Origin: Nitrospirota bacterium
Lineage (GTDB): Bacteria; Nitrospinota_A; UBA7883; JACRGQ01
DNA length: 53,457 bases
Assembly: GCA_024275955.1 (NCBI GenBank)
Contig: JAJRYD010000045.1
Span: 1 to 53,457 of the forward strand
Reading direction: 5' to 3'
Shown: one piece after another, positions 1-53,457 of the stretch
Layout of the letters: each line of letters begins with the position of its first letter
Numbering within the stretch: the first letter of the stretch is position 1
Notes under the pieces: model-generated
What the model was told of the DNA's origin: nothing
The model's database searches: none
What the model saw: only the letters and a program-made list of their open reading frames with translations
Position numbers and translations under genes: made by a program

Positions 1-121
1 GCCGTCCTTAAGAAAGGTAAACGGCTATAGACATCTCATAGAATTAAGGAGCATTATGAAACGTATCCTGAATACCGGTAAAGTTGCAAAGGTAGCGTGA
101 CGGTCATGCCGGAAATTTCAA
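1..121. other. Left edge without a confident gene; tiny ORF with good RBS
   Basis: No gene can be assigned here. On the plus strand an AAGGAG motif at about 46-51 precedes ATG at 56, giving a 14-codon frame that stops at 98-100 (MKRILNTGKVAKVA). It could be a leader peptide or the start of a gene cut off by rearrangement. A short open frame from base 1 ends in TAG at 28-30 and could be the tail of an upstream gene. On the minus strand none of the three frames continues the truncated MipA/OmpV-like gene that ends at 122. Confidence 0.25.
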
Positions 122-796
122 CTAAGAAAGGGCTTGATTCACTCCTTCTTTAGCATGATAAGTGGCTCTAGAGGAAGTTTGGTACTGTTCGTCAACGCCG
201 TAATAAAGATGGTTATACCGCTTGGAGCCGTACTTAAGGCCGAGAGAGACAACTGCGCTAAGGTTCCACGGAAGCTTGTTGTTATTTGTAAATATAAGTT
301 TTGGCCCTAATGTCCAGCCTGCTCTCGAACCGTCAATACCGCCGACCGCCCGCCACGGAAGGTGGGCATGAATGTTAGCTCCGCCTCCATCGTCATAAAG
401 CTTTAGCACAAGCCGCGGGCCTATCTCTCCTATCCATGTAATACTCGGCATACCTTTGCGGGCAGTGTTGTCTTTGCTGTATACCGGAAGGCCTCCATCA
501 AGGCCGATATCTATCGCATAATTTTCTGATGAGTAGAACAGGCCGCGCAGGCCTCCGCGGGTAGTTCTTACCATGTCACCGCGATAGACAAAGGCAGGGA
601 ATACTAATGGAAAGCTATACCGCTGATCACTGCCGGGGTAATGCGGTACCGATAACGCGCCAAAGGCAAGCCCTGCCTGCCATAAAGGGAGTTTCTCTTT
701 TTCGTCTGCCGCGGAAGGGGTAGAGAAGATAAGAAGAAGAAAAAAAGGAAGGATTATTTTCGGGCTATTTTCGGAAGATAAAGATAGCCAAGACAT
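122..796 (-). CDS. MipA/OmpV-family outer membrane protein, C-terminally truncated
   Basis: This looks like an outer-membrane beta-barrel of the MipA/OmpV family. Visible family features are the segment LPLWQAGLAFGALSVPHYPG after the signal sequence, followed by YRGDMVRTTRGGLRGLF and glycine-rich alternating strands typical of a barrel. I chose ATG at 796: it puts a hydrophobic stretch ending FSTPSAA close to the N-terminus as a signal peptide. An in-frame TTG at 847 would extend it by 17 residues, and neither start has a good SD. The frame stops about 50 residues short of the usual family length, losing the final strands, and no frame in bases 1-121 restores them. It may be a decaying gene or a rearrangement breakpoint. 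The exact substrate or role is unknown. Confidence 0.55.
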   Translation of the reverse strand: MSWLSLSSENSPKIILPFFLLLIFSTPSAADEKEKLPLWQAGLAFGALSVPHYPGSDQRYSFPLVFPAFVYRGDMVRTTRGGLRGLFYSSENYAIDIGLDGGLPVYSKDNTARKGMPSITWIGEIGPRLVLKLYDDGGGANIHAHLPWRAVGGIDGSRAGWTLGPKLIFTNNNKLPWNLSAVVSLGLKYGSKRYNHLYYGVDEQYQTSSRATYHAKEGVNQALS

Positions 797-904
797 CCCA
801 TATCGTAAACTATTTCGGCTTTTCGTATTCGATAATTTTAAGGACAAAAGAGAAAGTATCTACTGATTGTAAGGGACAGCGCGGCATACGCGGAAATGAG
901 AGTA

Positions 905-1327
905 CTATTGTCTATTCAGCTTTTCGATAGATTCAAGCAATATTTTATTGGCGGCCTCCAGCGCTTTGTAGGCTTCATCATAGTTATCTTGGCTCGCGTG
1001 CAGATTGGCTTCGTTTAGGAGGTTTTCCGCATTAAGCGATGTTTTATTTGCTCCAGAGGCATTGCTCGCTCTGAACACTCTTTTTTGCTCCCTCAAAATA
1101 TCGGTCAGCAACCCGCTTGCTCTATTGAAGTTGGCAAGGTTTCTTTTGAGCGCAAATTCCTTTTCCATCTCATTTTTCATAAACGATTTTTTCTTTGAAG
1201 TGTAGGCAAAGCAGTCGCCTGTCGTGCCGGAGCCGGATATATAGGGAATTACCGCGAAGCGAACGCCGCCCAACTGCGCGGCCAGCACCACGGTAAGCAA
1301 GCATGTTTTCAAATTAAAGTTAGTCAT
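905..1327 (-). CDS. Small secreted helical protein, function unknown
   Basis: I do not recognise the family. The first 20 or so residues (MTNFNLKTCLLTVVLAAQLG) look like a signal peptide or membrane anchor. A charged linker follows, and the C-terminal half (about residues 75-140) is strongly helical. Its last part, NLHASQDNYDEAYKALEAANKIL, resembles one tetratricopeptide-like hairpin. Length is 140 aa. It lies downstream of nothing on its strand within 100 bp and is divergent from cobD, so it is probably its own unit. The ATG is preceded only by a weak GAGA purine stretch. Confidence 0.5.
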   Translation of the reverse strand: MTNFNLKTCLLTVVLAAQLGGVRFAVIPYISGSGTTGDCFAYTSKKKSFMKNEMEKEFALKRNLANFNRASGLLTDILREQKRVFRASNASGANKTSLNAENLLNEANLHASQDNYDEAYKALEAANKILLESIEKLNRQ

Positions 1328-1423
1328 CGTTTGTTCTCTGGGGCATTATAGCTGATATCCCGAGGTGAGATGTTACTATAACCAAAATTTGGATAATTTT
1401 TTTAATTGTTAGGGGCGGCTTAA

Positions 1424-2485
1424 ATGTTAAAGGGGCATGGAGGTAATCTTTCCGAAATGGCATTAAGATTTAATGTTTCACCCTGTTCGGTAATCGACTT
1501 TAGCGCTAGCGTACATAGCCCTTTACCGCGGCAAAGGGTAAGGCAGTGGGCGGCTGAGGCGATGAAAACTGTCGGCAATTATCCAGACCCGGAGTACCGC
1601 CGGCTGTCGGAAAAGCTCGCGGAAAAATATAAGGTAAAAAAAACTAATGTCATGCCCGGCAACGGCTCTTCGGAGCTTCTTTATCTGGCACTAAGGGCGT
1701 TTAAGCCCAAAAAGGTTCTTATCGTCATGCCGTCCTACGCCGATTATGCCGATGCCAGCAGGTTTGCCGGAGCGAAGGTGGAAAGCTTTAAGCTTGATGA
1801 AAAGGACAGCTTTCGGCTTGACTGCGCGAAACTTTCGGCAAAAGCGGAAAAGTTCGATGCCGTTATTTTGGGAAACCCAAACAATCCCACCGGCGGCCTT
1901 ATTAAAAAAGCCGAGCTACTAAAAATGTTTTCCAAAAATCTGTCTACTCTTTTTATTCTGGATGAGGCGTTTATAGACTTTTTGCCGGAGAGCGAAAGCG
2001 TTGCAGGCTCGCTTAAGCCGAATCTTATAATACTTCGCTCTCTTACAAAGTTTTACGGCATACCAGGTTTAAGGTTTGGCTTTGCCGTGGCGAAACCGTC
2101 ATTGATAGACAAGCTTGCGCGGTACAGGGAACCGTGGAGCGTTAATTGCGTTGCTGAATGTTTTGCCATAAAGATATGCGGCGACGTTGTTGATGAAGAT
2201 GCGGAGCGCGCGAAAGTGGCGAGAGATGGTAAACGGTTTTGCAAAAGTCTCTCGGCAATTAGCAGTCTTAAAGTTTTTAAGCCTTATGCCAACTTTATAT
2301 TGGCGCGTATTATCGGCAAAAAAACTACCGCGCCAAAGCTTCAGACAGCGTTAATTAAAAAAGGCTTTTTAATAAGAGACTGTTCAAACTTTGAAGGTCT
2401 TGGCCCTGCCTACTTCCGTATGTCGGTAAGAAGGGGTGTGGAGAACGCTAAGATTGTAAAAGCTATAGAGGAGTTGCTGGGATGA
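1424..2485 (+). CDS. cobD: L-threonine-O-3-phosphate decarboxylase (CobD)
   Basis: PLP enzyme of the class II aminotransferase fold that decarboxylates threonine phosphate to (R)-1-aminopropan-2-ol phosphate, the linker joining the corrin ring to the nucleotide loop. The N-terminus MLKGHGGN is typical of CobD. NPNNPTG spans residues 151-157, DEAFIDF (Asp180) fits the PLP pyridine contact, and SLTKFYGIPGLRFG carries the Schiff-base lysine at about 209. Length of 353 aa is normal. The stop overlaps the start of cbiB (ATGA), so the two are translationally coupled, and both act at the linker step. No riboswitch is visible in the 96 bp upstream. Confidence 0.93.
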   Translation: MLKGHGGNLSEMALRFNVSPCSVIDFSASVHSPLPRQRVRQWAAEAMKTVGNYPDPEYRRLSEKLAEKYKVKKTNVMPGNGSSELLYLALRAFKPKKVLIVMPSYADYADASRFAGAKVESFKLDEKDSFRLDCAKLSAKAEKFDAVILGNPNNPTGGLIKKAELLKMFSKNLSTLFILDEAFIDFLPESESVAGSLKPNLIILRSLTKFYGIPGLRFGFAVAKPSLIDKLARYREPWSVNCVAECFAIKICGDVVDEDAERAKVARDGKRFCKSLSAISSLKVFKPYANFILARIIGKKTTAPKLQTALIKKGFLIRDCSNFEGLGPAYFRMSVRRGVENAKIVKAIEELLG

Positions 2486-3414
2486 TCATTTCGCCGATAC
2501 TTCCAGCGTTTATGCTGGATCTTTTTATAGGCGACCCTAAAAAAGCTCCGCATCCGGTAAAGCTAATAGGCTGGACTATCGAAAAGCTGGAACCGCCGGT
2601 AAGAAAATATATCCAAGACGAGCTTTATGGCGGCGCGTTTCTCTTTTGCTTTATCGTGGCTATGTCGTTTACTATCTCTTTTTTCTTATGGTTTTATGCC
2701 GATAGCTTCCACCCTTTGGCAGGCTATGTTGTGGACGTAATGTTTATCTACTGGTCTCTTAGTGTTAAAGCTTTAGGCGATGAGGCGATGAAAGTTTTCG
2801 ATCTGTTGAAAACCGGCGATATAGAACCTGCTAGGGCAGGAGTCTCCCGTCTTGTCGGCAGAGATACGGAGAATATGGATGAGAGTGAGATATCTAGGGC
2901 AGTGGTAGAGACTGTTTCGGAAAACCTTGTCGACGGAGTGATAGCGCCTCTTTTTTTCGCCGTTATCGGCGGCGGCCCGCTTGCTATCGCCTATAAGGCT
3001 GTTAATACCTCTGATTCGATGCTTGGCTACAGAAACGAAAAGTACGAAAAGTTCGGCAAACTTTCCGCAAAGGCAGATGACGCGGCTAACTTTATCCCGG
3101 CGCGTCTTTCTATCGCGCTTATAGCGATAGCCTCTTTTTTGCTTGGCAACAATTGGAAAGGTTCCCTTAAGGTCGGCTTTAGAGACAGGCTTAAACATCC
3201 AAGCCCGAACGCCGGCCACCCGGAATCTGCATTTGCCGGAGCTTTGGGAGTAGAGCTTGGCGGAGAGTCTGCTTACTTGGGTAAAAAATCGTCCAAACCT
3301 CTGCTTGGTAAAAATCTTTCTAAGACCGAGGCATGCCACCTGCCGGAAGCGGTAAAACTTATGCGTATGACGGCGTTTATAGCCTGCGTATTGTCCTTTC
3401 ACTTTCTTAGTTAG
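2482..3414 (+). CDS. cbiB: Adenosylcobinamide-phosphate synthase (CbiB)
   Basis: Integral membrane enzyme that joins aminopropanol phosphate (made by CobD) to adenosylcobyric acid in an ATP-dependent amide bond. The family blocks are easy to see: DLFIGDPKKAPHPVKLIGW near residues 11-29, GRDTENMDESEI with VVETVSENLVDGVIAPLFF in the middle, NTSDSMLGYRNEKYEKFG, ADDAANFIPAR, and HPSPNAGHPESAFAGALGV toward the C-terminus. Several hydrophobic helices separate them. Length of 310 aa is usual. It starts inside the stop of cobD. Confidence 0.93.
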   Translation: MIISPILPAFMLDLFIGDPKKAPHPVKLIGWTIEKLEPPVRKYIQDELYGGAFLFCFIVAMSFTISFFLWFYADSFHPLAGYVVDVMFIYWSLSVKALGDEAMKVFDLLKTGDIEPARAGVSRLVGRDTENMDESEISRAVVETVSENLVDGVIAPLFFAVIGGGPLAIAYKAVNTSDSMLGYRNEKYEKFGKLSAKADDAANFIPARLSIALIAIASFLLGNNWKGSLKVGFRDRLKHPSPNAGHPESAFAGALGVELGGESAYLGKKSSKPLLGKNLSKTEACHLPEAVKLMRMTAFIACVLSFHFLS

Positions 3415-3570
3415 CTTTTAAAGGTTATGAAGAGCCTGTTGCCAAAGCCTATAAATTTGGTTTTATTAAAAATTACCAACTGCTGAAAAATCTATTTAAA
3501 AGAAGTTAGAAGGTGAGTATTTTCTTCAAATACTCCAAAAAACTATTTCGGCGACAGCCCGATAAAAGCC

Positions 3571-3599
3571 TTTACCGTTATGCCGCTCTCATGTAGAAT
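3571..3599 (+). promoter_or_regulatory. Probable sigma70 promoter of cobT-bluB
   Basis: TTTACC at 3571-3576 and TAGAAT at 3594-3599 are separated by 17 bp. The predicted start near 3606 falls a few bases before the riboswitch P1 strand at 3611. The position relative to the aptamer supports it more than the moderate -35 match. Confidence 0.55.
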
Positions 3600-3610
3600 T
3601 TCCTCTAGTT

Positions 3611-3769
3611 TCGGGTAGCCATTGGGGTTTTAATTGGGAAACCGGTTTAATGCCGGTACGGCCCCCGCCACTGTAAGCGGTTGGTAACCACGGCAGTTTG
3701 CCACTGTTCCTTTTTTTCGGGGATGGGAAGGCGCCGCAGGTTTTGCCGCGAGTCAGGAGACCAGCCCGA
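3611..3769 (+). ncRNA. Cobalamin riboswitch I (upstream of cobT)
   Basis: Class I cobalamin aptamer. The conserved core is plain: a GGGAAACCGG segment, then GCCCCCGCCACTGTAAGCGG, then GCCACTG, GGGAAGGCG, and the B12 box AGTCAGGAGACC at 3751-3762. A closing P1 helix can be drawn between TCGGGT (3611-3616) and GCCCGA (3764-3769). Downstream, GGGCTG at 3791-3796 can compete for CAGCCC (3762-3767) in the 3' P1 strand. A small ATGGG-TTTT-CCCAT hairpin follows at 3798-3811. These are candidates for the expression platform. The expected effect (family knowledge) is repression of cobT-bluB when adenosylcobalamin is abundant. Confidence 0.93.
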
Positions 3770-3849
3770 GAGACTTTAACCACGGGGCGAGGGCTGTATG
3801 GGTTTTCCCATCTTTACCTTCTTTATCCAAAAAAGTTTTCGGAGGGAAA

Positions 3850-4902
3850 ATGAAAGATATTCTGGATTACATATCACTAATTGAGCCTGTAGATAGGTCG
3901 CTTGACGGCGAGGTGCAAAAATATCTCGACCATCTCACAAAACCGCAGGGAAGCCTGGGGAGGCTTGAGGAGATATTAAAAGAGTTCGTAAGGATAACAG
4001 GGAAAACCAAACCGTCGATAGATAGGAAAATAATTTTTATAATGGCAGGCGACCACGGTATAGCAGAGGAGGGAGTAAGCGCATTTCCGGCAGAAGTTAC
4101 GCCGCAGATGGTTCTTAATTTTCTTTCAGGCGGCGCGGCGATAAACGTACTTGCCAAGCATGCCGGATGCGAAACCAAAGTAGTAGATATGGGGGTCAAT
4201 TTTAAATTCGATTCGTCGGCAGGTCTCATAGATAAAAAAATAGCGATGGGGACGAAAAATTTTGCGAAAGAACCAGCGATGACCGAACTGGAGCTTACGA
4301 TGGCGGTGATGGCTGGTATAGATCTGGCAGAAAAAGCTGTTAAAGATGGAACCGATATCATCGGCACCGGCGACATGGGTATAGCGAACACAACCGCTTC
4401 CACAGCTATCTACTGCGCGCTTTTCGGGTTTAAGCCGGAAGATATAACAGGCCCCGGCACAGGCCTAGACGACAACGGGATAAAGCACAAAGCAGAGGTA
4501 ATTAAAGCGGCGCTCGAAAAACATTCACCGTTCGATTCGCCTCTCGATATTCTTATGAAGGTAGGCGGGTTCGAGATTGCCGGCCTTGTCGGGCTGATAC
4601 TTGGCGCCGCTAAGAACAGGATACCTGTAGTGGTAGATGGGTTTATCTCCACTGCCGCCGCCGCTGTTACTACCATAGCGGCACCGAACGTAAAAGAAAA
4701 ACTTTTCTTTGCCCATGCTTCCAAAGAGCCGGGGCATATGCTGATACTCGAAAAGCTTGGGGTTAAAGCAATATTCGACTTTCAGATGAGACTTGGAGAG
4801 GGTACCGGCGGGGCTTTGGCTATTCCTGTTATAGAAGGAGCGCTTAAAATTTATAACGAGATGGCAACCTTCAAGAGCGCAAGCGTTTCGGGGGCGGTTT
4901 GA
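3850..4902 (+). CDS. cobT: Nicotinate-nucleotide:dimethylbenzimidazole phosphoribosyltransferase (CobT)
   Basis: Transfers phosphoribose from nicotinate mononucleotide to a lower-ligand base, giving alpha-ribazole phosphate. Blocks typical of CobT run through the 350-aa protein: HLTKPQGSLGRLEE, MAGDHGIAEEGVSAFP with TPQMV, GTGDMGIANTTAS, GPGTGLD, GGFEIAGLVG, VVVDGFISTAAAA and RLGEGTGGALA. The glutamate of the last block falls at residue 317, the position of the catalytic base in the Salmonella enzyme. A clear SD (GGAGGG, 3841-3846) precedes the ATG. It follows riboswitch I and overlaps bluB, which makes its usual substrate. Confidence 0.95.
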   Translation: MKDILDYISLIEPVDRSLDGEVQKYLDHLTKPQGSLGRLEEILKEFVRITGKTKPSIDRKIIFIMAGDHGIAEEGVSAFPAEVTPQMVLNFLSGGAAINVLAKHAGCETKVVDMGVNFKFDSSAGLIDKKIAMGTKNFAKEPAMTELELTMAVMAGIDLAEKAVKDGTDIIGTGDMGIANTTASTAIYCALFGFKPEDITGPGTGLDDNGIKHKAEVIKAALEKHSPFDSPLDILMKVGGFEIAGLVGLILGAAKNRIPVVVDGFISTAAAAVTTIAAPNVKEKLFFAHASKEPGHMLILEKLGVKAIFDFQMRLGEGTGGALAIPVIEGALKIYNEMATFKSASVSGAV

Positions 4903-5594
4903 TGGACGGCAAGGATAGGTTTTCAGCAGAAAAGATAGATGCCGTTTACGAAGCGATTTTCAAACGACGCGATATACGCAGTTTCGAAAATACCGATATA
5001 CCAGACGAGCTTATTCAAAGATTGCTCAAAGCGGCTCATCATGCGCCATCTGTCGGCTATATGCAGCCGTGGAACTTTATCGTAATCAGAGACGCAAAGG
5101 TTAAAGCCGAGGCAAAAGAGTCGTTCCTGCGTGAGCATAATGCCGCATCGGAATATTTCGAGGGTGAGAAAAAAGAGAAGTACAAAAGCTTCAAGCTTGA
5201 GGGGATAGAGGAAGCGCCGGTGAACATTTGCGTTACCTGCGATCCGTCGCGGTTTGGCCCGCATGTAATAGGAAGGCACAGCATGCCGGAAACCGATGTT
5301 TATAGCGTATGTTGTGCCGTCCAGAATATCTGGCTGGCGGCAAGGGCGGAGGGTGTCGGTGTCGGCTGGGTGAGCATACTAAGAAAAGCAAGCCTTAAAG
5401 ATATACTCGGCATGCCGGATCATATAATCCCTGTCGCCTATCTATGTGTCGGCATTCCAGCCAAGTTTTACGATAAACCGGAGCTGGAGCTGGCCGGATG
5501 GAGCAACCGTTTAAGTTTAGACAAGTTGACCTTCTCTAATAAATGGGGCAATGCTTGGGGGCTGGAGCCGGTCTCCACAGCAGACGATAGATAA
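4902..5594 (+). CDS. bluB: 5,6-dimethylbenzimidazole synthase (BluB)
   Basis: Flavin enzyme of the nitroreductase fold that cleaves reduced FMN with O2 to make 5,6-dimethylbenzimidazole, the lower ligand of B12. RRDIRSF near the N-terminus, HHAPSVGYMQPWNF, and the block FGPHVIGRHSMPETDVYS with CAVQNIWLAARAEGVGVGW distinguish BluB from ordinary nitroreductases. I start at ATG 4902, inside the cobT stop (TGATG), rather than the TTG one codon earlier. Its place behind cobT and under riboswitch I fits the role. BluB needs oxygen while the rest of this pathway is the oxygen-independent type. Confidence 0.9.
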   Translation: MDGKDRFSAEKIDAVYEAIFKRRDIRSFENTDIPDELIQRLLKAAHHAPSVGYMQPWNFIVIRDAKVKAEAKESFLREHNAASEYFEGEKKEKYKSFKLEGIEEAPVNICVTCDPSRFGPHVIGRHSMPETDVYSVCCAVQNIWLAARAEGVGVGWVSILRKASLKDILGMPDHIIPVAYLCVGIPAKFYDKPELELAGWSNRLSLDKLTFSNKWGNAWGLEPVSTADDR

Positions 5595-5788
5595 TATCTA
5601 GCTAGAAGCTTGGATTCTTTCGCCATCTGTGCCGTTACCGCCTTGAAGGCGTGGTGCTTATTGCAAGGTGCCTCGCCATCGCGTGCCTTCTTTGCGGGTT
5701 AACTACTTGTAAGCAGAGAATACGATTTTTGAATTTCCCAAAGTTATTTCCGATGCGTTGCGCGGTAGCCGTTTAACCATCAAGACTC
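5595..5788. other. Spacer between bluB and riboswitch II
   Basis: No gene is apparent. A short hairpin CGCCT-TGA-AGGCG lies near 5640-5652 but has no following T-run, so I do not call it a terminator. The rest appears unstructured. Confidence 0.4.
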
Positions 5789-5817
5789 TTGACGTTTACA
5801 AGGTTTAACGATATTCT
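5789..5817 (+). promoter_or_regulatory. Probable sigma70 promoter of the main cbi operon
   Basis: TTGACG at 5789-5794 and TATTCT at 5812-5817 are 17 bp apart. The predicted start near 5824 lies just ahead of the P1 strand of riboswitch II at 5828. The -35 is strong and the -10 weak, so the case rests on spacing and position. Confidence 0.5.
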
Positions 5818-5827
5818 CTGCCTAGAT

Positions 5828-5989
5828 ACTGGTTGCCCTCAAGGAGGGGGTATTAAAAAGGGAAAACGGTTAAATTCCGTTGCGGACCCGCCGCTGTAAC
5901 CGGGGACGAACACCGCAGATAGCCACTGTGTTTAAGGCATGGGAAGGCGCGGCAAGTAGGGTGATCCGGGAGCCAGAAGACCTGCCGGT
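5828..5989 (+). ncRNA. Cobalamin riboswitch II (upstream of cbiA)
   Basis: Second cobalamin aptamer. Core elements: GGGAAAACGGTTAAATTCCG, GGACCCGCCGCTGTAACCGG, GCCACTG, GGGAAGGCG and the B12 box AGCCAGAAGACC at 5971-5982. P1 can form between ACTGG (5828-5832) and CCGGT (5985-5989). Downstream, the only SD-like bases before cbiA (AGAG, 6056-6059) can pair with CTCT at 6047-6050, so control of translation initiation is possible; this is inference. It should govern the long operon starting with cbiA, which includes the cobalt importer genes. Confidence 0.93.
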
Positions 5990-6068
5990 GTTGCGTTTAT
6001 TATTTAGTGGACTCGTGGTAAAGGTTGGCTAACTTATGGTTTTTCTCTCTGTTTTAGAGCGTTCTTAG

Positions 6069-7457
6069 ATGGCTCCGGTTTGTCCCAGAGTTGTCGTTGC
6101 CGGTACCTCAAGTGGGGTCGGTAAAACGTCGATATCGCTTGCGCTGGTACACGCGCTCAAAAAACGCCGCCTAAAGGTTCAGCCGTTTAAGGTAGGGCCG
6201 GACTTTTTAGACCCTACATACCTCTCCCTTGCCTCTGGTAGAGACTGTTTTAACCTCGACGGATGGATGTCCGGCAAAAAATATATCACGGAGCTTTTCG
6301 CACGCGAAACCGCTACCGCCGATATCGCCGTGATAGAAGGGGTGATGGGGCTGTTTGACGGGGTAGACCCTAAAACGTCTAAAGGAAGCAGTGCCGAGAC
6401 TGCCGAACTGCTTTCGGCCCCTATACTTCTTGTTGTCAACGCGCGCGGTATGGCAAGAAGCATAGCCGCGGTTGTAAAAGGGTTTAGCGAACTGGAAAAA
6501 GGGGTAAGTATCGCCGGCGTAATAGCAAACCATTGCGGTTCCGCAAGGCATAGGGAGTACCTTGCTTCCGCGCTTTCATCCGCAAACCTTCCCCCGCTTT
6601 TAGGGGCTATACCCAAGGAAGCGTTTCCAGAACTGCCAAGCCGTCACCTAGGTCTTGTTACGGCAGGTAAGAGCAATTTAAATGCCGAAATTCTAGATAA
6701 GCTTGCCTTAGTACTGGAAGATAACGTAGATATTGACGCAATAATAAAACTAGCCAAAGAAGCAGAGCCACCAGAGCTTGGGGAGGCCTCTAGTGAGATT
6801 ATCCCTGAAGGGCAGAAGGTGAAACTGGGGCTGGCCTACGACGACGCGTTTCACTTTTACTATGCAGACAGCCTTAAAAAGATGGAACAGCTTGGATGTC
6901 GGCTGATAAAGTTTTCGCCCCTAAGTGATGAGACGCTACCAAAAAATCTGGACGGTCTTTATATGGGAGGCGGTTATCCAGAAGAGTATGCCGAAACACT
7001 TTCGGAAAACAGGCCGATGCTTGAAGCGGTAAAGCAGTTTGCCGGCTCCGGCAAGCCGCTTTACGCGGAGTGCGGCGGGCTTGTTTATCTGTCGCAAGGG
7101 GTAGAGACGCTCGACGGCAAGCGTTATCCGCTGGCCTCTATCCTTCCAACGCATGTGAAGATGAGAAAAAGTTTTAAACATCTTGGCTATGTAGAGGCTA
7201 CCTTTACGGCAGATACTATATTGGGGCTAAAAGGTGAAAGCTTAAAAGGCCACAGGTTCCATTATTCCGAACTGGAAAGTGACCCTTTGAAAAACTCTGA
7301 ATGGTCGGCAAGTTATTCGTTAAAAACAAGAAGAACCGGAGAAACAGCAAGGGAAGGTTTTAGCCGTAAATCGGTTTTGACCAGCTATCTCCATGCACAC
7401 CTTGCTTCGAATGTTACAGCGTTGAAAAAATTTATTGCTAGTTGCGGAGGGAATTAA
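6069..7457 (+). CDS. cbiA: Cobyrinate a,c-diamide synthase (CbiA)
   Basis: Glutamine- and ATP-dependent amidation of the a and c side chains of cobyrinate. The N-terminal dethiobiotin-synthetase-like ATPase domain has the P-loop GTSSGVGKTS at residues 12-21 and VGPDFLDPTYL shortly after. The C-terminal class I glutamine amidotransferase domain has YMGGGYPEEYA, the nucleophile in AECGGLVYL (Cys335) and HRFHYSEL. Length of 462 aa is normal. It is the first gene after riboswitch II, has a poor SD, and its stop overlaps cbiC (TAATG). Confidence 0.94.
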   Translation: MAPVCPRVVVAGTSSGVGKTSISLALVHALKKRRLKVQPFKVGPDFLDPTYLSLASGRDCFNLDGWMSGKKYITELFARETATADIAVIEGVMGLFDGVDPKTSKGSSAETAELLSAPILLVVNARGMARSIAAVVKGFSELEKGVSIAGVIANHCGSARHREYLASALSSANLPPLLGAIPKEAFPELPSRHLGLVTAGKSNLNAEILDKLALVLEDNVDIDAIIKLAKEAEPPELGEASSEIIPEGQKVKLGLAYDDAFHFYYADSLKKMEQLGCRLIKFSPLSDETLPKNLDGLYMGGGYPEEYAETLSENRPMLEAVKQFAGSGKPLYAECGGLVYLSQGVETLDGKRYPLASILPTHVKMRKSFKHLGYVEATFTADTILGLKGESLKGHRFHYSELESDPLKNSEWSASYSLKTRRTGETAREGFSRKSVLTSYLHAHLASNVTALKKFIASCGGN

Positions 7458-8164
7458 TGTCCGAAAATAAAAGACCTATTGTGTACAACCTTTATGAAAA
7501 GCCTATGAAGCCGGAGGAGATAGAGGAAGCGTCGTTTGCCGCTATAGATGCCGAAGCGGGGGAGCATAGCTTTTCTCCCGAAGAGTGGATAGTGGTAAGG
7601 CGGATGATTCATACCACTGCCGATTTCTCGCTTATAAATGACGCTGTTTTTTCAAGCGACGCGATGGAGTCGGCATCTAACGCACTTGCTGACAAAGCTC
7701 CTATTTATGTAGATTCAAACATGATACGCTCCGGCATTTCCGAAGCGAGGCTAAAAGCGGTGAACAGTTCCTATAACAAGGAGGCCGATATCGCCTGCCA
7801 TATAGCCGACAGCGATATCGCGGACGAATGCAAAGAGGCGGGGCTTCCCCGTTCTCTTTTTGCGGTAAGGAAGGCAAAGAAAATCCTAGATGGAGGTATT
7901 GCCATTTTTGGCAACGCTCCCGTGGCTCTTTTAGAGCTTAACAAGATGATACTGGAGGAAGGCGTAAAGCCGGTGCTTATAATCGGCATGCCTGTCGGGT
8001 TTATTCATGTACTGGAAAGTAAGGAGGAGCTTGCCTTGCTCGGCGTTCCATTTATAGCGCTTAAAGGGCGCAGAGGCGGAAGCCCGATAGCTGTAAGCGT
8101 AATTCATTCCCTTTGCGCGATAGCGACGGCAAGAAAAAAGGAGGCGCAAACTGTCTCACAATAA
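7457..8164 (+). CDS. cbiC: Cobalt-precorrin-8 methylmutase (CbiC)
   Basis: Moves the methyl group from C11 to C12 to give cobyrinate, the last ring rearrangement of the corrin. The catalytic histidine is visible in RRMIHTTADF (about His52), with DSNMIRSGI and the glycine-rich end ALKGRRGGSPIAVSVIHSL. I start at ATG 7457, with SD GGAGGG and TAATG overlap with cbiA, rather than the TTG 15 bases upstream. Length is 235 aa. Confidence 0.92.
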   Translation: MSENKRPIVYNLYEKPMKPEEIEEASFAAIDAEAGEHSFSPEEWIVVRRMIHTTADFSLINDAVFSSDAMESASNALADKAPIYVDSNMIRSGISEARLKAVNSSYNKEADIACHIADSDIADECKEAGLPRSLFAVRKAKKILDGGIAIFGNAPVALLELNKMILEEGVKPVLIIGMPVGFIHVLESKEELALLGVPFIALKGRRGGSPIAVSVIHSLCAIATARKKEAQTVSQ

Positions 8165-8209
8165 CGGTAGCTATATAATCAGTAATTTTTTTAAAAAGGA
8201 GATAAAAGT

Positions 8210-8389
8210 ATGAAAGCTATAGAAGAGATAAAAGAGGTTAGTTTCCAAAACCATCTTCTTGTAACTGTGGTGCTTGTGGGGCTTTTGTTCGCTGTTTCTG
8301 TGGTGCTGTTTGGGGTAGACTCGGTGATGGCCGGAGCGCACGACACATTTCACGATTTCAGGCACTCAATAGGGATGCCGTGTCACTAA
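8210..8389 (+). CDS. cbtB: CbtB-type small cobalt-uptake membrane protein
   Basis: A 59-residue protein with one transmembrane helix (about residues 15-38) and a C-terminal metal-ligand tail AHDTFHDFRHSIGMPCH. That histidine/cysteine pattern is the hallmark of CbtB, a putative cobalt-transport subunit usually seen with CbtA under cobalamin riboswitches. SD AAGGAG lies at 8196-8201 ahead of ATG 8210. No CbtA homologue of normal length follows; instead there is an unrecognised four-helix protein. The operon also encodes CbiMNQO, so it may have two cobalt entry routes. Confidence 0.85.
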   Translation: MKAIEEIKEVSFQNHLLVTVVLVGLLFAVSVVLFGVDSVMAGAHDTFHDFRHSIGMPCH

Positions 8390-8407
8390 AAAAGGAGATA
8401 TGTTGGA

Positions 8408-8812
8408 ATGGAGAAATTAGCAAAAGGCTTGACCCTTGGCGGGCTTTCCGGTGTTCTGAGCGGCTGGCTGATACTGTTTATAAACATGCTTACCGGCGTT
8501 TTTGTCCTTGAGATGAGTTTTGGGGAAAACCTGCTTACTTTCGGCATAGGGGGCGGACTTTTTGGTCTTGTCTGCGGCGGGCTAATGGCGGTTGTACACG
8601 AAAAACTACCGATTAAAAGCTTTCCCGTAAAGGCTGTCGTTATCTTTGGTTTTGTGTGGGTGCTTTTCAGGCTTGCCGGTATTGTTCTTTCTGGGTTGGA
8701 GCCGCACAGGTTTCATGGCGATATCGGACAGTCGCTACAGGGGTTTGCTTTTGCCATTATACTTGGGGGTATGTTTGGGCTTTTCTGGGTACGGGGAAAA
8801 AAGATTGTCTAA
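8408..8812 (+). CDS. Unrecognised 4-TM membrane protein between cbtB and cbiX
   Basis: I do not recognise this family. The 134-aa protein has four predicted transmembrane helices (about residues 9-33, 43-63, 73-95 and 108-129), rich in glycine. The third loop contains GLEPHRFHGD, with two histidines suited to metal binding. It follows cbtB by 18 bp and overlaps cbiX, so it is co-translated with cobalt-handling genes. By position it takes the place of CbtA, but it is much shorter than CbtA (about 230 aa) and I see no clear similarity. A role in cobalt uptake is inference from context. SD GGAG at 8394-8397. Confidence 0.7.
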   Translation: MEKLAKGLTLGGLSGVLSGWLILFINMLTGVFVLEMSFGENLLTFGIGGGLFGLVCGGLMAVVHEKLPIKSFPVKAVVIFGFVWVLFRLAGIVLSGLEPHRFHGDIGQSLQGFAFAIILGGMFGLFWVRGKKIV

Positions 8813-9326
8813 TAACGGTTACAAAGCTCTGATACTGATGGGGCATGGAAGCCGTGTGCCGGGTGCCGGCAAAAGCATGGAGGATGTAGCCGACAGACTG
8901 CGTGAAATATCTTATCGTGATATAGTGGAGACCTGCTACATGTCTAGGCTTGGGCCGCATTTTGGAGAGACGCTTGAGCTTTGCGTTAAGAAGGGGGCAT
9001 CGGAGGTGGTGTTGATTCCGTATTTTCTGAATCTTGGGCTTCATATGAAAGTTGATATCCCAAAGATGCTTAAAAAAGAGGCCGAAAAATATCCGGCGTT
9101 AAAACTTGTTTTCGGCAAAAACCTCGGCTTCGATGAACTGCTTGTAGAGCTGGTCAAAAAGCGTCTGGAGGAATCATCCGCTTTTTGTGACGTTCGTGAG
9201 CTTGGAGTGGAACCGGACGATTACAAGCTTCCGCCCGGCGATAAAGAGTTTGTCGCCATGACGCCTAAAGAGGCGAGGGAGTACAAAGCAAAATATGGAG
9301 GCTGTGGCCATTCGCATGAACATTAG
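8805..9326 (+). CDS. cbiX: Sirohydrochlorin cobaltochelatase (CbiX)
   Basis: Inserts Co(II) into sirohydrochlorin, committing it to the oxygen-independent corrin route. The two chelatase histidines are visible in LMGHGSRVPG (His14) and FLNLGLHMKVDIP (His80). I start at TTG 8805, which gives MSNNGYKALILMGHG and overlaps the previous gene; the open frame extends further upstream but only as a shadow. Length is 173 aa, longer than the minimal archaeal form. The C-terminus ends GGCGHSHEH, a cysteine/histidine tail that may hold metal. Confidence 0.88.
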   Translation: MSNNGYKALILMGHGSRVPGAGKSMEDVADRLREISYRDIVETCYMSRLGPHFGETLELCVKKGASEVVLIPYFLNLGLHMKVDIPKMLKKEAEKYPALKLVFGKNLGFDELLVELVKKRLEESSAFCDVRELGVEPDDYKLPPGDKEFVAMTPKEAREYKAKYGGCGHSHEH

Positions 9327-10050
9327 CCTCCGGTTTGTATTTGCGTTTTTATTCTTTGTCGGCGCGTTTTATACCGATGCGTTTGCGATGCATATAGCAG
9401 ACGGCATTCTTCCGGCTGGCTGGTGCGCTTTTTGGTGGGTAGTGGTACTGCCGTTTATCGTCGCTGGAATCAGCAAGATAAAAAACGAAAGCAAAAAAGA
9501 TAAAACTTTTAAACCGTTTATAGGTCTTATCGGAGCGGCGGCCTTTATTATTTCCTGCCTGCCGGTGCCGGTGCCTTTTGCCGGCGTTACCTCGCATCCT
9601 GTCGGTGTCGGCATAGCGGCGATAATTCTTGGGCCTTTAATAGCTGTTGTCATAGCAAGCGTCACGCTTACCCTTCAGGCTCTTTTTTTGGCGCATGGCG
9701 GTCTCGGCACGCTTGGGGCGGATATTTTTTCTATGGGAGTTGTCGGTGGTTTCCTCGGCTACGGCATCTTTGTGGCGGTGAGACGTTTGGGTTTTTCGTG
9801 GGTTACAGCCGCCTTTCTAGCAGGTCTCTTGTCGGATTGGGGTACATACGCCTCCACTTCGGCACTGCTCACTTTGGCGCTACATGAGGTAGACTCACTT
9901 CTGCCGATGTTTGCTTCGCTTGTTATCGCCTTTTCCCCAACGCAGATACCGCTTGGCATTATGGAAGGTTTTATTTCGGCTTTTGCCATACGCTTTATAA
10001 AAAACAGAATGCCGGAATTTTCTTTAGGGGCGATGAAGGGAAAGCTTTAG
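9316..10050 (+). CDS. cbiM: Cobalt ECF transporter S component CbiM
   Basis: Substrate-binding membrane component of the CbiMNQO energy-coupling-factor cobalt importer. After a cleavable N-terminal helix the mature protein would begin MHIADGILP, the metal-binding N-terminus that defines CbiM. Further blocks are PVPFAGVTSHPVGVGIAAI, LTLQALFLAHGGLGTLGAD and FSPTQIPLGIMEGFI. I chose ATG 9316, overlapping the cbiX stop; an in-frame ATG lies at 9295, but its 7 extra residues would lengthen the signal sequence needlessly. Length is 244 aa. Confidence 0.92.
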   Translation: MNISLRFVFAFLFFVGAFYTDAFAMHIADGILPAGWCAFWWVVVLPFIVAGISKIKNESKKDKTFKPFIGLIGAAAFIISCLPVPVPFAGVTSHPVGVGIAAIILGPLIAVVIASVTLTLQALFLAHGGLGTLGADIFSMGVVGGFLGYGIFVAVRRLGFSWVTAAFLAGLLSDWGTYASTSALLTLALHEVDSLLPMFASLVIAFSPTQIPLGIMEGFISAFAIRFIKNRMPEFSLGAMKGKL

Positions 10051-10332
10051 ATGAACCGCTTAAAAACCGTTCTTTTTATTATGTTTTCATTCGCCGCTGG
10101 AGGCCTGTTTTCATTGGCTATGGGAAAGGAAAAATGGTCGGGCGTCGACGAAGCGGTGCTGGAAAAGTTTGCCGAAGAGGCTGGGAGAGTTCCTCTAGAG
10201 CCGGTTTTCAATACGGATCAGGGAGACCTTCTGCTTTTTTTCTTTTTCCTTTTCGGTTCTCTAGCCGGCTTTATTGCCGGCTATCTTTTTAGAGAGCTTT
10301 TTCCACCCAAAAAAGAGAAGAAGGGAAAATAG
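10051..10332 (+). CDS. cbiN: Small cobalt transporter component, CbiN-type
   Basis: A 93-aa protein with an N-terminal helix (about residues 4-24), an extracytoplasmic segment with KWSGVDEAVLEKFAEEAGR, a second helix (about 58-80) and a lysine-rich tail. This two-helix layout, and the position directly after cbiM and before cbiQ, match CbiN, which assists CbiM in cobalt capture. The loop is not the classic CbiN sequence, so it may be a divergent variant. It starts right after the cbiM stop. Confidence 0.7.
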   Translation: MNRLKTVLFIMFSFAAGGLFSLAMGKEKWSGVDEAVLEKFAEEAGRVPLEPVFNTDQGDLLLFFFFLFGSLAGFIAGYLFRELFPPKKEKKGK

Positions 10333-10333
10333 A

Positions 10334-11104
10334 ATGTTCGATCTTTTTTCGGACTACTTCGCCTCAAGAGCTAGTTTCGCGTCTTCCCTTGATTGCCGTG
10401 TAAAAATCATTCTCACTGTGCTTGCGATTGTGACGATTCTCTTCTCCAAAAGTTTTCTCTACCCGCTTGGCATTTTTGTTTTTTGCGTTATCGCTATGTT
10501 TTTGCTAAAGCTTCCGTCTTTTATTGTTTTTGTCAGAATGCTCCCAGCACTGGGGATGGCGGCCATTGTTTTTTTATTGAAGATGTTTTTATCAGGCGGC
10601 ATTCCTGTTTTTGATTTATCGCTTGGAGGCTTTGAACTGTCGGCCACAGCCGAGGGGATAGAGGCCGGAACGCTTATAGCGAGCAGGGTGGTTGGTTCTG
10701 TTGCGGTTGCTCTTCTTCTTGGTTTTGTTACGCCTTTGCATCAGCTTTTCCGCGGTCTTGCATGGTTTGGCGTTTCCAAAACATGGGTAGAGATAGCTAT
10801 GTTTACCTACAGATACACTTTTCATATTATGGATACGGCGATGCAGGTTATGTCGGCCCAGAAGGTTAGGCTTGGGTATGTTGGAGCGATGAACAGCTTT
10901 TCGTCCGCCGGAACTCTTTCCGGCAGTCTTATTATAAACTCTTTTAAGCAGACGGAGAAAATAGCCGAAGCGATGATAGCAAGAGGCTATACGGGCGAAT
11001 TTCCAGACAGCCCTATGCCCCGGGCAGGTTTTTCCGATATTCTGTTTTTTATTTTTGCCGTAGCTGTTATGGCGGTATTTTTTTTTGCAGGAGGCTTGCC
11101 TTAA
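10334..11104 (+). CDS. cbiQ: Cobalt ECF transporter T component CbiQ
   Basis: Transmembrane coupling subunit of the cobalt importer. It begins MFDLFSDYF, has five or so hydrophobic helices, and shows the ATPase-coupling region AQKVRLGYVGAM and AMIARGYTGEF with the Ala-Arg-Gly coupling motif typical of T components. I start at ATG 10334, two bases after the cbiN stop, rather than an upstream in-frame ATG that lies within cbiN. Length of 256 aa is normal. Confidence 0.92.
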   Translation: MFDLFSDYFASRASFASSLDCRVKIILTVLAIVTILFSKSFLYPLGIFVFCVIAMFLLKLPSFIVFVRMLPALGMAAIVFLLKMFLSGGIPVFDLSLGGFELSATAEGIEAGTLIASRVVGSVAVALLLGFVTPLHQLFRGLAWFGVSKTWVEIAMFTYRYTFHIMDTAMQVMSAQKVRLGYVGAMNSFSSAGTLSGSLIINSFKQTEKIAEAMIARGYTGEFPDSPMPRAGFSDILFFIFAVAVMAVFFFAGGLP

Positions 11105-11995
11105 ATGCCGCATGGCGATAGCAGGCCGCCTCTGGCGGTAGATATTGAACAGCTATCCTTTAAGTATCAGGAAGGAACAACAGCGCTTGCCGGTATCGAC
11201 TTTAAAGTAGAAAAAGGCGCTTTTGTCGCGCTTCTAGCTTCCAACGGTTCGGGTAAAACCACATTGATAAGAAATATCGCTGGGCTTTCAAAGCCTCAAA
11301 GCGGAAGAGTGCTTATATGCGGTGATGATATTAAAAGCCTCTCTGACAAAGAGCTTTACCAGAGGATAGGGGTTACTTTCCAAAACCCCGACGACCAGCT
11401 TTTCGCGGCGACGGTAGAGGAGGATGTGTCGTTTGGCCCCCGTAACCTCGGGCTTTTGGAAGAAGAGGTTAAAAGCCGTGTTTGTAAGTCGCTTAAAATG
11501 GTCTCTGTTCTGGAGCTTAGAAAAAAAGCGATACACCATTTGAGCTTTGGAGAAAAAAAGAGAGTAGCGATAGCCGGCGTGCTTGCTATGCGTCCGTCTA
11601 TTTTGCTTCTCGACGAACCTACCGCCGGGCTTGACCCCGAGGGCGAGTCCTCGCTTATGCATCTGCTCAAAGAGCTTAACGATAAGCAGGGCATGACGGT
11701 AGTGCTTGCGACGCATTCGATAGATATGCTTCCTCTTTTTGCCGATTATATCTACATATTAAGGCATGGTGCCGTCTTAAAGCACGGCACGGTGCAGAAG
11801 ATAATGAGCGACCACGATATGCTGACAGAGGCCGGTTTAAGGCTTCCTTATGTGTCGTCTCTGCTTCACCAGATGAAGCACCATGACGGCCTTCCGGTGG
11901 AAGGACTGCCGCTTACTATAGGAGAGGCGAGAAAACATTTTCTAGGCCTTATCCCTGAAGACCTTTTGACAAAACCTATGGGGAGTAAACGGTAA
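11105..11995 (+). CDS. cbiO: Cobalt ECF transporter ATPase CbiO
   Basis: ABC ATPase that powers CbiMNQ. Walker A is LLASNGSGKTTL (about residues 39-50), the Q-loop is FQNPDDQLFAATVEEDVSFG, the signature LSFGEKKRVAIAGVLA, Walker B ILLLDEPTAGLDPEG, and the H-loop ATHSIDM. The first Walker A glycine is alanine, which the motif allows. A C-terminal extension of about 60 residues follows the ATPase core. It starts one base after the cbiQ stop and its stop overlaps cbiD (TAATG). Confidence 0.95.
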   Translation: MPHGDSRPPLAVDIEQLSFKYQEGTTALAGIDFKVEKGAFVALLASNGSGKTTLIRNIAGLSKPQSGRVLICGDDIKSLSDKELYQRIGVTFQNPDDQLFAATVEEDVSFGPRNLGLLEEEVKSRVCKSLKMVSVLELRKKAIHHLSFGEKKRVAIAGVLAMRPSILLLDEPTAGLDPEGESSLMHLLKELNDKQGMTVVLATHSIDMLPLFADYIYILRHGAVLKHGTVQKIMSDHDMLTEAGLRLPYVSSLLHQMKHHDGLPVEGLPLTIGEARKHFLGLIPEDLLTKPMGSKR

Positions 11996-13053
11996 TGGGT
12001 GGACTGAGGGAAGGATTTACGACAGGGGCATGCGCGGCGGCGGCGGCGAAAGCGGCTGTCACCCTTTTGGAAAAAGGCGAGGAGATGGAAAAGGTAGAAA
12101 TAGCTTTTCCTGATGGAAGCAGAGCTACCTTCAAGGTTATCAATATTAAAATGCACAAATACGGCGCAAGCGCTACGGTAGTGAAAGACGCGGGAGACGA
12201 CCCTGATGTTACCAACGGCATGTCGATAAAAACGGTTGTTTCTCCATTAGAAGATGGGGCTATAAAGTTTGTCGCTGGCGACGGGGTAGGCACGGTAACA
12301 AAAAAAGGTCTCTCACTGCCGATAGGCGAACCGGCTATAAACCGTGTACCAAGAAAGATGATAGAAAATGCTCTGCGCGAGGTAAGCTCGAAGCCGCTAA
12401 AAGTTACGGTCTTTATAGAAGGCGGGGTGGAGATAGCCAAGAAAACCTTTAACCCGAGGCTTGGTATTGAAGACGGTCTCTCTGTGCTTGGCACCACAGG
12501 CATAGTGCGTCCATACTCTCATCCGGCTATACAGCAATCGCTTAAATGCGTGCTGGATGTAGCTATCGCTTCTGGTATTAACAGCCCACTCTTTACTGCC
12601 GGCAATATCGGCACGCGCTCCGCTAAAGCTTTAGGCATTCCAAAAGAAAAAATAATAGAGGTAGGCAACGAGTGGGGCTTTATGCTTGGTTCGCTTTTGA
12701 GGCACGATATTAAAAGCCTCCTCGCGGTGGGGCATCCCGGAAAGCTAACAAAACTGATAGCAGGCGATTGGGACACGCATTCATCACGTTCCAAGAGCGC
12801 GCTTCCGACAGTTTGTTCTATTTATAAAGAGCTGTTTGGCAGAGAGCCGGAAGATAGCACAACAGTAGAAGGGCTGTTTGCCGAGATGAATGAAAACGAA
12901 GCAAAGACTCTTGGCCGTGAGCTTGCCGCGCGTATAGCAGATGCGATTAAAGGAAAGATTAAAAACCGTTTTAGCGTAACAGTCGCGCTTGTAACGATGA
13001 ATGAAGATTTGATAGGACAACATGGAGATATGGAACAGTGGAAAAGCCGATAA
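11995..13053 (+). CDS. cbiD: Cobalt-precorrin-5B (C1)-methyltransferase (CbiD)
   Basis: Methylates C1 of the ring in the oxygen-independent pathway, a function unrelated in fold to the other SAM methyltransferases of the cluster. The opening GGLREGFTTGACAAAAAKAA is the CbiD signature. GDDPDVTNG, FIEGGVEIAKKTFNPRLGI, LSVLGTTGIVRPYS and GHPGKLTKLIAGDWDTHSSR follow in order. Length of 352 aa is normal. It is start-coupled to cbiO and its end overlaps cbiE by 16 bases. Confidence 0.94.
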   Translation: MGGLREGFTTGACAAAAAKAAVTLLEKGEEMEKVEIAFPDGSRATFKVINIKMHKYGASATVVKDAGDDPDVTNGMSIKTVVSPLEDGAIKFVAGDGVGTVTKKGLSLPIGEPAINRVPRKMIENALREVSSKPLKVTVFIEGGVEIAKKTFNPRLGIEDGLSVLGTTGIVRPYSHPAIQQSLKCVLDVAIASGINSPLFTAGNIGTRSAKALGIPKEKIIEVGNEWGFMLGSLLRHDIKSLLAVGHPGKLTKLIAGDWDTHSSRSKSALPTVCSIYKELFGREPEDSTTVEGLFAEMNENEAKTLGRELAARIADAIKGKIKNRFSVTVALVTMNEDLIGQHGDMEQWKSR

Positions 13054-13670
13054 CGATAGTAGGGTGCGGGCCTGGTGCCGAAAAGCTTTTGACGGCAGAG
13101 GCTATAGAGGCTGTCGCGAACGCGGACTGCCTTATCGGCTCTAAAAGGCTTTTGGAGCTTTTTCCTGATGGCGCCGAAAAAATTTCTATAGGGGCAGATG
13201 TCGCTTTAGCGATAAGCGAGATAGAAAAGCGCGTCCCAAAGCGAAAGGTAGCTCTTTTGGTAAGCGGTGACCCCGGGCTTTGCAGTATCGCTACTCCTGT
13301 AGTAAAAAAGTTTGGACACGGTTCTTGCCGTCTTCTCCCCGGCATCAGTTCCGTACAGTTGGCTTTCGCTTCTATAGGCCTCGATTGGTACGGCGCGAAA
13401 GTAATATCGGCACACGCGAAAGACCCTTGCTTGAATTGCGAAGATTTTTTAGGCGAAAGCAAAATCGCCGTTCTTGGCGGGCGTGAAAATTCTATAAAGT
13501 GGATTGTCGGTCTGGCCAAGTCGCTTGGGGAGGAGAGGGAGCTGATAGTCTTTGAGAACCTTAGCCTCCAGTCAGAAAAGATTACAACGGTAGATATTGG
13601 CGAGCTTGAGAATATGGAGCTGTCGTCGCTGGTTATTGTCCTTATAATAGAGAAAGAACTTTTAAGATGA
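13038..13670 (+). CDS. cbiE: Cobalt-precorrin-7 (C5)-methyltransferase (CbiE)
   Basis: SAM-dependent tetrapyrrole methyltransferase acting at C5. It has the family start ITIVGCGPGAEKLLT, the block LLVSGDPGLCSIA and the SAM-pocket segment LLPGISSVQLAFASIGL. It begins at GTG 13038 with GGAG 10 bases upstream. Length of 210 aa covers CbiE alone: the CbiT domain that is often fused or adjacent is missing, and cbiL follows immediately. Confidence 0.9.
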   Translation: MEKPITIVGCGPGAEKLLTAEAIEAVANADCLIGSKRLLELFPDGAEKISIGADVALAISEIEKRVPKRKVALLVSGDPGLCSIATPVVKKFGHGSCRLLPGISSVQLAFASIGLDWYGAKVISAHAKDPCLNCEDFLGESKIAVLGGRENSIKWIVGLAKSLGEERELIVFENLSLQSEKITTVDIGELENMELSSLVIVLIIEKELLR

Positions 13671-14389
13671 GTATTGGAAAACTTTACGGCATCGGCGTTG
13701 GGCCGGGCGACCCCGAGCTGATAACAGTGAAAGGCGCGAAGCTTTTGGGAAATTGCAGACAGCTTTTCGTGCCGAAGGCAAAAATTAAATCAGAGAGTCT
13801 GGCTCTTGATATCGCCCAAAACTATATCCGCGCGGATGTCGAGATTACCGAACTTGTTTTCCCGATGGTATCGGACAGGCAAAAGCTGGAAAAAAGCTGG
13901 AGAGAATCTGCTTTAAAGATAGCAGAGGTTTTAAGAAAAGGCGGGGACGCATGTTTTATTACCATAGGCGATCCTCTTTTGTATTCCACCTACATATATT
14001 TAGTGAGGGCGTTACTGGAGGTAGAGCCGTCCGCTGAGGTAGAGACTATCCCGGGGATAAACGCGTTTAGCGCTGTCGCGGCGCTTACCAGCTTTCCAGT
14101 TGGCGAAGGCAAGGAACTGATAACGATAGTTCCGACTGCGGATGACTTCGGCGCAGTAGGTGACGCTCTTAAAAAGAGTGGTACGGTTGTCCTTATGAAA
14201 GTAGGCAAAAGGCTTGGTTCTCTCTTGGGTATTCTTGAGAAGGAAAAGCTGATAGATGACGCTGTTTTTGTCGCGTACGCTGGGCAGGAAAAAGAGTATA
14301 TAGAAACCGACCTACGAAAACTTAAAAACGAAAAGCCGGAAACAGGTTATCTCTCTACAATACTTGTGCGGGTTAAAAGGGAGGAATAG
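13667..14389 (+). CDS. cbiL: Cobalt-precorrin-2 C20-methyltransferase (CbiL)
   Basis: First ring-methylating enzyme after cobalt insertion. It opens GKLYGIGVGPGDPELITVKG, has the PKAKIKSESLAL segment characteristic of CbiL/CobI, ITIGDPLLYSTYIY, and ETIPGINAFSAVAALTSFP around the SAM pocket. Length of 240 aa is normal. Its ATG overlaps the cbiE stop (ATGA). Confidence 0.92.
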   Translation: MSIGKLYGIGVGPGDPELITVKGAKLLGNCRQLFVPKAKIKSESLALDIAQNYIRADVEITELVFPMVSDRQKLEKSWRESALKIAEVLRKGGDACFITIGDPLLYSTYIYLVRALLEVEPSAEVETIPGINAFSAVAALTSFPVGEGKELITIVPTADDFGAVGDALKKSGTVVLMKVGKRLGSLLGILEKEKLIDDAVFVAYAGQEKEYIETDLRKLKNEKPETGYLSTILVRVKREE

Positions 14390-14391
14390 AG

Positions 14392-15153
14392 ATGAAAGTT
14401 ATCTTTGTAGGCGCCGGCCCCGGCAACCCAGCCCTTCTTACCGTAAAAGCGAAAGAGCTTTTGGAAAACTGCGTTTGCTCTGTTTACGCCGGTTCGCTGG
14501 TAAGCGGCGAAGTGGTATCGCTTATTTCATCTAGCGCGGAAAAATATGATTCGGCAGGAATGAATCTTGACGATATCGTCGCGGTTTATAAAGAGGCGAA
14601 AGAAAAAGAGATAGATGTCGTCAGGCTTCATACCGGCGACCCTTCTATATACGGCGCGATACTTGAGCAGATGAACGAACTCGACAAGCTCGGTATTGTT
14701 TACGAAATCGTTCCTGGTGTCAGCTCGTTTCAGGCCGCCGCCGCCGCGTTAAAAATAGAGCTTACCGTGCCGGAAAAATCGCAGACGATAATACTTACCC
14801 GTATCGCGGGCCGTACGCCTGTGCCTGAGAGCCAAGATATTTCGGAGCTTGCAAAGTCCGGTGCTACCTTTTGTATATTTCTTTCGGTGCAGGATATCTC
14901 CGGCGTGGTCGATAAACTTTTGCCGCATTATGGCGCTGGTTGCCCATCGGCAGTAGTTTACAGAGCATCATGGCCGGACCAACAGATAGTAAGAGGTCTA
15001 CTTTGTGATATCGCGAAAAAGACGATTGATAACGGGATAAAGAAAACGGCTATTATTGTCGTTGGCGACGCGCTTTCAAGGGAGCATGCGGTATCGAAAC
15101 TTTATGACAGAAACTTTTCACACCAATATCGAAAAGCTGAAGGTGAAAAGTGA
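14392..15153 (+). CDS. cbiF: Cobalt-precorrin-4 C11-methyltransferase (CbiF)
   Basis: SAM methyltransferase of the same superfamily, acting at C11. Typical blocks are VIFVGAGPGNPALLTVKAKE, VYAGSLV, VRLHTGDPSIYGAILEQM, EIVPGVSSFQAAAAAL, ELTVPEKSQTIILTR and YRASWPDQQIVRG. Length of 253 aa is normal. It follows cbiL by two bases and its end overlaps cbiG (ATG-less GTGA junction). Confidence 0.94.
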   Translation: MKVIFVGAGPGNPALLTVKAKELLENCVCSVYAGSLVSGEVVSLISSSAEKYDSAGMNLDDIVAVYKEAKEKEIDVVRLHTGDPSIYGAILEQMNELDKLGIVYEIVPGVSSFQAAAAALKIELTVPEKSQTIILTRIAGRTPVPESQDISELAKSGATFCIFLSVQDISGVVDKLLPHYGAGCPSAVVYRASWPDQQIVRGLLCDIAKKTIDNGIKKTAIIVVGDALSREHAVSKLYDRNFSHQYRKAEGEK

Positions 15154-15935
15154 AGCTTGCGTTTGTTACACTATCGTTTGAAGGGGTGAAGATTTTAGAG
15201 GAGCTTTTCAAAACCTTTCATCTCGCCGACTATTTTGTGCATGAGAATGTTGAGTCTGAATTCGAGTCTGTAAGATTTTCAAAAATTATGGAGCTGGCGG
15301 CAGAAAGTTTTTCAAGCTACGAAGGCTTTGTGTTTGTGGCTCCTTCCGGAGCTGTGGTTCGCGCCATTGCCGGAAGCCTAAAAGATAAGAGAAGCGACCC
15401 AGCTGTCGTGCAGGTAGATGTCGGCGGGAGGCACGCGGTAAGCCTTGTCGGCGGACACGAAGGTGGAGCGAACGAGCTTGCCGTTATGGTGGCGAACGCT
15501 ATAGGCGCGGAGCCTGTTATATCGACATCTACCGAGGCGGTAAAAAATATTATCGTCGGCATTGGGTGCAAAAAAGGGAAAGGGGCTAGTGAGATAGCGG
15601 CGGCTGTCTGCTTGGCGCTTAGCGAGGCTGGCGTTAAAGAAAGAAAAGTCCGCTACATCGCTTCTGCCGATATTAAATCGAAAGAAAAGGGGCTGATAGA
15701 GGCGGCTGGTATGCTTGGCATACCGTTGCGGTTTATATCTTCCGATGAGATTAAAAACTCTACAAGGGGAGATTTTACCCACTCGGAGTTTGTGGCCAAA
15801 AAAGTAAACCTGCCGGCAGTTGCGGAACCGGCGGCACTTTTAGCGGGAAGGAGAACGTCATTAATACTACCAAGAAAGAAATACAACGGGATAACGATAG
15901 CTCTGGCAAAGGAAAACTGTTTGTCGTTGGGATAG
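15150..15935 (+). CDS. cbiG: Cobalt-precorrin-5A hydrolase (CbiG)
   Basis: Opens the lactone ring and removes the C20 two-carbon unit, the ring-contraction step of the oxygen-independent route. FVAPSGAVVRAIAG and VSLVGGHEGGANELA mark the N-terminal part, IVGIGCKKGKGASEIAAAV begins the C-terminal CbiG domain. The linker between domains is compact: 261 aa against about 300-350 in many relatives. The start at 15150 is a GTG that overlaps the cbiF stop. Its last 76 bases overlap the inferred cbiH start. Confidence 0.9.
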   Translation: MKLAFVTLSFEGVKILEELFKTFHLADYFVHENVESEFESVRFSKIMELAAESFSSYEGFVFVAPSGAVVRAIAGSLKDKRSDPAVVQVDVGGRHAVSLVGGHEGGANELAVMVANAIGAEPVISTSTEAVKNIIVGIGCKKGKGASEIAAAVCLALSEAGVKERKVRYIASADIKSKEKGLIEAAGMLGIPLRFISSDEIKNSTRGDFTHSEFVAKKVNLPAVAEPAALLAGRRTSLILPRKKYNGITIALAKENCLSLG

Positions 15936-16651
15936 GGCCAGGCGGACGGCTGGACAGAACGCATCGCGCCGAAGATGCGATTCTTGAAAGCTCTATAGTG
16001 GTCGGCTACAAACGCTACTTGGATAACATAAACGACCTTCTTGACGGCAAGGAGCTGATATCGTCCGGCATGACCAAAGAGGCCGACCGTTGCAGGGCCG
16101 CTTTGCAAAAAGCTGCGGCAGGCAAAACGGTATCGCTGGTTTCGTCTGGCGATGCCGGTGTTTACGGTATGGCTGGCCTCGCGCTGGAACTGTCGAGAGA
16201 AGACGGAGCAGATATAGATATAGAGATAGTTCCCGGTATCTCGGCGGTGAACTCTGCTTCGGCAAGGCTTGGCGCGCCTATTATGCTCGACTACGCTACG
16301 GTAAGCCTTAGCGACCTGCTTGTGCTGTGGGATGAAATAAAGAAAAAGCTGGAGGCTGTCGCCTCTGCCGATTTTGCGGTAGCTCTTTACAACCCTAAAA
16401 GTAAAAAGCGGGTGGGCCAGCTTAGCGAGGCGGCAGAGATTTTTAAGAAGTACCGTTCCGGTTCCACCCCTGTTGGGGTCTGCACTAGTGTCGGCTATAG
16501 CGATGAGGAAAAAATAGTGCTAACGGACCTAGACAGTTTTCAAAACGAAGAGATAGGGATGATGACAACTGTCATTATCGGAAGCAGTAAAACAGAGAGA
16601 ATTGGCGATTGGATGGTCGCTCCCAGAGGGTATAAGGGGAAAAGGTTTTGA
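15860..16651 (+). CDS. cbiH: Cobalt-precorrin-3 C17-methyltransferase (CbiH), ATT start
   Basis: SAM methyltransferase that acts at C17 and triggers ring contraction. The family start GKLFVVGIGPGG is encoded from 15911, followed by VVGYKRYLDNI, VSSGDAGVYGMAGLALEL, EIVPGISAVNSASARLGAP, DYATVSLSDLL and ALYNPKSKKR. A start at GTG 15998 would delete the first SAM-binding loop. Upstream, the frame is open from a TAA at 15752 and contains no ATG, GTG or TTG. ATT at 15860 lies 6 bases after AAGGAG (15848-15853) and is my preferred start, giving 263 aa. CTG at 15917 is a weaker alternative. Confidence 0.85.
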   Translation: MNTTKKEIQRDNDSSGKGKLFVVGIGPGGRLDRTHRAEDAILESSIVVGYKRYLDNINDLLDGKELISSGMTKEADRCRAALQKAAAGKTVSLVSSGDAGVYGMAGLALELSREDGADIDIEIVPGISAVNSASARLGAPIMLDYATVSLSDLLVLWDEIKKKLEAVASADFAVALYNPKSKKRVGQLSEAAEIFKKYRSGSTPVGVCTSVGYSDEEKIVLTDLDSFQNEEIGMMTTVIIGSSKTERIGDWMVAPRGYKGKRF

Positions 16652-17433
16652 TACTTCTCATCGGCGGCACAAGTGAGACAGCATTAATAGCAACTGCTCT
16701 TAGCAGAGAACAGTTTACTGTTTTGGTTTCTACCGCTACCGATAACGAGCTTGATGTCGGGCTGGATGAAAAGATAGAGCGCCGTAAGGGTAAGATGAAC
16801 GAAGTAGAGATGACAGCGCTTATTAAGGAACGTTCTATCTCTGCCGTCATCGACGCGGCCCACCCGTTTGCCGAGGTGGTGCGGGCAACAGCTTTGTCGG
16901 CGGCAAGTAGCGCTGACGTTCCGCTTTTCAGATTTCTTCGTGGAGCGTTGGAGTACGATTACGAAAGAATCGTTAATGTGAACAACCATGACGAGGCGGC
17001 GGTCGTGGCGTTTGATTTTGGTAAGCCGGTTTTTTTGATGACAGGTTCCCGCAATCTTTTGCCGTATGCCAACGAGGCGAGGAAACGCGGCATCAAGATT
17101 GTCGCCCGTATCCTCGCGCACGCAGAGTCGCTTTTGGCATGCCGGAACGCGGGGCTATCTGAAGATGAGGTGATAACCGGCAGGGGGCCGTTTAGCGTGG
17201 AAGATAATGTGGACGTTATCAAAAAATTGGGAATAGGGGTGATAGTTTCGAAAGACAGCGGCAAGGCGGGGGGACTGCCGGAGAAGATTGAATCCGCAAA
17301 GCTGGAAGCTTGCGATATTGTGCTTATAAAGAGACCGGCGGAGAGCTTTAAAAATAGTTACTCTTCGGTGAGCCGGCTTGTATCGGCAGTTGCTAGCAGT
17401 GTGGGGGTGAAGTGCCAGAAGCAAACTGCGTAG
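16648..17433 (+). CDS. cbiJ: Cobalt-precorrin-6A reductase (CbiJ)
   Basis: NADH-dependent reduction of the macrocycle. Blocks of the CobK/CbiJ family are visible: LLIGGTSETALIATAL at the N-terminus, VIDAAHPFAEVVRATA, FLMTGSRNLLPYA, ARILAHAESLLACRNAG, TGRGPFSVEDNVDVI and VSKDSGKAGGLPEKIESA. Starts at TTG 16648 within the cbiH stop (TTGA). Length is 261 aa. It overlaps cbiP by 22 bases. Confidence 0.92.
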   Translation: MILLIGGTSETALIATALSREQFTVLVSTATDNELDVGLDEKIERRKGKMNEVEMTALIKERSISAVIDAAHPFAEVVRATALSAASSADVPLFRFLRGALEYDYERIVNVNNHDEAAVVAFDFGKPVFLMTGSRNLLPYANEARKRGIKIVARILAHAESLLACRNAGLSEDEVITGRGPFSVEDNVDVIKKLGIGVIVSKDSGKAGGLPEKIESAKLEACDIVLIKRPAESFKNSYSSVSRLVSAVASSVGVKCQKQTA

Positions 17434-18947
17434 CCGTTCTTGGGACAGGCTCCGATGTCGGCAAGAGCATTGTGTCGGCCGCGCTATGCAGAATATTCAG
17501 CGATGCTGGAATAAAAGTTGCCCCGTTCAAATCACAAAATATGTCTAACAATTCATTCGTTACCGCTGATGGAGACGAGATGGGAAGAGCGCAGGTAGTG
17601 CAGGCCGAATGTGCGAGGCTGGAACCGGCTGTTTGCATGAACCCGCTTCTTTTAAAGCCTACAGGTAATTGCAGGTCGCAGATTGTTCTTAACGGAAAGG
17701 TGATGGGCGAGACAACTTCGGACGATTTTAGGCGTGATAGAACAGCGCTTTTTGACGAGGTAATGAAAAGCCTTAAAAGCTTAAGGCAAAAATTTGAGCT
17801 TGTAGTTATTGAAGGGGCTGGCTCTTGCGCCGAGGTAAACTTAAAAAATTACGATATAGCCAACTTCCGCACCGCTTTGGCGGCTGGAGCATCGGTCATT
17901 CTTGTCGCCGATATTGATAGGGGCGGGGTGTTCGCGCAGGTGATAGGAACGCTTGGGCTTTTAAGAAGTGAAGAAAAAAAACTTGTTAAAGGAATCGTCG
18001 TCAATAAATTTAGAGGAGATGCCTCGCTTTTTGATGATGGCCGAAAAATATTAGAAGAGAAAACCGGCCTTCCCGTTTTAGGGTTGATACCGTTCTTTGA
18101 TCGGATAAAGATAGACGATGAAGATTCTCTTTTACTGGAAAATTTTTTAGACCCAAAGGAAGCTGTAAGGGAAGGGAAAATAAATATCGCCGTTATCCGG
18201 CTTCCCCATGTTTCTAACTTTACAGATTTCGGCTCGCTTAGTAGCGAACCTTCCGTGAATCTTTCGTATCTCTCACAGCCCGTTGCTCTTGATAAGCTTG
18301 ATGCCGTTATTATACCCGGCACGAAAAATGTGCGCGGTGATATGCGGTGGCTAAGTAAAACAGGATGGTCGGAAAAGATAAAGCGGTTTGCGGATGGCGG
18401 TGGAACTGTTTGCGGGGTATGCGGAGGGTACCAGATGCTTGGACAGAAAATGGAAGACCCACATGGCATAGAAGGAGAGCCGGGGGGAAGCGCGGGGCTT
18501 TTGCTCCTCGATGTTTTTACATCAATTAAAAAAGAAAAGAGGCTTGGGCATGTTAGGGGTAAGCTTGTGGGAAATGGCGCTAGGTTAAGCGGTTACGAAA
18601 TTCATATGGGAGAAACTATTCTTTCTTCCGGTGTAAAACCTTTCTTGCGGATAGAAACGAAGAAAGGCAAGGATGCTCATTTTGACGGGGCGGTCAACGA
18701 TAGGGGAAATGTTTTTGGCACTTACCTTCATGGTCTTTTTGATGAACCTGAATATCGAAAGAGCTTTTTGAAATCGCTGAACCGTAAAGTAGATGTCGGG
18801 GGTTCTGATAATGTTTCGCTAACTGAATTTAAGGAGAGGCAGTACGATATGTTGGCGGAGCATTTCAGGAAACATCTTGATGTCGGTTTGCTGTTTGAAA
18901 TTGCCTCTGCCTCGAAACCTAAAGTAGCAAGGAGAGAAGATGGGTAA
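17412..18947 (+). CDS. cbiP: Cobyric acid synthase (CbiP)
   Basis: Glutamine-dependent amidation of side chains b, d, e and g of adenosylcobyrinate a,c-diamide. The ATPase domain has GTGSDVGKSIVSAALCR, FKSQNMSNNSF, MGRAQVVQAECARLEP and NPLLLKPTG. ADIDRGGVFAQVIGTLGLL follows. The amidotransferase domain has VIIPGTKNVRGDMRWL, the nucleophile in VCGVCGGYQMLG, and YLHGLFDEPEYR. Start is GTG 17412. Length of 511 aa is normal, and its stop region overlaps cobO by 8 bases. Confidence 0.95.
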   Translation: MPEANCVAVLGTGSDVGKSIVSAALCRIFSDAGIKVAPFKSQNMSNNSFVTADGDEMGRAQVVQAECARLEPAVCMNPLLLKPTGNCRSQIVLNGKVMGETTSDDFRRDRTALFDEVMKSLKSLRQKFELVVIEGAGSCAEVNLKNYDIANFRTALAAGASVILVADIDRGGVFAQVIGTLGLLRSEEKKLVKGIVVNKFRGDASLFDDGRKILEEKTGLPVLGLIPFFDRIKIDDEDSLLLENFLDPKEAVREGKINIAVIRLPHVSNFTDFGSLSSEPSVNLSYLSQPVALDKLDAVIIPGTKNVRGDMRWLSKTGWSEKIKRFADGGGTVCGVCGGYQMLGQKMEDPHGIEGEPGGSAGLLLLDVFTSIKKEKRLGHVRGKLVGNGARLSGYEIHMGETILSSGVKPFLRIETKKGKDAHFDGAVNDRGNVFGTYLHGLFDEPEYRKSFLKSLNRKVDVGGSDNVSLTEFKERQYDMLAEHFRKHLDVGLLFEIASASKPKVARREDG

Positions 18948-19470
18948 AGATGTGCAAGGGCTAACCGTCGTTTTTACCGGCGATGGCAAAGGCAAAACCT
19001 CCGCCGCTATCGGCGTGGTGCTTCGTTCGCTTGGACACAGTCTTAAATGCAAGATGATCCAGTTTATCAAAGGAACTATCGACAGTGGTGAAATACATAT
19101 TGCCGATAAGTTTGGAGATAACTTTAAGATAAGCAGGGTAGGCAAAGGGTTTACAACAGCCAGAAAGTATACGCAAGAGGAGCATAAGGAGGCCGCGCAG
19201 AAAGGCATAGAAGAGGCTGTGGCAGATATGGAACATGGGGTTGATCTGTTGGTGTTAGACGAGATACTTTATGCTCTTGGTAAAGACCTTGTTTCTCTTG
19301 AGCAGATTTTAGAGATTATAGATATGAAGCCGGCAAAGATGCATCTGATTCTTACAGGAAGAGGGTTGCCAAAAGAGCTGGAAGAAAAAGCCGACCTCGT
19401 TACCACCATGCAGGCGACCAAACACCCATTTACAGCCGGTATACCTGCCCAAAAAGGCCTCGACTACTAA
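18940..19470 (+). CDS. cobO: Corrinoid adenosyltransferase, BtuR/CobO type
   Basis: Transfers the adenosyl group of ATP to Co(I) corrinoid, giving the coenzyme form. The P-loop GDGKGKTSAAIGV (about residues 14-26) and KMIQFIKG, LLVLDEILYAL, HLILTGRGLPKEL and HPFTAGIPAQKGLDY are diagnostic of the CobA/BtuR/CobO family (not PduO). Length is 176 aa. It is the last gene of the riboswitch II operon. Confidence 0.94.
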   Translation: MGKDVQGLTVVFTGDGKGKTSAAIGVVLRSLGHSLKCKMIQFIKGTIDSGEIHIADKFGDNFKISRVGKGFTTARKYTQEEHKEAAQKGIEEAVADMEHGVDLLVLDEILYALGKDLVSLEQILEIIDMKPAKMHLILTGRGLPKELEEKADLVTTMQATKHPFTAGIPAQKGLDY

Positions 19471-19832
19471 CCCCCAGCGAGCCGTTGGACGCTATTTTCG
19501 TAGAGACAGAATATAGTCTCTCGATAGTTTTTATTTTTAGTAATGCCCGATAAAACAAATTGCATTAAGAGAATGTTTCCAAAAGAGTCTATCAAGCACA
19601 AAACAAAAAAACTAATTTTGTAACTTTCCCCAAAGAGGCGCTTTGGGAATTGGTGATTTACAGCAAAATCTGATTTATGACATTCACCAACAGCCCCTCT
19701 AATTAAAATGTTACGCAGGCTGGCTGAGTGTGAGTGAAGCTAAGTGGTATGGAGCTAAAGCCGGCAACGGCGCGTTTGGTGAAAAGTTTAGGTATATTTT
19801 CCATATATGAGAACGGCCCCACCTGCAAGGCG
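19471..19832. other. Intergenic region after cobO
   Basis: A hairpin AGAGAC (19502-19507)/GTCTCT (19516-19521) is followed after five bases by a T-rich run and could be a weak terminator for the cbi operon. A second hairpin CCCAAAG (19629-19635)/CTTTGGG (19641-19647) has no adjacent T-run. The plus-strand open frame from 19734 runs into the 3' end of the next gene and I do not support it as coding. Confidence 0.4.
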
Positions 19833-21878
19833 CTAGAATTTTATAACAGACCAGATGTTAGAGAATTCGTCACTCCAGTAGATTTTTTTTCTATTTTTCT
19901 TAGATGGCTCGTACCATGACCAGTCGTTAAGGGTAAGCTTGTCTATTGTTTTTTTGCTTTCACTCATAACTACCCATGTCGCTTCCTCTTTGTGGGCTTT
20001 TAAATCCGGTTTCGCGATATGAAGTTTTATATACAGCCCAAGTCTTTCCGCGATACCGTCCAGCACCGGAAGAAGGTTTATATGGTTATTGGAAATATTC
20101 CAGGCGATTAGGCCGTCATCGCTAAGGACATTAAGATATTCTTTAACCGCCTCTATTGTAATTAGGTGCGTGGGGATTGATCCGCTGGAAAAGACATCGA
20201 GAACCATCAGGTCGTAGAAATTTTTTTCAGCCTCTTTTACCTTAAGCCTTGCGTCGCCGATTATTGTTTTTGTTTTTGCTTTTGTGTTTTGTATATAGTC
20301 AAAGTGCTTATTCGCGATATCAACCACCTTTTGATCTATCTCGTAAAAAACGAAGTTGTCCCCTTCCCGAGCGTAGAAGCTTACAACCCCCACCCCAAGC
20401 CCTAAGAGAGCTACGTTTTTTATCTCCGGCAGTTTTAAAAACGTCTGCCCAACCGCCGTACCTTGGTGGTAGTACGCGAGCGGTTCCATCTTTCTGCCTA
20501 TGTTTTGTACGCCGTGTATGTGCGTGCCGGCGATAAAATAACGGAACTTTCCATACCGGCTGTTTGCGTTTCCCGATTCTGTAACGCTGTAGGTACTATA
20601 AAAACTTCTTGCCCTGTAAATTGTGTCGGAGCTGTACGCTAATTCTTCTTTAAGAAAAGCTACGATAGTTGTCAGCAATAGTAAAAAGACGAATCCTGCT
20701 TTCATCGGCTTTGCCCAATGCGTGAACGTAGAGAGAACTACATATCCAAGCGAGAGGACGACGATTATGTACGACTCGAAAGTGGAATTAAAAATCATAG
20801 GCGCTATTATCCCTGCGAAGATACTGCCGAGGCACCCGCCGAGGGCTATATACGAGTAGAAAGATGTGAGGTTGGTTTTTTTTGGTTTGCTTCTTTCTAG
20901 GTTTCCATGAAAATAGATGCAGATTGCGAATAGGAAAACGAGGGTTGTTGCTATTTTCCATTCAATAGCGACGGAGTAGCCTGTTCGGTTCGCAAAAAGT
21001 ATTAGGGGAATTGTGAGTATTACGAGAAGGCTTCTTTTTTGCGATGGAGCCGAGACCGCTGGAAACAGAAAGCAGATTATGAAAGATATAAGGTAAAGGG
21101 CTAAAGGGAGTACCCAAAGGAGGGGAAGGTTTGCTATATCGAGTGTTAGGTGGTGCGTAGTTACTATTAGCGCCGCAGATGGAAGCATGCTTTGCGCTAC
21201 CCAGCTTAATTTTTCGTTTCCGGTTTTTTTGGCGCTCTTCGTTTTGGCGGCGGTGCCTTGATGGTTGTTTTTTGAGAATATGAAAATAGATATAAAGATG
21301 AGCAGTGCGTAAACGATGTAGCAGTTTGTCCATAATGCCGTTTGGGTTTTTATTGTAAAGTTTGGTTCTATAAAAAAGGGATAGGAAAGAAGCCCTGCCA
21401 GAGAGCCGACGTTAGATACTCCGTATTGTATATAGGGGTTGCGGTTTTGCCACGCGGGATTGCCGGCTATCCAGCACTGTAGCACAGGGCTGGTGGTCGA
21501 AAGCACAAAGTACGGTAGCCCGACCCAGATAAACAATAATATAAATATTCTAAAAGATGGGTAGATATCGCTGTTTTCGAAAAGGTTTGGATGTGATTTT
21601 AAAAGGAACACGAACGCCAGCGAGAGCGCTGTTATCCCTGCCTGATAACGGAAGTGTGTTTTTGTGCCGAGTTTTTCCATGAGAAAATGGGATGAGGAGT
21701 AGCCCGCAAGAAGCATAAGCTGAAAAAAGACCATACATGTAAGCCAGATGGAAGCGGTGCCGCCAAAATTCGGCAACATGATTTTAGATGCCATCGGCTG
21801 TACCTGAAAAAGCAGAAAAGCCGATAGCCCGATAGTCGCGGTGTATAAGGCGTAGGCTATGTTATTTTGTTTTGTCAC
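19833..21878 (-). CDS. Fused transporter-like/spermidine-synthase-like membrane protein
   Basis: The N-terminal about 450 residues hold many transmembrane helices and start with the conserved motif FLLFQVQPMASKIMLPNFGG, with WLTCMVFFQLMLLAGY after it, as in the family annotated as fused MFS/spermidine synthase. The C-terminal part is a Rossmann methyltransferase-like domain: VALLGLGVGVVSFYAREGD, YEIDQKVVDIA, IIGDARLKV and DLMVLDVFSSGSIPTHL. The true substrate of this family is not established, and polyamine synthesis should not be assumed. Starts at GTG 21878 with GGAAG close upstream. Length is 681 aa. It stands alone, convergent with cobO. Confidence 0.8.
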   Translation of the reverse strand: MTKQNNIAYALYTATIGLSAFLLFQVQPMASKIMLPNFGGTASIWLTCMVFFQLMLLAGYSSSHFLMEKLGTKTHFRYQAGITALSLAFVFLLKSHPNLFENSDIYPSFRIFILLFIWVGLPYFVLSTTSPVLQCWIAGNPAWQNRNPYIQYGVSNVGSLAGLLSYPFFIEPNFTIKTQTALWTNCYIVYALLIFISIFIFSKNNHQGTAAKTKSAKKTGNEKLSWVAQSMLPSAALIVTTHHLTLDIANLPLLWVLPLALYLISFIICFLFPAVSAPSQKRSLLVILTIPLILFANRTGYSVAIEWKIATTLVFLFAICIYFHGNLERSKPKKTNLTSFYSYIALGGCLGSIFAGIIAPMIFNSTFESYIIVVLSLGYVVLSTFTHWAKPMKAGFVFLLLLTTIVAFLKEELAYSSDTIYRARSFYSTYSVTESGNANSRYGKFRYFIAGTHIHGVQNIGRKMEPLAYYHQGTAVGQTFLKLPEIKNVALLGLGVGVVSFYAREGDNFVFYEIDQKVVDIANKHFDYIQNTKAKTKTIIGDARLKVKEAEKNFYDLMVLDVFSSGSIPTHLITIEAVKEYLNVLSDDGLIAWNISNNHINLLPVLDGIAERLGLYIKLHIAKPDLKAHKEEATWVVMSESKKTIDKLTLNDWSWYEPSKKNRKKIYWSDEFSNIWSVIKF

Positions 21879-21951
21879 ATCTTCCAGCCGGAAAACATCA
21901 ACCTTTTAATCTAGCTTTCCTTCGTTCCTCTCATAAAAGTGACAGCGGAGG

Positions 21952-22332
21952 CTAGAGATGTTTTTCTACCTCTTCCATAAAGTATCTAGCTCTTTCCTTG
22001 TTTCGTGCCACGCCTACTCTTATGCCGATGAGCGTCATTTGGTTGTCTATTCTCTCCAGCTTTACCTTTATCCCTTTGCCGTCTTTGAATTCGCTTTTTA
22101 TTTTCATTTCATTACCTTCACGGGACATGTCTACCATAGGCAAGCCGAGTCCTTTTAAGGTAAGTTTTACGGCGGCTGTCATTTCGGCGAGGCTCTTTTC
22201 ATGCACACGGGTAATTTCGCTGTCGTACCAGATATATCCACCGCCAGCCGCTCCGCCGGCAAGAACCATCGGACAGGCGGGAAGAACGACTATCGAAAGA
22301 AACAAAAGAACAGGCCTAAATTTTTTAAGCAC
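21952..22332 (-). CDS. DUF3568-type small lipoprotein
   Basis: A 126-aa secreted protein. After a hydrophobic N-terminus the LPAC tetrad (cysteine at about residue 20) is a plausible lipobox. A glycine-rich segment GGAAGGGYIWYDSEITRVHE and a small alpha/beta domain follow, similar in layout to the DUF3568 family. Function is unknown. It is transcribed in the same direction as the preceding fused membrane protein, upstream of it by 73 bp, and divergently from fadE. Confidence 0.65.
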   Translation of the reverse strand: MLKKFRPVLLFLSIVVLPACPMVLAGGAAGGGYIWYDSEITRVHEKSLAEMTAAVKLTLKGLGLPMVDMSREGNEMKIKSEFKDGKGIKVKLERIDNQMTLIGIRVGVARNKERARYFMEEVEKHL

Positions 22333-22494
22333 GACAAAATCCCCATATTCGTCAAATTCCGCTAATTGTACCCCAGCATGCTATCCGACAACAGCAAAAA
22401 CAGGCATTTCGATACTGAATTATTTAAAAATAGCTACTGCGATGGTAGCTGGACTCTGCGATTTTTAAGCTAATGCTATTTGAGAGTTTGAGGT

Positions 22495-22500
22495 TATAAT
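22495..22500 (+). promoter_or_regulatory. Possible -10 box of fadE
   Basis: A perfect TATAAT lies 52 bases before the fadE ATG. No convincing -35 is found at 16-18 bp, so the promoter may depend on an activator, or the match may be chance. Confidence 0.3.
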
Positions 22501-22551
22501 AAAGCGAGGAGTTGCTTTTAGACTAAATATAAGCGTTTAAATGGAGACTTT

Positions 22552-24975
22552 ATGGGAATTCTCATTCTTATCGTTATTGTGCTTTTGTACATGAGGGCTA
22601 GCCTTCAGGTATCGACAGCTGTCGTTGCCATTGCCCTTTTTCTTTCCACGGTTTTCTCCATTTCCGGCTCTTTGTCGCAGTTTTTTGCGTGGGTCATTTT
22701 TATCTCGGTCGCCATTCCTCTCAACATGACATCGCTACGGATGGAGTGGATTACCGGAAGAATTTTCACGGTTTTTAAAAAACTTATGCCGCCGATATCC
22801 CAGACCGAAAGAGAGGCGCTTGATGCCGGTACTATCTGGTGGGAGGGCGAGCTTTTTAGCGGTGCTCCTGATTGGGAGAAACTCAAGTCGTACAAAAAGA
22901 CGGAACTAAGCGAAGAGGAGAAGGCGTTTTTAGACGGCCCTTGCGAACAGCTTTACAAAATGCTTGACGATTTCCGCATAACCTCGGATTTATACGACCT
23001 GCCGAAAGAGGTGTGGGATTTTATGAAGAGGGAAAAGTTTTTTGGAATGATTGTTCCCAAGGAGTACGGCGGTCTGGAATTTTCGGCATACGGCCATTCG
23101 CAGGTAATTATGAAAATCGCGAGCAGGTCAACCACAGCCGCCGTTACGGTGATGGTTCCGAATTCTCTTGGGCCGGCGGAGCTTATTCACGCGTATGGAA
23201 CCGACGAACAAAAAAAATATTATCTGCCAAGACTGGCAGATGGAACCGATGTTCCATGTTTTGCGCTTACGTCGCCACACGCAGGTAGCGACGCCGGCTC
23301 GATGCCGGATAGCGGCTACGTGGAGAAAGGTAATTTTGACGGCAAGGAGGTTGTCGGCATACGGCTTAACTTCGACAAACGATATATTACCCTTTCTTCT
23401 TCGGCAACGGTGATGGGGCTTGCTTTCAGGCTTTTCGACCCAGATAGCCTTATAGGAGCCAACGAGGATATAGGGATAACGGTTGCGCTTATACCTTCCA
23501 CTCTTCCGGGGGTGGAAACAGGGCCGAGACATGACCCGACAGGCACTCCGTTTCTTAACGGGCCTGTAAGAGGCAAAGATGTTTTTATACCGCTCGACTA
23601 CATAGTGGGCGGAGTGGACGAAGCAGGGCATGGCTGGAAGATGTTAATGGAGCGGCTTGCTATCGGAAGGTCTATATCGCTTCCTGCGTTGAGCGTTGCG
23701 GCTGGAAAGGTAGCGAGCAGAGGGACTGGCGGTTATTCGCGGATAAGAAAACAGTTTAAGCTTCCTATAGGAAAGTTTGAAGGGGTAGAAGAAGCGCTTG
23801 CCCGTATAGCCGGCAACACATACCTGATGGACGCTGGAAGAAGGATGACACTTGTCGCCGTTGACTCCGGCGAAAGGCCTGCTCTTGTATCGGCGATAGC
23901 CAAGTACAACCTTACCGAGATGATGCGCGGCGTGGTAAACGACGCGATGGATGTGCAGGGCGGGTCGGCTATCGTTATGGGGCCTAGAAACTTTATCGGC
24001 ACCATCTATCAGGGGGTGCCTGTAAGCATCACGGTAGAAGGGGCCAACATACTAACAAGGACGCTTATCGTTTTCGGGCAGGGGATTATAAGGGCTCATC
24101 CGTTCGTGTTAAAAGAGATGGAGGCGGTATCTAACCCCAACCCCGATAGGGCGCTGGAGGATTTTGACGACGCTCTGTTTGGGCATATAGGTTTTACCGC
24201 CAGCAACGCTGTCAGGTCTTTTATATCTGCGCTTACTTTCGGCAAGCTTATCTCCGCTCCATCCGGCACGCGGTTTGGCAAATACTATAAACGTATAGGC
24301 TGGATGAGCGCGGCGTTTGCTTTTGCTTCCGATATATCACTGCTTGTTCTTGGCGGCGATTTAAAGCGTAAGGAAAAGATATCCGGCAGGTTTGCCGATG
24401 TGCTCAGCCAGCTTTACCTCGCAAGCACGGCGCTAAAGAGGTTTGAAGACGACGGAAGGCCGGAGGAAGATATTCCGCTTGTCGAATGGTCGTGCGAGGA
24501 GACGCTTTTTAAAGCGCAAAACCAGCTGGGCGAAGTGATAAATAATTTCCCTAACCGGCTTGTCGGTGAATTTATAAGGCTGTTCGTGTTTCCGCTTGGA
24601 AAACATTTTAACGCTCCCAGCGATAGGCTGGGACATAAGGTGGCATCATTGCTTTTAGAACCATCTGCCGCTAGGGACAGGCTTACCGAAGGGATGTTTT
24701 TGCCGACCGACATGAATGAACAGCTTGCGAAAATAGAAGATGCTTTGCCCAAAGTTATCGCCGCGGAGCCTTTGGAGAAAAAAATAGGCAAAGCTCTGCG
24801 TGAAGGAACTATAAGCGCGTTTCTTTTTGAAGACCAGATAGAAGAGGCGTTGAAGGAAGGGATAATAACCAAAGATGAAAAAGAGGTTATTATCGCCGGC
24901 AATAAAGCGAGAACCGACGTGATAACGGTAGACGAATTTCCTGTAGACTATTGGTCCGGCAGAGGTAGCAGGTAA
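22552..24975 (+). CDS. fadE: Acyl-CoA dehydrogenase, FadE type
   Basis: Catalyses the first step of fatty-acid beta-oxidation, forming trans-2-enoyl-CoA with FAD. At 807 aa it is the long FadE form: an N-terminal membrane-anchored stretch with two or three hydrophobic helices (about residues 1-65), the acyl-CoA dehydrogenase core with FGMIVPKEYGGLEFSAYGHS, CFALTSPHAGSDAGS and GGSAIVMGPRNFIG, and a long C-terminal DUF1974-like region. SD GGAG at 22543-22546. It leads a tight fadE-fadI-fadJ operon with 3-base gaps. Confidence 0.92.
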   Translation: MGILILIVIVLLYMRASLQVSTAVVAIALFLSTVFSISGSLSQFFAWVIFISVAIPLNMTSLRMEWITGRIFTVFKKLMPPISQTEREALDAGTIWWEGELFSGAPDWEKLKSYKKTELSEEEKAFLDGPCEQLYKMLDDFRITSDLYDLPKEVWDFMKREKFFGMIVPKEYGGLEFSAYGHSQVIMKIASRSTTAAVTVMVPNSLGPAELIHAYGTDEQKKYYLPRLADGTDVPCFALTSPHAGSDAGSMPDSGYVEKGNFDGKEVVGIRLNFDKRYITLSSSATVMGLAFRLFDPDSLIGANEDIGITVALIPSTLPGVETGPRHDPTGTPFLNGPVRGKDVFIPLDYIVGGVDEAGHGWKMLMERLAIGRSISLPALSVAAGKVASRGTGGYSRIRKQFKLPIGKFEGVEEALARIAGNTYLMDAGRRMTLVAVDSGERPALVSAIAKYNLTEMMRGVVNDAMDVQGGSAIVMGPRNFIGTIYQGVPVSITVEGANILTRTLIVFGQGIIRAHPFVLKEMEAVSNPNPDRALEDFDDALFGHIGFTASNAVRSFISALTFGKLISAPSGTRFGKYYKRIGWMSAAFAFASDISLLVLGGDLKRKEKISGRFADVLSQLYLASTALKRFEDDGRPEEDIPLVEWSCEETLFKAQNQLGEVINNFPNRLVGEFIRLFVFPLGKHFNAPSDRLGHKVASLLLEPSAARDRLTEGMFLPTDMNEQLAKIEDALPKVIAAEPLEKKIGKALREGTISAFLFEDQIEEALKEGIITKDEKEVIIAGNKARTDVITVDEFPVDYWSGRGSR

Positions 24976-24978
24976 TTC

Positions 24979-26274
24979 ATGTCTGATAGCTGTAATTTGC
25001 GGACTGTTTATGTCGTGGATGGAAGCCGTTCGCCTTTTATTAAGGCTATGGGCGCGCGCGGGCCTTTTACCGCTTCCGATCTCGCGGTCAGCATTGGCCG
25101 TCAGCTTCTTTTGCGCCAGCCATTCGGGGGCGAAGATATCGACGAGGTTATTATAGGCTGTGTTATCCCAGGGCTTGACGAAACGAACATAGCCCGTGTT
25201 ATATCGCTTAGGCTTGGTTGCGGCAAGAAGGTGCCGGCATGGACGGTGCATCGCAACTGCGCTTCCGGCATGCAGGCTATCGACTGTGGTTATAAAAATA
25301 TAGCGATAGGCAGGGCAGAGCTGGTTCTTGCCGGCGGAGCAGACGCTATGAGTTATTCTCCGCTTCATTTTGAAGGGAAGATGGTCGATTGGCTTGCCGG
25401 TTTTTCATCAAAGAAAGGCGGTTTGGCAGGAAAGCTGAAAGCTTTATCGAAGTTTAGACCGTCGCTTCTAAAACCTGTCATCGGCCTTTTGCATGGCCTG
25501 TCCGACCCTATTGCCGGCCTTTCTATGGGGCAGACTGCCGAGAACCTTGCCTATCGGTTCGGTATAAGCAGGGAGGAGGCAGATAGTTTTGCCGAAATGA
25601 GCCATTCAAACCTTGCCGACGCGCAAGATGGCGGTAGGCTTGGAGAGATAGAACCTGTTTATGACGCTAAGGGACAAGTTTACGATTGTGATGACGGGTT
25701 AAGGCGCGATACAACGGTACAAAAGCTTGGCAAGCTAAGGCCGATTTTCGACCCGAAGGTAGGGCTTGTTACCGCAGGCAACTCTTCGCAGGTTACTGAC
25801 GGCGCGGCACTACTTATCCTAGCTAGCGAAGATGCTGTAAAGAAATACAAACTAAATGTACTCGGCAGAGTTGTCGACACTGCGTGGGGCGGCGTGGAGC
25901 CATCCGAAATGGGGCTTGGGCCTGTTCATTCTATGGCGCCTCTGCTCGAAAAAAATTCTCTTAAGACCGACGATGTAGATTACTGGGAGATAAACGAGGC
26001 GTTCGCGGCGCAGGTTCTTGGCTGTCTTGCGGCATGGAACGGAGATTATCTTAAAAAAGAGGTTGGTATAGATAAATTCCCCGGCGAGATTGACAGGGAA
26101 AGGCTTAACGTGGATGGCGGGGCTATAAGCATAGGCCACCCTGTAGGGGCAAGCGGAGCAAGGCTTGTGCTTCATCTGCTCAAAACCTTAGAGCGCACCG
26201 GCACGAAACGAGGTGTCGCTTCGCTTTGCATAGGCGGCGGGCAGGGCGGTGCTATGCTGATTGAGAGGGATTAA
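24979..26274 (+). CDS. fadI: Acetyl-CoA acyltransferase (3-ketoacyl-CoA thiolase), FadI type
   Basis: Thiolytic cleavage of 3-ketoacyl-CoA, the last step of the cycle. The acyl-accepting cysteine is in HRNCASGMQA (Cys94), the histidine in SIGHPVGASGAR (about His387), and the second cysteine in CIGGGQGGAML (about Cys417). WEINEAFAAQVLG is also typical. Length of 431 aa and the insertion around the loop domain match FadI rather than the shorter FadA. It lies between fadE and the multifunctional subunit, and probably forms a complex with FadJ. Confidence 0.9.
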   Translation: MSDSCNLRTVYVVDGSRSPFIKAMGARGPFTASDLAVSIGRQLLLRQPFGGEDIDEVIIGCVIPGLDETNIARVISLRLGCGKKVPAWTVHRNCASGMQAIDCGYKNIAIGRAELVLAGGADAMSYSPLHFEGKMVDWLAGFSSKKGGLAGKLKALSKFRPSLLKPVIGLLHGLSDPIAGLSMGQTAENLAYRFGISREEADSFAEMSHSNLADAQDGGRLGEIEPVYDAKGQVYDCDDGLRRDTTVQKLGKLRPIFDPKVGLVTAGNSSQVTDGAALLILASEDAVKKYKLNVLGRVVDTAWGGVEPSEMGLGPVHSMAPLLEKNSLKTDDVDYWEINEAFAAQVLGCLAAWNGDYLKKEVGIDKFPGEIDRERLNVDGGAISIGHPVGASGARLVLHLLKTLERTGTKRGVASLCIGGGQGGAMLIERD

Positions 26275-26277
26275 CCG

Positions 26278-28314
26278 ATGGCACTCAAGAAAAAATACAA
26301 AAACTGGCATGGCGAGAAAGATGCCGACGGCATTTTTTGGCTTTACGTTGACAAGACAAAGAGTAGCGCCAATGTCCTTTCCAAAGAGCTACTGAGCGAA
26401 CTTGGAGAGGTGATTAAAGAGGTAGCCTCTATAAAACCTTTAGCGCTTGTAATAGGTTCGGCAAAGGAAAAAGGTTTTATAGCTGGGGCCGATATAAAGG
26501 AGTTTGTAAGTATAAAAGACGAAAAGGAAGGCTTTGAACTTATAAAACGCGGGCAATTAATAATGGATTCCATCGAAGCTCTTTCGTTCCCGACGGTGGC
26601 AATGATAAACGGTTTTTGTCTTGGCGGTGGTTTGGAACTGGCGCTTGCCTGCAATTACCGAGTGGCGGACAACGACCATTCCATAAAGCTTGGGCTTCCC
26701 GAAATAAAGCTTGGCATCCACCCCGGCTTTGGCGGAACGGTGCGAGCCTGCAAGCTGGTAGGCGGGCTTGCCGCTATGGATATGATGCTTACAGGCAGAA
26801 TGATAAGCGTGAAGGCGGCGAAAAAAATCGGCCTTGTAGATATGGCTGTTCCCAAAAGGCACCTTAAGAACGCGGCGAAGCTGATGGCGTTAAAACCTCC
26901 AAAGAAAAGAAAGGGGCTAGGCTGGAAGAAGCTTGCCGATGCCAAACTTTTCCGTCGGCTGGTGGCAGGCAAGATGAGGAAAAAGGTTTCCTCTAAAGCA
27001 AGGAAAGAACATTACCCAGCGCCGTTTGAGCTGATAGACTTATACGAAAAATATCTCGATAGCCCTTCAAGAATGTATGAGGAGGAGGCGAAGTCTGTCG
27101 CCAGCCTTATAACAGGCGATACGGCGCAGAACCTTGTGCAGGTTTTCTTTTTGCAGGAGCGGCTAAAATCTTTCGGCGGAAAAGCTAAAGTAAAGTTTGG
27201 GCATCTTCATGTTGTCGGCGCAGGGGTGATGGGCGGCGATATAGCGGCATGGTCTGCCCTACGGGGGATGAGTGTTACCCTGCAGGACAGGGAGCCGAAA
27301 TTTATAGCGCCTGCCATTAAAAGGGCGCACAAGCTTTTTTCTAAAAAGCTTAAAGAAAAAAGGCTTGTGCAGGCGGCGATTGACAGGCTGATGCCGGATG
27401 TCGACGGTAACGGCATACGCGAGGCCGATGTTATTGTTGAAGCGATATTTGAAGACCTTGATGCTAAGCGCGCCCTCTTTAAAGATCTAGAAAAGAAAGC
27501 TAAAAAGAGCGCGATACTTGCCACCAACACCTCCAGCATACCTATAGAGGAGATTGCGGAAGCTCTTAAAAAACCTGAAAGGCTTGTCGGCATACATTTT
27601 TTCAACCCTGTGGCGCAGATGATGCTGGTGGAAGTGGTAAAAGGTAAAAACAGTTCCGATAAGATGTTCAACTCTTCGGTTTCCTATGTTCAACAGATAG
27701 GCAAACTGCCTCTGCCTGTAAAGAGTACCCCCGGTTTTCTTGTAAACAGAATACTGGTGCCGTACCTGCTTGAAGGGGTGGAGATGGTAACAGAAGGTAT
27801 CGCGCCTGAGAGGATAGACGAGGCGGCTGTAAAGTTTGGCATGCCTATGGGGCCGGTGTTGTTGGCTGATACCGTCGGGCTTGATATATGTCTTCATGTG
27901 GCGGAAATTTTTTCTAAGTATATGGATATGAAGATTCCCGAAAAACTTGAAAAGATGGTAAAGGCCGGCGAGCTTGGAAAGAAAAGCGGGAAAGGTTTTT
28001 ACCAGTATGAAAACGGTAAACAGATAAAAAACAAAGATGCTGTAGGCGGCAACCTTAAGGAGATAGAAGACAGGCTGTTGCTTAGGTATCTTAATGAATC
28101 GGTCGCTTCTTTAAGGGAATCTGTGGTGGAAGACTCTGACCTTCTCGACGCGGGGATGATTTTCGGCACAGGCTTCGCGCCGTTTCGTGGCGGGCCTATG
28201 CGCTATATCAAGAGTGTCGGGGTTGGCTTTTTCGAGGATAAATTTAAAGAGCTTGAGGAAAAGTATGGCTCCCGCTTTAAGATGGACGATGGCTGGAAAA
28301 CCATAGGTAGCTGA
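26278..28314 (+). CDS. fadJ: Fatty-acid oxidation multifunctional protein (enoyl-CoA hydratase/3-hydroxyacyl-CoA dehydrogenase), FadJ type
   Basis: Two enzymes in one chain. The N-terminal crotonase domain has FIAGADIKEF and CLGGGLELALACNYRVA with the catalytic pair at about Glu120 and Glu142 (GLPEIKLGIHPGFGG). The 3-hydroxyacyl-CoA dehydrogenase half begins HVVGAGVMGGDIAAWSALRG, then ATNTSSIPIEEIAEAL, GIHFFNPVAQMMLVEVV with the catalytic histidine, and PGFLVNRILVPYLLE. Length of 678 aa is slightly short for FadB/FadJ (about 710-730). It is the last gene of the operon and is followed by a terminator. Confidence 0.92.
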   Translation: MALKKKYKNWHGEKDADGIFWLYVDKTKSSANVLSKELLSELGEVIKEVASIKPLALVIGSAKEKGFIAGADIKEFVSIKDEKEGFELIKRGQLIMDSIEALSFPTVAMINGFCLGGGLELALACNYRVADNDHSIKLGLPEIKLGIHPGFGGTVRACKLVGGLAAMDMMLTGRMISVKAAKKIGLVDMAVPKRHLKNAAKLMALKPPKKRKGLGWKKLADAKLFRRLVAGKMRKKVSSKARKEHYPAPFELIDLYEKYLDSPSRMYEEEAKSVASLITGDTAQNLVQVFFLQERLKSFGGKAKVKFGHLHVVGAGVMGGDIAAWSALRGMSVTLQDREPKFIAPAIKRAHKLFSKKLKEKRLVQAAIDRLMPDVDGNGIREADVIVEAIFEDLDAKRALFKDLEKKAKKSAILATNTSSIPIEEIAEALKKPERLVGIHFFNPVAQMMLVEVVKGKNSSDKMFNSSVSYVQQIGKLPLPVKSTPGFLVNRILVPYLLEGVEMVTEGIAPERIDEAAVKFGMPMGPVLLADTVGLDICLHVAEIFSKYMDMKIPEKLEKMVKAGELGKKSGKGFYQYENGKQIKNKDAVGGNLKEIEDRLLLRYLNESVASLRESVVEDSDLLDAGMIFGTGFAPFRGGPMRYIKSVGVGFFEDKFKELEEKYGSRFKMDDGWKTIGS

Positions 28315-28315
28315 G

Positions 28316-28340
28316 CAGACAGGTTTCCCGTCTGTTTTGT
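28316..28340 (+). terminator. Intrinsic terminator after fadJ
   Basis: CAGACAGG (28316-28323) pairs with CCCGTCTG (28327-28334) around a TTT loop with one mismatch, and is followed by TTTTGT. It begins two bases after the fadJ stop. Confidence 0.65.
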
Positions 28341-28676
28341 ATATTTGTCTTTCACTTAAATTCTTTGGTGATATTATCCGCTCTGTTTTTTTAGTTTGCC
28401 GTAAAATCTTAATTTTCTATCGACAAAAAATATTATAGACGCTAATTACCGTGAGCGGGCGTTCCGCAATGGTTATTCCATGCTTGTAAGAGAAGGTATC
28501 AATCTTAGCGATTTCCATCTTGTTTCTACATCATACCGACATTGTGATGAGACCGTTTGCATATCCGGCACCGCTCTATTGAGTGAAGCATAAGGACTGT
28601 AGCTGTGTAGATTGTTATGCGGATAATTTATTCTTTTCATCTTTAGGCAGGCAGGCTTACAAATTCAGCTAAAGGG
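28341..28676. other. Intergenic region before cbiR
   Basis: No confident gene. A plus-strand frame is open for about 60 codons and ends at TAA 28591-28593; an internal ATG at 28480 would give 37 residues, but it has no SD and I recognise nothing in it. It may be a gene remnant. I find no cobalamin riboswitch core here, unlike the main cbi locus. Confidence 0.35.
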
Positions 28677-29501
28677 ATGTATCCTATTTTATATTCAAGC
28701 TTTGGAGAATTGCCGAAAATGGATGTCGGGAAAATTGATTCGTTAAAAGGTTATGCCGAGTTGCCCGGCAACTGTTTAGTTAAGGTCGGCGCGCCTTCGT
28801 TTGTATGGCCTGGCGGGTACGCGTTTAACGTGGAGCGTTTGAGAGAGACTTTTGACGAGGTACAGCTTTTATTTCTTGAACCGCTGGAGAAATCTCCGAT
28901 ATCTTCTAAGGAGGTTGAAGAGCTGGCAACGCTTGCGGGAGACAGCCTTTCGTATTCGGTACACCTTCCGGTGCCGAGCCTCTTGGGGTTTGGCGGGATG
29001 GGCGCGTCTTCGATAATTGAAATAATCAAAATTACTAAACCGCTTGATGTAGGAAGTTTTGTCTTGCATCTTGAAGGAGAGATGAACGGTTTTAACGCAA
29101 GTCTTGCTGTTTCGCAGATTGACGCGATTATTAAAATGTCTGGGATTTTATCAGAAAAGCTGTGCCTCGAAAATGTTGACAGCTCTTTTGATTTTGCATG
29201 GGAGGCGGTGAAAGAAACAGGAATGAGCATATGTTTTGATGCCGGTCATATCGCGCGTGACGGCGGGGACCTGCTTGCGTTTGTAGAGAGGTACGGGCAG
29301 TGGATAAGGATGGCGCATATACATGGCGTGGACGACAGAGATCATAAGCCGATATCGAATTTAGAAGACGGTTTGGTAAAAAAGATTTTCGAAAAGCTTT
29401 CGGCCTTTAATATGCGGGGTGCCGTAATAATAGAAAATTATTCGGTTGACGACATGCTAATATCGTTGGAGTATTTATCTAAAATTCATAGCGGGGATTA
29501 G
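28677..29501 (+). CDS. cbiR: Cobamide-remodeling phosphodiesterase (CbiR)
   Basis: A 274-aa TIM-barrel protein of the xylose-isomerase/AP-endonuclease-2 superfamily. It shows YSVHLPVPS, VLHLEGEMNG, LCLENVDSSFDF, ICFDAGHIARDGG, MAHIHGVDDRDH and AVIIENYSV, with the Glu, His and Asp residues expected for a metal-dependent active site. Known CbiR enzymes cut the nucleotide loop of cobamides to release cobinamide phosphate for rebuilding with another lower ligand. The assignment to CbiR rests on this fold together with the position directly before cobU and cobS, which carry out the rebuilding. A general sugar isomerase/endonuclease is the alternative. Confidence 0.75.
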   Translation: MYPILYSSFGELPKMDVGKIDSLKGYAELPGNCLVKVGAPSFVWPGGYAFNVERLRETFDEVQLLFLEPLEKSPISSKEVEELATLAGDSLSYSVHLPVPSLLGFGGMGASSIIEIIKITKPLDVGSFVLHLEGEMNGFNASLAVSQIDAIIKMSGILSEKLCLENVDSSFDFAWEAVKETGMSICFDAGHIARDGGDLLAFVERYGQWIRMAHIHGVDDRDHKPISNLEDGLVKKIFEKLSAFNMRGAVIIENYSVDDMLISLEYLSKIHSGD

Positions 29502-29510
29502 TAGAGGTTA

Positions 29511-30038
29511 ATGACGAAGACTATTGTTACCGGCGGCGCAAGATCCGGCAAGAGCGATTTTGCTCTTGAGCTTGCCTCCTCTATTAAGGGTGAGAAGATT
29601 TTTCTGGCAACCGCTCAAGCTTTTGATGATGAGATGAAGGAGCGTATCGCAAAACATAAGGAAAACCGGCCTCACTATTGGACTACCGTTGAGGAGCCGT
29701 TGAGAATAGTCGGCAGGATAAAGGAGCTTGACAGGAAAGATGTTGTGGTTCTTGTTGACTGTCTCGGCCTATGGGTGAGCAATATTCTTTTAAGCGATGA
29801 GCATAAAGTGAATGTCGGTAAGCTGATGGCTGGGCTGGTCAACGTTGCGAAAGCGTTTAAAGGTTCTATTGTGTTCGTTACCAACGAGGTAGGCTCCGGC
29901 ATAGTTCCAGGCGATCCTTTGTCGAGAGAGTTTAGGGATGTTTTGGGAAAACTTAATCAGGAACTGATGAAAATATGCGATAGCGGAGTGCTTCTTGTAA
30001 GCGGCGCGCCGCTTTATCTTAAAGGAAAGCGGGGGTAG
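29511..30038 (+). CDS. cobU: Adenosylcobinamide kinase/adenosylcobinamide-phosphate guanylyltransferase (CobU)
   Basis: Phosphorylates adenosylcobinamide and attaches GMP, activating it for the lower-ligand nucleotide. It has the P-loop TGGARSGKSDFALELA (about residues 7-22), LATAQAFDDEMKERIAKHK, VDCLGLWVSN and FVTNEVGSGIVPGDPLSREFRD. The second block normally contains the guanylylated histidine; His47 or His53 in AKHKENRPHYW is the candidate. Length of 175 aa is normal. It sits between cbiR and cobS with no gap to the latter. Confidence 0.95.
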   Translation: MTKTIVTGGARSGKSDFALELASSIKGEKIFLATAQAFDDEMKERIAKHKENRPHYWTTVEEPLRIVGRIKELDRKDVVVLVDCLGLWVSNILLSDEHKVNVGKLMAGLVNVAKAFKGSIVFVTNEVGSGIVPGDPLSREFRDVLGKLNQELMKICDSGVLLVSGAPLYLKGKRG

Positions 30039-30776
30039 ATGCTTTCCGCTTTCAGGCTTTCGTTTTCGTTTCTTACTCGGTTTCCTTTACCTTCGCCGAA
30101 AAGTTTTGAAAACGCGGATTTCCCAAAAAGTTTTATCTTCTTTCCTCTGGTAGGAGCTGTCGTTGGCGCGCTGTTGTCGTCTTTCGCTTTTTTACTGCTT
30201 CATGCTGGAGCAGGGGAGATGCTTACATCTTTTCTTTTGCTTACAGCTTTGGTACTGATTACCGGCGGGATACATATAGACGGCGTTGCCGATAGTGTGG
30301 ACGGATTTTTCGGCGCGGACAACCGCGGCGAGAGATTGCGGATAATGAAAGAGCCTGCCGTAGGGTCGTTCGGCATGACGGCGATAGCACTGCTTTTGAT
30401 AGGTAAATTTGCAGGGTTTTACATGGTGCTGGAAAGCGGAGCTGTGCAACCGATAATAGTTGCTATGGTTCTTTCCCGCTGGGGGATGGCGGCTGTCGGT
30501 TTTCGCGCTGTTTATCCGCGCGCTGATGGTACCGGAAAATTGTTTATAGGAAAGCTTTCGCCGGAAAGCTTCGCGGCATCATCGGCTATCGCCTTCTTTT
30601 TCGTTTATCTTCTTTTGGGCAACATTGCGGCTGTCTATATTTTGCTTGCGGCAGTTTTGGTTTTGTTGGTACGCAAACTGTCGGAAAGAAAGATAGGCGG
30701 CATTACCGGCGATCTGCTGGGCGCTACCAACGAACTGTTGGAACTCTCGCTTCTTATTACTCTCGGCTTTCTTTAG
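30039..30776 (+). CDS. cobS: Adenosylcobinamide-GDP ribazoletransferase (CobS)
   Basis: Integral membrane enzyme joining adenosylcobinamide-GDP to alpha-ribazole phosphate, completing the cobamide. FLTRFPLP near the N-terminus, GGIHIDGVADSVDGFFG with the metal-binding aspartates, MKEPAVGSFGMTAIALLL and GDLLGATNELLELSLL at the C-terminus are typical. Length is 245 aa with several hydrophobic helices. The alpha-ribazole phosphate phosphatase CobC is not encoded nearby. Confidence 0.94.
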   Translation: MLSAFRLSFSFLTRFPLPSPKSFENADFPKSFIFFPLVGAVVGALLSSFAFLLLHAGAGEMLTSFLLLTALVLITGGIHIDGVADSVDGFFGADNRGERLRIMKEPAVGSFGMTAIALLLIGKFAGFYMVLESGAVQPIIVAMVLSRWGMAAVGFRAVYPRADGTGKLFIGKLSPESFAASSAIAFFFVYLLLGNIAAVYILLAAVLVLLVRKLSERKIGGITGDLLGATNELLELSLLITLGFL

Positions 30777-31146
30777 CCTTTTGTCAGGCTTTCCATCCTT
30801 AGCGGAGGCGGTAAGGACGGGATTAAGGGAATCGAATGTCTTGTTCCTGTTTCCTTTCTGAACTTCAATTAGCGGGGGGCGTTCACCTGCTAACATTTCC
30901 GCCGCTCGACAAGCTCACGGCACCTCCTCTTGGGAAAACGAGGTTCAAGACTTTTCAGTTCGTTCGAAGTTTCTAAGAGCATGCCGAAGGCGACGGAGCT
31001 AAAAGGGAGAGAGGTTTGGTGCAAAATTTTGTGGCGGTTCTGGCTATCAAGGCTTGGCTTGTTATATCGGGATTTACTTAAGGGAAGAGTAACTATTTGA
31101 AAAGCCTTGAGAAACTCTAAAAGCTAAAATAATTTCAAATAAATAT
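30777..31146. other. Intergenic region after cobS
   Basis: No gene is supported. A possible stem TCCTTA (30796-30801)/TAAGGA (30812-30817) has no T-run. The rest is low in coding signal on both strands. Confidence 0.35.
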
Positions 31147-31173
31147 TAATGTTTTAGAGGAATTTACCGATGA
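31147..31173 (+). promoter_or_regulatory. Possible flagellar sigma28-like promoter
   Basis: TAAT at 31147-31150, a 15-base spacer, and ACCGATGA at 31166-31173 resemble the FliA pattern (TAAA-N15-GCCGATAA; 3 of 4 and 6 of 8 positions). It lies about 40 bases before a gene resembling a motility protein. The match is imperfect. Confidence 0.25.
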
Positions 31174-31212
31174 GCTTGTTAAGGGTAAATGTTTTTTATA
31201 AAGGGTTAAACA

Positions 31213-31407
31213 ATGGATATATCTCCTGTAGCATCGAGTCTTTCGCAGTCTCAAGGTTCGGCGGACGTTTCTACATCGGTAGCCAAAAAGAGGTTGGACG
31301 CGGCCAAAACGGAAGCGGAGCAACTGACCGCTATGATAAAGACAGCCGATCCTAAAGGTGCTAAAGAGCCGAACGGCCTTGGCGGAATGCTCGACCTTAA
31401 AGCTTAA
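31213..31407 (+). CDS. YjfB-like putative motility protein
   Basis: A 64-aa protein opening MDISPVASSLSQSQ and continuing with a helix VAKKRLDAAKTEAEQLTAMI and a short tail ending GGMLDLKA. This layout (MDI..., LSQSQ, a helix, then a D-rich end) matches the YjfB family of small putative motility proteins, whose function is not established. AAGGG precedes the ATG. No other motility gene is in the window. Its stop codon overlaps the stop of the convergent DUF1302 gene. Confidence 0.65.
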   Translation: MDISPVASSLSQSQGSADVSTSVAKKRLDAAKTEAEQLTAMIKTADPKGAKEPNGLGGMLDLKA

Positions 31408-32759
31408 AAGCTGTATTTTCCTTCGAGGAATAGACGGTCGTTGTTTCCTATCGTTCTCATAGTTGCCTTGCTTCCTGACTGGTAGTTTATGAACCCTGCG
31501 GTAACCGCTACCGAGTCTGTCCAATCGTATTTGCCGGAGAGCCGTTGGAAGCCGCCTCCATTGCCTGTTTGCCCAAAAGCGCTGGCGAGCAGGATTACTT
31601 GTAACGTGTCGTTGATGAAATTGCCTGTATACCTGAATGCTGTCTGAAAATCATCTTCCTCGGCGTAGTCTGGCCAGCTTTTCATACTTTTTTCAAAACC
31701 GTTTATGCGTCTATTTGCTATTTCAAACGATAGCGATTGGTCTGTTAATCCCTGATACTCGATACCTGCCAGCATATCATCGCGTGATTTTGTACTGCCG
31801 GGAGAGTTTGTGAACTCAAGCCGGTCAAACCGCGCCGCCTCTGCCTTGATTAGCCAGTTCCCAAAAGCTATGTTGGTAGCTACTCCTGCCATCATAAGCT
31901 TATCGTGAATCTGTTTTTGAGCAGGAGTAAGCTGTCGTCTCGGCGTGTCGTTGTAAAGCGATGCTATGTAGAACGATATATCCCATCCGCTGAATATCCC
32001 GCTAAGCGACGCGGCGAACTCGTCTCCGGCTGGCGCTTGTTCCGGCGGCGGCATGATGGTTGACCTATTAAAGTCGCTACCTTGCGCAGGGACTTTGTCG
32101 AACCGTTTTTCATGCATGGCGATAAGGCTTAAAGCCCACTGCCCGAAATAATAGTCCAGTTTTGTCATAGTAACCGGCAGACGGAGATTTTCGATATCGG
32201 TCATTCCCGGTTCACGGTTGTCGAGCGGGTTTAGGATGTCGGTTATTCTTAAGTTGTCCGACTTCCCCCAAACTACTATCTGCCGTCCTACCTTGATGTC
32301 GATATTGTCAAAGAGGGTTCCCTGAAGGTAAAGTTCGAAAAGCTCGGTTTCATCCTCGTAGCTTCGCGTTACGTTTTTGGTGTAGCGGCTTCTGCCGTTG
32401 GCGGCGTACGCGAAATCGTAGAAACCGTAGCCGCTTGTAAAAAATTTCCATTTTTCTGAAAATTTGTGGTCGAACTCAAGAAAAAGTTTCGCCCTTAAAC
32501 GGCTCAACCCTCTGTAGTCTGTCTGCCCAACTTGAGCTTTCTTTTGCGCGTGGTTGTAGGAGGAGCTGAGCGATATAAAGCCGTCGATATTCCATTTTTC
32601 CTCTTTATGTTCTTCACTCTTTTTAGTAGAAGTTTCTGCCGCGCCTTCGTCAAAGCCTCCCAGCATCGTTTCATCGTCGGCAAAGGCCGGCTGGCTGAAA
32701 AGCAGTAATGCCGTAGCTATAGGGGCAAGGCTGTTTTTGTGGAGGCTTGGTATCTCCAT
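31404..32759 (-). CDS. DUF1302-type outer membrane protein
   Basis: Signal peptide ending SQPAFA (about residue 27), an acidic linker, then a beta-rich domain with many aromatic and alternating strands, closing in LEGKYSF, a typical barrel C-terminus. The block VGRQIVVWGKSDNLRITDILNPLDNREPG is characteristic of DUF1302 outer membrane proteins. Length is 451 aa. It is the last gene of the tetR-RND-LolA-like operon and starts inside the stop of the LolA-like gene (TAATG), so it is probably the outer-membrane component of that export system. The exported molecule is unknown. Confidence 0.8.
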   Translation of the reverse strand: MEIPSLHKNSLAPIATALLLFSQPAFADDETMLGGFDEGAAETSTKKSEEHKEEKWNIDGFISLSSSYNHAQKKAQVGQTDYRGLSRLRAKLFLEFDHKFSEKWKFFTSGYGFYDFAYAANGRSRYTKNVTRSYEDETELFELYLQGTLFDNIDIKVGRQIVVWGKSDNLRITDILNPLDNREPGMTDIENLRLPVTMTKLDYYFGQWALSLIAMHEKRFDKVPAQGSDFNRSTIMPPPEQAPAGDEFAASLSGIFSGWDISFYIASLYNDTPRRQLTPAQKQIHDKLMMAGVATNIAFGNWLIKAEAARFDRLEFTNSPGSTKSRDDMLAGIEYQGLTDQSLSFEIANRRINGFEKSMKSWPDYAEEDDFQTAFRYTGNFINDTLQVILLASAFGQTGNGGGFQRLSGKYDWTDSVAVTAGFINYQSGSKATMRTIGNNDRLFLEGKYSF

Positions 32760-33565
32760 TAAAGACCTTTTTCAAGCCGTCTTACGCTGAAGATATCGTC
32801 CTTGATGCCTTGGTTGAACTTAACATCTTTTATCTTAAGGATGGTTTTGTGGATAGTCTTCTTGCCTTTTTTGGTGGTCATGGTTATTTCTGTAGCTACC
32901 CATATATTGTCTATAAGCTCCAGCTTTTTTACATCGGAGTATTTGTTTTTGCCGCCGTTTTTTAGCCAATGCTTTGCTCTTATGACAAAATGGTTATCCT
33001 GTCTTATGAATAAAACCGATTTTGTATATCCTGTTTCATCTATCGCTTTTTTATTCGGCTTTGATTCTATAATCCACACCTTCTGGTTTCTTACCATTCC
33101 TTCTTTGAGGATTTTAAATTCGTAGTCGACAAGGTTTCGGGATGTTATGTCGGCGTATGTAAAGTCCGACCCCATGAAAGACCCGCTTTTATCGGATGAC
33201 GCTATACGTTTCGTTTTCTTAAGCGCCGGAAGGTAGAGCCATTGGTCGTCGTCTTTTGTCTCGTCGTCGTAATCGTATGTAAGAAATCCGGTATCTTTTA
33301 CGTCGGCAGGGTGTAGAAAGAACATAAGTATCTGCGTGTCATCGCCTTTATCTTTTGTAAACCGTTTAATTTTGCGAAGCCTCTCTTTTCCATGCTTGTC
33401 TATAAGGAGCATCTCAAGGCTGGCGCTTTGGCTGTCGCCGTCGTCGCGGTCTTCTACCATTTGCATTATTTCTATCGCTTTTTGTTCGGCCATTGCGCTA
33501 GGCGGGATTGACAGCAGAGCTGTCATAAAGAGCATAAGCGGTAAGGCTGATTTACCTGTTTTCAT
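32759..33565 (-). CDS. LolA-like outer membrane lipoprotein-sorting protein
   Basis: Signal peptide ending PPSAMA, then a 240-residue domain of the LolA-like type often annotated outer membrane lipoprotein-sorting protein. MLLIDKHGKERLRKIKRFTK, FLTYDYDDETKDDDQWLYLPALKKTKRI and SGSFMGSDFTYADI form the conserved middle. Family members accompany RND/MMPL exporters and are thought to carry hydrophobic cargo through the periplasm. Length is 268 aa. It overlaps both the RND gene and the DUF1302 gene by a few bases, which supports a common function. Confidence 0.85.
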   Translation of the reverse strand: MKTGKSALPLMLFMTALLSIPPSAMAEQKAIEIMQMVEDRDDGDSQSASLEMLLIDKHGKERLRKIKRFTKDKGDDTQILMFFLHPADVKDTGFLTYDYDDETKDDDQWLYLPALKKTKRIASSDKSGSFMGSDFTYADITSRNLVDYEFKILKEGMVRNQKVWIIESKPNKKAIDETGYTKSVLFIRQDNHFVIRAKHWLKNGGKNKYSDVKKLELIDNIWVATEITMTTKKGKKTIHKTILKIKDVKFNQGIKDDIFSVRRLEKGL

Positions 33566-36009
33566 TTTTGAGCTCCTTTCGCGCCGTTGTTGTAACGCTT
33601 AAAGCCCATGCCGTTATCGGTAAGCAGTTTCATAAGAGCCGGCGCCAGCAGAAAATCGGCAAGCAGGGCTGTGATTATGGTAACGCCTGTTAAAAGCCCG
33701 AAGTTAAACAGATTTTTCATTTCCGAAAACATGAAGATAAAAAAACTGATAGAAAGCACTATGCTTGTTACAAGCATCGCCTTGCCGGCTGTATGTAAGG
33801 TATGGCGCACAGCTTCCCGCACATCTCCGCTGTCTTGGTAGTATTTTTTAAAGTTGTGCATGAAATGCACGGTATCGTCTACCGCGAGGCCTATAGCTAT
33901 GCTTCCTATAAGCATCGTAAAGAGGTCTAGCGGGAAGCCGGCAATCTTCATTATCCCCATGATTACTATTATCGGCATCAGGTTTGGTATCATGCTTATA
34001 AGGCCGATACGGATGTCGCCAATAAGCAGTAGCATCATAAAAGTTATCATCAAGAATGCCGTAAGGTAGCTTGTCGCCATGCTGGTTATCGCGGCCGCTA
34101 TGGTTTTGCCGAAGATAGCTATCATGCCGGTCGCGTTTATCGTCGCCATGCTTCCGAGAGCGGTTTCGAACTCGTCCTGCACCTGTTTGATAAATTTTCC
34201 GTAGACCACGGCGTCGAGCCATGGAGTTTTTATGGTGAAACGCGCTTTGCTGAACTGCGAGTCGACCATATCCTCAAGGTCGTCCGAGCCGCTGTTTTCA
34301 AAAAGTAAAAACTCCTGCGCTATAAGTTTCGAGTTTTGCGGGACGGTGTAGAAATCGTCGCGGTTTTCGTTAAGCGCCTTGTTTATCTCTTTTAGCATGT
34401 CGCTTATGGTGAGCGTTTTTCCTACGAGTAGCCCATCTTCGTTTATCGACTCCATCGACAGTTTTAGCTTTTCCAGCTGGTTGAGCAGTTTAGGGTTGTA
34501 AATTCCGTTTTCTTTTTTGGTGTCGATTACTACTTCGAGTACGTTTGCCCCTTTTAGCTTTTCATCTATAAGTGTTGTCGCTTTGCGTACCGCCATCGTT
34601 TCCGGCATCCATAAAAGCGGATTGTGGGAGAACTTCAGCTGTAGCGCGAAGAAAAACCCTACAGCGATAATCGACATCCCGACAGCTACTATGCTTTTAT
34701 GATGCGTTATAGAGAAGTCGGCTGTGCTTTTTAGCAGTCGTTCCATTTTGCCTTCGCTTTCCTTTTTGTACGCCAGCTCTTTTCTTTTTATAGGGGTTAC
34801 CGAGATAAGTACGGGGATAAGGAGAATGGTGTAAACAAAGGCGAACATCACGCCACCGCTTGCTATCATTCCAAGATCTGCTATCGGCGCCACATCGGCT
34901 GTAGAGAAAGATGCCAGTCCCATAGCTGTTGTTAGAGATGTCATTAGGATAGGAAGGGCGGAATGACCGAGAGCGTAGACTATCGCCTCTTCCTTGTTTC
35001 CGTAATGGTCGTACTTCCTGTAAAAAAGCGCCAGCACATGTATCGAGTCTCCCACTCCTACCGCGATGATGAATGAGGGTAAGATTTGCGTCGGCAGTTT
35101 TACAGGTATGCCGACAGCCGCCATCATGCCGAAGGTGGAGAGAAGCGAAACGATGATTATGAGTAGCGGTATAAAGAGGCCGGAAGCTCTGCGGAAGATA
35201 AGGAGCAGTATGACAGCTATCGAGAGCATCAGTAGTTTCATAAACTTCTGCATGTCGGATTTCATTTTTGTTTTTAGGTCGTTAGTTACCACCGGCGAGC
35301 CGGCTAGTACTACAGGGAAATCTTTAGAGTTGTATCTGTCGGCTATCGCTCTAACGGCGTTAACCGCCTCTGCGTTCTCTTCGTCTGTCAGGTATATTTT
35401 TTCCGCTTTTTGAGAGCTTTCAGCCGGTTCGTCTTCGAAGCCGGAAAGTGAGTCGATATTGTCGTCTGCCGAGGAGTAGCTGTTGGTTTTGATGACGATA
35501 GTTGTAAGCTTTCCATCTTCGGAAACCATCATATTCTTGTATAAAGGATTGGAGAGAACTCTTGCCTTGAGCTTTGCCATCTCCTCTTTATTTTTTGGGA
35601 AGGTTTCCAGCAGGTCTTCGACGATAAGCCTATCTGCCTCGCCTCTTGTGTTGCGGGCGTTTATCATGCTGGTTACATCGTCTATATGCGGAACGTTCGA
35701 CTCTATATCTTCGTGAAAACTTTTGAGTTTTTTTAAAAAGGCGATATCAAAAACATCGGGCGGGTTTATCGCCGCTATGATGAGCTCGTCTCTGCCGAAC
35801 TGATCCCTGAATGCGTTGTATACCGTTATCGTAGGGTCGTCATCGTGCAGAAAGCCTTCGGTAGATGTGTCGATAGTAAGCTTTGGGAGGTGGGACGCAA
35901 ACGCCGCCAGCAGTAGAACTGCCAAAAATAGAGCTTTGAGCCGGTTTCTGTATATCTGCCGTGTCAGGTTCTCGAATAGGCTTTCGATGTTTTTGCGGTA
36001 TTTATCCAA
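33562..36009 (-). CDS. RND/MMPL-family exporter
   Basis: An 815-aa inner-membrane protein with the duplicated RND architecture: one helix, a large periplasmic loop (about residues 45-245), a helix bundle with FIIAVGVGDSIHVLALFYRKY, a second loop, and a second bundle with GSIAIGLAVDDTVHFMHNF. These GxxDxxxH segments are the proton-relay region of the MMPL/HpnN-like subgroup. The periplasmic start TIDTSTEGFLHDDDPTI is typical of lipid- or hopanoid-type exporters. The substrate is unknown. Two bases separate it from tetR upstream. Confidence 0.88.
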   Translation of the reverse strand: MDKYRKNIESLFENLTRQIYRNRLKALFLAVLLLAAFASHLPKLTIDTSTEGFLHDDDPTITVYNAFRDQFGRDELIIAAINPPDVFDIAFLKKLKSFHEDIESNVPHIDDVTSMINARNTRGEADRLIVEDLLETFPKNKEEMAKLKARVLSNPLYKNMMVSEDGKLTTIVIKTNSYSSADDNIDSLSGFEDEPAESSQKAEKIYLTDEENAEAVNAVRAIADRYNSKDFPVVLAGSPVVTNDLKTKMKSDMQKFMKLLMLSIAVILLLIFRRASGLFIPLLIIIVSLLSTFGMMAAVGIPVKLPTQILPSFIIAVGVGDSIHVLALFYRKYDHYGNKEEAIVYALGHSALPILMTSLTTAMGLASFSTADVAPIADLGMIASGGVMFAFVYTILLIPVLISVTPIKRKELAYKKESEGKMERLLKSTADFSITHHKSIVAVGMSIIAVGFFFALQLKFSHNPLLWMPETMAVRKATTLIDEKLKGANVLEVVIDTKKENGIYNPKLLNQLEKLKLSMESINEDGLLVGKTLTISDMLKEINKALNENRDDFYTVPQNSKLIAQEFLLFENSGSDDLEDMVDSQFSKARFTIKTPWLDAVVYGKFIKQVQDEFETALGSMATINATGMIAIFGKTIAAAITSMATSYLTAFLMITFMMLLLIGDIRIGLISMIPNLMPIIVIMGIMKIAGFPLDLFTMLIGSIAIGLAVDDTVHFMHNFKKYYQDSGDVREAVRHTLHTAGKAMLVTSIVLSISFFIFMFSEMKNLFNFGLLTGVTIITALLADFLLAPALMKLLTDNGMGFKRYNNGAKGAQK

Positions 36010-36011
36010 TT

Positions 36012-36707
36012 TTAGTCAATCTCCATATCTATGTTGCTGTTTTTTTGTGTGATATGTCTGGGAGTGGTATCCGGCTTTTTAAGGGCCGATAGTGCTATTT
36101 TGGCTACCTCTTCGGTCATCTCCTCTACAGGGAGCAGTGCCATTGATGCCGTTTTTCCATCCATTTTACCGGCAACCTGCTTGCGGATATTTTTCCCTGC
36201 TATGTAGAAGTTAAGCCCTCCGATGACCATTATGTGAAGTGCAAATAGGTTTACCTCTCTGAACTCGCCTTTTTTTACCCCCTCGTCAACTATCTCCTTA
36301 AGAGCCTGTATCACCCGCCCCATCTGCGCAAGAGCCTCTCTAGGCATATTTTCTCCCCCAGAGGCGACCTCGCGCATAAGCAGAGGGGCGAAGTTTTCTA
36401 TAGAGACGGCATTTTTTATCACCGACCGGATATGGCCTTTGAGCTTCTCCTCTACCGGCTTGCCGGAGCTTATATTGTCGTCAGCCGCCTGTGCCGCGCC
36501 GGCAAAGACTCTATTTAGCACCTCTTTATAAAGTGCCTCTTTATCGCCTATGTGGTAGTAGATAGAAGCTTTGTTTACTCCGGCATCTTTTGCAATCTCG
36601 TCTACCCTCGCCCCGCCAAACCCTTTTGCGGCAAAAACATTTATAGCTGTTTGTAAAATCTTCTCCGGCACTTTGCCTGCATCTTTTGTTGTTGACTTAT
36701 AGGCCAT
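36012..36707 (-). CDS. TetR/AcrR-family transcriptional regulator
   Basis: N-terminal helix-turn-helix domain: ILQTAINVFAAKGFGGARVDEIAKDAGVNKASIYYHIGDKEALY covers about residues 18-62 (seen in two conserved pieces, AAKGFGGARVDEIA and NKASIYYHIGDKE). The C-terminal about 160 residues form the ligand-binding and dimer domain. At 231 aa it is of usual size. It is the first gene of its operon, and a long inverted repeat overlaps its own promoter, so autorepression with release by an exported substrate is likely. Confidence 0.9.
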   Translation of the reverse strand: MAYKSTTKDAGKVPEKILQTAINVFAAKGFGGARVDEIAKDAGVNKASIYYHIGDKEALYKEVLNRVFAGAAQAADDNISSGKPVEEKLKGHIRSVIKNAVSIENFAPLLMREVASGGENMPREALAQMGRVIQALKEIVDEGVKKGEFREVNLFALHIMVIGGLNFYIAGKNIRKQVAGKMDGKTASMALLPVEEMTEEVAKIALSALKKPDTTPRHITQKNSNIDMEID

Positions 36708-36746
36708 ACAGTACTTTTTTAACCTTTTAGTTAATTAATTTAACCA

Positions 36747-36774
36747 TATAGTTTAACTATTTAGTTAAACTATA
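36747..36774. promoter_or_regulatory. TetR-type operator (12+12 bp inverted repeat)
   Basis: Perfect 12-bp arms TATAGTTTAACT (36747-36758) and AGTTAAACTATA (36763-36774) flank an ATTT spacer. The repeat covers the -10 box of the tetR promoter. A related but weaker AT-rich element with GTTAA/TTAAC half-sites lies at about 36730-36744 and may be a second site. Confidence 0.8.
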
Positions 36775-36797
36775 GTCTCCAGATTATGTTTTGTCAA
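36769..36797 (-). promoter_or_regulatory. Sigma70 promoter of the tetR-RND operon
   Basis: On the minus strand TTGACA (36797-36792) and TATAGT (36774-36769) are exactly 17 bp apart: a perfect -35 and a 5-of-6 -10. The -10 is inside one arm of the operator. Confidence 0.8.
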
Positions 36798-36829
36798 TGG
36801 CAGAGGCAAAACGGTGCGTGGGGGAGGGG

Positions 36830-37915
36830 TTATAGAATAACTAATTCTTGCGGGATGTTTCGTGTGAGCAGTCTGCATCCTGTTTTGGTTACCAGCACCA
36901 TATCTTCTATTCGAACTCCCCCTAGCTCCGGTATATAGATGCCGGGTTCTATCGTGAAGAGCATTCCTTCCTTCGCGGTCATTTTAGAGCGTGGGGCCAC
37001 TACCGGCGCTTCATGTATATCTAGTCCTACGCCGTGTCCCGTGCCGTGTCCGAAGAATTTTGCGTATCCTTTTTGGTTTATGTAGCCCCTTGCGGCGGCA
37101 TCTATCTCTTTTAGCGGTATTCCGGGCTTTACTTTCTTTATCGCTCGCCGGTTTGCTTCCAGCACTATGTCGAAAACCTCTTTCATTCTGCCAGACGGTT
37201 TGCCTGTGCAGAGGCTTCGGGTGTTGTCGGTATGGTAGCCTTCCAGCAGGCATCCCCAGTCGAGTGTTATGAAATCGTTTTTGCCTATTTTTTTAGCGCC
37301 TGCCACTCCGTGCGGCAGTGCGGAGCGTTTTCCCGAAGCTACTATAAAGTCGAAAGCTTTTCCATCGCCGCCTGCCAGCTTTAGCGCAAATTCCAGCTCG
37401 GCCGCCACATCGCGTTCTTTTTTTCCAGCTTTTAGGATTTGCGGGATTTGTCTAAAAACTTTTGCCAGTATTTTGAGGTTTTTCTCTATCAGTCTTATTT
37501 CCGCTTCGTCCTTTATAAGCCTCATTTCATCCATTATGGCGGTCGGCTTCCAGCGCCCTTTAGCCTTTTTCTTGAGGCTTTCAAATTCGGCAACAGAGAG
37601 ATTTTTTCCTTCAAAGCCTGTCGATCTTGCCTTTGCGCCTTTAAGGATAGATGCTATCTCGTTGTGCATGGAAAAGGTTATTACGGTTTTCATCGCGACC
37701 TGCCTTTTGGCCTGCGACTCGTAGCGAAAATCGGTAAGAAAATGCGCTTTTTCGCCAGAGATGACAACGCCTGCCGATGTGCCGGAAAAGCCGGTAAGGT
37801 ATCGTATGTTTTTAAGGTTTAGGGTAGCGAAGGAGTCGAGCTTTTCCTTTTCCAGACCGGCTATCAGCCGTTTGACCCTTTTTTTGTATACAGCCTTGTC
37901 GGAACTTGCTCTCAT
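36830..37915 (-). CDS. pepP: Xaa-Pro aminopeptidase, M24 family
   Basis: Cytosolic dinuclear metallopeptidase removing N-terminal residues next to proline. The N-terminal creatinase-like domain (about residues 1-125) includes NIRYLTGFSGTSAGV. The catalytic domain carries the metal ligands: two aspartates in ITLDWGCLLEGYHTDNTRS, the histidine in GHGTGHGVGLDIHEAP, and glutamates in TIEPGIYI and GVRIEDMV. Length is 361 aa. It starts inside the stop of aroQ, an association common in bacteria. The symbol is used for the family; a YpdF-like assignment is equally possible. Confidence 0.85.
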   Translation of the reverse strand: MRASSDKAVYKKRVKRLIAGLEKEKLDSFATLNLKNIRYLTGFSGTSAGVVISGEKAHFLTDFRYESQAKRQVAMKTVITFSMHNEIASILKGAKARSTGFEGKNLSVAEFESLKKKAKGRWKPTAIMDEMRLIKDEAEIRLIEKNLKILAKVFRQIPQILKAGKKERDVAAELEFALKLAGGDGKAFDFIVASGKRSALPHGVAGAKKIGKNDFITLDWGCLLEGYHTDNTRSLCTGKPSGRMKEVFDIVLEANRRAIKKVKPGIPLKEIDAAARGYINQKGYAKFFGHGTGHGVGLDIHEAPVVAPRSKMTAKEGMLFTIEPGIYIPELGGVRIEDMVLVTKTGCRLLTRNIPQELVIL

Positions 37916-38352
37916 TTTTTGCGGAGGAGGTCGGCCGCTCCATCGATCGCGAGCAGGTAGGAGTTTATACCAAAGCCGACGATAACCCCGTCTGCTATAT
38001 CGGACAGGTACGACTGCCGGCGGAATTCTTCCCGTTTGTAGACATTCGATATATGCACCTCTATAAAGGGTATGCCGATAGCCAAGAGAGCGTCCCTTAT
38101 GGCGATACTGGTATGCGTGAATGCCCCGGCGTTGATAAGTATCATCTGGAAATTGCCTGACGCCGATTGCAGTTTGTCGACTATCTCTCCTTCGTGGTTT
38201 GATTGGAAAATTTCAAGTTCTATCCCATTTTTATTGGCGGAGTTCCGTAGTTTTTGGTTTAGTTCTTCGTATGTGAAACTTCCGTAAATAGATGCCTCAC
38301 GCTTTCCCAGCATATTTATGTTTGGGCCGTTTACTACCAGTAGTTTTTTCAT
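37912..38352 (-). CDS. aroQ: Type II 3-dehydroquinate dehydratase (AroQ)
   Basis: Third step of the shikimate pathway. VNGPNINMLGKREASIYG near the N-terminus, FQSNHEGEIVDKLQ, INAGAFTHTSIAIRDAL and EVHISNVYKREEFRRQSYLS are the family blocks, with the catalytic tyrosine in IYG (about Tyr23) and the histidine in EVHISN. The usual NPGA is NAGA here. Length of 146 aa is normal. It is the upstream partner of pepP. Confidence 0.94.
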   Translation of the reverse strand: MKKLLVVNGPNINMLGKREASIYGSFTYEELNQKLRNSANKNGIELEIFQSNHEGEIVDKLQSASGNFQMILINAGAFTHTSIAIRDALLAIGIPFIEVHISNVYKREEFRRQSYLSDIADGVIVGFGINSYLLAIDGAADLLRKK

Positions 38353-38396
38353 GTTAGGGCAATTCTACCATGCGGTAGGTAGAGGCGCTACGCCGG

Positions 38397-39530
38397 CTAT
38401 TTTTTCTTTTTTACGGCCGGTTTTAGCGCCGGTTTTTGTTCCGGCTGGTTTTCTAGGTAGATTGACCGCGTAGGGAAGGCGATAGCGAGGCCTAGCTCTT
38501 CCAGCTTTTCCATTATTTCAAGGTTTACACCCTGTTTCGTTTCCAGCCATTTGACCCATGCGGTATCGGCGAAATAGTAGACAAGTATGTTCAGAGACGA
38601 ATCTCCGAAATCGGTGAAATAAACGAGTATCTGTTTTTGGTCGACCATTTTATTGCCGGTGAGGATTTTCCGTATAGCATCGACAGCTTTTTTCATATCT
38701 TTGGCAGAGGCTTTGTACTCAAGCCCTATTGTCTGCTTTACTCTGCGTAGGTTTATCTCTTTGTCGGAGCGTCTGTCCATATTTTCGACTATGCTGTTCG
38801 CAAGCAGGCTATTCGGGATGATTTCTACGGTTTTTCCAAAAGTTCTTATCTTGGTAGACCTAAAGCCTATCTCCTCTACCACACCTTCAAAGTCGCCGTT
38901 CTTGGCTTTTACCCACTGCCCAAGTTTAAACGGCTGATCCATCATTATCATCAAGCTTCCAAAAAAGTTTGCCAGAGTATCTTTCGCCGCTAAAGCAACC
39001 GCTATACCGCCTATCCCGAGCGAGGCGACGATGGTGCTTACGGAGTAGCCGAGGTTCTGGGCGGTAAGTATTACTACAAGCACCCCTATAGCTATTTTGA
39101 GCGAGATTACTATCATCGGTATAAGGCTGGTGTCCATCCAATGCTCAGGGTCGTTTGCTTTGGCTTTCAGCATTTCCGTTACGGTGTCTATCGCTCTAAA
39201 GAAAAACCATGTAAATATTAGTATTATAGAAATGCGTCCGGCCTTATTGACAGTTTCAGCTAGGTTTCCCCCTTCTTCTGCCGGAAGCGGGAGTATCGCC
39301 AGTGCTACCCATATTCCTATTATCGTTACCAGCCAGAGGGTAGGTTTGCGGGCAATTTTTGTCAGTTGGTCGTCCCACTCCGTTTTTGTTTTTCCCGAAA
39401 GCTGTTCAACCAGCTTTAGCGTTTGTCTTACCGCGAAGTGACGAAGGGTGAAGGTGATAAACAGTACCGCGAGGCTTAGGATGAAAGGCGTTACATTTGT
39501 ACCGGCAATCTGGAATTCAAACAGCTCCAT
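38397..39530 (-). CDS. MscS-family mechanosensitive channel
   Basis: Inner-membrane channel of the small-conductance family. Several N-terminal helices (residues about 12-165) precede the pore helix and beta domain, visible in VSTIVASLGIGGIAVALAAKDTLANFFGSLMIM followed by FKLGQWVKAKNGDFEGVVEEIGFRSTKIRT and IIPNSLLANSIVEN. The C-terminal alpha/beta domain ends FPTRSIYL, then a proline/lysine tail. Length is 377 aa. Osmotic protection is the family role; the gate and ligand cannot be told from sequence. Confidence 0.88.
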   Translation of the reverse strand: MELFEFQIAGTNVTPFILSLAVLFITFTLRHFAVRQTLKLVEQLSGKTKTEWDDQLTKIARKPTLWLVTIIGIWVALAILPLPAEEGGNLAETVNKAGRISIILIFTWFFFRAIDTVTEMLKAKANDPEHWMDTSLIPMIVISLKIAIGVLVVILTAQNLGYSVSTIVASLGIGGIAVALAAKDTLANFFGSLMIMMDQPFKLGQWVKAKNGDFEGVVEEIGFRSTKIRTFGKTVEIIPNSLLANSIVENMDRRSDKEINLRRVKQTIGLEYKASAKDMKKAVDAIRKILTGNKMVDQKQILVYFTDFGDSSLNILVYYFADTAWVKWLETKQGVNLEIMEKLEELGLAIAFPTRSIYLENQPEQKPALKPAVKKKK

Positions 39531-39637
39531 AGGTTTAACCTGCCTTTAATATTTTTAGTAAAAGGTTCTTCATTTGTGATTATTTAAAACCAAACCTGCC
39601 GTCGGCATAGTTGTGCCGGCGGTCTTTATAACCTTGT

Positions 39638-41530
39638 TTATTTGAAAATAGGTTTTACTTTTGTAGTGAATCCTTTTTTTACCGTCACGGTTTTTAGGAA
39701 CGGTTTTTTGTAGCCTTTGCGTTTTATAAATATATTGTGCTTGCCTATGACAGTGCCGTTCAGCTGAATTTTACCGCCTTTATATTTCTTTCCGTTTATT
39801 GTCACCGAGTCGCCTTTTTTGGCAAGCACTATAAGGTTGCCTACGTTGCCGGCTTTTTCTGGGTTAAAGACATTGCTAAAGAGCGATGCTTTTTCTTCTT
39901 TTGCAGTTCTCTTTCTTTTTTCGCTTTCAAATTCAAACTCGAAGAAGTCATCGCCGGAAGCAGTCTTTTTACGCTTTTTTTTCTTCTTTTTCGATGCCTT
40001 TGCTATCGCCGCGTCTATCGCTCTCTCTTCGTCCGCCAGCATGGCGGATCTTCCCGGCCTTAATTTTGCGCTGATTGTTTTGCTTTTTTTAAGGTTTACA
40101 GTGCCGCTCCAGTCGTTGTATCCGGCTTTAGCTACCACTATGCTGTATGTTTTCTTTTTGTACTTACGGTTTGTGTACGGTGTTTTGCCTTTAACCATGT
40201 TGCCGTTGATAAATATTTTTGCTTTTGATGGCGTGGAGAGTATCGAAAGTTTGGCGGTGCCTAACCGTTTGTCTCTCGCTTTTTTGGCTTCGGCCTGTTT
40301 TTTTGTTTCGTCGGCTTTTTTAGCTTCGGCCTGTTTTTTTGTTTCGTCGGCTTTTTTAGCTTCGGCCTGTTTTTTTGTTTCGTCGGCTTTTTTGGCTTCG
40401 GCCTGTTTTTTTGCTTCTTCAGCCTGTTTGGCCTCATCTACTTTTTGCGTGCCTTCTACTTTTGGAGGTGCGCCTGGCCCAGCTTGAGATTTTTTGGCAA
40501 TGTCTACTGCCTCGTCGCCGCTTCCGGTAAAGCTTACCACTATAATGATAAGCAGAAGAAGCACTCCGCCTACAAGTCCGGCCATCATCATCGGCCGTTT
40601 TCCTTCGTCTTTCCATGCCTGTGATACCGAGGCGGCACCTTTTCTTGCCGCTCCAGCCGCCTGATGACCGGCGGCGGCAAACTTTAACGCCGAACCGACT
40701 TTACCCTCGGCTACCTGTTTTATAGCATCGGCGAATTCTGCGCCGGTCTGGAAACGTTCCTCCGGCACTTTGGCAAGCGCCTTTTTCATAAAATCGTCTA
40801 TCCCTGCGGGGAGGTCCATTACCAAATCTCTTGGGGGTATAGGCTCCTCGTTTACAACCGAGTAGATAACGCTTGTTATGCTTTCGCCCCGGAATGCTTT
40901 TTCGCCGGTAAGCATTTCGTAAAGTATTACGCCAAGCGCCCAAAGGTCGGCTCTTCCGTCTAGCGACCTACCTCTTACCTGCTCCGGCGCCATGTAGCTT
41001 GGCGTGCCAAGTACCGTGCCTGTTGTTGTGAGGTTTGAATCTTGCAGACGCGCCAGACCGAAGTCGGCGATTTTTGGTATTTTTCCGTTCATCATCATAA
41101 TGTTTGCCGGCTTGATGTCGCGGTGGACTATCTGATTTTCGTGAGCATGGTCTAGCCCTTCGGCTATCTGCCTTACTATGTCGAGTATCTGTCCGTAGCC
41201 TGTAAACTTCCCCGCGTTTATCATATCTTGAAGGTCGCCGCCTTTAAGGTATTCCATAGCGATGTAGGCTATGTTGCCTTCTTCACCTGCGTCGTAGATT
41301 GTGAGAATGTTCGGGTGTGCCAACTGGCCTGTAGCCTTTGCTTCGACTAGGAACCGTTCCTTCGACTGCATAGCATCTTCGCTTGCGGCGAGCGAATCGA
41401 ACAGAAGTGTTTTTAGAGCTACAGGTCTTCCGATTTTTGGGTCTAATCCTTTGTAGACGACCCCCATCGCGCCGCGGCCAAGCTCGCTTTCGACCTCAAA
41501 TCGACCAAGTTTTTTGGGCTGTTCAGCCAT
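39638..41530 (-). CDS. Ser/Thr protein kinase with PEGA-like extracytoplasmic domains
   Basis: Eukaryotic-type kinase domain at residues about 11-280: GRGAMGVVYKG glycine loop, Lys40 in VALKTL, HRDIKPANIM (136-145), DFGLAR (156-161), APEQV (181-185). A single transmembrane helix lies at about 314-335. A linker rich in Lys, Ala and Glu contains four 12-residue repeats. A PEGA domain follows (about 435-500: STPSKAKIFINGNMVKGKTPY), then a lysine-rich stretch and a second PEGA-like domain at the C-terminus. Length is 630 aa. It probably senses something at the cell envelope and signals inside; targets are unknown. Confidence 0.9.
   Translation of the reverse strand: MAEQPKKLGRFEVESELGRGAMGVVYKGLDPKIGRPVALKTLLFDSLAASEDAMQSKERFLVEAKATGQLAHPNILTIYDAGEEGNIAYIAMEYLKGGDLQDMINAGKFTGYGQILDIVRQIAEGLDHAHENQIVHRDIKPANIMMMNGKIPKIADFGLARLQDSNLTTTGTVLGTPSYMAPEQVRGRSLDGRADLWALGVILYEMLTGEKAFRGESITSVIYSVVNEEPIPPRDLVMDLPAGIDDFMKKALAKVPEERFQTGAEFADAIKQVAEGKVGSALKFAAAGHQAAGAARKGAASVSQAWKDEGKRPMMMAGLVGGVLLLLIIIVVSFTGSGDEAVDIAKKSQAGPGAPPKVEGTQKVDEAKQAEEAKKQAEAKKADETKKQAEAKKADETKKQAEAKKADETKKQAEAKKARDKRLGTAKLSILSTPSKAKIFINGNMVKGKTPYTNRKYKKKTYSIVVAKAGYNDWSGTVNLKKSKTISAKLRPGRSAMLADEERAIDAAIAKASKKKKKKRKKTASGDDFFEFEFESEKRKRTAKEEKASLFSNVFNPEKAGNVGNLIVLAKKGDSVTINGKKYKGGKIQLNGTVIGKHNIFIKRKGYKKPFLKTVTVKKGFTTKVKPIFK
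40278..40421. repeat. Four 36-bp tandem repeats inside the Ser/Thr kinase gene
   Basis: Units start at 40278, 40314, 40350 and 40386. The middle two are identical, the outer two differ by a few bases. Each encodes a 12-residue helix-prone unit (reading as AKKADETKKQAE) in the linker after the transmembrane helix. Such in-frame repeats can expand or shrink by slippage, changing linker length. Confidence 0.85.
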
Positions 41531-41575
41531 GCTTCCCCTTTAAATAAGTTGTCTCAATATTACTTGAAACAGAGT

Positions 41576-42679
41576 CTAAGCTATTGATTTATACACCATG
41601 TTTAGTGACAACGCAACTTCCTCGCAGGTTAAATCTCCCATAAAAAGGTTTAAACCGCTTTCAATCTGGCTGTCATCTGAGCCTGCAATGTTGCCTTCTG
41701 TCTGGGCGATTTTGAACGCTAGGGGGAAAGTAGCGTTTGTAAGAGCTATCGTCGAGGTTCTAGGTACTGCTCCCGGCATATTTGAAACGCAATAATGTGT
41801 TACACCGTCCAGATTGTAGGTTGGGTCGTGGTGCGAGGTTGGTCTGCTTGTTTCTATGCATCCTCCCTGATCTACAGATACATCTACTATCACCGCCCCT
41901 TTTTTCATTTTAGATACCATGCTTCTTGTTACCAGCTTTGGGGCTTTCGCGCCGGGGATGAGGACAGCGCCAACGAGCAGGTCGGCTTCTTTTAGTTTTT
42001 CTATGATTGTGTGTCGGTTTGAGTGGAGCGTTTCGAGCTTGCTTCCAAAAATATCGTCGAGATACCGCATCCGTGGAAGCGATGCGTCTATTACCGTCAC
42101 TCTAGCGCCGAGGCCGACAGCCATTTTCGCGGCGTTCGCGCCGACTACGCCTCCGCCCAGTATCACCACCTTGCCAGGCTCTACGCCCGGCACTCCGCCA
42201 AGCAGTATTCCTCTTCCGCCTCGCTCCTTTTCCAGATATTTAGCACCTTCCTGAATAGACATCCTTCCGGCTATTTCCGACATCGGGACAAGTAACGGAA
42301 GGGAGCCATCTTCATCCTGTACCGTTTCGTACGCGATGCCGATTATTTTTTTCTCCAAAAGCTTTTCGGTAAGTGCTTTATCTGCCGCTAGGTGCAGGAA
42401 GGTAAAGATAATCAGCCCTTCCCTCATGTAGTCGAACTCCGGTTCCACAGGTTCTTTTACCTTTACTATCATGCCGGAGCGTTTCCATATCTCTTTGGCT
42501 GTTCCGATAAGCTCTGCCCCTTCGTCGAGGTAGGCGGAGTCTGGAAACCCGCTTCCATCGCCAGCCGATTTTTCGACCAAAACAGCATGCCCTGCAAGTA
42601 CCAGCTCTTTTACGCCGGCCGGTACAACGCCTACCCTGTATTCGTCCGGCTTTATCTCCTTTGGTACTCCGATAATCAT
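41576..42679 (-). CDS. ald: Alanine dehydrogenase (Ald)
   Basis: NAD-dependent interconversion of L-alanine and pyruvate plus ammonia. [20 protein letters not shown] opens the protein, [11 protein letters not shown] carries the substrate lysine, FTFLHLAAD the histidine region, [22 protein letters not shown] the nucleotide-binding loop, and [19 protein letters not shown] the NAD/catalytic segment. Length of 367 aa matches the family. Its stop codon lies 46 bp before the kinase gene, and it overlaps the upstream amidotransferase gene by 4 bases. Confidence 0.94.
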
Positions 42680-43407
42680 TTTTTTCTTGCCGCCTTTACA
42701 AATGACCGGAATATATTTAACTGTGCTTTAGTTCTGGTAAGGAACTCCGGGTGCCACTGCACGCCGACGATAAACCGCGCCCCCTCTTTTTCTATTGATT
42801 CGATTATTCCATCCCGCGAGATGGATGAAACGGTGAGGCCTTTTCCTATATCCTTTACCGCTTGGTGATGCGTGGAGTTTACTCTCAGCGTTTTACGGCC
42901 GGTTGCCTTGGCAAGCATCGTTCCTTTTATAATATTTACGGAGTGGCATGTTTTGCTGAAGTGGGTTTTTTGTTCATGGTTTTCGGCGGAGCTGTTCTCT
43001 TGTCTGATATCCTGAAAAAGAGTGCCGCCGTAGTAGACGTTTATCAGCTGTTCGCCTCCGCAGATGCCTAGAACTGGCAGGCATCTTTTCTCTGCCGCCT
43101 TTAAAACAAAAAATTCGGAGCTGGTTCTCTTTTTTTTTAACTCACCGCTACTTTTGTTCCTTTTGACCGCGTAAAGAGACGGGTCGATATCGAAGTAGCC
43201 TCCGGAAATAATAATGCCGTCCATCTGTCCAATCATTTTGGAAGCCGAGCGATAGTTGTCGAAAAGAGGGAGCATTACCGGCAGGCCGCCGGCAAGGGAG
43301 ACCGCTTTTGGAAGGTCTGTTTTTATCCAGTAAAAATCATGTTTCCTACGCGCCGGTTTTTTCTTTTTGTCTATGTCCGGGGTTATCCCGATGAGCGGAA
43401 TCTTCAT
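42676..43407 (-). CDS. Class I glutamine amidotransferase-type hydrolase (peptidase C26, PuuD-like)
   Basis: A 243-aa hydrolase of the gamma-glutamyl-gamma-aminobutyrate hydrolase family. It has IPLIGITPDID at the start, GIIISGGYFDIDPSLY, the nucleophile elbow LPVLGICGGEQLINVYYGG with cysteine at about residue 117, NSTHHQAVKDIG, and FIVGVQWHPEF with the histidine of the catalytic triad. The stop overlaps the start of ald (ATGA). The substrate is uncertain; a gamma-glutamyl compound is likely. Confidence 0.85.
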   Translation of the reverse strand: MKIPLIGITPDIDKKKKPARRKHDFYWIKTDLPKAVSLAGGLPVMLPLFDNYRSASKMIGQMDGIIISGGYFDIDPSLYAVKRNKSSGELKKKRTSSEFFVLKAAEKRCLPVLGICGGEQLINVYYGGTLFQDIRQENSSAENHEQKTHFSKTCHSVNIIKGTMLAKATGRKTLRVNSTHHQAVKDIGKGLTVSSISRDGIIESIEKEGARFIVGVQWHPEFLTRTKAQLNIFRSFVKAARKK

Positions 43408-43581
43408 ACCTATATTTTAGCCGCTAATCGCTGTTTTTCAAATATTTACCTTGTATGAGAAGCTAAAGATGCCATTTTTTATGCCGATAACAATAGAGCC
43501 TTGTCTGAAAAAGGTTGTTTACCAATGCTTTATCAGCATAATAGAGGGCGGTTTGAGGGAAATATAAAGGGGGATATAGGC

Positions 43582-46227
43582 ATGATGGAAGAGCTCGCTA
43601 CAAAACCGCAGTCTGTTGAAGAACAGCTTGCCCCTCATCTAGACGACGAGTTTGTCCTTTTCATACATTCCAAGCCGCTTCTCCAGCAGATAAAGGCGAT
43701 TATGGAAAATCTCTTGAATTTCAAAAAGGTCTCTGTGGTCGCCGTTGGCAATACTAAAAAGGAATTTATAGAAAAGCTTTCAAAAATATTGATGACCAGT
43801 ACTGCCGATGTGTTGGTTGCGCCTTCTCTTGCCACTAAAAGCAATGAACAGGAAACCAAGATAGATGTTTGGAATAACTTTCTTGTAAATATGCACGCGA
43901 GGATAAACCAGACCAAAAACGATAAGGAAAAGACACTTAACTGTATGTCGAAGATGATAACCGTTCTTGAAGAGGCGGAGAATTATATCATTCGCGAAAA
44001 GTATATACGGATGTTTGCCGGCTATCGAATCCCTTCTGTTTTTATTTTCTCTCATTCGCAAAGCGGCAAGCTTGCCGAGCAGGTGGCAGAGAGGCACCCT
44101 GTACTTGCCGATCTGCTTGCCGAGCATCTAACCAACTCTGGCAGTGCGATTGAGAAGATAAAGGAAAAGGAAGATGAGCTGGAGCTTAACAAAAAGAAGG
44201 CCGAGGCCGATAAGCTGATGAAGCAGGGGCAAGATTACAAAGAGAGCAGAAACTACGCCGAGGCTGTAGCCTGTTTTGAAAAGGCGATTCAGATTATGCC
44301 GTCAGACCCAGAGCTATACTTGGAAAGCGGAAAAGGCTTTACCAAGCTCAAAAAATACAGCAGAGCAGTGAGGCGGTTTACCGAAGCCGAGGAGGTTGCC
44401 AAAGATATTCCGGCCCCTAACATGGAAATCGGCAACGTAAAGATTATCCAAGTTAAAGAGATGGTAGCAAACGGAGCCGACCCCGACGGCGAAGATATAA
44501 GCAAACTTCTCTCCGAGGCTTCGCGGTCGTTCAAATCGGCTTTAGATAAGGCCGACGCGTTGAAGCCTCTTCACGACGAGGATAAAACAGACAGAGGAGC
44601 TGAAGCGGTTTCATCTATAGCTAGGTCGCTTTCTGAGCATGCTCTCAGCGAGACGCTTGGGTCGGAAAATGCCATAGTAAAAGAGTTTCATTCGATGGTG
44701 GGGCGTTCCCTTAAGAATAAGGGGATAAAGGATAGCGCGGAAATATCGACGCCAGCCAGAATTACGCTTGGTCTTGTGGCGGCGGATGAGGGCGACTTTG
44801 AGGGAGCGGAAAAACTTTTGTTTACGGCAATGGAAGATAAAAAATATATTTCCGACGCTTCATGGGGGCTGAATTATCTCGGCGCGCAAATCCGCAAGGC
44901 AAAAATGGTAGATGAGGCGTTTAGGATTTATAACAGGCTTTTAGAATTCGACCCTCCAAATAGAGCGGCTGTGTATTTTAACATCTCTGTAGCTTGGCTT
45001 AATAAAGGAAATAAAGTGGAATCTGCCGGTAATCTGGTAGAGGCTGTTTACACAGACCCCGGTCTTCCGCACGATGAGATGTTTACCAGAAATATTAAAC
45101 TTATGGAACTCTACAATGAACTTTTGGAGGTTTTTACGCAGGTAAAGGTAAATTCGAAAACAATGAAGCCGGTTAAAGAACCGGAAGCGCAGAGCGCGCG
45201 CCAGCCGGAACCTGCTGATATGCACTCGCCAAAACCAAACCCTGAGTTTAGCCGGTACAAAGCCAACTTTGAAAAGATGATAAAAGGCGACAGGCAGAAA
45301 TCTATGAAGGTGATTTTTGATTTTACGAAAAGGGAGCGGAAGTTTTTTGAAAGCTTTGAATTTTTTTGTAGTGGGTTGATAATGGGTGTAGCTAGGGAGG
45401 CGTTTGAAAGAATAGTTAATGTCGATAATCCTCAAGCGAACTCTTTTAAAGCGGTTATCAAGGAGACGTTTGAAAAAGAAAAGAATTTGGCGCTTCCATC
45501 TACTGCCAGGTTTCAGGCGTTTAGAGCAAAACTAGAAGAGATTGCGGTTTCCGACAAAAAGCTTGCCGACAGGAGGCTGTACGATATAAGCGTCGCGGAG
45601 CCGGGGTTTTTCGCGAGCGTGGAAGCGTATGAAAGCACCGCTGTTATGGAGCTGGTTTTAGATGCCTTTAAACGGTTCAAAGATGTCGATAACCCGAAGA
45701 TTAAAAAGTTCGTACGGTTTTTAGAGAGAGTGATAGAAAGAAAAGAAAAGTACTCTCCAAAAGCAAAAGTGGAACTACCTGACGAAGAGAAGTTTGAACA
45801 GCTTATTATCTCTGGTAAGGTTAAAGACGCGACAGAGTTTCTTCGGCACCGCGAAAGCGAATCCAAATTCCTCGATACTCCCAAGATGTATGAAAACGAG
45901 GCGGTGCTGAAATTCGCGTCGGATATTTCGAGAAAGCATATTGATTCGGAAAAAGCAGAACTTAATGAAACCGCTAAAATTTTATCCGCTTTTCTCGATA
46001 ACAGAGAAAAATATATCAAGTTTCAAGGGTTTGTCGAAGCCGCTTTTCAGGCTTATATGGAGACGATGGACCAACGCAAAATGACCAACTCTATAGCAAA
46101 AGCGATATGCAGTTTCCCAGAGAGCGTAGATAAACAGTACTTTTATGAAAACAGCGAGATGGTTAATGCCGCGCTTGAGATAGAAAAAAAGCTGAGCGGT
46201 AAAGGGGTTGGTGAGGCGTACAGGTAA
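43582..46227 (+). CDS. Large TPR protein with degenerate C-terminal repeats, function unknown
   Basis: I do not recognise the whole protein. The first about 130 residues look like an alpha/beta domain (FVLFIHSKPLLQQIKAIMENL, VSVVAVGN), perhaps a degenerate receiver-like fold. A charged coiled-coil (KEKEDELELNKKKAEADK) leads into TPR units, the clearest being YAEAVACFEKAIQIMPSDPELYLESGKGFTKLKKYSRAVRRF, seen in two pieces. More TPR-like helices follow to about residue 520. The last about 330 residues hold at least three diverged repeats of about 80 residues (see findings). I chose ATG 43582 because AAAGGGGG lies 8 bases upstream; ATG 43525 and TTG 43501 are alternatives. It has no partner on its strand. 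Confidence 0.7.
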   Translation: MMEELATKPQSVEEQLAPHLDDEFVLFIHSKPLLQQIKAIMENLLNFKKVSVVAVGNTKKEFIEKLSKILMTSTADVLVAPSLATKSNEQETKIDVWNNFLVNMHARINQTKNDKEKTLNCMSKMITVLEEAENYIIREKYIRMFAGYRIPSVFIFSHSQSGKLAEQVAERHPVLADLLAEHLTNSGSAIEKIKEKEDELELNKKKAEADKLMKQGQDYKESRNYAEAVACFEKAIQIMPSDPELYLESGKGFTKLKKYSRAVRRFTEAEEVAKDIPAPNMEIGNVKIIQVKEMVANGADPDGEDISKLLSEASRSFKSALDKADALKPLHDEDKTDRGAEAVSSIARSLSEHALSETLGSENAIVKEFHSMVGRSLKNKGIKDSAEISTPARITLGLVAADEGDFEGAEKLLFTAMEDKKYISDASWGLNYLGAQIRKAKMVDEAFRIYNRLLEFDPPNRAAVYFNISVAWLNKGNKVESAGNLVEAVYTDPGLPHDEMFTRNIKLMELYNELLEVFTQVKVNSKTMKPVKEPEAQSARQPEPADMHSPKPNPEFSRYKANFEKMIKGDRQKSMKVIFDFTKRERKFFESFEFFCSGLIMGVAREAFERIVNVDNPQANSFKAVIKETFEKEKNLALPSTARFQAFRAKLEEIAVSDKKLADRRLYDISVAEPGFFASVEAYESTAVMELVLDAFKRFKDVDNPKIKKFVRFLERVIERKEKYSPKAKVELPDEEKFEQLIISGKVKDATEFLRHRESESKFLDTPKMYENEAVLKFASDISRKHIDSEKAELNETAKILSAFLDNREKYIKFQGFVEAAFQAYMETMDQRKMTNSIAKAICSFPESVDKQYFYENSEMVNAALEIEKKLSGKGVGEAYR

Positions 46228-46250
46228 ACCAGTGGTGAAATATTTTTTTG

Positions 46251-46553
46251 CTAATCTGACTTTTCGTTTTTCTTTATAGCTTTTTTACATGCTTTAGACT
46301 TTGCTTTCTCTCTTCCTTTTCTTAAAGTCTCTTTCGCTTCATCATACTCTCCATGAAAGAGAAACGCCGCCGCCGTATCTATGCTGTTTATTACGAAGGG
46401 ATGTTCGTTTTTACATTCGTTCTTTTTTAGCTTGCCTATAGCGTCGGCCCAGTTCATCCTTAGCTCCATTTCGCTTGCCGCCAGAACTGAAGCGGGAAAA
46501 GCAAAGCTTAAAATTAGAGCTGTGGCTATTTTTGCTTTCGCGAGGTTTTTCAT
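46251..46553 (-). CDS. Small secreted protein at the end of the nir operon
   Basis: A 100-aa protein with a signal peptide ending ASVLA (about residue 25). The mature part is helical and charged: RMNWADAIGKLKKNECKNE, then AAFLFHGEYDEAKETLRKGREKAKSKACKKA. Two cysteines (about 47 and 89) could form a disulfide. Its ATG overlaps the stop of nirF (ATGA), so it is translated with the heme d1 genes. I do not recognise the family; a periplasmic accessory role in nitrite reductase maturation is inference from position. Confidence 0.65.
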   Translation of the reverse strand: MKNLAKAKIATALILSFAFPASVLAASEMELRMNWADAIGKLKKNECKNEHPFVINSIDTAAAFLFHGEYDEAKETLRKGREKAKSKACKKAIKKNEKSD

Positions 46554-47710
46554 AGGCCGAATATGCTAGAACGGTTAGTGCAGAATATGCCGGACGGTTT
46601 TTTGATAGGTATCTCTTTTATCAGCTCAAAAGTGCTTGTGTCGTAGATCAGCAGTTTGCTGTCGCCGTAGGACGATATATATATAGTTCCGCCTTTTGGC
46701 GCGAAACCGATATGGAAAATCTTATTCCCGGGAGTGAGGGTTTTAATCACTTTTTGTGACTGTACATCAATAACCTCTACTTTGTCATGGTTGTCGCCAA
46801 GTACATAGTTCGTCCATATCTGTCTCATGTCCGGGCGGGCCATAGCAAAGATAGGGTGCCCCTTTAGCTCGATAAACTTTTTGGCCTTCCATGTTTTTTT
46901 ATCTATAACCGCGAGTCCAGAACCGCCTACCATCGGAGCGTACAGATAGTCGCCGGCCATAATCCATCCTTCGAGGTGCGGTATCTTGAGTACAGGTTTT
47001 TTGTGCGAGTCTTTCTCTGGTCTTGGAAGCGGTATTTTTGTAAAGCCTTCCGGTTTTAGAAGGTCTATCATGGTAATCCATGGCGAGTGGAAAAGCCCCA
47101 CAAGGTAATATCTGCCATCGGGAGTGAGCAGAGCGTCGTAAGGTTTTTCTCCGATATTTTTATATTTTCTAATTACAGGGAAGTCCGGCTTCCCTGCGTC
47201 TATCACCCATGTTTGGTCGGCATCCATAAGTGACACCACAAGAAGGTTGCCCGGTGCGTCTACAAGCCCTACCGTTTTGGATTTGTCCGCGGGGATTGTT
47301 TTTACTATTTTAAATGTTTTATCCGAAACGATTACTATGTTTCCCGGTTTGTAGTTGCTTATCGCTATATGTTTGCCATCTTGCGTAACGGCAAGGCCTA
47401 TGGCGCTTTCGCCTACTTTTAGTTTTGATACTATTTTTAGTTTTAAAAGATCTACCTTGCTTAAAAAGCCGTCGCGGCTGACAACATAGGCGTACCTTCC
47501 ATCGCGTGAAAAAGAGATGGAGGCGTGATGCAGTACGCCAAGGCCGCTTACCTCTCCGAGAACTTTGTGGTCTTGCGCGGAATCTATAACCATAATAGCA
47601 CCGTTTTCTCTTTCGACCACTACCATCAAGGCGCCTGTGCCGTAGTCGGCCGCTAGCGAGCTATTTGCCAGTAAGAATATGAGGCTTAGAATCGAGATTA
47701 TATATTTCAT
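46550..47710 (-). CDS. nirF: Heme d1 biosynthesis protein NirF
   Basis: Periplasmic protein of the cytochrome d1-like eight-bladed propeller family, required for heme d1 formation (reported to act on a dihydro-heme d1 precursor). A signal peptide ending SSLA precedes GALMVVVERENGAIMVID. Beta-propeller repeats such as FSRDGRYAYVVSRDGFLSKVDL, GLVDAPGNLLVVSLMDADQ and GHPIFAMARPDMRQIWTNYV with the NirF/NirS-type order continue to the C-terminus. There is no cytochrome c domain, unlike NirS and NirN. Length is 386 aa. It overlaps nirJ by 50 bases, an unusually long overlap that supports coupled translation. Confidence 0.88.
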   Translation of the reverse strand: MKYIISILSLIFLLANSSLAADYGTGALMVVVERENGAIMVIDSAQDHKVLGEVSGLGVLHHASISFSRDGRYAYVVSRDGFLSKVDLLKLKIVSKLKVGESAIGLAVTQDGKHIAISNYKPGNIVIVSDKTFKIVKTIPADKSKTVGLVDAPGNLLVVSLMDADQTWVIDAGKPDFPVIRKYKNIGEKPYDALLTPDGRYYLVGLFHSPWITMIDLLKPEGFTKIPLPRPEKDSHKKPVLKIPHLEGWIMAGDYLYAPMVGGSGLAVIDKKTWKAKKFIELKGHPIFAMARPDMRQIWTNYVLGDNHDKVEVIDVQSQKVIKTLTPGNKIFHIGFAPKGGTIYISSYGDSKLLIYDTSTFELIKEIPIKKPSGIFCTNRSSIFGL

Positions 47711-48872
47711 TTACCGTCCTGTTGTTAATTTCATCATCAGTAAGGTAGCAGGCGGGATCGCTTTCCCACAAGCTACCTGTTTTTGTATAGGCGCGCACGC
47801 GGTTTGCCCCGTTGCACACCTCCAGCCATCCGCATGTTCCACATCTTCCTTGCAGGTTTCTAGGTTTTTCTCTTAAGCGCCTGAGTGTTTCGTTGCTTTT
47901 ATCGTTCCATATTTTGGAGAACTCTTTTTCCAAAACATTGCCAAGCACTATGCCGGAAAGCAGAGGATCAGGGTGCGTGTCGCCTTTGGTATCTACGTTC
48001 ACTATTCCTCTGCCGGCGCTGTTGCCGCCCCATCGCTTAAGCACAGGGTAAAGTTTTCGCGCCTTATCTTTGTCTTCTTCCATCAGCTTGAGAAGCAGAA
48101 ACGGCGCGTCTGCTTCGTTGTTTCCGGTAACGATATCAATCTGGCGGTTGGTATCGACATACTCTTTCGCTTTTTTAAGGATAAACTCCATAGCTTCGCG
48201 GGTTTCTTTCGGCGTAAGGTCTTCAAGCTGGTTATCGCCGCCGCGCCCCGAGTAGACAAGGTGCGAAAGGTAGAGCTTTGTTATTTCGTTATCTTCGACG
48301 AACTTGAATATCTCCGGTAGGTCGGCGATGTTTATACGGGTAAGGGTGAACCTTATGCCGACGCGTAGACCAAATTTTTTGCATCGGTTAATGCCGGTAA
48401 CGGCACGGTCGAACGATCCTTTTACTCCGCGAAACTTATCATGGAGAGCTCCTATGCCGTCGAGGCTTATGCCTATGTAGTCAAAACCTGCTTTGGCCAT
48501 CTTCTTTGCGTCATGATCGGTTATTGTTGTTCCGTTGGTTGAGAGGCTAAGGAAGAAGCCGAGCCTCTTCGCTTTTTCGGCAATCTGAAAAATATCTTTA
48601 CGGTAAAGCGGTTCGCCGCCGGAAAGAATTACGGAAAAGCAGTCGGCTTTTTTAAAGTCGTCAAGTACTTTGAGGGCATCCTCTGTGCTTAATTCGTCTG
48701 TCTGGTCGCGGTTGCCAGAAAACCCGTAGGAGCCGTAGCAATGGAGGCACTCAAGGTTGCACTTTTTCGTAAGGTTCCATATAACTACCGGCCCTTTTCC
48801 CATGCTTGGCTTGCCGCTTCCATTAGGGCTTATATCGCTTAGCATTTTTAGAGAATTTGTAAGGCGGAACAT
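47661..48872 (-). CDS. nirJ: Radical SAM heme d1 biosynthesis protein NirJ
   Basis: Cytosolic radical SAM enzyme that replaces propionate side chains with oxo groups on the way to heme d1. The [4Fe-4S] cluster motif is CNLECLHC (Cys38, Cys42, Cys45), followed by VILSGGEPLYRKD, LSLSTNGTTI and ISLDGIGALHDKFRG. A C-terminal cysteine-rich segment, CGTCGWLEVCNGANRVRA and DPACYL, is typical of NirJ and suggests an auxiliary cluster. Length of 403 aa is normal. Its ATG lies directly before the stop of the NirN-like gene. Confidence 0.92.
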   Translation of the reverse strand: MFRLTNSLKMLSDISPNGSGKPSMGKGPVVIWNLTKKCNLECLHCYGSYGFSGNRDQTDELSTEDALKVLDDFKKADCFSVILSGGEPLYRKDIFQIAEKAKRLGFFLSLSTNGTTITDHDAKKMAKAGFDYIGISLDGIGALHDKFRGVKGSFDRAVTGINRCKKFGLRVGIRFTLTRINIADLPEIFKFVEDNEITKLYLSHLVYSGRGGDNQLEDLTPKETREAMEFILKKAKEYVDTNRQIDIVTGNNEADAPFLLLKLMEEDKDKARKLYPVLKRWGGNSAGRGIVNVDTKGDTHPDPLLSGIVLGNVLEKEFSKIWNDKSNETLRRLREKPRNLQGRCGTCGWLEVCNGANRVRAYTKTGSLWESDPACYLTDDEINNRTVNEIYNLDSKPHILTGK

Positions 48873-50582
48873 TTAGTTTGCCATCTCCTTGAAGCTTAGT
48901 ATGTACGCCACTATCAGGTCCATCTCGTTTTTACTTAGCTTTATGTGAGTCATAGAGCTACGTTTGTAGCCCAAAGATTTGGAACTGAATTTTGGGGCCG
49001 CTATTTGCGTGCGTATCTGGGAGCTGGTTCTCTTGTTTGCTATTTCGGCGAACGAAGGGCCGAACGCCTCGTAGATTTGATGGTGGCACCCCATACAGCT
49101 ACTGTTGAAAACATCTTCTCCGGTGATTTTTTTTGCGGACCTTTTGCCCATGCTGTAGGCGGGGTATGTTTTGTTGGTAGCGTTATACTTCCCCACCGGA
49201 TGTTTGGATGGGATTGATTTTACTTTTTTGACCGTAGCTGTATCGTAGACTACCACCTCGCCGTCTTCCGACGGGATGGTGATAAGGGCGAATTTTCCGT
49301 TTCTGGTAAACTCCACATGCATCGACTTTACGCCGGGGTGTGCCTTTATTATTTTCGTCTTTTTGAAATCACTTTTGTCTATCAGTACGATATCTTCCGT
49401 CATCGTATCTACCCAGAGGTACGGCGTGGCGAAGTGAGTTCTTACGAAAAAGCCCGCGGCCGGAAGCGGTATCTCATCCACTTTTTCAAGCTTATCGAGC
49501 GAGTAGATGCTTAGTATAGGTTTTTTGATATGGTTTACCCCTGCCATCAGTTCGCCGTTCTTATACCAGAATGCCGACGACGCTAGATGCGGTAAACCGC
49601 TTGTTGGAATTTCCTTTAGCACCATATTCTTCTTATAGTCGTATATAAACAGACTACCGCTCCCCCTCTTGGTACCTAGTATATAGTTTCCAACGGGACT
49701 TATGGAGAAATCCTCGAACGGCTCCGGCAGGAGATGCTTTTTTACGGCGAAAGGTTTTTTCGCGTCTATTATCCAAAGTTCAGCCTTTTCGCGGAACGAG
49801 CAGATGAACGCGTCCATCTGCGGCAGGGAATAAAACCCGCCGATTTTCCCCGGCGTTGCTATTTTGTGCAGAGGGTTCATGTTTTTATTGAACAGAATTA
49901 TATTTTGCGGCAACTGATTGGCAACCGCTACGATACTGCTATCGGGCGATACAGCGATAGACCTGCTGTAAATACCTGCCTTTATCTGAAATTCGGGGCT
50001 AAGGGTAGGGATGTCGAATTTTGTTATTATTCCGTCTCTGGAGGCGGAGTATATCTTTTTTAGGTCGTATGAGAATTTGGGACCGCCATGAACATTGCCG
50101 ACATAAAATGTCGCCTGTTTCGAAAGTGTTTTTCCGTCTAGTACTGCTATGCTTTTGGTGCCTCTCTCCATTATTAGTGTTACGTTTTCCAAGTCCATGG
50201 AGTGAGTTTTTGGCGGTTGTTTCTTCGGCAAAATTCTACTGGCAGAGATATCGTCAAAACTCCATTCAGGCTTCTCTACAGCTGTTTTGATATGCGCTAC
50301 TACCCGCTCTATCTCATCTTTTGAAAGCTTGGTCTTAAAAGCCGGCATGGTGGTTGATGGAAGCCCGTTGGTAATAACATCACCAAGTTTCTCCATGCTT
50401 CGCTTCGAGTAGAGCGACGGCATAAGCGGAGGCGCTGTCAGCCCAACTCTCTCATGGTGATGGCACTCCGCACAGTGCATAATGTAGAGCAATTCTCCGG
50501 TTTTTGGCGGTGCCGCCTTGCTCCAGCCGGCTGTGGCGATAAAGATAGCAACTATCGAAACTATGAAGGCATTTTTCTGCAT
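48873..50582 (-). CDS. NirN-like cytochrome with c-d1-c domain order
   Basis: Signal peptide to about residue 23, then a cytochrome c domain with CAECHH (Cys37, Cys40, His41) and likely ligand Met79. A heme d1-type beta-propeller follows (about 125-470); NVHGGPKFSYDLKKIYSASRDG corresponds to the segment with the proximal histidine, and HPVGKYNATN to the end of the d1 fold. A second cytochrome c domain ends the protein: CMGCHH (Cys496, Cys499, His500) with Met544. Typical NirN has only the N-terminal c domain, so the extra one is unusual. NirN oxidises dihydro-heme d1 and passes heme d1 to NirS; that role is inferred here from family and operon. Confidence 0.8.
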   Translation of the reverse strand: MQKNAFIVSIVAIFIATAGWSKAAPPKTGELLYIMHCAECHHHERVGLTAPPLMPSLYSKRSMEKLGDVITNGLPSTTMPAFKTKLSKDEIERVVAHIKTAVEKPEWSFDDISASRILPKKQPPKTHSMDLENVTLIMERGTKSIAVLDGKTLSKQATFYVGNVHGGPKFSYDLKKIYSASRDGIITKFDIPTLSPEFQIKAGIYSRSIAVSPDSSIVAVANQLPQNIILFNKNMNPLHKIATPGKIGGFYSLPQMDAFICSFREKAELWIIDAKKPFAVKKHLLPEPFEDFSISPVGNYILGTKRGSGSLFIYDYKKNMVLKEIPTSGLPHLASSAFWYKNGELMAGVNHIKKPILSIYSLDKLEKVDEIPLPAAGFFVRTHFATPYLWVDTMTEDIVLIDKSDFKKTKIIKAHPGVKSMHVEFTRNGKFALITIPSEDGEVVVYDTATVKKVKSIPSKHPVGKYNATNKTYPAYSMGKRSAKKITGEDVFNSSCMGCHHQIYEAFGPSFAEIANKRTSSQIRTQIAAPKFSSKSLGYKRSSMTHIKLSKNEMDLIVAYILSFKEMAN

Positions 50583-50590
50583 AATACCTC

Positions 50591-50633
50591 TCCAAAAAAG
50601 AAAAGCGCGGGATTCTAAAGAATCCCGCGCTTT
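50591..50633 (-). terminator. Strong hairpin terminator/attenuator between nirS and the nirN-like gene
   Basis: Perfect 14-bp arms AAAGCGCGGGATTC (50602-50615) and GAATCCCGCGCTTT (50620-50633) around a TAAA loop. Read on the minus strand the stem is followed by TTTTCTTTTTT, an intrinsic terminator. It lies between the nirS stop and the SD of the next gene, so partial read-through would give more nirS mRNA than nirN-nirJ-nirF mRNA. Confidence 0.85.
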
Positions 50634-50657
50634 ATAACAAGTTGTTAAGCTCTAGTT

Positions 50658-52277
50658 CTAGTAAAGGTCGTGCATAGTGTTGTAGACGTTGAACTTGCCT
50701 GTTGGAGTTCTAAGGCCCGTGATGCGTTTCTTCACCTTAAGGGTCTTATCGTCGTAGACAACTACTTCACCGTCGTTATCCCACATGCTTATCCAAACCT
50801 CGTCACCAGCTTTATTGTACTCCTGATGAACCGCTTTACCCTTTTTGCCTACTTCGAAGCAGACTGGTACCGCGGTTATGTTGGCTTTCTTGAATACACA
50901 CTGTGAGCGCTGGGTCTTCTTGTCGGTGTTCAAAGGCATATCAACCCATACGTTGGCACTCTTAGGGTGCGTCTTAAGGAAGAGCTGTCCGCCACCTTCC
51001 AGACCCAGACCCTTAAACTTGGTCATGTCGATGCTATGAACAACTTTCCACGCGTGCTGAGGGTGTCCTTTAGGATCACTTCCCCATACGGAGAGTCTCA
51101 TCTCGCCTATATGCACGGTTGCCGAAACAGGGCCGTATTTAGGGTCAATCCAGTTCGCGCCACGCCCAGGATGAGGTATTTTGCCGACTTTAAACTGGGC
51201 GGCTTTCTTCCTCGTCTTGGTGTCGATGATGACCATCGTGTTTCTTTTGTTCGCCGCAGGCATAAAGTAGCGGTGAGTAGAATCCCAGCCGCCATCGTGG
51301 AGGAATCTTTCAGCCGCAATCATGTTGACCTGAAGATTTTCAATATCTGCGTAGTTAAGCAACCATATGAAGCCTGTCTCCTTGATGTTCATAACCCACT
51401 CAGGTGTGTAGTGGGACGCAACGATAGCCGCAACGCGTGGCTCAGGATGGTACTCGTTTTTGTCGTAAGTGTAGCCGCGTGTCGAGATGATTTTCTTTGG
51501 CTCCAGTGTTATGCCGTCAATGATAACGGCGTGAGGAGGCCAGTAGCAACCAACAACAGCAAGCTTATCTTCGTAACCTTTGTACTTGCTTCCGTCAATG
51601 GAGCGGGCCTCGGTGCATGTCTGAACCATAGCAACTTTGGTAGGTACCTTAGTCCAGAGGTCATACAGTGCCGCCCTGCCGTCGCGTCCTATTGAATAGA
51701 AGTAACGGCCTGTAGCCGAAGTACGGAGAATATGCACGGCAAAACCTGAATCGAGAGTTGCTATTACTTCCTTACTGTCGCCGTCGATGACAGCAACTTT
51801 GCCGGCATCGCGTAAAATTACGCCGAAGAAGTTCTTCCAGTCGCGGTTGTGCTGAGGTTTTTTAGGCCTTTTGGCAACAGGAACAAGAACTCTCCATGTT
51901 TTCTTCATATCCGCAAGCGACATCTCTGGTGGTGCAACTGGTGGGTGCTGGATGAATCTTGCAAGCAGGTTGGCTTCTTTCTGGCTCATTATGCCGTCGT
52001 CAACCCATCCTGGCATTCCGCCGTCAGTTCCCTCTGCGATGAATGCTTCAAGGTCGTCGGTGGTCAGCTCTTTTTTAGATAACTTCTTTGGAGTCAGCGC
52101 AGGGCCTGTCGCGCCCTTTCTTAGTGTTACGTGACAGCAGGTACACCTGTCAAAGTAGAGTTCACTTGCTTTTTTTACCTCTTTAGCCGATATCGGCGGT
52201 GGCGCCGCAAAGCTGGCAAGCGGTGCAGAAAGCATAAACGCTATTGAAATGATGGCTGTTGCTAGGTATCTCTTCAT
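50658..52277 (-). CDS. nirS: Cytochrome cd1 nitrite reductase NirS
   Basis: Periplasmic enzyme reducing nitrite to nitric oxide. Signal peptide to about residue 24. The cytochrome c domain has CTCCH (Cys45, Cys48, His49) and GGMPGW with the likely ligand Met88. The d1 propeller shows GFAVHILRTSATGRY (His182, proximal d1 ligand) and the two active-site histidines in VASHYTPEW (His289) and WDSTHRYFM (His335). The strictly conserved NirS blocks HDGGWDS, HPGRGANW and PTGKFNVYNT are present. Length of 539 aa is slightly short. SD AGGGGGAG precedes the ATG. It heads the operon that makes its own cofactor. Confidence 0.96.
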   Translation of the reverse strand: MKRYLATAIISIAFMLSAPLASFAAPPPISAKEVKKASELYFDRCTCCHVTLRKGATGPALTPKKLSKKELTTDDLEAFIAEGTDGGMPGWVDDGIMSQKEANLLARFIQHPPVAPPEMSLADMKKTWRVLVPVAKRPKKPQHNRDWKNFFGVILRDAGKVAVIDGDSKEVIATLDSGFAVHILRTSATGRYFYSIGRDGRAALYDLWTKVPTKVAMVQTCTEARSIDGSKYKGYEDKLAVVGCYWPPHAVIIDGITLEPKKIISTRGYTYDKNEYHPEPRVAAIVASHYTPEWVMNIKETGFIWLLNYADIENLQVNMIAAERFLHDGGWDSTHRYFMPAANKRNTMVIIDTKTRKKAAQFKVGKIPHPGRGANWIDPKYGPVSATVHIGEMRLSVWGSDPKGHPQHAWKVVHSIDMTKFKGLGLEGGGQLFLKTHPKSANVWVDMPLNTDKKTQRSQCVFKKANITAVPVCFEVGKKGKAVHQEYNKAGDEVWISMWDNDGEVVVYDDKTLKVKKRITGLRTPTGKFNVYNTMHDLY

Positions 52278-52664
52278 TTTTCTCCCCCTAAATACTTTTA
52301 GAACCTGAATTGAATACTCCGTGCATTTAACTACATTTTCCCAAAAAAGGAAATCTTTTTTTTTTGATGGTTTCTTACAACTCTATTTTCATAAAAACAG
52401 CTCCAGCATCTTGCACACAAGAGGAACTCCATACTTCATAAACTCCATAACTCCATAACTCCATAAAAATTGTAATAGTCTTTATTATTCTGGTTGTTAT
52501 AGGCTTTTCTTTTGTTTTTCATCATTTTATCTGCCGCGCCACCTTGCTGTTTTTATATGCCGCTTAAAATCGGCTCTTTTCTTTTTATCTAGTTTTGTGT
52601 ATAAAATTAGAGTCAATCTGTTAGGGGCTCTATTTTATTAAGGTTTTCAAGGGGAGTGAGAGAT
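52278..52664. other. Divergent regulatory region between nirS and the next unit
   Basis: No gene. It contains an inverted repeat (TTTCC-N7-GGAAA near 52335-52351 on either strand), long A and T runs at 52350-52362, and five ACTCCATA-type octamers (separate entry). I find no convincing FNR/NNR box (TTGAT-N4-ATCAA) by eye. Promoters for nirS and for the plus-strand gene must both lie here. Confidence 0.5.
52426..52465. repeat. Array of ACTCCATA octamers upstream of nirS
   Basis: Exact copies at 52426-52433, 52442-52449, 52450-52457 and 52458-52465, and one single-mismatch copy (ACTTCATA) at 52433-52440. On the nirS strand the unit reads TATGGAGT. It lies about 150-190 bases upstream of the nirS ATG. 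Confidence 0.75.
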
Positions 52665-53306
52665 ATGGAATCTAACGAATCTGGTGAGAAAAGATCATAT
52701 TGGATGGTCTTTTACGATGACATATATCTGCTGTTTTTTCTTAGTGCGGCGATAACGTTCATCTTATACACGGTTTGGGGTCTTATAGAGCTTGGAACGG
52801 TTCCTGTCTCGCCGTATTTAACGGCTGGTAGTGCCGTTTCTTCTACTTCCGATAGCAATTCGTCCGCGTCTGTAGACACCGCGGCGGTTGAGTACTGGAA
52901 AAAATGGGAAAAAGGCACGGTAGGGCAGTTCCCTCCTTGCGGAACAAATGTTATAGCTCTTGGTCTTGATGAGATTTTGCAAGGTACCGTCGATACTTAT
53001 TGCGGTCTTGATCCAGGGCATTACGAGACATGGATTAATCCAGCGAAGATGGACACATACAGAGCAAGGGGAACAACCTATGCCGATGGTCCTACCGGAG
53101 TACTGGTTCTTCCAAAGCTCGGGGTTGCGTTTACAACGGCCCATAAGAGCGGCAACCCGATATACGACGCTATTACAGTGGCAGACGGCAAGTCTATTGC
53201 TTCCAGCGAGTCGGGACATCCGCTTAACCCTGAGACATGCAGTAATTGCCATGCCACCTATGACGGCGTATGCGTAGGCTTTGTTTGTGGCAACAGGAAC
53301 GACTGA
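52665..53306 (+). CDS. Membrane-anchored protein with one C-terminal CxxCH heme site
   Basis: I do not recognise the family. One transmembrane helix near the N-terminus (DIYLLFFLSAAITFILYTVWGLI), a serine-rich linker, then a periplasmic domain with PPCGTNVIALGLDEI, CGLDPGHYETW and, near the end, PETCSNCHATYDGVCVGFVC, a CxxCH covalent-heme motif among further cysteines. I start at ATG 52665 because GGGGAG lies 8 bases upstream; the GTG at 52656 is inside that SD. Length is 213 aa. It is divergent from nirS and heads a unit leaving the window, so a role in electron transfer to nitrite or NO reduction is possible. Confidence 0.65.
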   Translation: MESNESGEKRSYWMVFYDDIYLLFFLSAAITFILYTVWGLIELGTVPVSPYLTAGSAVSSTSDSNSSASVDTAAVEYWKKWEKGTVGQFPPCGTNVIALGLDEILQGTVDTYCGLDPGHYETWINPAKMDTYRARGTTYADGPTGVLVLPKLGVAFTTAHKSGNPIYDAITVADGKSIASSESGHPLNPETCSNCHATYDGVCVGFVCGNRND

Positions 53307-53402
53307 ATGCTCGTAATTACGAGGCTAGTAGATAAGGTGCTGATGGTAGAGGATGTTTCTTCCATCGTTTATAAACGGTCAGGAATCTGGGGGGATAGAT
53401 AA
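53307..53402 (+). CDS. Possible 31-residue peptide
   Basis: ATG 53307 follows the previous stop directly (TGAATG) and the frame ends in TAA at 53400-53402, overlapping the next ATG (TAATG). The 31-aa product is MLVITRLVDKVLMVEDVSSI plus a basic tail. The tight overlaps on both sides argue for translation, but there is no recognised domain and no clear SD. Confidence 0.3.
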   Translation: MLVITRLVDKVLMVEDVSSIVYKRSGIWGDR

Positions 53403-53457
53403 TGGGCATTAGTGCTCTTGAACATAACTGGTGGGCGGAACCGCTAGACAAGCATGA
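53402..53457 (+). CDS. Partial gene running off the right edge
   Basis: ATG 53402 with GGGGGGA about 6 bases upstream. Only 18 residues are present: MGISALEHNWWAEPLDKH. The two tryptophans, proline and acidic/basic mix resemble the cytoplasmic lead-in of a membrane subunit of a respiratory complex, but this is too little to assign. Confidence 0.5.
   Translation, partial: MGISALEHNWWAEPLDKH

Follow-up and report, generated by a model that had tools for sequence, protein, structure and literature searches.

The nir operon of a Nitrospinota genome encodes a protein that is well supported, by sequence and predicted structure, as a true NirN with a different architecture: a cytochrome c domain stands on either side of the d1-type propeller (c-d1-c). 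No catalytic feature of NirN fails in it, and its enzyme activity is predicted. The additional C-terminal domain, hereafter the tail, is by its sequence features a class I c551/c552-like cytochrome and not NirC. We consider it fairly likely that NirN has been fused here to the lineage's own heme-d1 redox cytochrome, which would replace NirC and carry electrons from the oxidation of dihydro-heme d1.

A NirN-type protein in the nir operon

The window (the whole 53,457-nucleotide stretch of DNA that was analysed) contains a nirS-nirN-nirJ-nirF operon of which the c-d1-c gene is a member. The 569-aa protein is read from a single uninterrupted frame. The genes and domains are listed by position in the window.

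46550..47710, minus strand: nirF, a d1-propeller protein of 386 aa without a cytochrome domain (PF02239, 265 bits; NirF clade)
47661..48872, minus strand: nirJ, radical SAM heme d1 biosynthesis protein, abutting the c-d1-c gene (best NCBIfam match TIGR04051 NirJ, 458.9 bits, below the curated cut-off of 515)
48873..50582, minus strand: nirN-like gene for the c-d1-c protein of 569 aa (open frame; best PDB match NirN; NirN clade)
48876..49145, minus strand: C-terminal cytochrome c domain, residues 480-569, with C496MGCH500 and M544, the extra module (PF00034 at 487-562; c551/c552-like; AlphaFold)
49173..50198, minus strand: d1-type beta-propeller, residues 129-470, with H165, H332, H422, and Y466 (PF02239; residue mapping; Foldseek NirN 6rtd)
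50280..50513, minus strand: N-terminal cytochrome c domain, residues 24-101, with C37xxCH41 and M79 (Pfam PF13442 at 24-97; NirN-cytochrome profile 99.9%)
50514..50582, minus strand: probable signal peptide, residues 1-23, for export to the periplasm (MQKNAFIVSIVAIFIATAGWSKA, read by eye, without a prediction program)
50658..52277, minus strand: nirS, cytochrome cd1 nitrite reductase of 539 aa (PF02239, 403 bits; NirS clade)

The adjoining nirS, nirJ, and nirF genes are as expected for a genome that makes heme d1. The source genome (2.45 Mb in 56 contigs, 98% complete) holds three d1-domain genes, all in the nir operon, and the c-d1-c gene is its sole NirN candidate. An earlier sequence-only reading of this DNA had described a NirN-like protein of c-d1-c layout, and this description was borne out by the trees, by the PDB match, and by Pfam, in which three matches exceed the curated cut-offs: Cytochrome_CBB3 at residues 24-97, Cytochrom_D1 at 129-470 (176.9 bits), and Cytochrom_C at 487-562. 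The two CxxCH motifs that it had located at residues 37-41 and 496-500 were confirmed as well. Both motifs and both downstream Met ligands (M79 and M544) are invariant in an alignment of the window protein with seven complete relatives (43-55% identity), and the two heme motifs are therefore not chance occurrences.

Several lines of evidence identify the d1 part as NirN. The closest solved structure in a PDB sequence search is Pseudomonas aeruginosa NirN 6rtd, with 271 bits over residues 20-472, and a Foldseek search with the AlphaFold model (pLDDT 75) returned NirN chains at ranks 1-3, 6rtd with an E-value of 2.3e-43. In d1-domain trees, the window protein lies inside the NirN clade, apart from NirS and NirF (support 98/96 and 100/99), and this placement recurs in three trees. 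Its N-terminal cytochrome domain, in which C37xxCH41 and M79 are the class I His/Met ligands, gives a 99.9% profile match to the NirN cytochrome domain. The active-site residues of NirN, reportedly described by Kluenemann in 2019, are said to be His147, His323, His417, and Tyr461, which by alignment we take to correspond to H165, H332, H422, and Y466 of the window protein. On the 6rtd NirN chain, the spacing of the four residues is 176/94/44, an exact fit to these numbers. All four catalytic residues are kept in the window protein by alignment to NirN, and they are invariant in the Nitrospinota proteins. At the position of Y466, all NirN proteins checked have Tyr, and all NirS and NirF proteins checked with a residue there have Phe.

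By the same evidence, the window protein is not a NirS: it falls outside the NirS clade and has Tyr, not Phe, and the true NirS is the neighbouring gene. The sequence-only reading was thus right to see a considerable divergence of the d1 domain from NirS, but this is because the domain is that of NirN and not a new type. Past the propeller, where a NirN chain made of c and d1 domains only comes to its end, the window protein continues for about 97 residues that carry the second cytochrome c. Compared with P. aeruginosa NirN (6rtd/6rte), it has the same N-terminal cytochrome c and d1 propeller, the same four active-site residues, and an operon that likewise includes nirS, nirJ, and nirF, but it differs in the extra C-terminal cytochrome c, in an identity of about 32%, and in an operon without nirC.

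Two further genes of the window flank the operon. Directly after nirF, positions 46251-46553 (minus strand) encode a probably exported 100-aa protein of unknown family, without a Pfam match. Divergently upstream of nirS, at the contig end, positions 52656-53306 (plus strand) encode a protein that is anchored in the membrane and has one CxxCH close to its end; an apparent homologue (L034:3882-4508, minus strand) is followed by COX2-like, COX1-like, and SCO1-like genes. The gene at 52656-53306 possibly belongs to a cluster for a heme-copper oxidase or an NO reductase, truncated at the contig end.

The C-terminal cytochrome c domain

The C-terminal CxxCH lies within a cytochrome fold. AlphaFold models residues 471-569 as five helices (pLDDT 87), and all top 50 Foldseek matches of this part are class I cytochromes c or cytochrome c domains, with probabilities of 0.84-1.00 and E-values only of 0.0065 or above. 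They include c551 of P. aeruginosa and P. stutzeri (351c, 1cch), with high probability but weak E-values. A profile search of the PDB with the tail matched c555, c552, c551, NorC, and the NirK-cytochrome fusion 2zoo (E 0.0097), and NirC was absent from the matches. No family in a search of curated families fits the tail.

Among the cytochromes of nir operons, the tail profile matches NirM at 97.1% (E 5.7e-11, with a NirM set of two sequences only). The matches to the NirN and NirS cytochrome domains are weaker than that to NirM, and the match to NirC is only 1.8%. The distance from the first Cys to the Met ligand tells the same two families apart, being 48 in the tail, 47-49 in NirM, and 42 in NirC. 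NirC is also marked by an Asp before CxxCH and a GGLG motif after it (PMC7137109); the tail, which reads SSCMGCHHQIYEAFGPSF with the Met at 48, has neither. A strict NirN-NirC fusion is thus excluded by the profile match and by the Met spacing. What the tail has in common with NirC (6tp9; PMC13168839) is that both are small c-type cytochromes of the heme d1 pathway, and that the stand-alone tail described below fills a similar operon slot beside nirF. The tail resembles NirM and other c551/c552 cytochromes in sequence profile, heme-to-Met spacing, and fold, but it forms a separate group of its own and occurs in a biosynthetic enzyme or beside nirF or nirJ. In the tail tree, the two NirM sequences are set apart from the tail by very long branches.

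A duplication of the protein's own N-terminal cytochrome domain, to which the tail gives a profile match of 96.7%, was also considered as the origin of the tail and was set aside, since the existence of a stand-alone tail gene makes fusion the simpler story. The two domains may share a remote common origin, the match between them standing at 96.7% against 97.1% for NirM.

Fused and separate forms across lineages

In the phylum of the window, NirN was found in 12 of 24 genomes, and all 12 have the tail: nine encode a complete c-d1-c protein, one a 3' fragment, and two a gene broken at contig ends, whose tail half was recovered separately. The layout had been presented as an oddity in the sequence-only reading. 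This view did not hold, as c-d1-c is the only NirN layout seen in Nitrospinota (12/12 nirN genomes) and recurs in other lineages. Named c-d1-c records are mostly Nitrospinota (one scan of genome contigs, 13 loci), and a sample of 385 genomes showed the layout in three further lineages (L113/L114, L115, L119) and a stand-alone 105-aa tail in a fourth (L126). In at least five lineages, NirN rather than NirF is the partner to which the tail is fused. Of the 385 sampled genomes, 17 gave strong tail matches (E below 1e-15), all of them among the 23 with d1 proteins (Fisher p 6e-25, a co-occurrence figure favoured by a profile built partly from the counted genomes). At L152 (G403:C1, about 1703000-1705660), a transposase-like sequence apparently breaks up a nirN-tail gene.

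When the 12 Nitrospinota genomes were searched with a NirC profile, no small NirC encoded on its own turned up; the best matches there are N-terminal domains of NirN or NirS, and the rest lie in frames of at least 211 aa. Seventeen other genomes likewise gave no stand-alone NirC at or near the operon, the matches being domains of large d1 proteins, except in G410, where one match is a 191-aa frame on another contig. The genomes searched are mostly draft MAGs, in which absence of NirC is not proof. The tail, for its part, was not found in proteobacterial nir plasmids that carry nirC. The NirN proteins of the deltaproteobacterial L042/L043 and of L174 lack the tail, and next to their genes we recognised no small nir cytochrome gene of either NirC-like or tail-like type. 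NirN can thus work without the tail, as these tail-less relatives indicate. In the nir operon of genome G182, a 123-aa cytochrome (L175:5862-6230) has a probable nirD/L-type gene on one side and nirE on the other; its match to the tail profile is weak (E 2e-9), and it is possibly a further NirC substitute.

The order to which the genome of L126 belongs (the G344 order) has both fused and separate forms. It is probably Campylobacterota, judging by the NapA of a single member, with 66% identity to Sulfuricurvum and no more than about 54% to any other listed plasmid record. The tail is present in 60 of 150 genomes of this order, in frames of 556-691 aa in 14 of them and of about 105-170 aa in the other 46. 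In arrangement A, the genes run nirS, fused nirN-tail, nirJ, nirF, nirE (L172; also L173 from nirN on, where nirE was not seen). Arrangement B has nirS, nirN, a separate tail, nirJ, nirF, and nirE (L160-L162), with a gap of a few tens of bases between nirN and the tail in L160 and L161 and an extra ORF intervening in L162. Since A and B share their gene order, the fused gene can be read as B with the boundary removed, or B as A split. In arrangement C, a lone tail stands beside nirF or nirJ (L163-L168), usually downstream of a five-heme cytochrome and a divergent d1 protein, and nirN was not detected genome-wide in these genomes.

The divergent protein of these genomes with a lone tail and without nirN is a c-d1 protein of about 570 aa (L165:2819-4522, L166:10275-11984, L167:9577-11286, L168:10204-11910). 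It forms its own clade next to NirS (92/91), and its N-terminal cytochrome domain is NirC-like in most cases (E about 1e-19 at best). The five-heme cytochrome, of about 365 aa (L165:4583-5677 and its equivalents in L166, L167, and L168), lies directly between the divergent d1 protein and the lone tail, and no curated NCBIfam family reaches its cut-off on it.

The Nitrospinota fusions make up a single clade of the NirN tree (100/99), adjacent to the tail-less NirN of the deltaproteobacteria and L174; a second clade holds the other fusions and the split forms. There may have been an early fusion followed by losses and a split, or more than one fusion event; the NirN tree allows either. The tail tree (82 columns, modest support), in which fused tails of the G344 order group with stand-alone tails of the same order, favours repeated changes between the fused and separate states within that order.

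A proposed role in heme d1 maturation

NirN makes the acrylate double bond after the NirF step. As for the step before it, NirF and NirC together form dihydro-heme d1 in vitro, and NirC has been proposed as one possible electron acceptor (PMC13168839). A nirC mutant of Paracoccus denitrificans is reported to be devoid of heme d1 (PMC7137109). In the fused protein, dihydro-heme d1 delivered by NirF would bind in the propeller, with H165 as the proximal and H332 as the distal ligand, and H422 and Y466 would take part in the dehydrogenation of the propionate side chain to acrylate. One electron would pass to the N-terminal heme c, and the C-terminal heme c would accept it from there and hand it to an outside acceptor. 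Fused NirN would thereby be independent of free NirC. An electron-transfer role for the second heme c, already suggested in the sequence-only reading, is the natural reading of an extra heme c.

The tail cytochrome would probably also serve the step of NirF, because it sits beside nirF in operons without nirN. Its positions, beside nirF or nirJ, beside nirN, or fused to nirN, suggest a late-step redox cytochrome in the place of NirC. We infer this replacement from the gene neighbourhood and the absence of NirC, the tail itself not being NirC by sequence, and we likewise infer the direction and partners of electron flow and the potentials. A broader proposal, which we put forward tentatively and without leaning towards it, is that the tail represents an undescribed family that replaces NirC in Nitrospinota, Campylobacterota, and other non-proteobacterial denitrifiers. 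The fused form might then serve both keto formation by NirF and dehydrogenation by NirN, as a hub for the finishing of heme d1.

It is also conceivable that the tail serves NirN only, as a built-in exit wire for the electron of the N-terminal heme c, and is not involved in the step of NirF. The recurrent choice of NirN over NirF as the fusion partner fits such a wire, and NirN has been described, in the title of Adamczack 2014 (via PMC13168839), as an electron-bifurcating dehydrogenase, for which a heme c electron sink would be needed. However, in several genomes in which nirN was not detected, a separate tail gene stands beside nirF or nirJ, and there a further role is required; we regard a wire for NirN only as unlikely.

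We find it rather improbable that the tail is a NirM-type donor to NirS, acting during or after d1 insertion and tethered because NirN docks to NirS. The nir-operon profile closest to the tail is that of NirM, the c551 that donates electrons to NirS; an in vivo interaction of NirN with NirS is on record for Pseudomonas (PMC3694632); and the NirS of Chloroflexi itself bears fused c551-like domains (PMC8756737). However, respiration requires its donor in large amounts, whereas the role of NirN lies in maturation, and the tail is separated from NirM by very long branches in a comparison that rests on two NirM sequences. Finally, the idea of the sequence-only reading that this may be an enzyme other than NirN, which would then act on a different substrate, would agree with the mere 32-33% identity to Pseudomonas NirN over the shared part, but we dismiss it as most improbable, given the NirN clade in three trees, the four invariant NirN active-site residues, and the standing of this gene, within a nir operon, as the sole NirN candidate of its genome.

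For the preferred fusion of NirN to a redox cytochrome of the lineage's own, comparable fusions on other enzymes provide precedents. The C1-C2-NirS proteins of Chloroflexi (PMC8756737) also join a c551/552-like cytochrome to a cd1 protein, but at the N-terminus of NirS, versus the C-terminus of NirN here. NirK with a C-terminal cytochrome c (2zoo) likewise has that domain serving an enzyme of the same pathway, although it is a copper nitrite reductase with an unrelated catalytic domain. Genome G108 encodes a NirS-like protein of 721 aa (L123:811-2973) that carries two cytochrome motifs at its N-terminal end (c-c-d1) and thus resembles the Chloroflexi C1-C2-NirS.

Nearly every NirS producer has been said to possess NirC (PMC7137109), which was tied to NirF only in 2026 (PMC13168839). 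A search of the open-licence PMC literature found no paper that describes a c-d1-c NirN or the stand-alone tail. In the nir operons of several lineages, NirC was not found and a different cytochrome is in place, sometimes joined to NirN; the link of this cytochrome to NirN comes from the gene order that its fused and split forms have in common. The tail can serve as a marker separating these heme d1 operons from the proteobacterial type, and the fused form, as a compact single-chain system, bears on which electron acceptor is used in the last two periplasmic steps of heme d1 synthesis.
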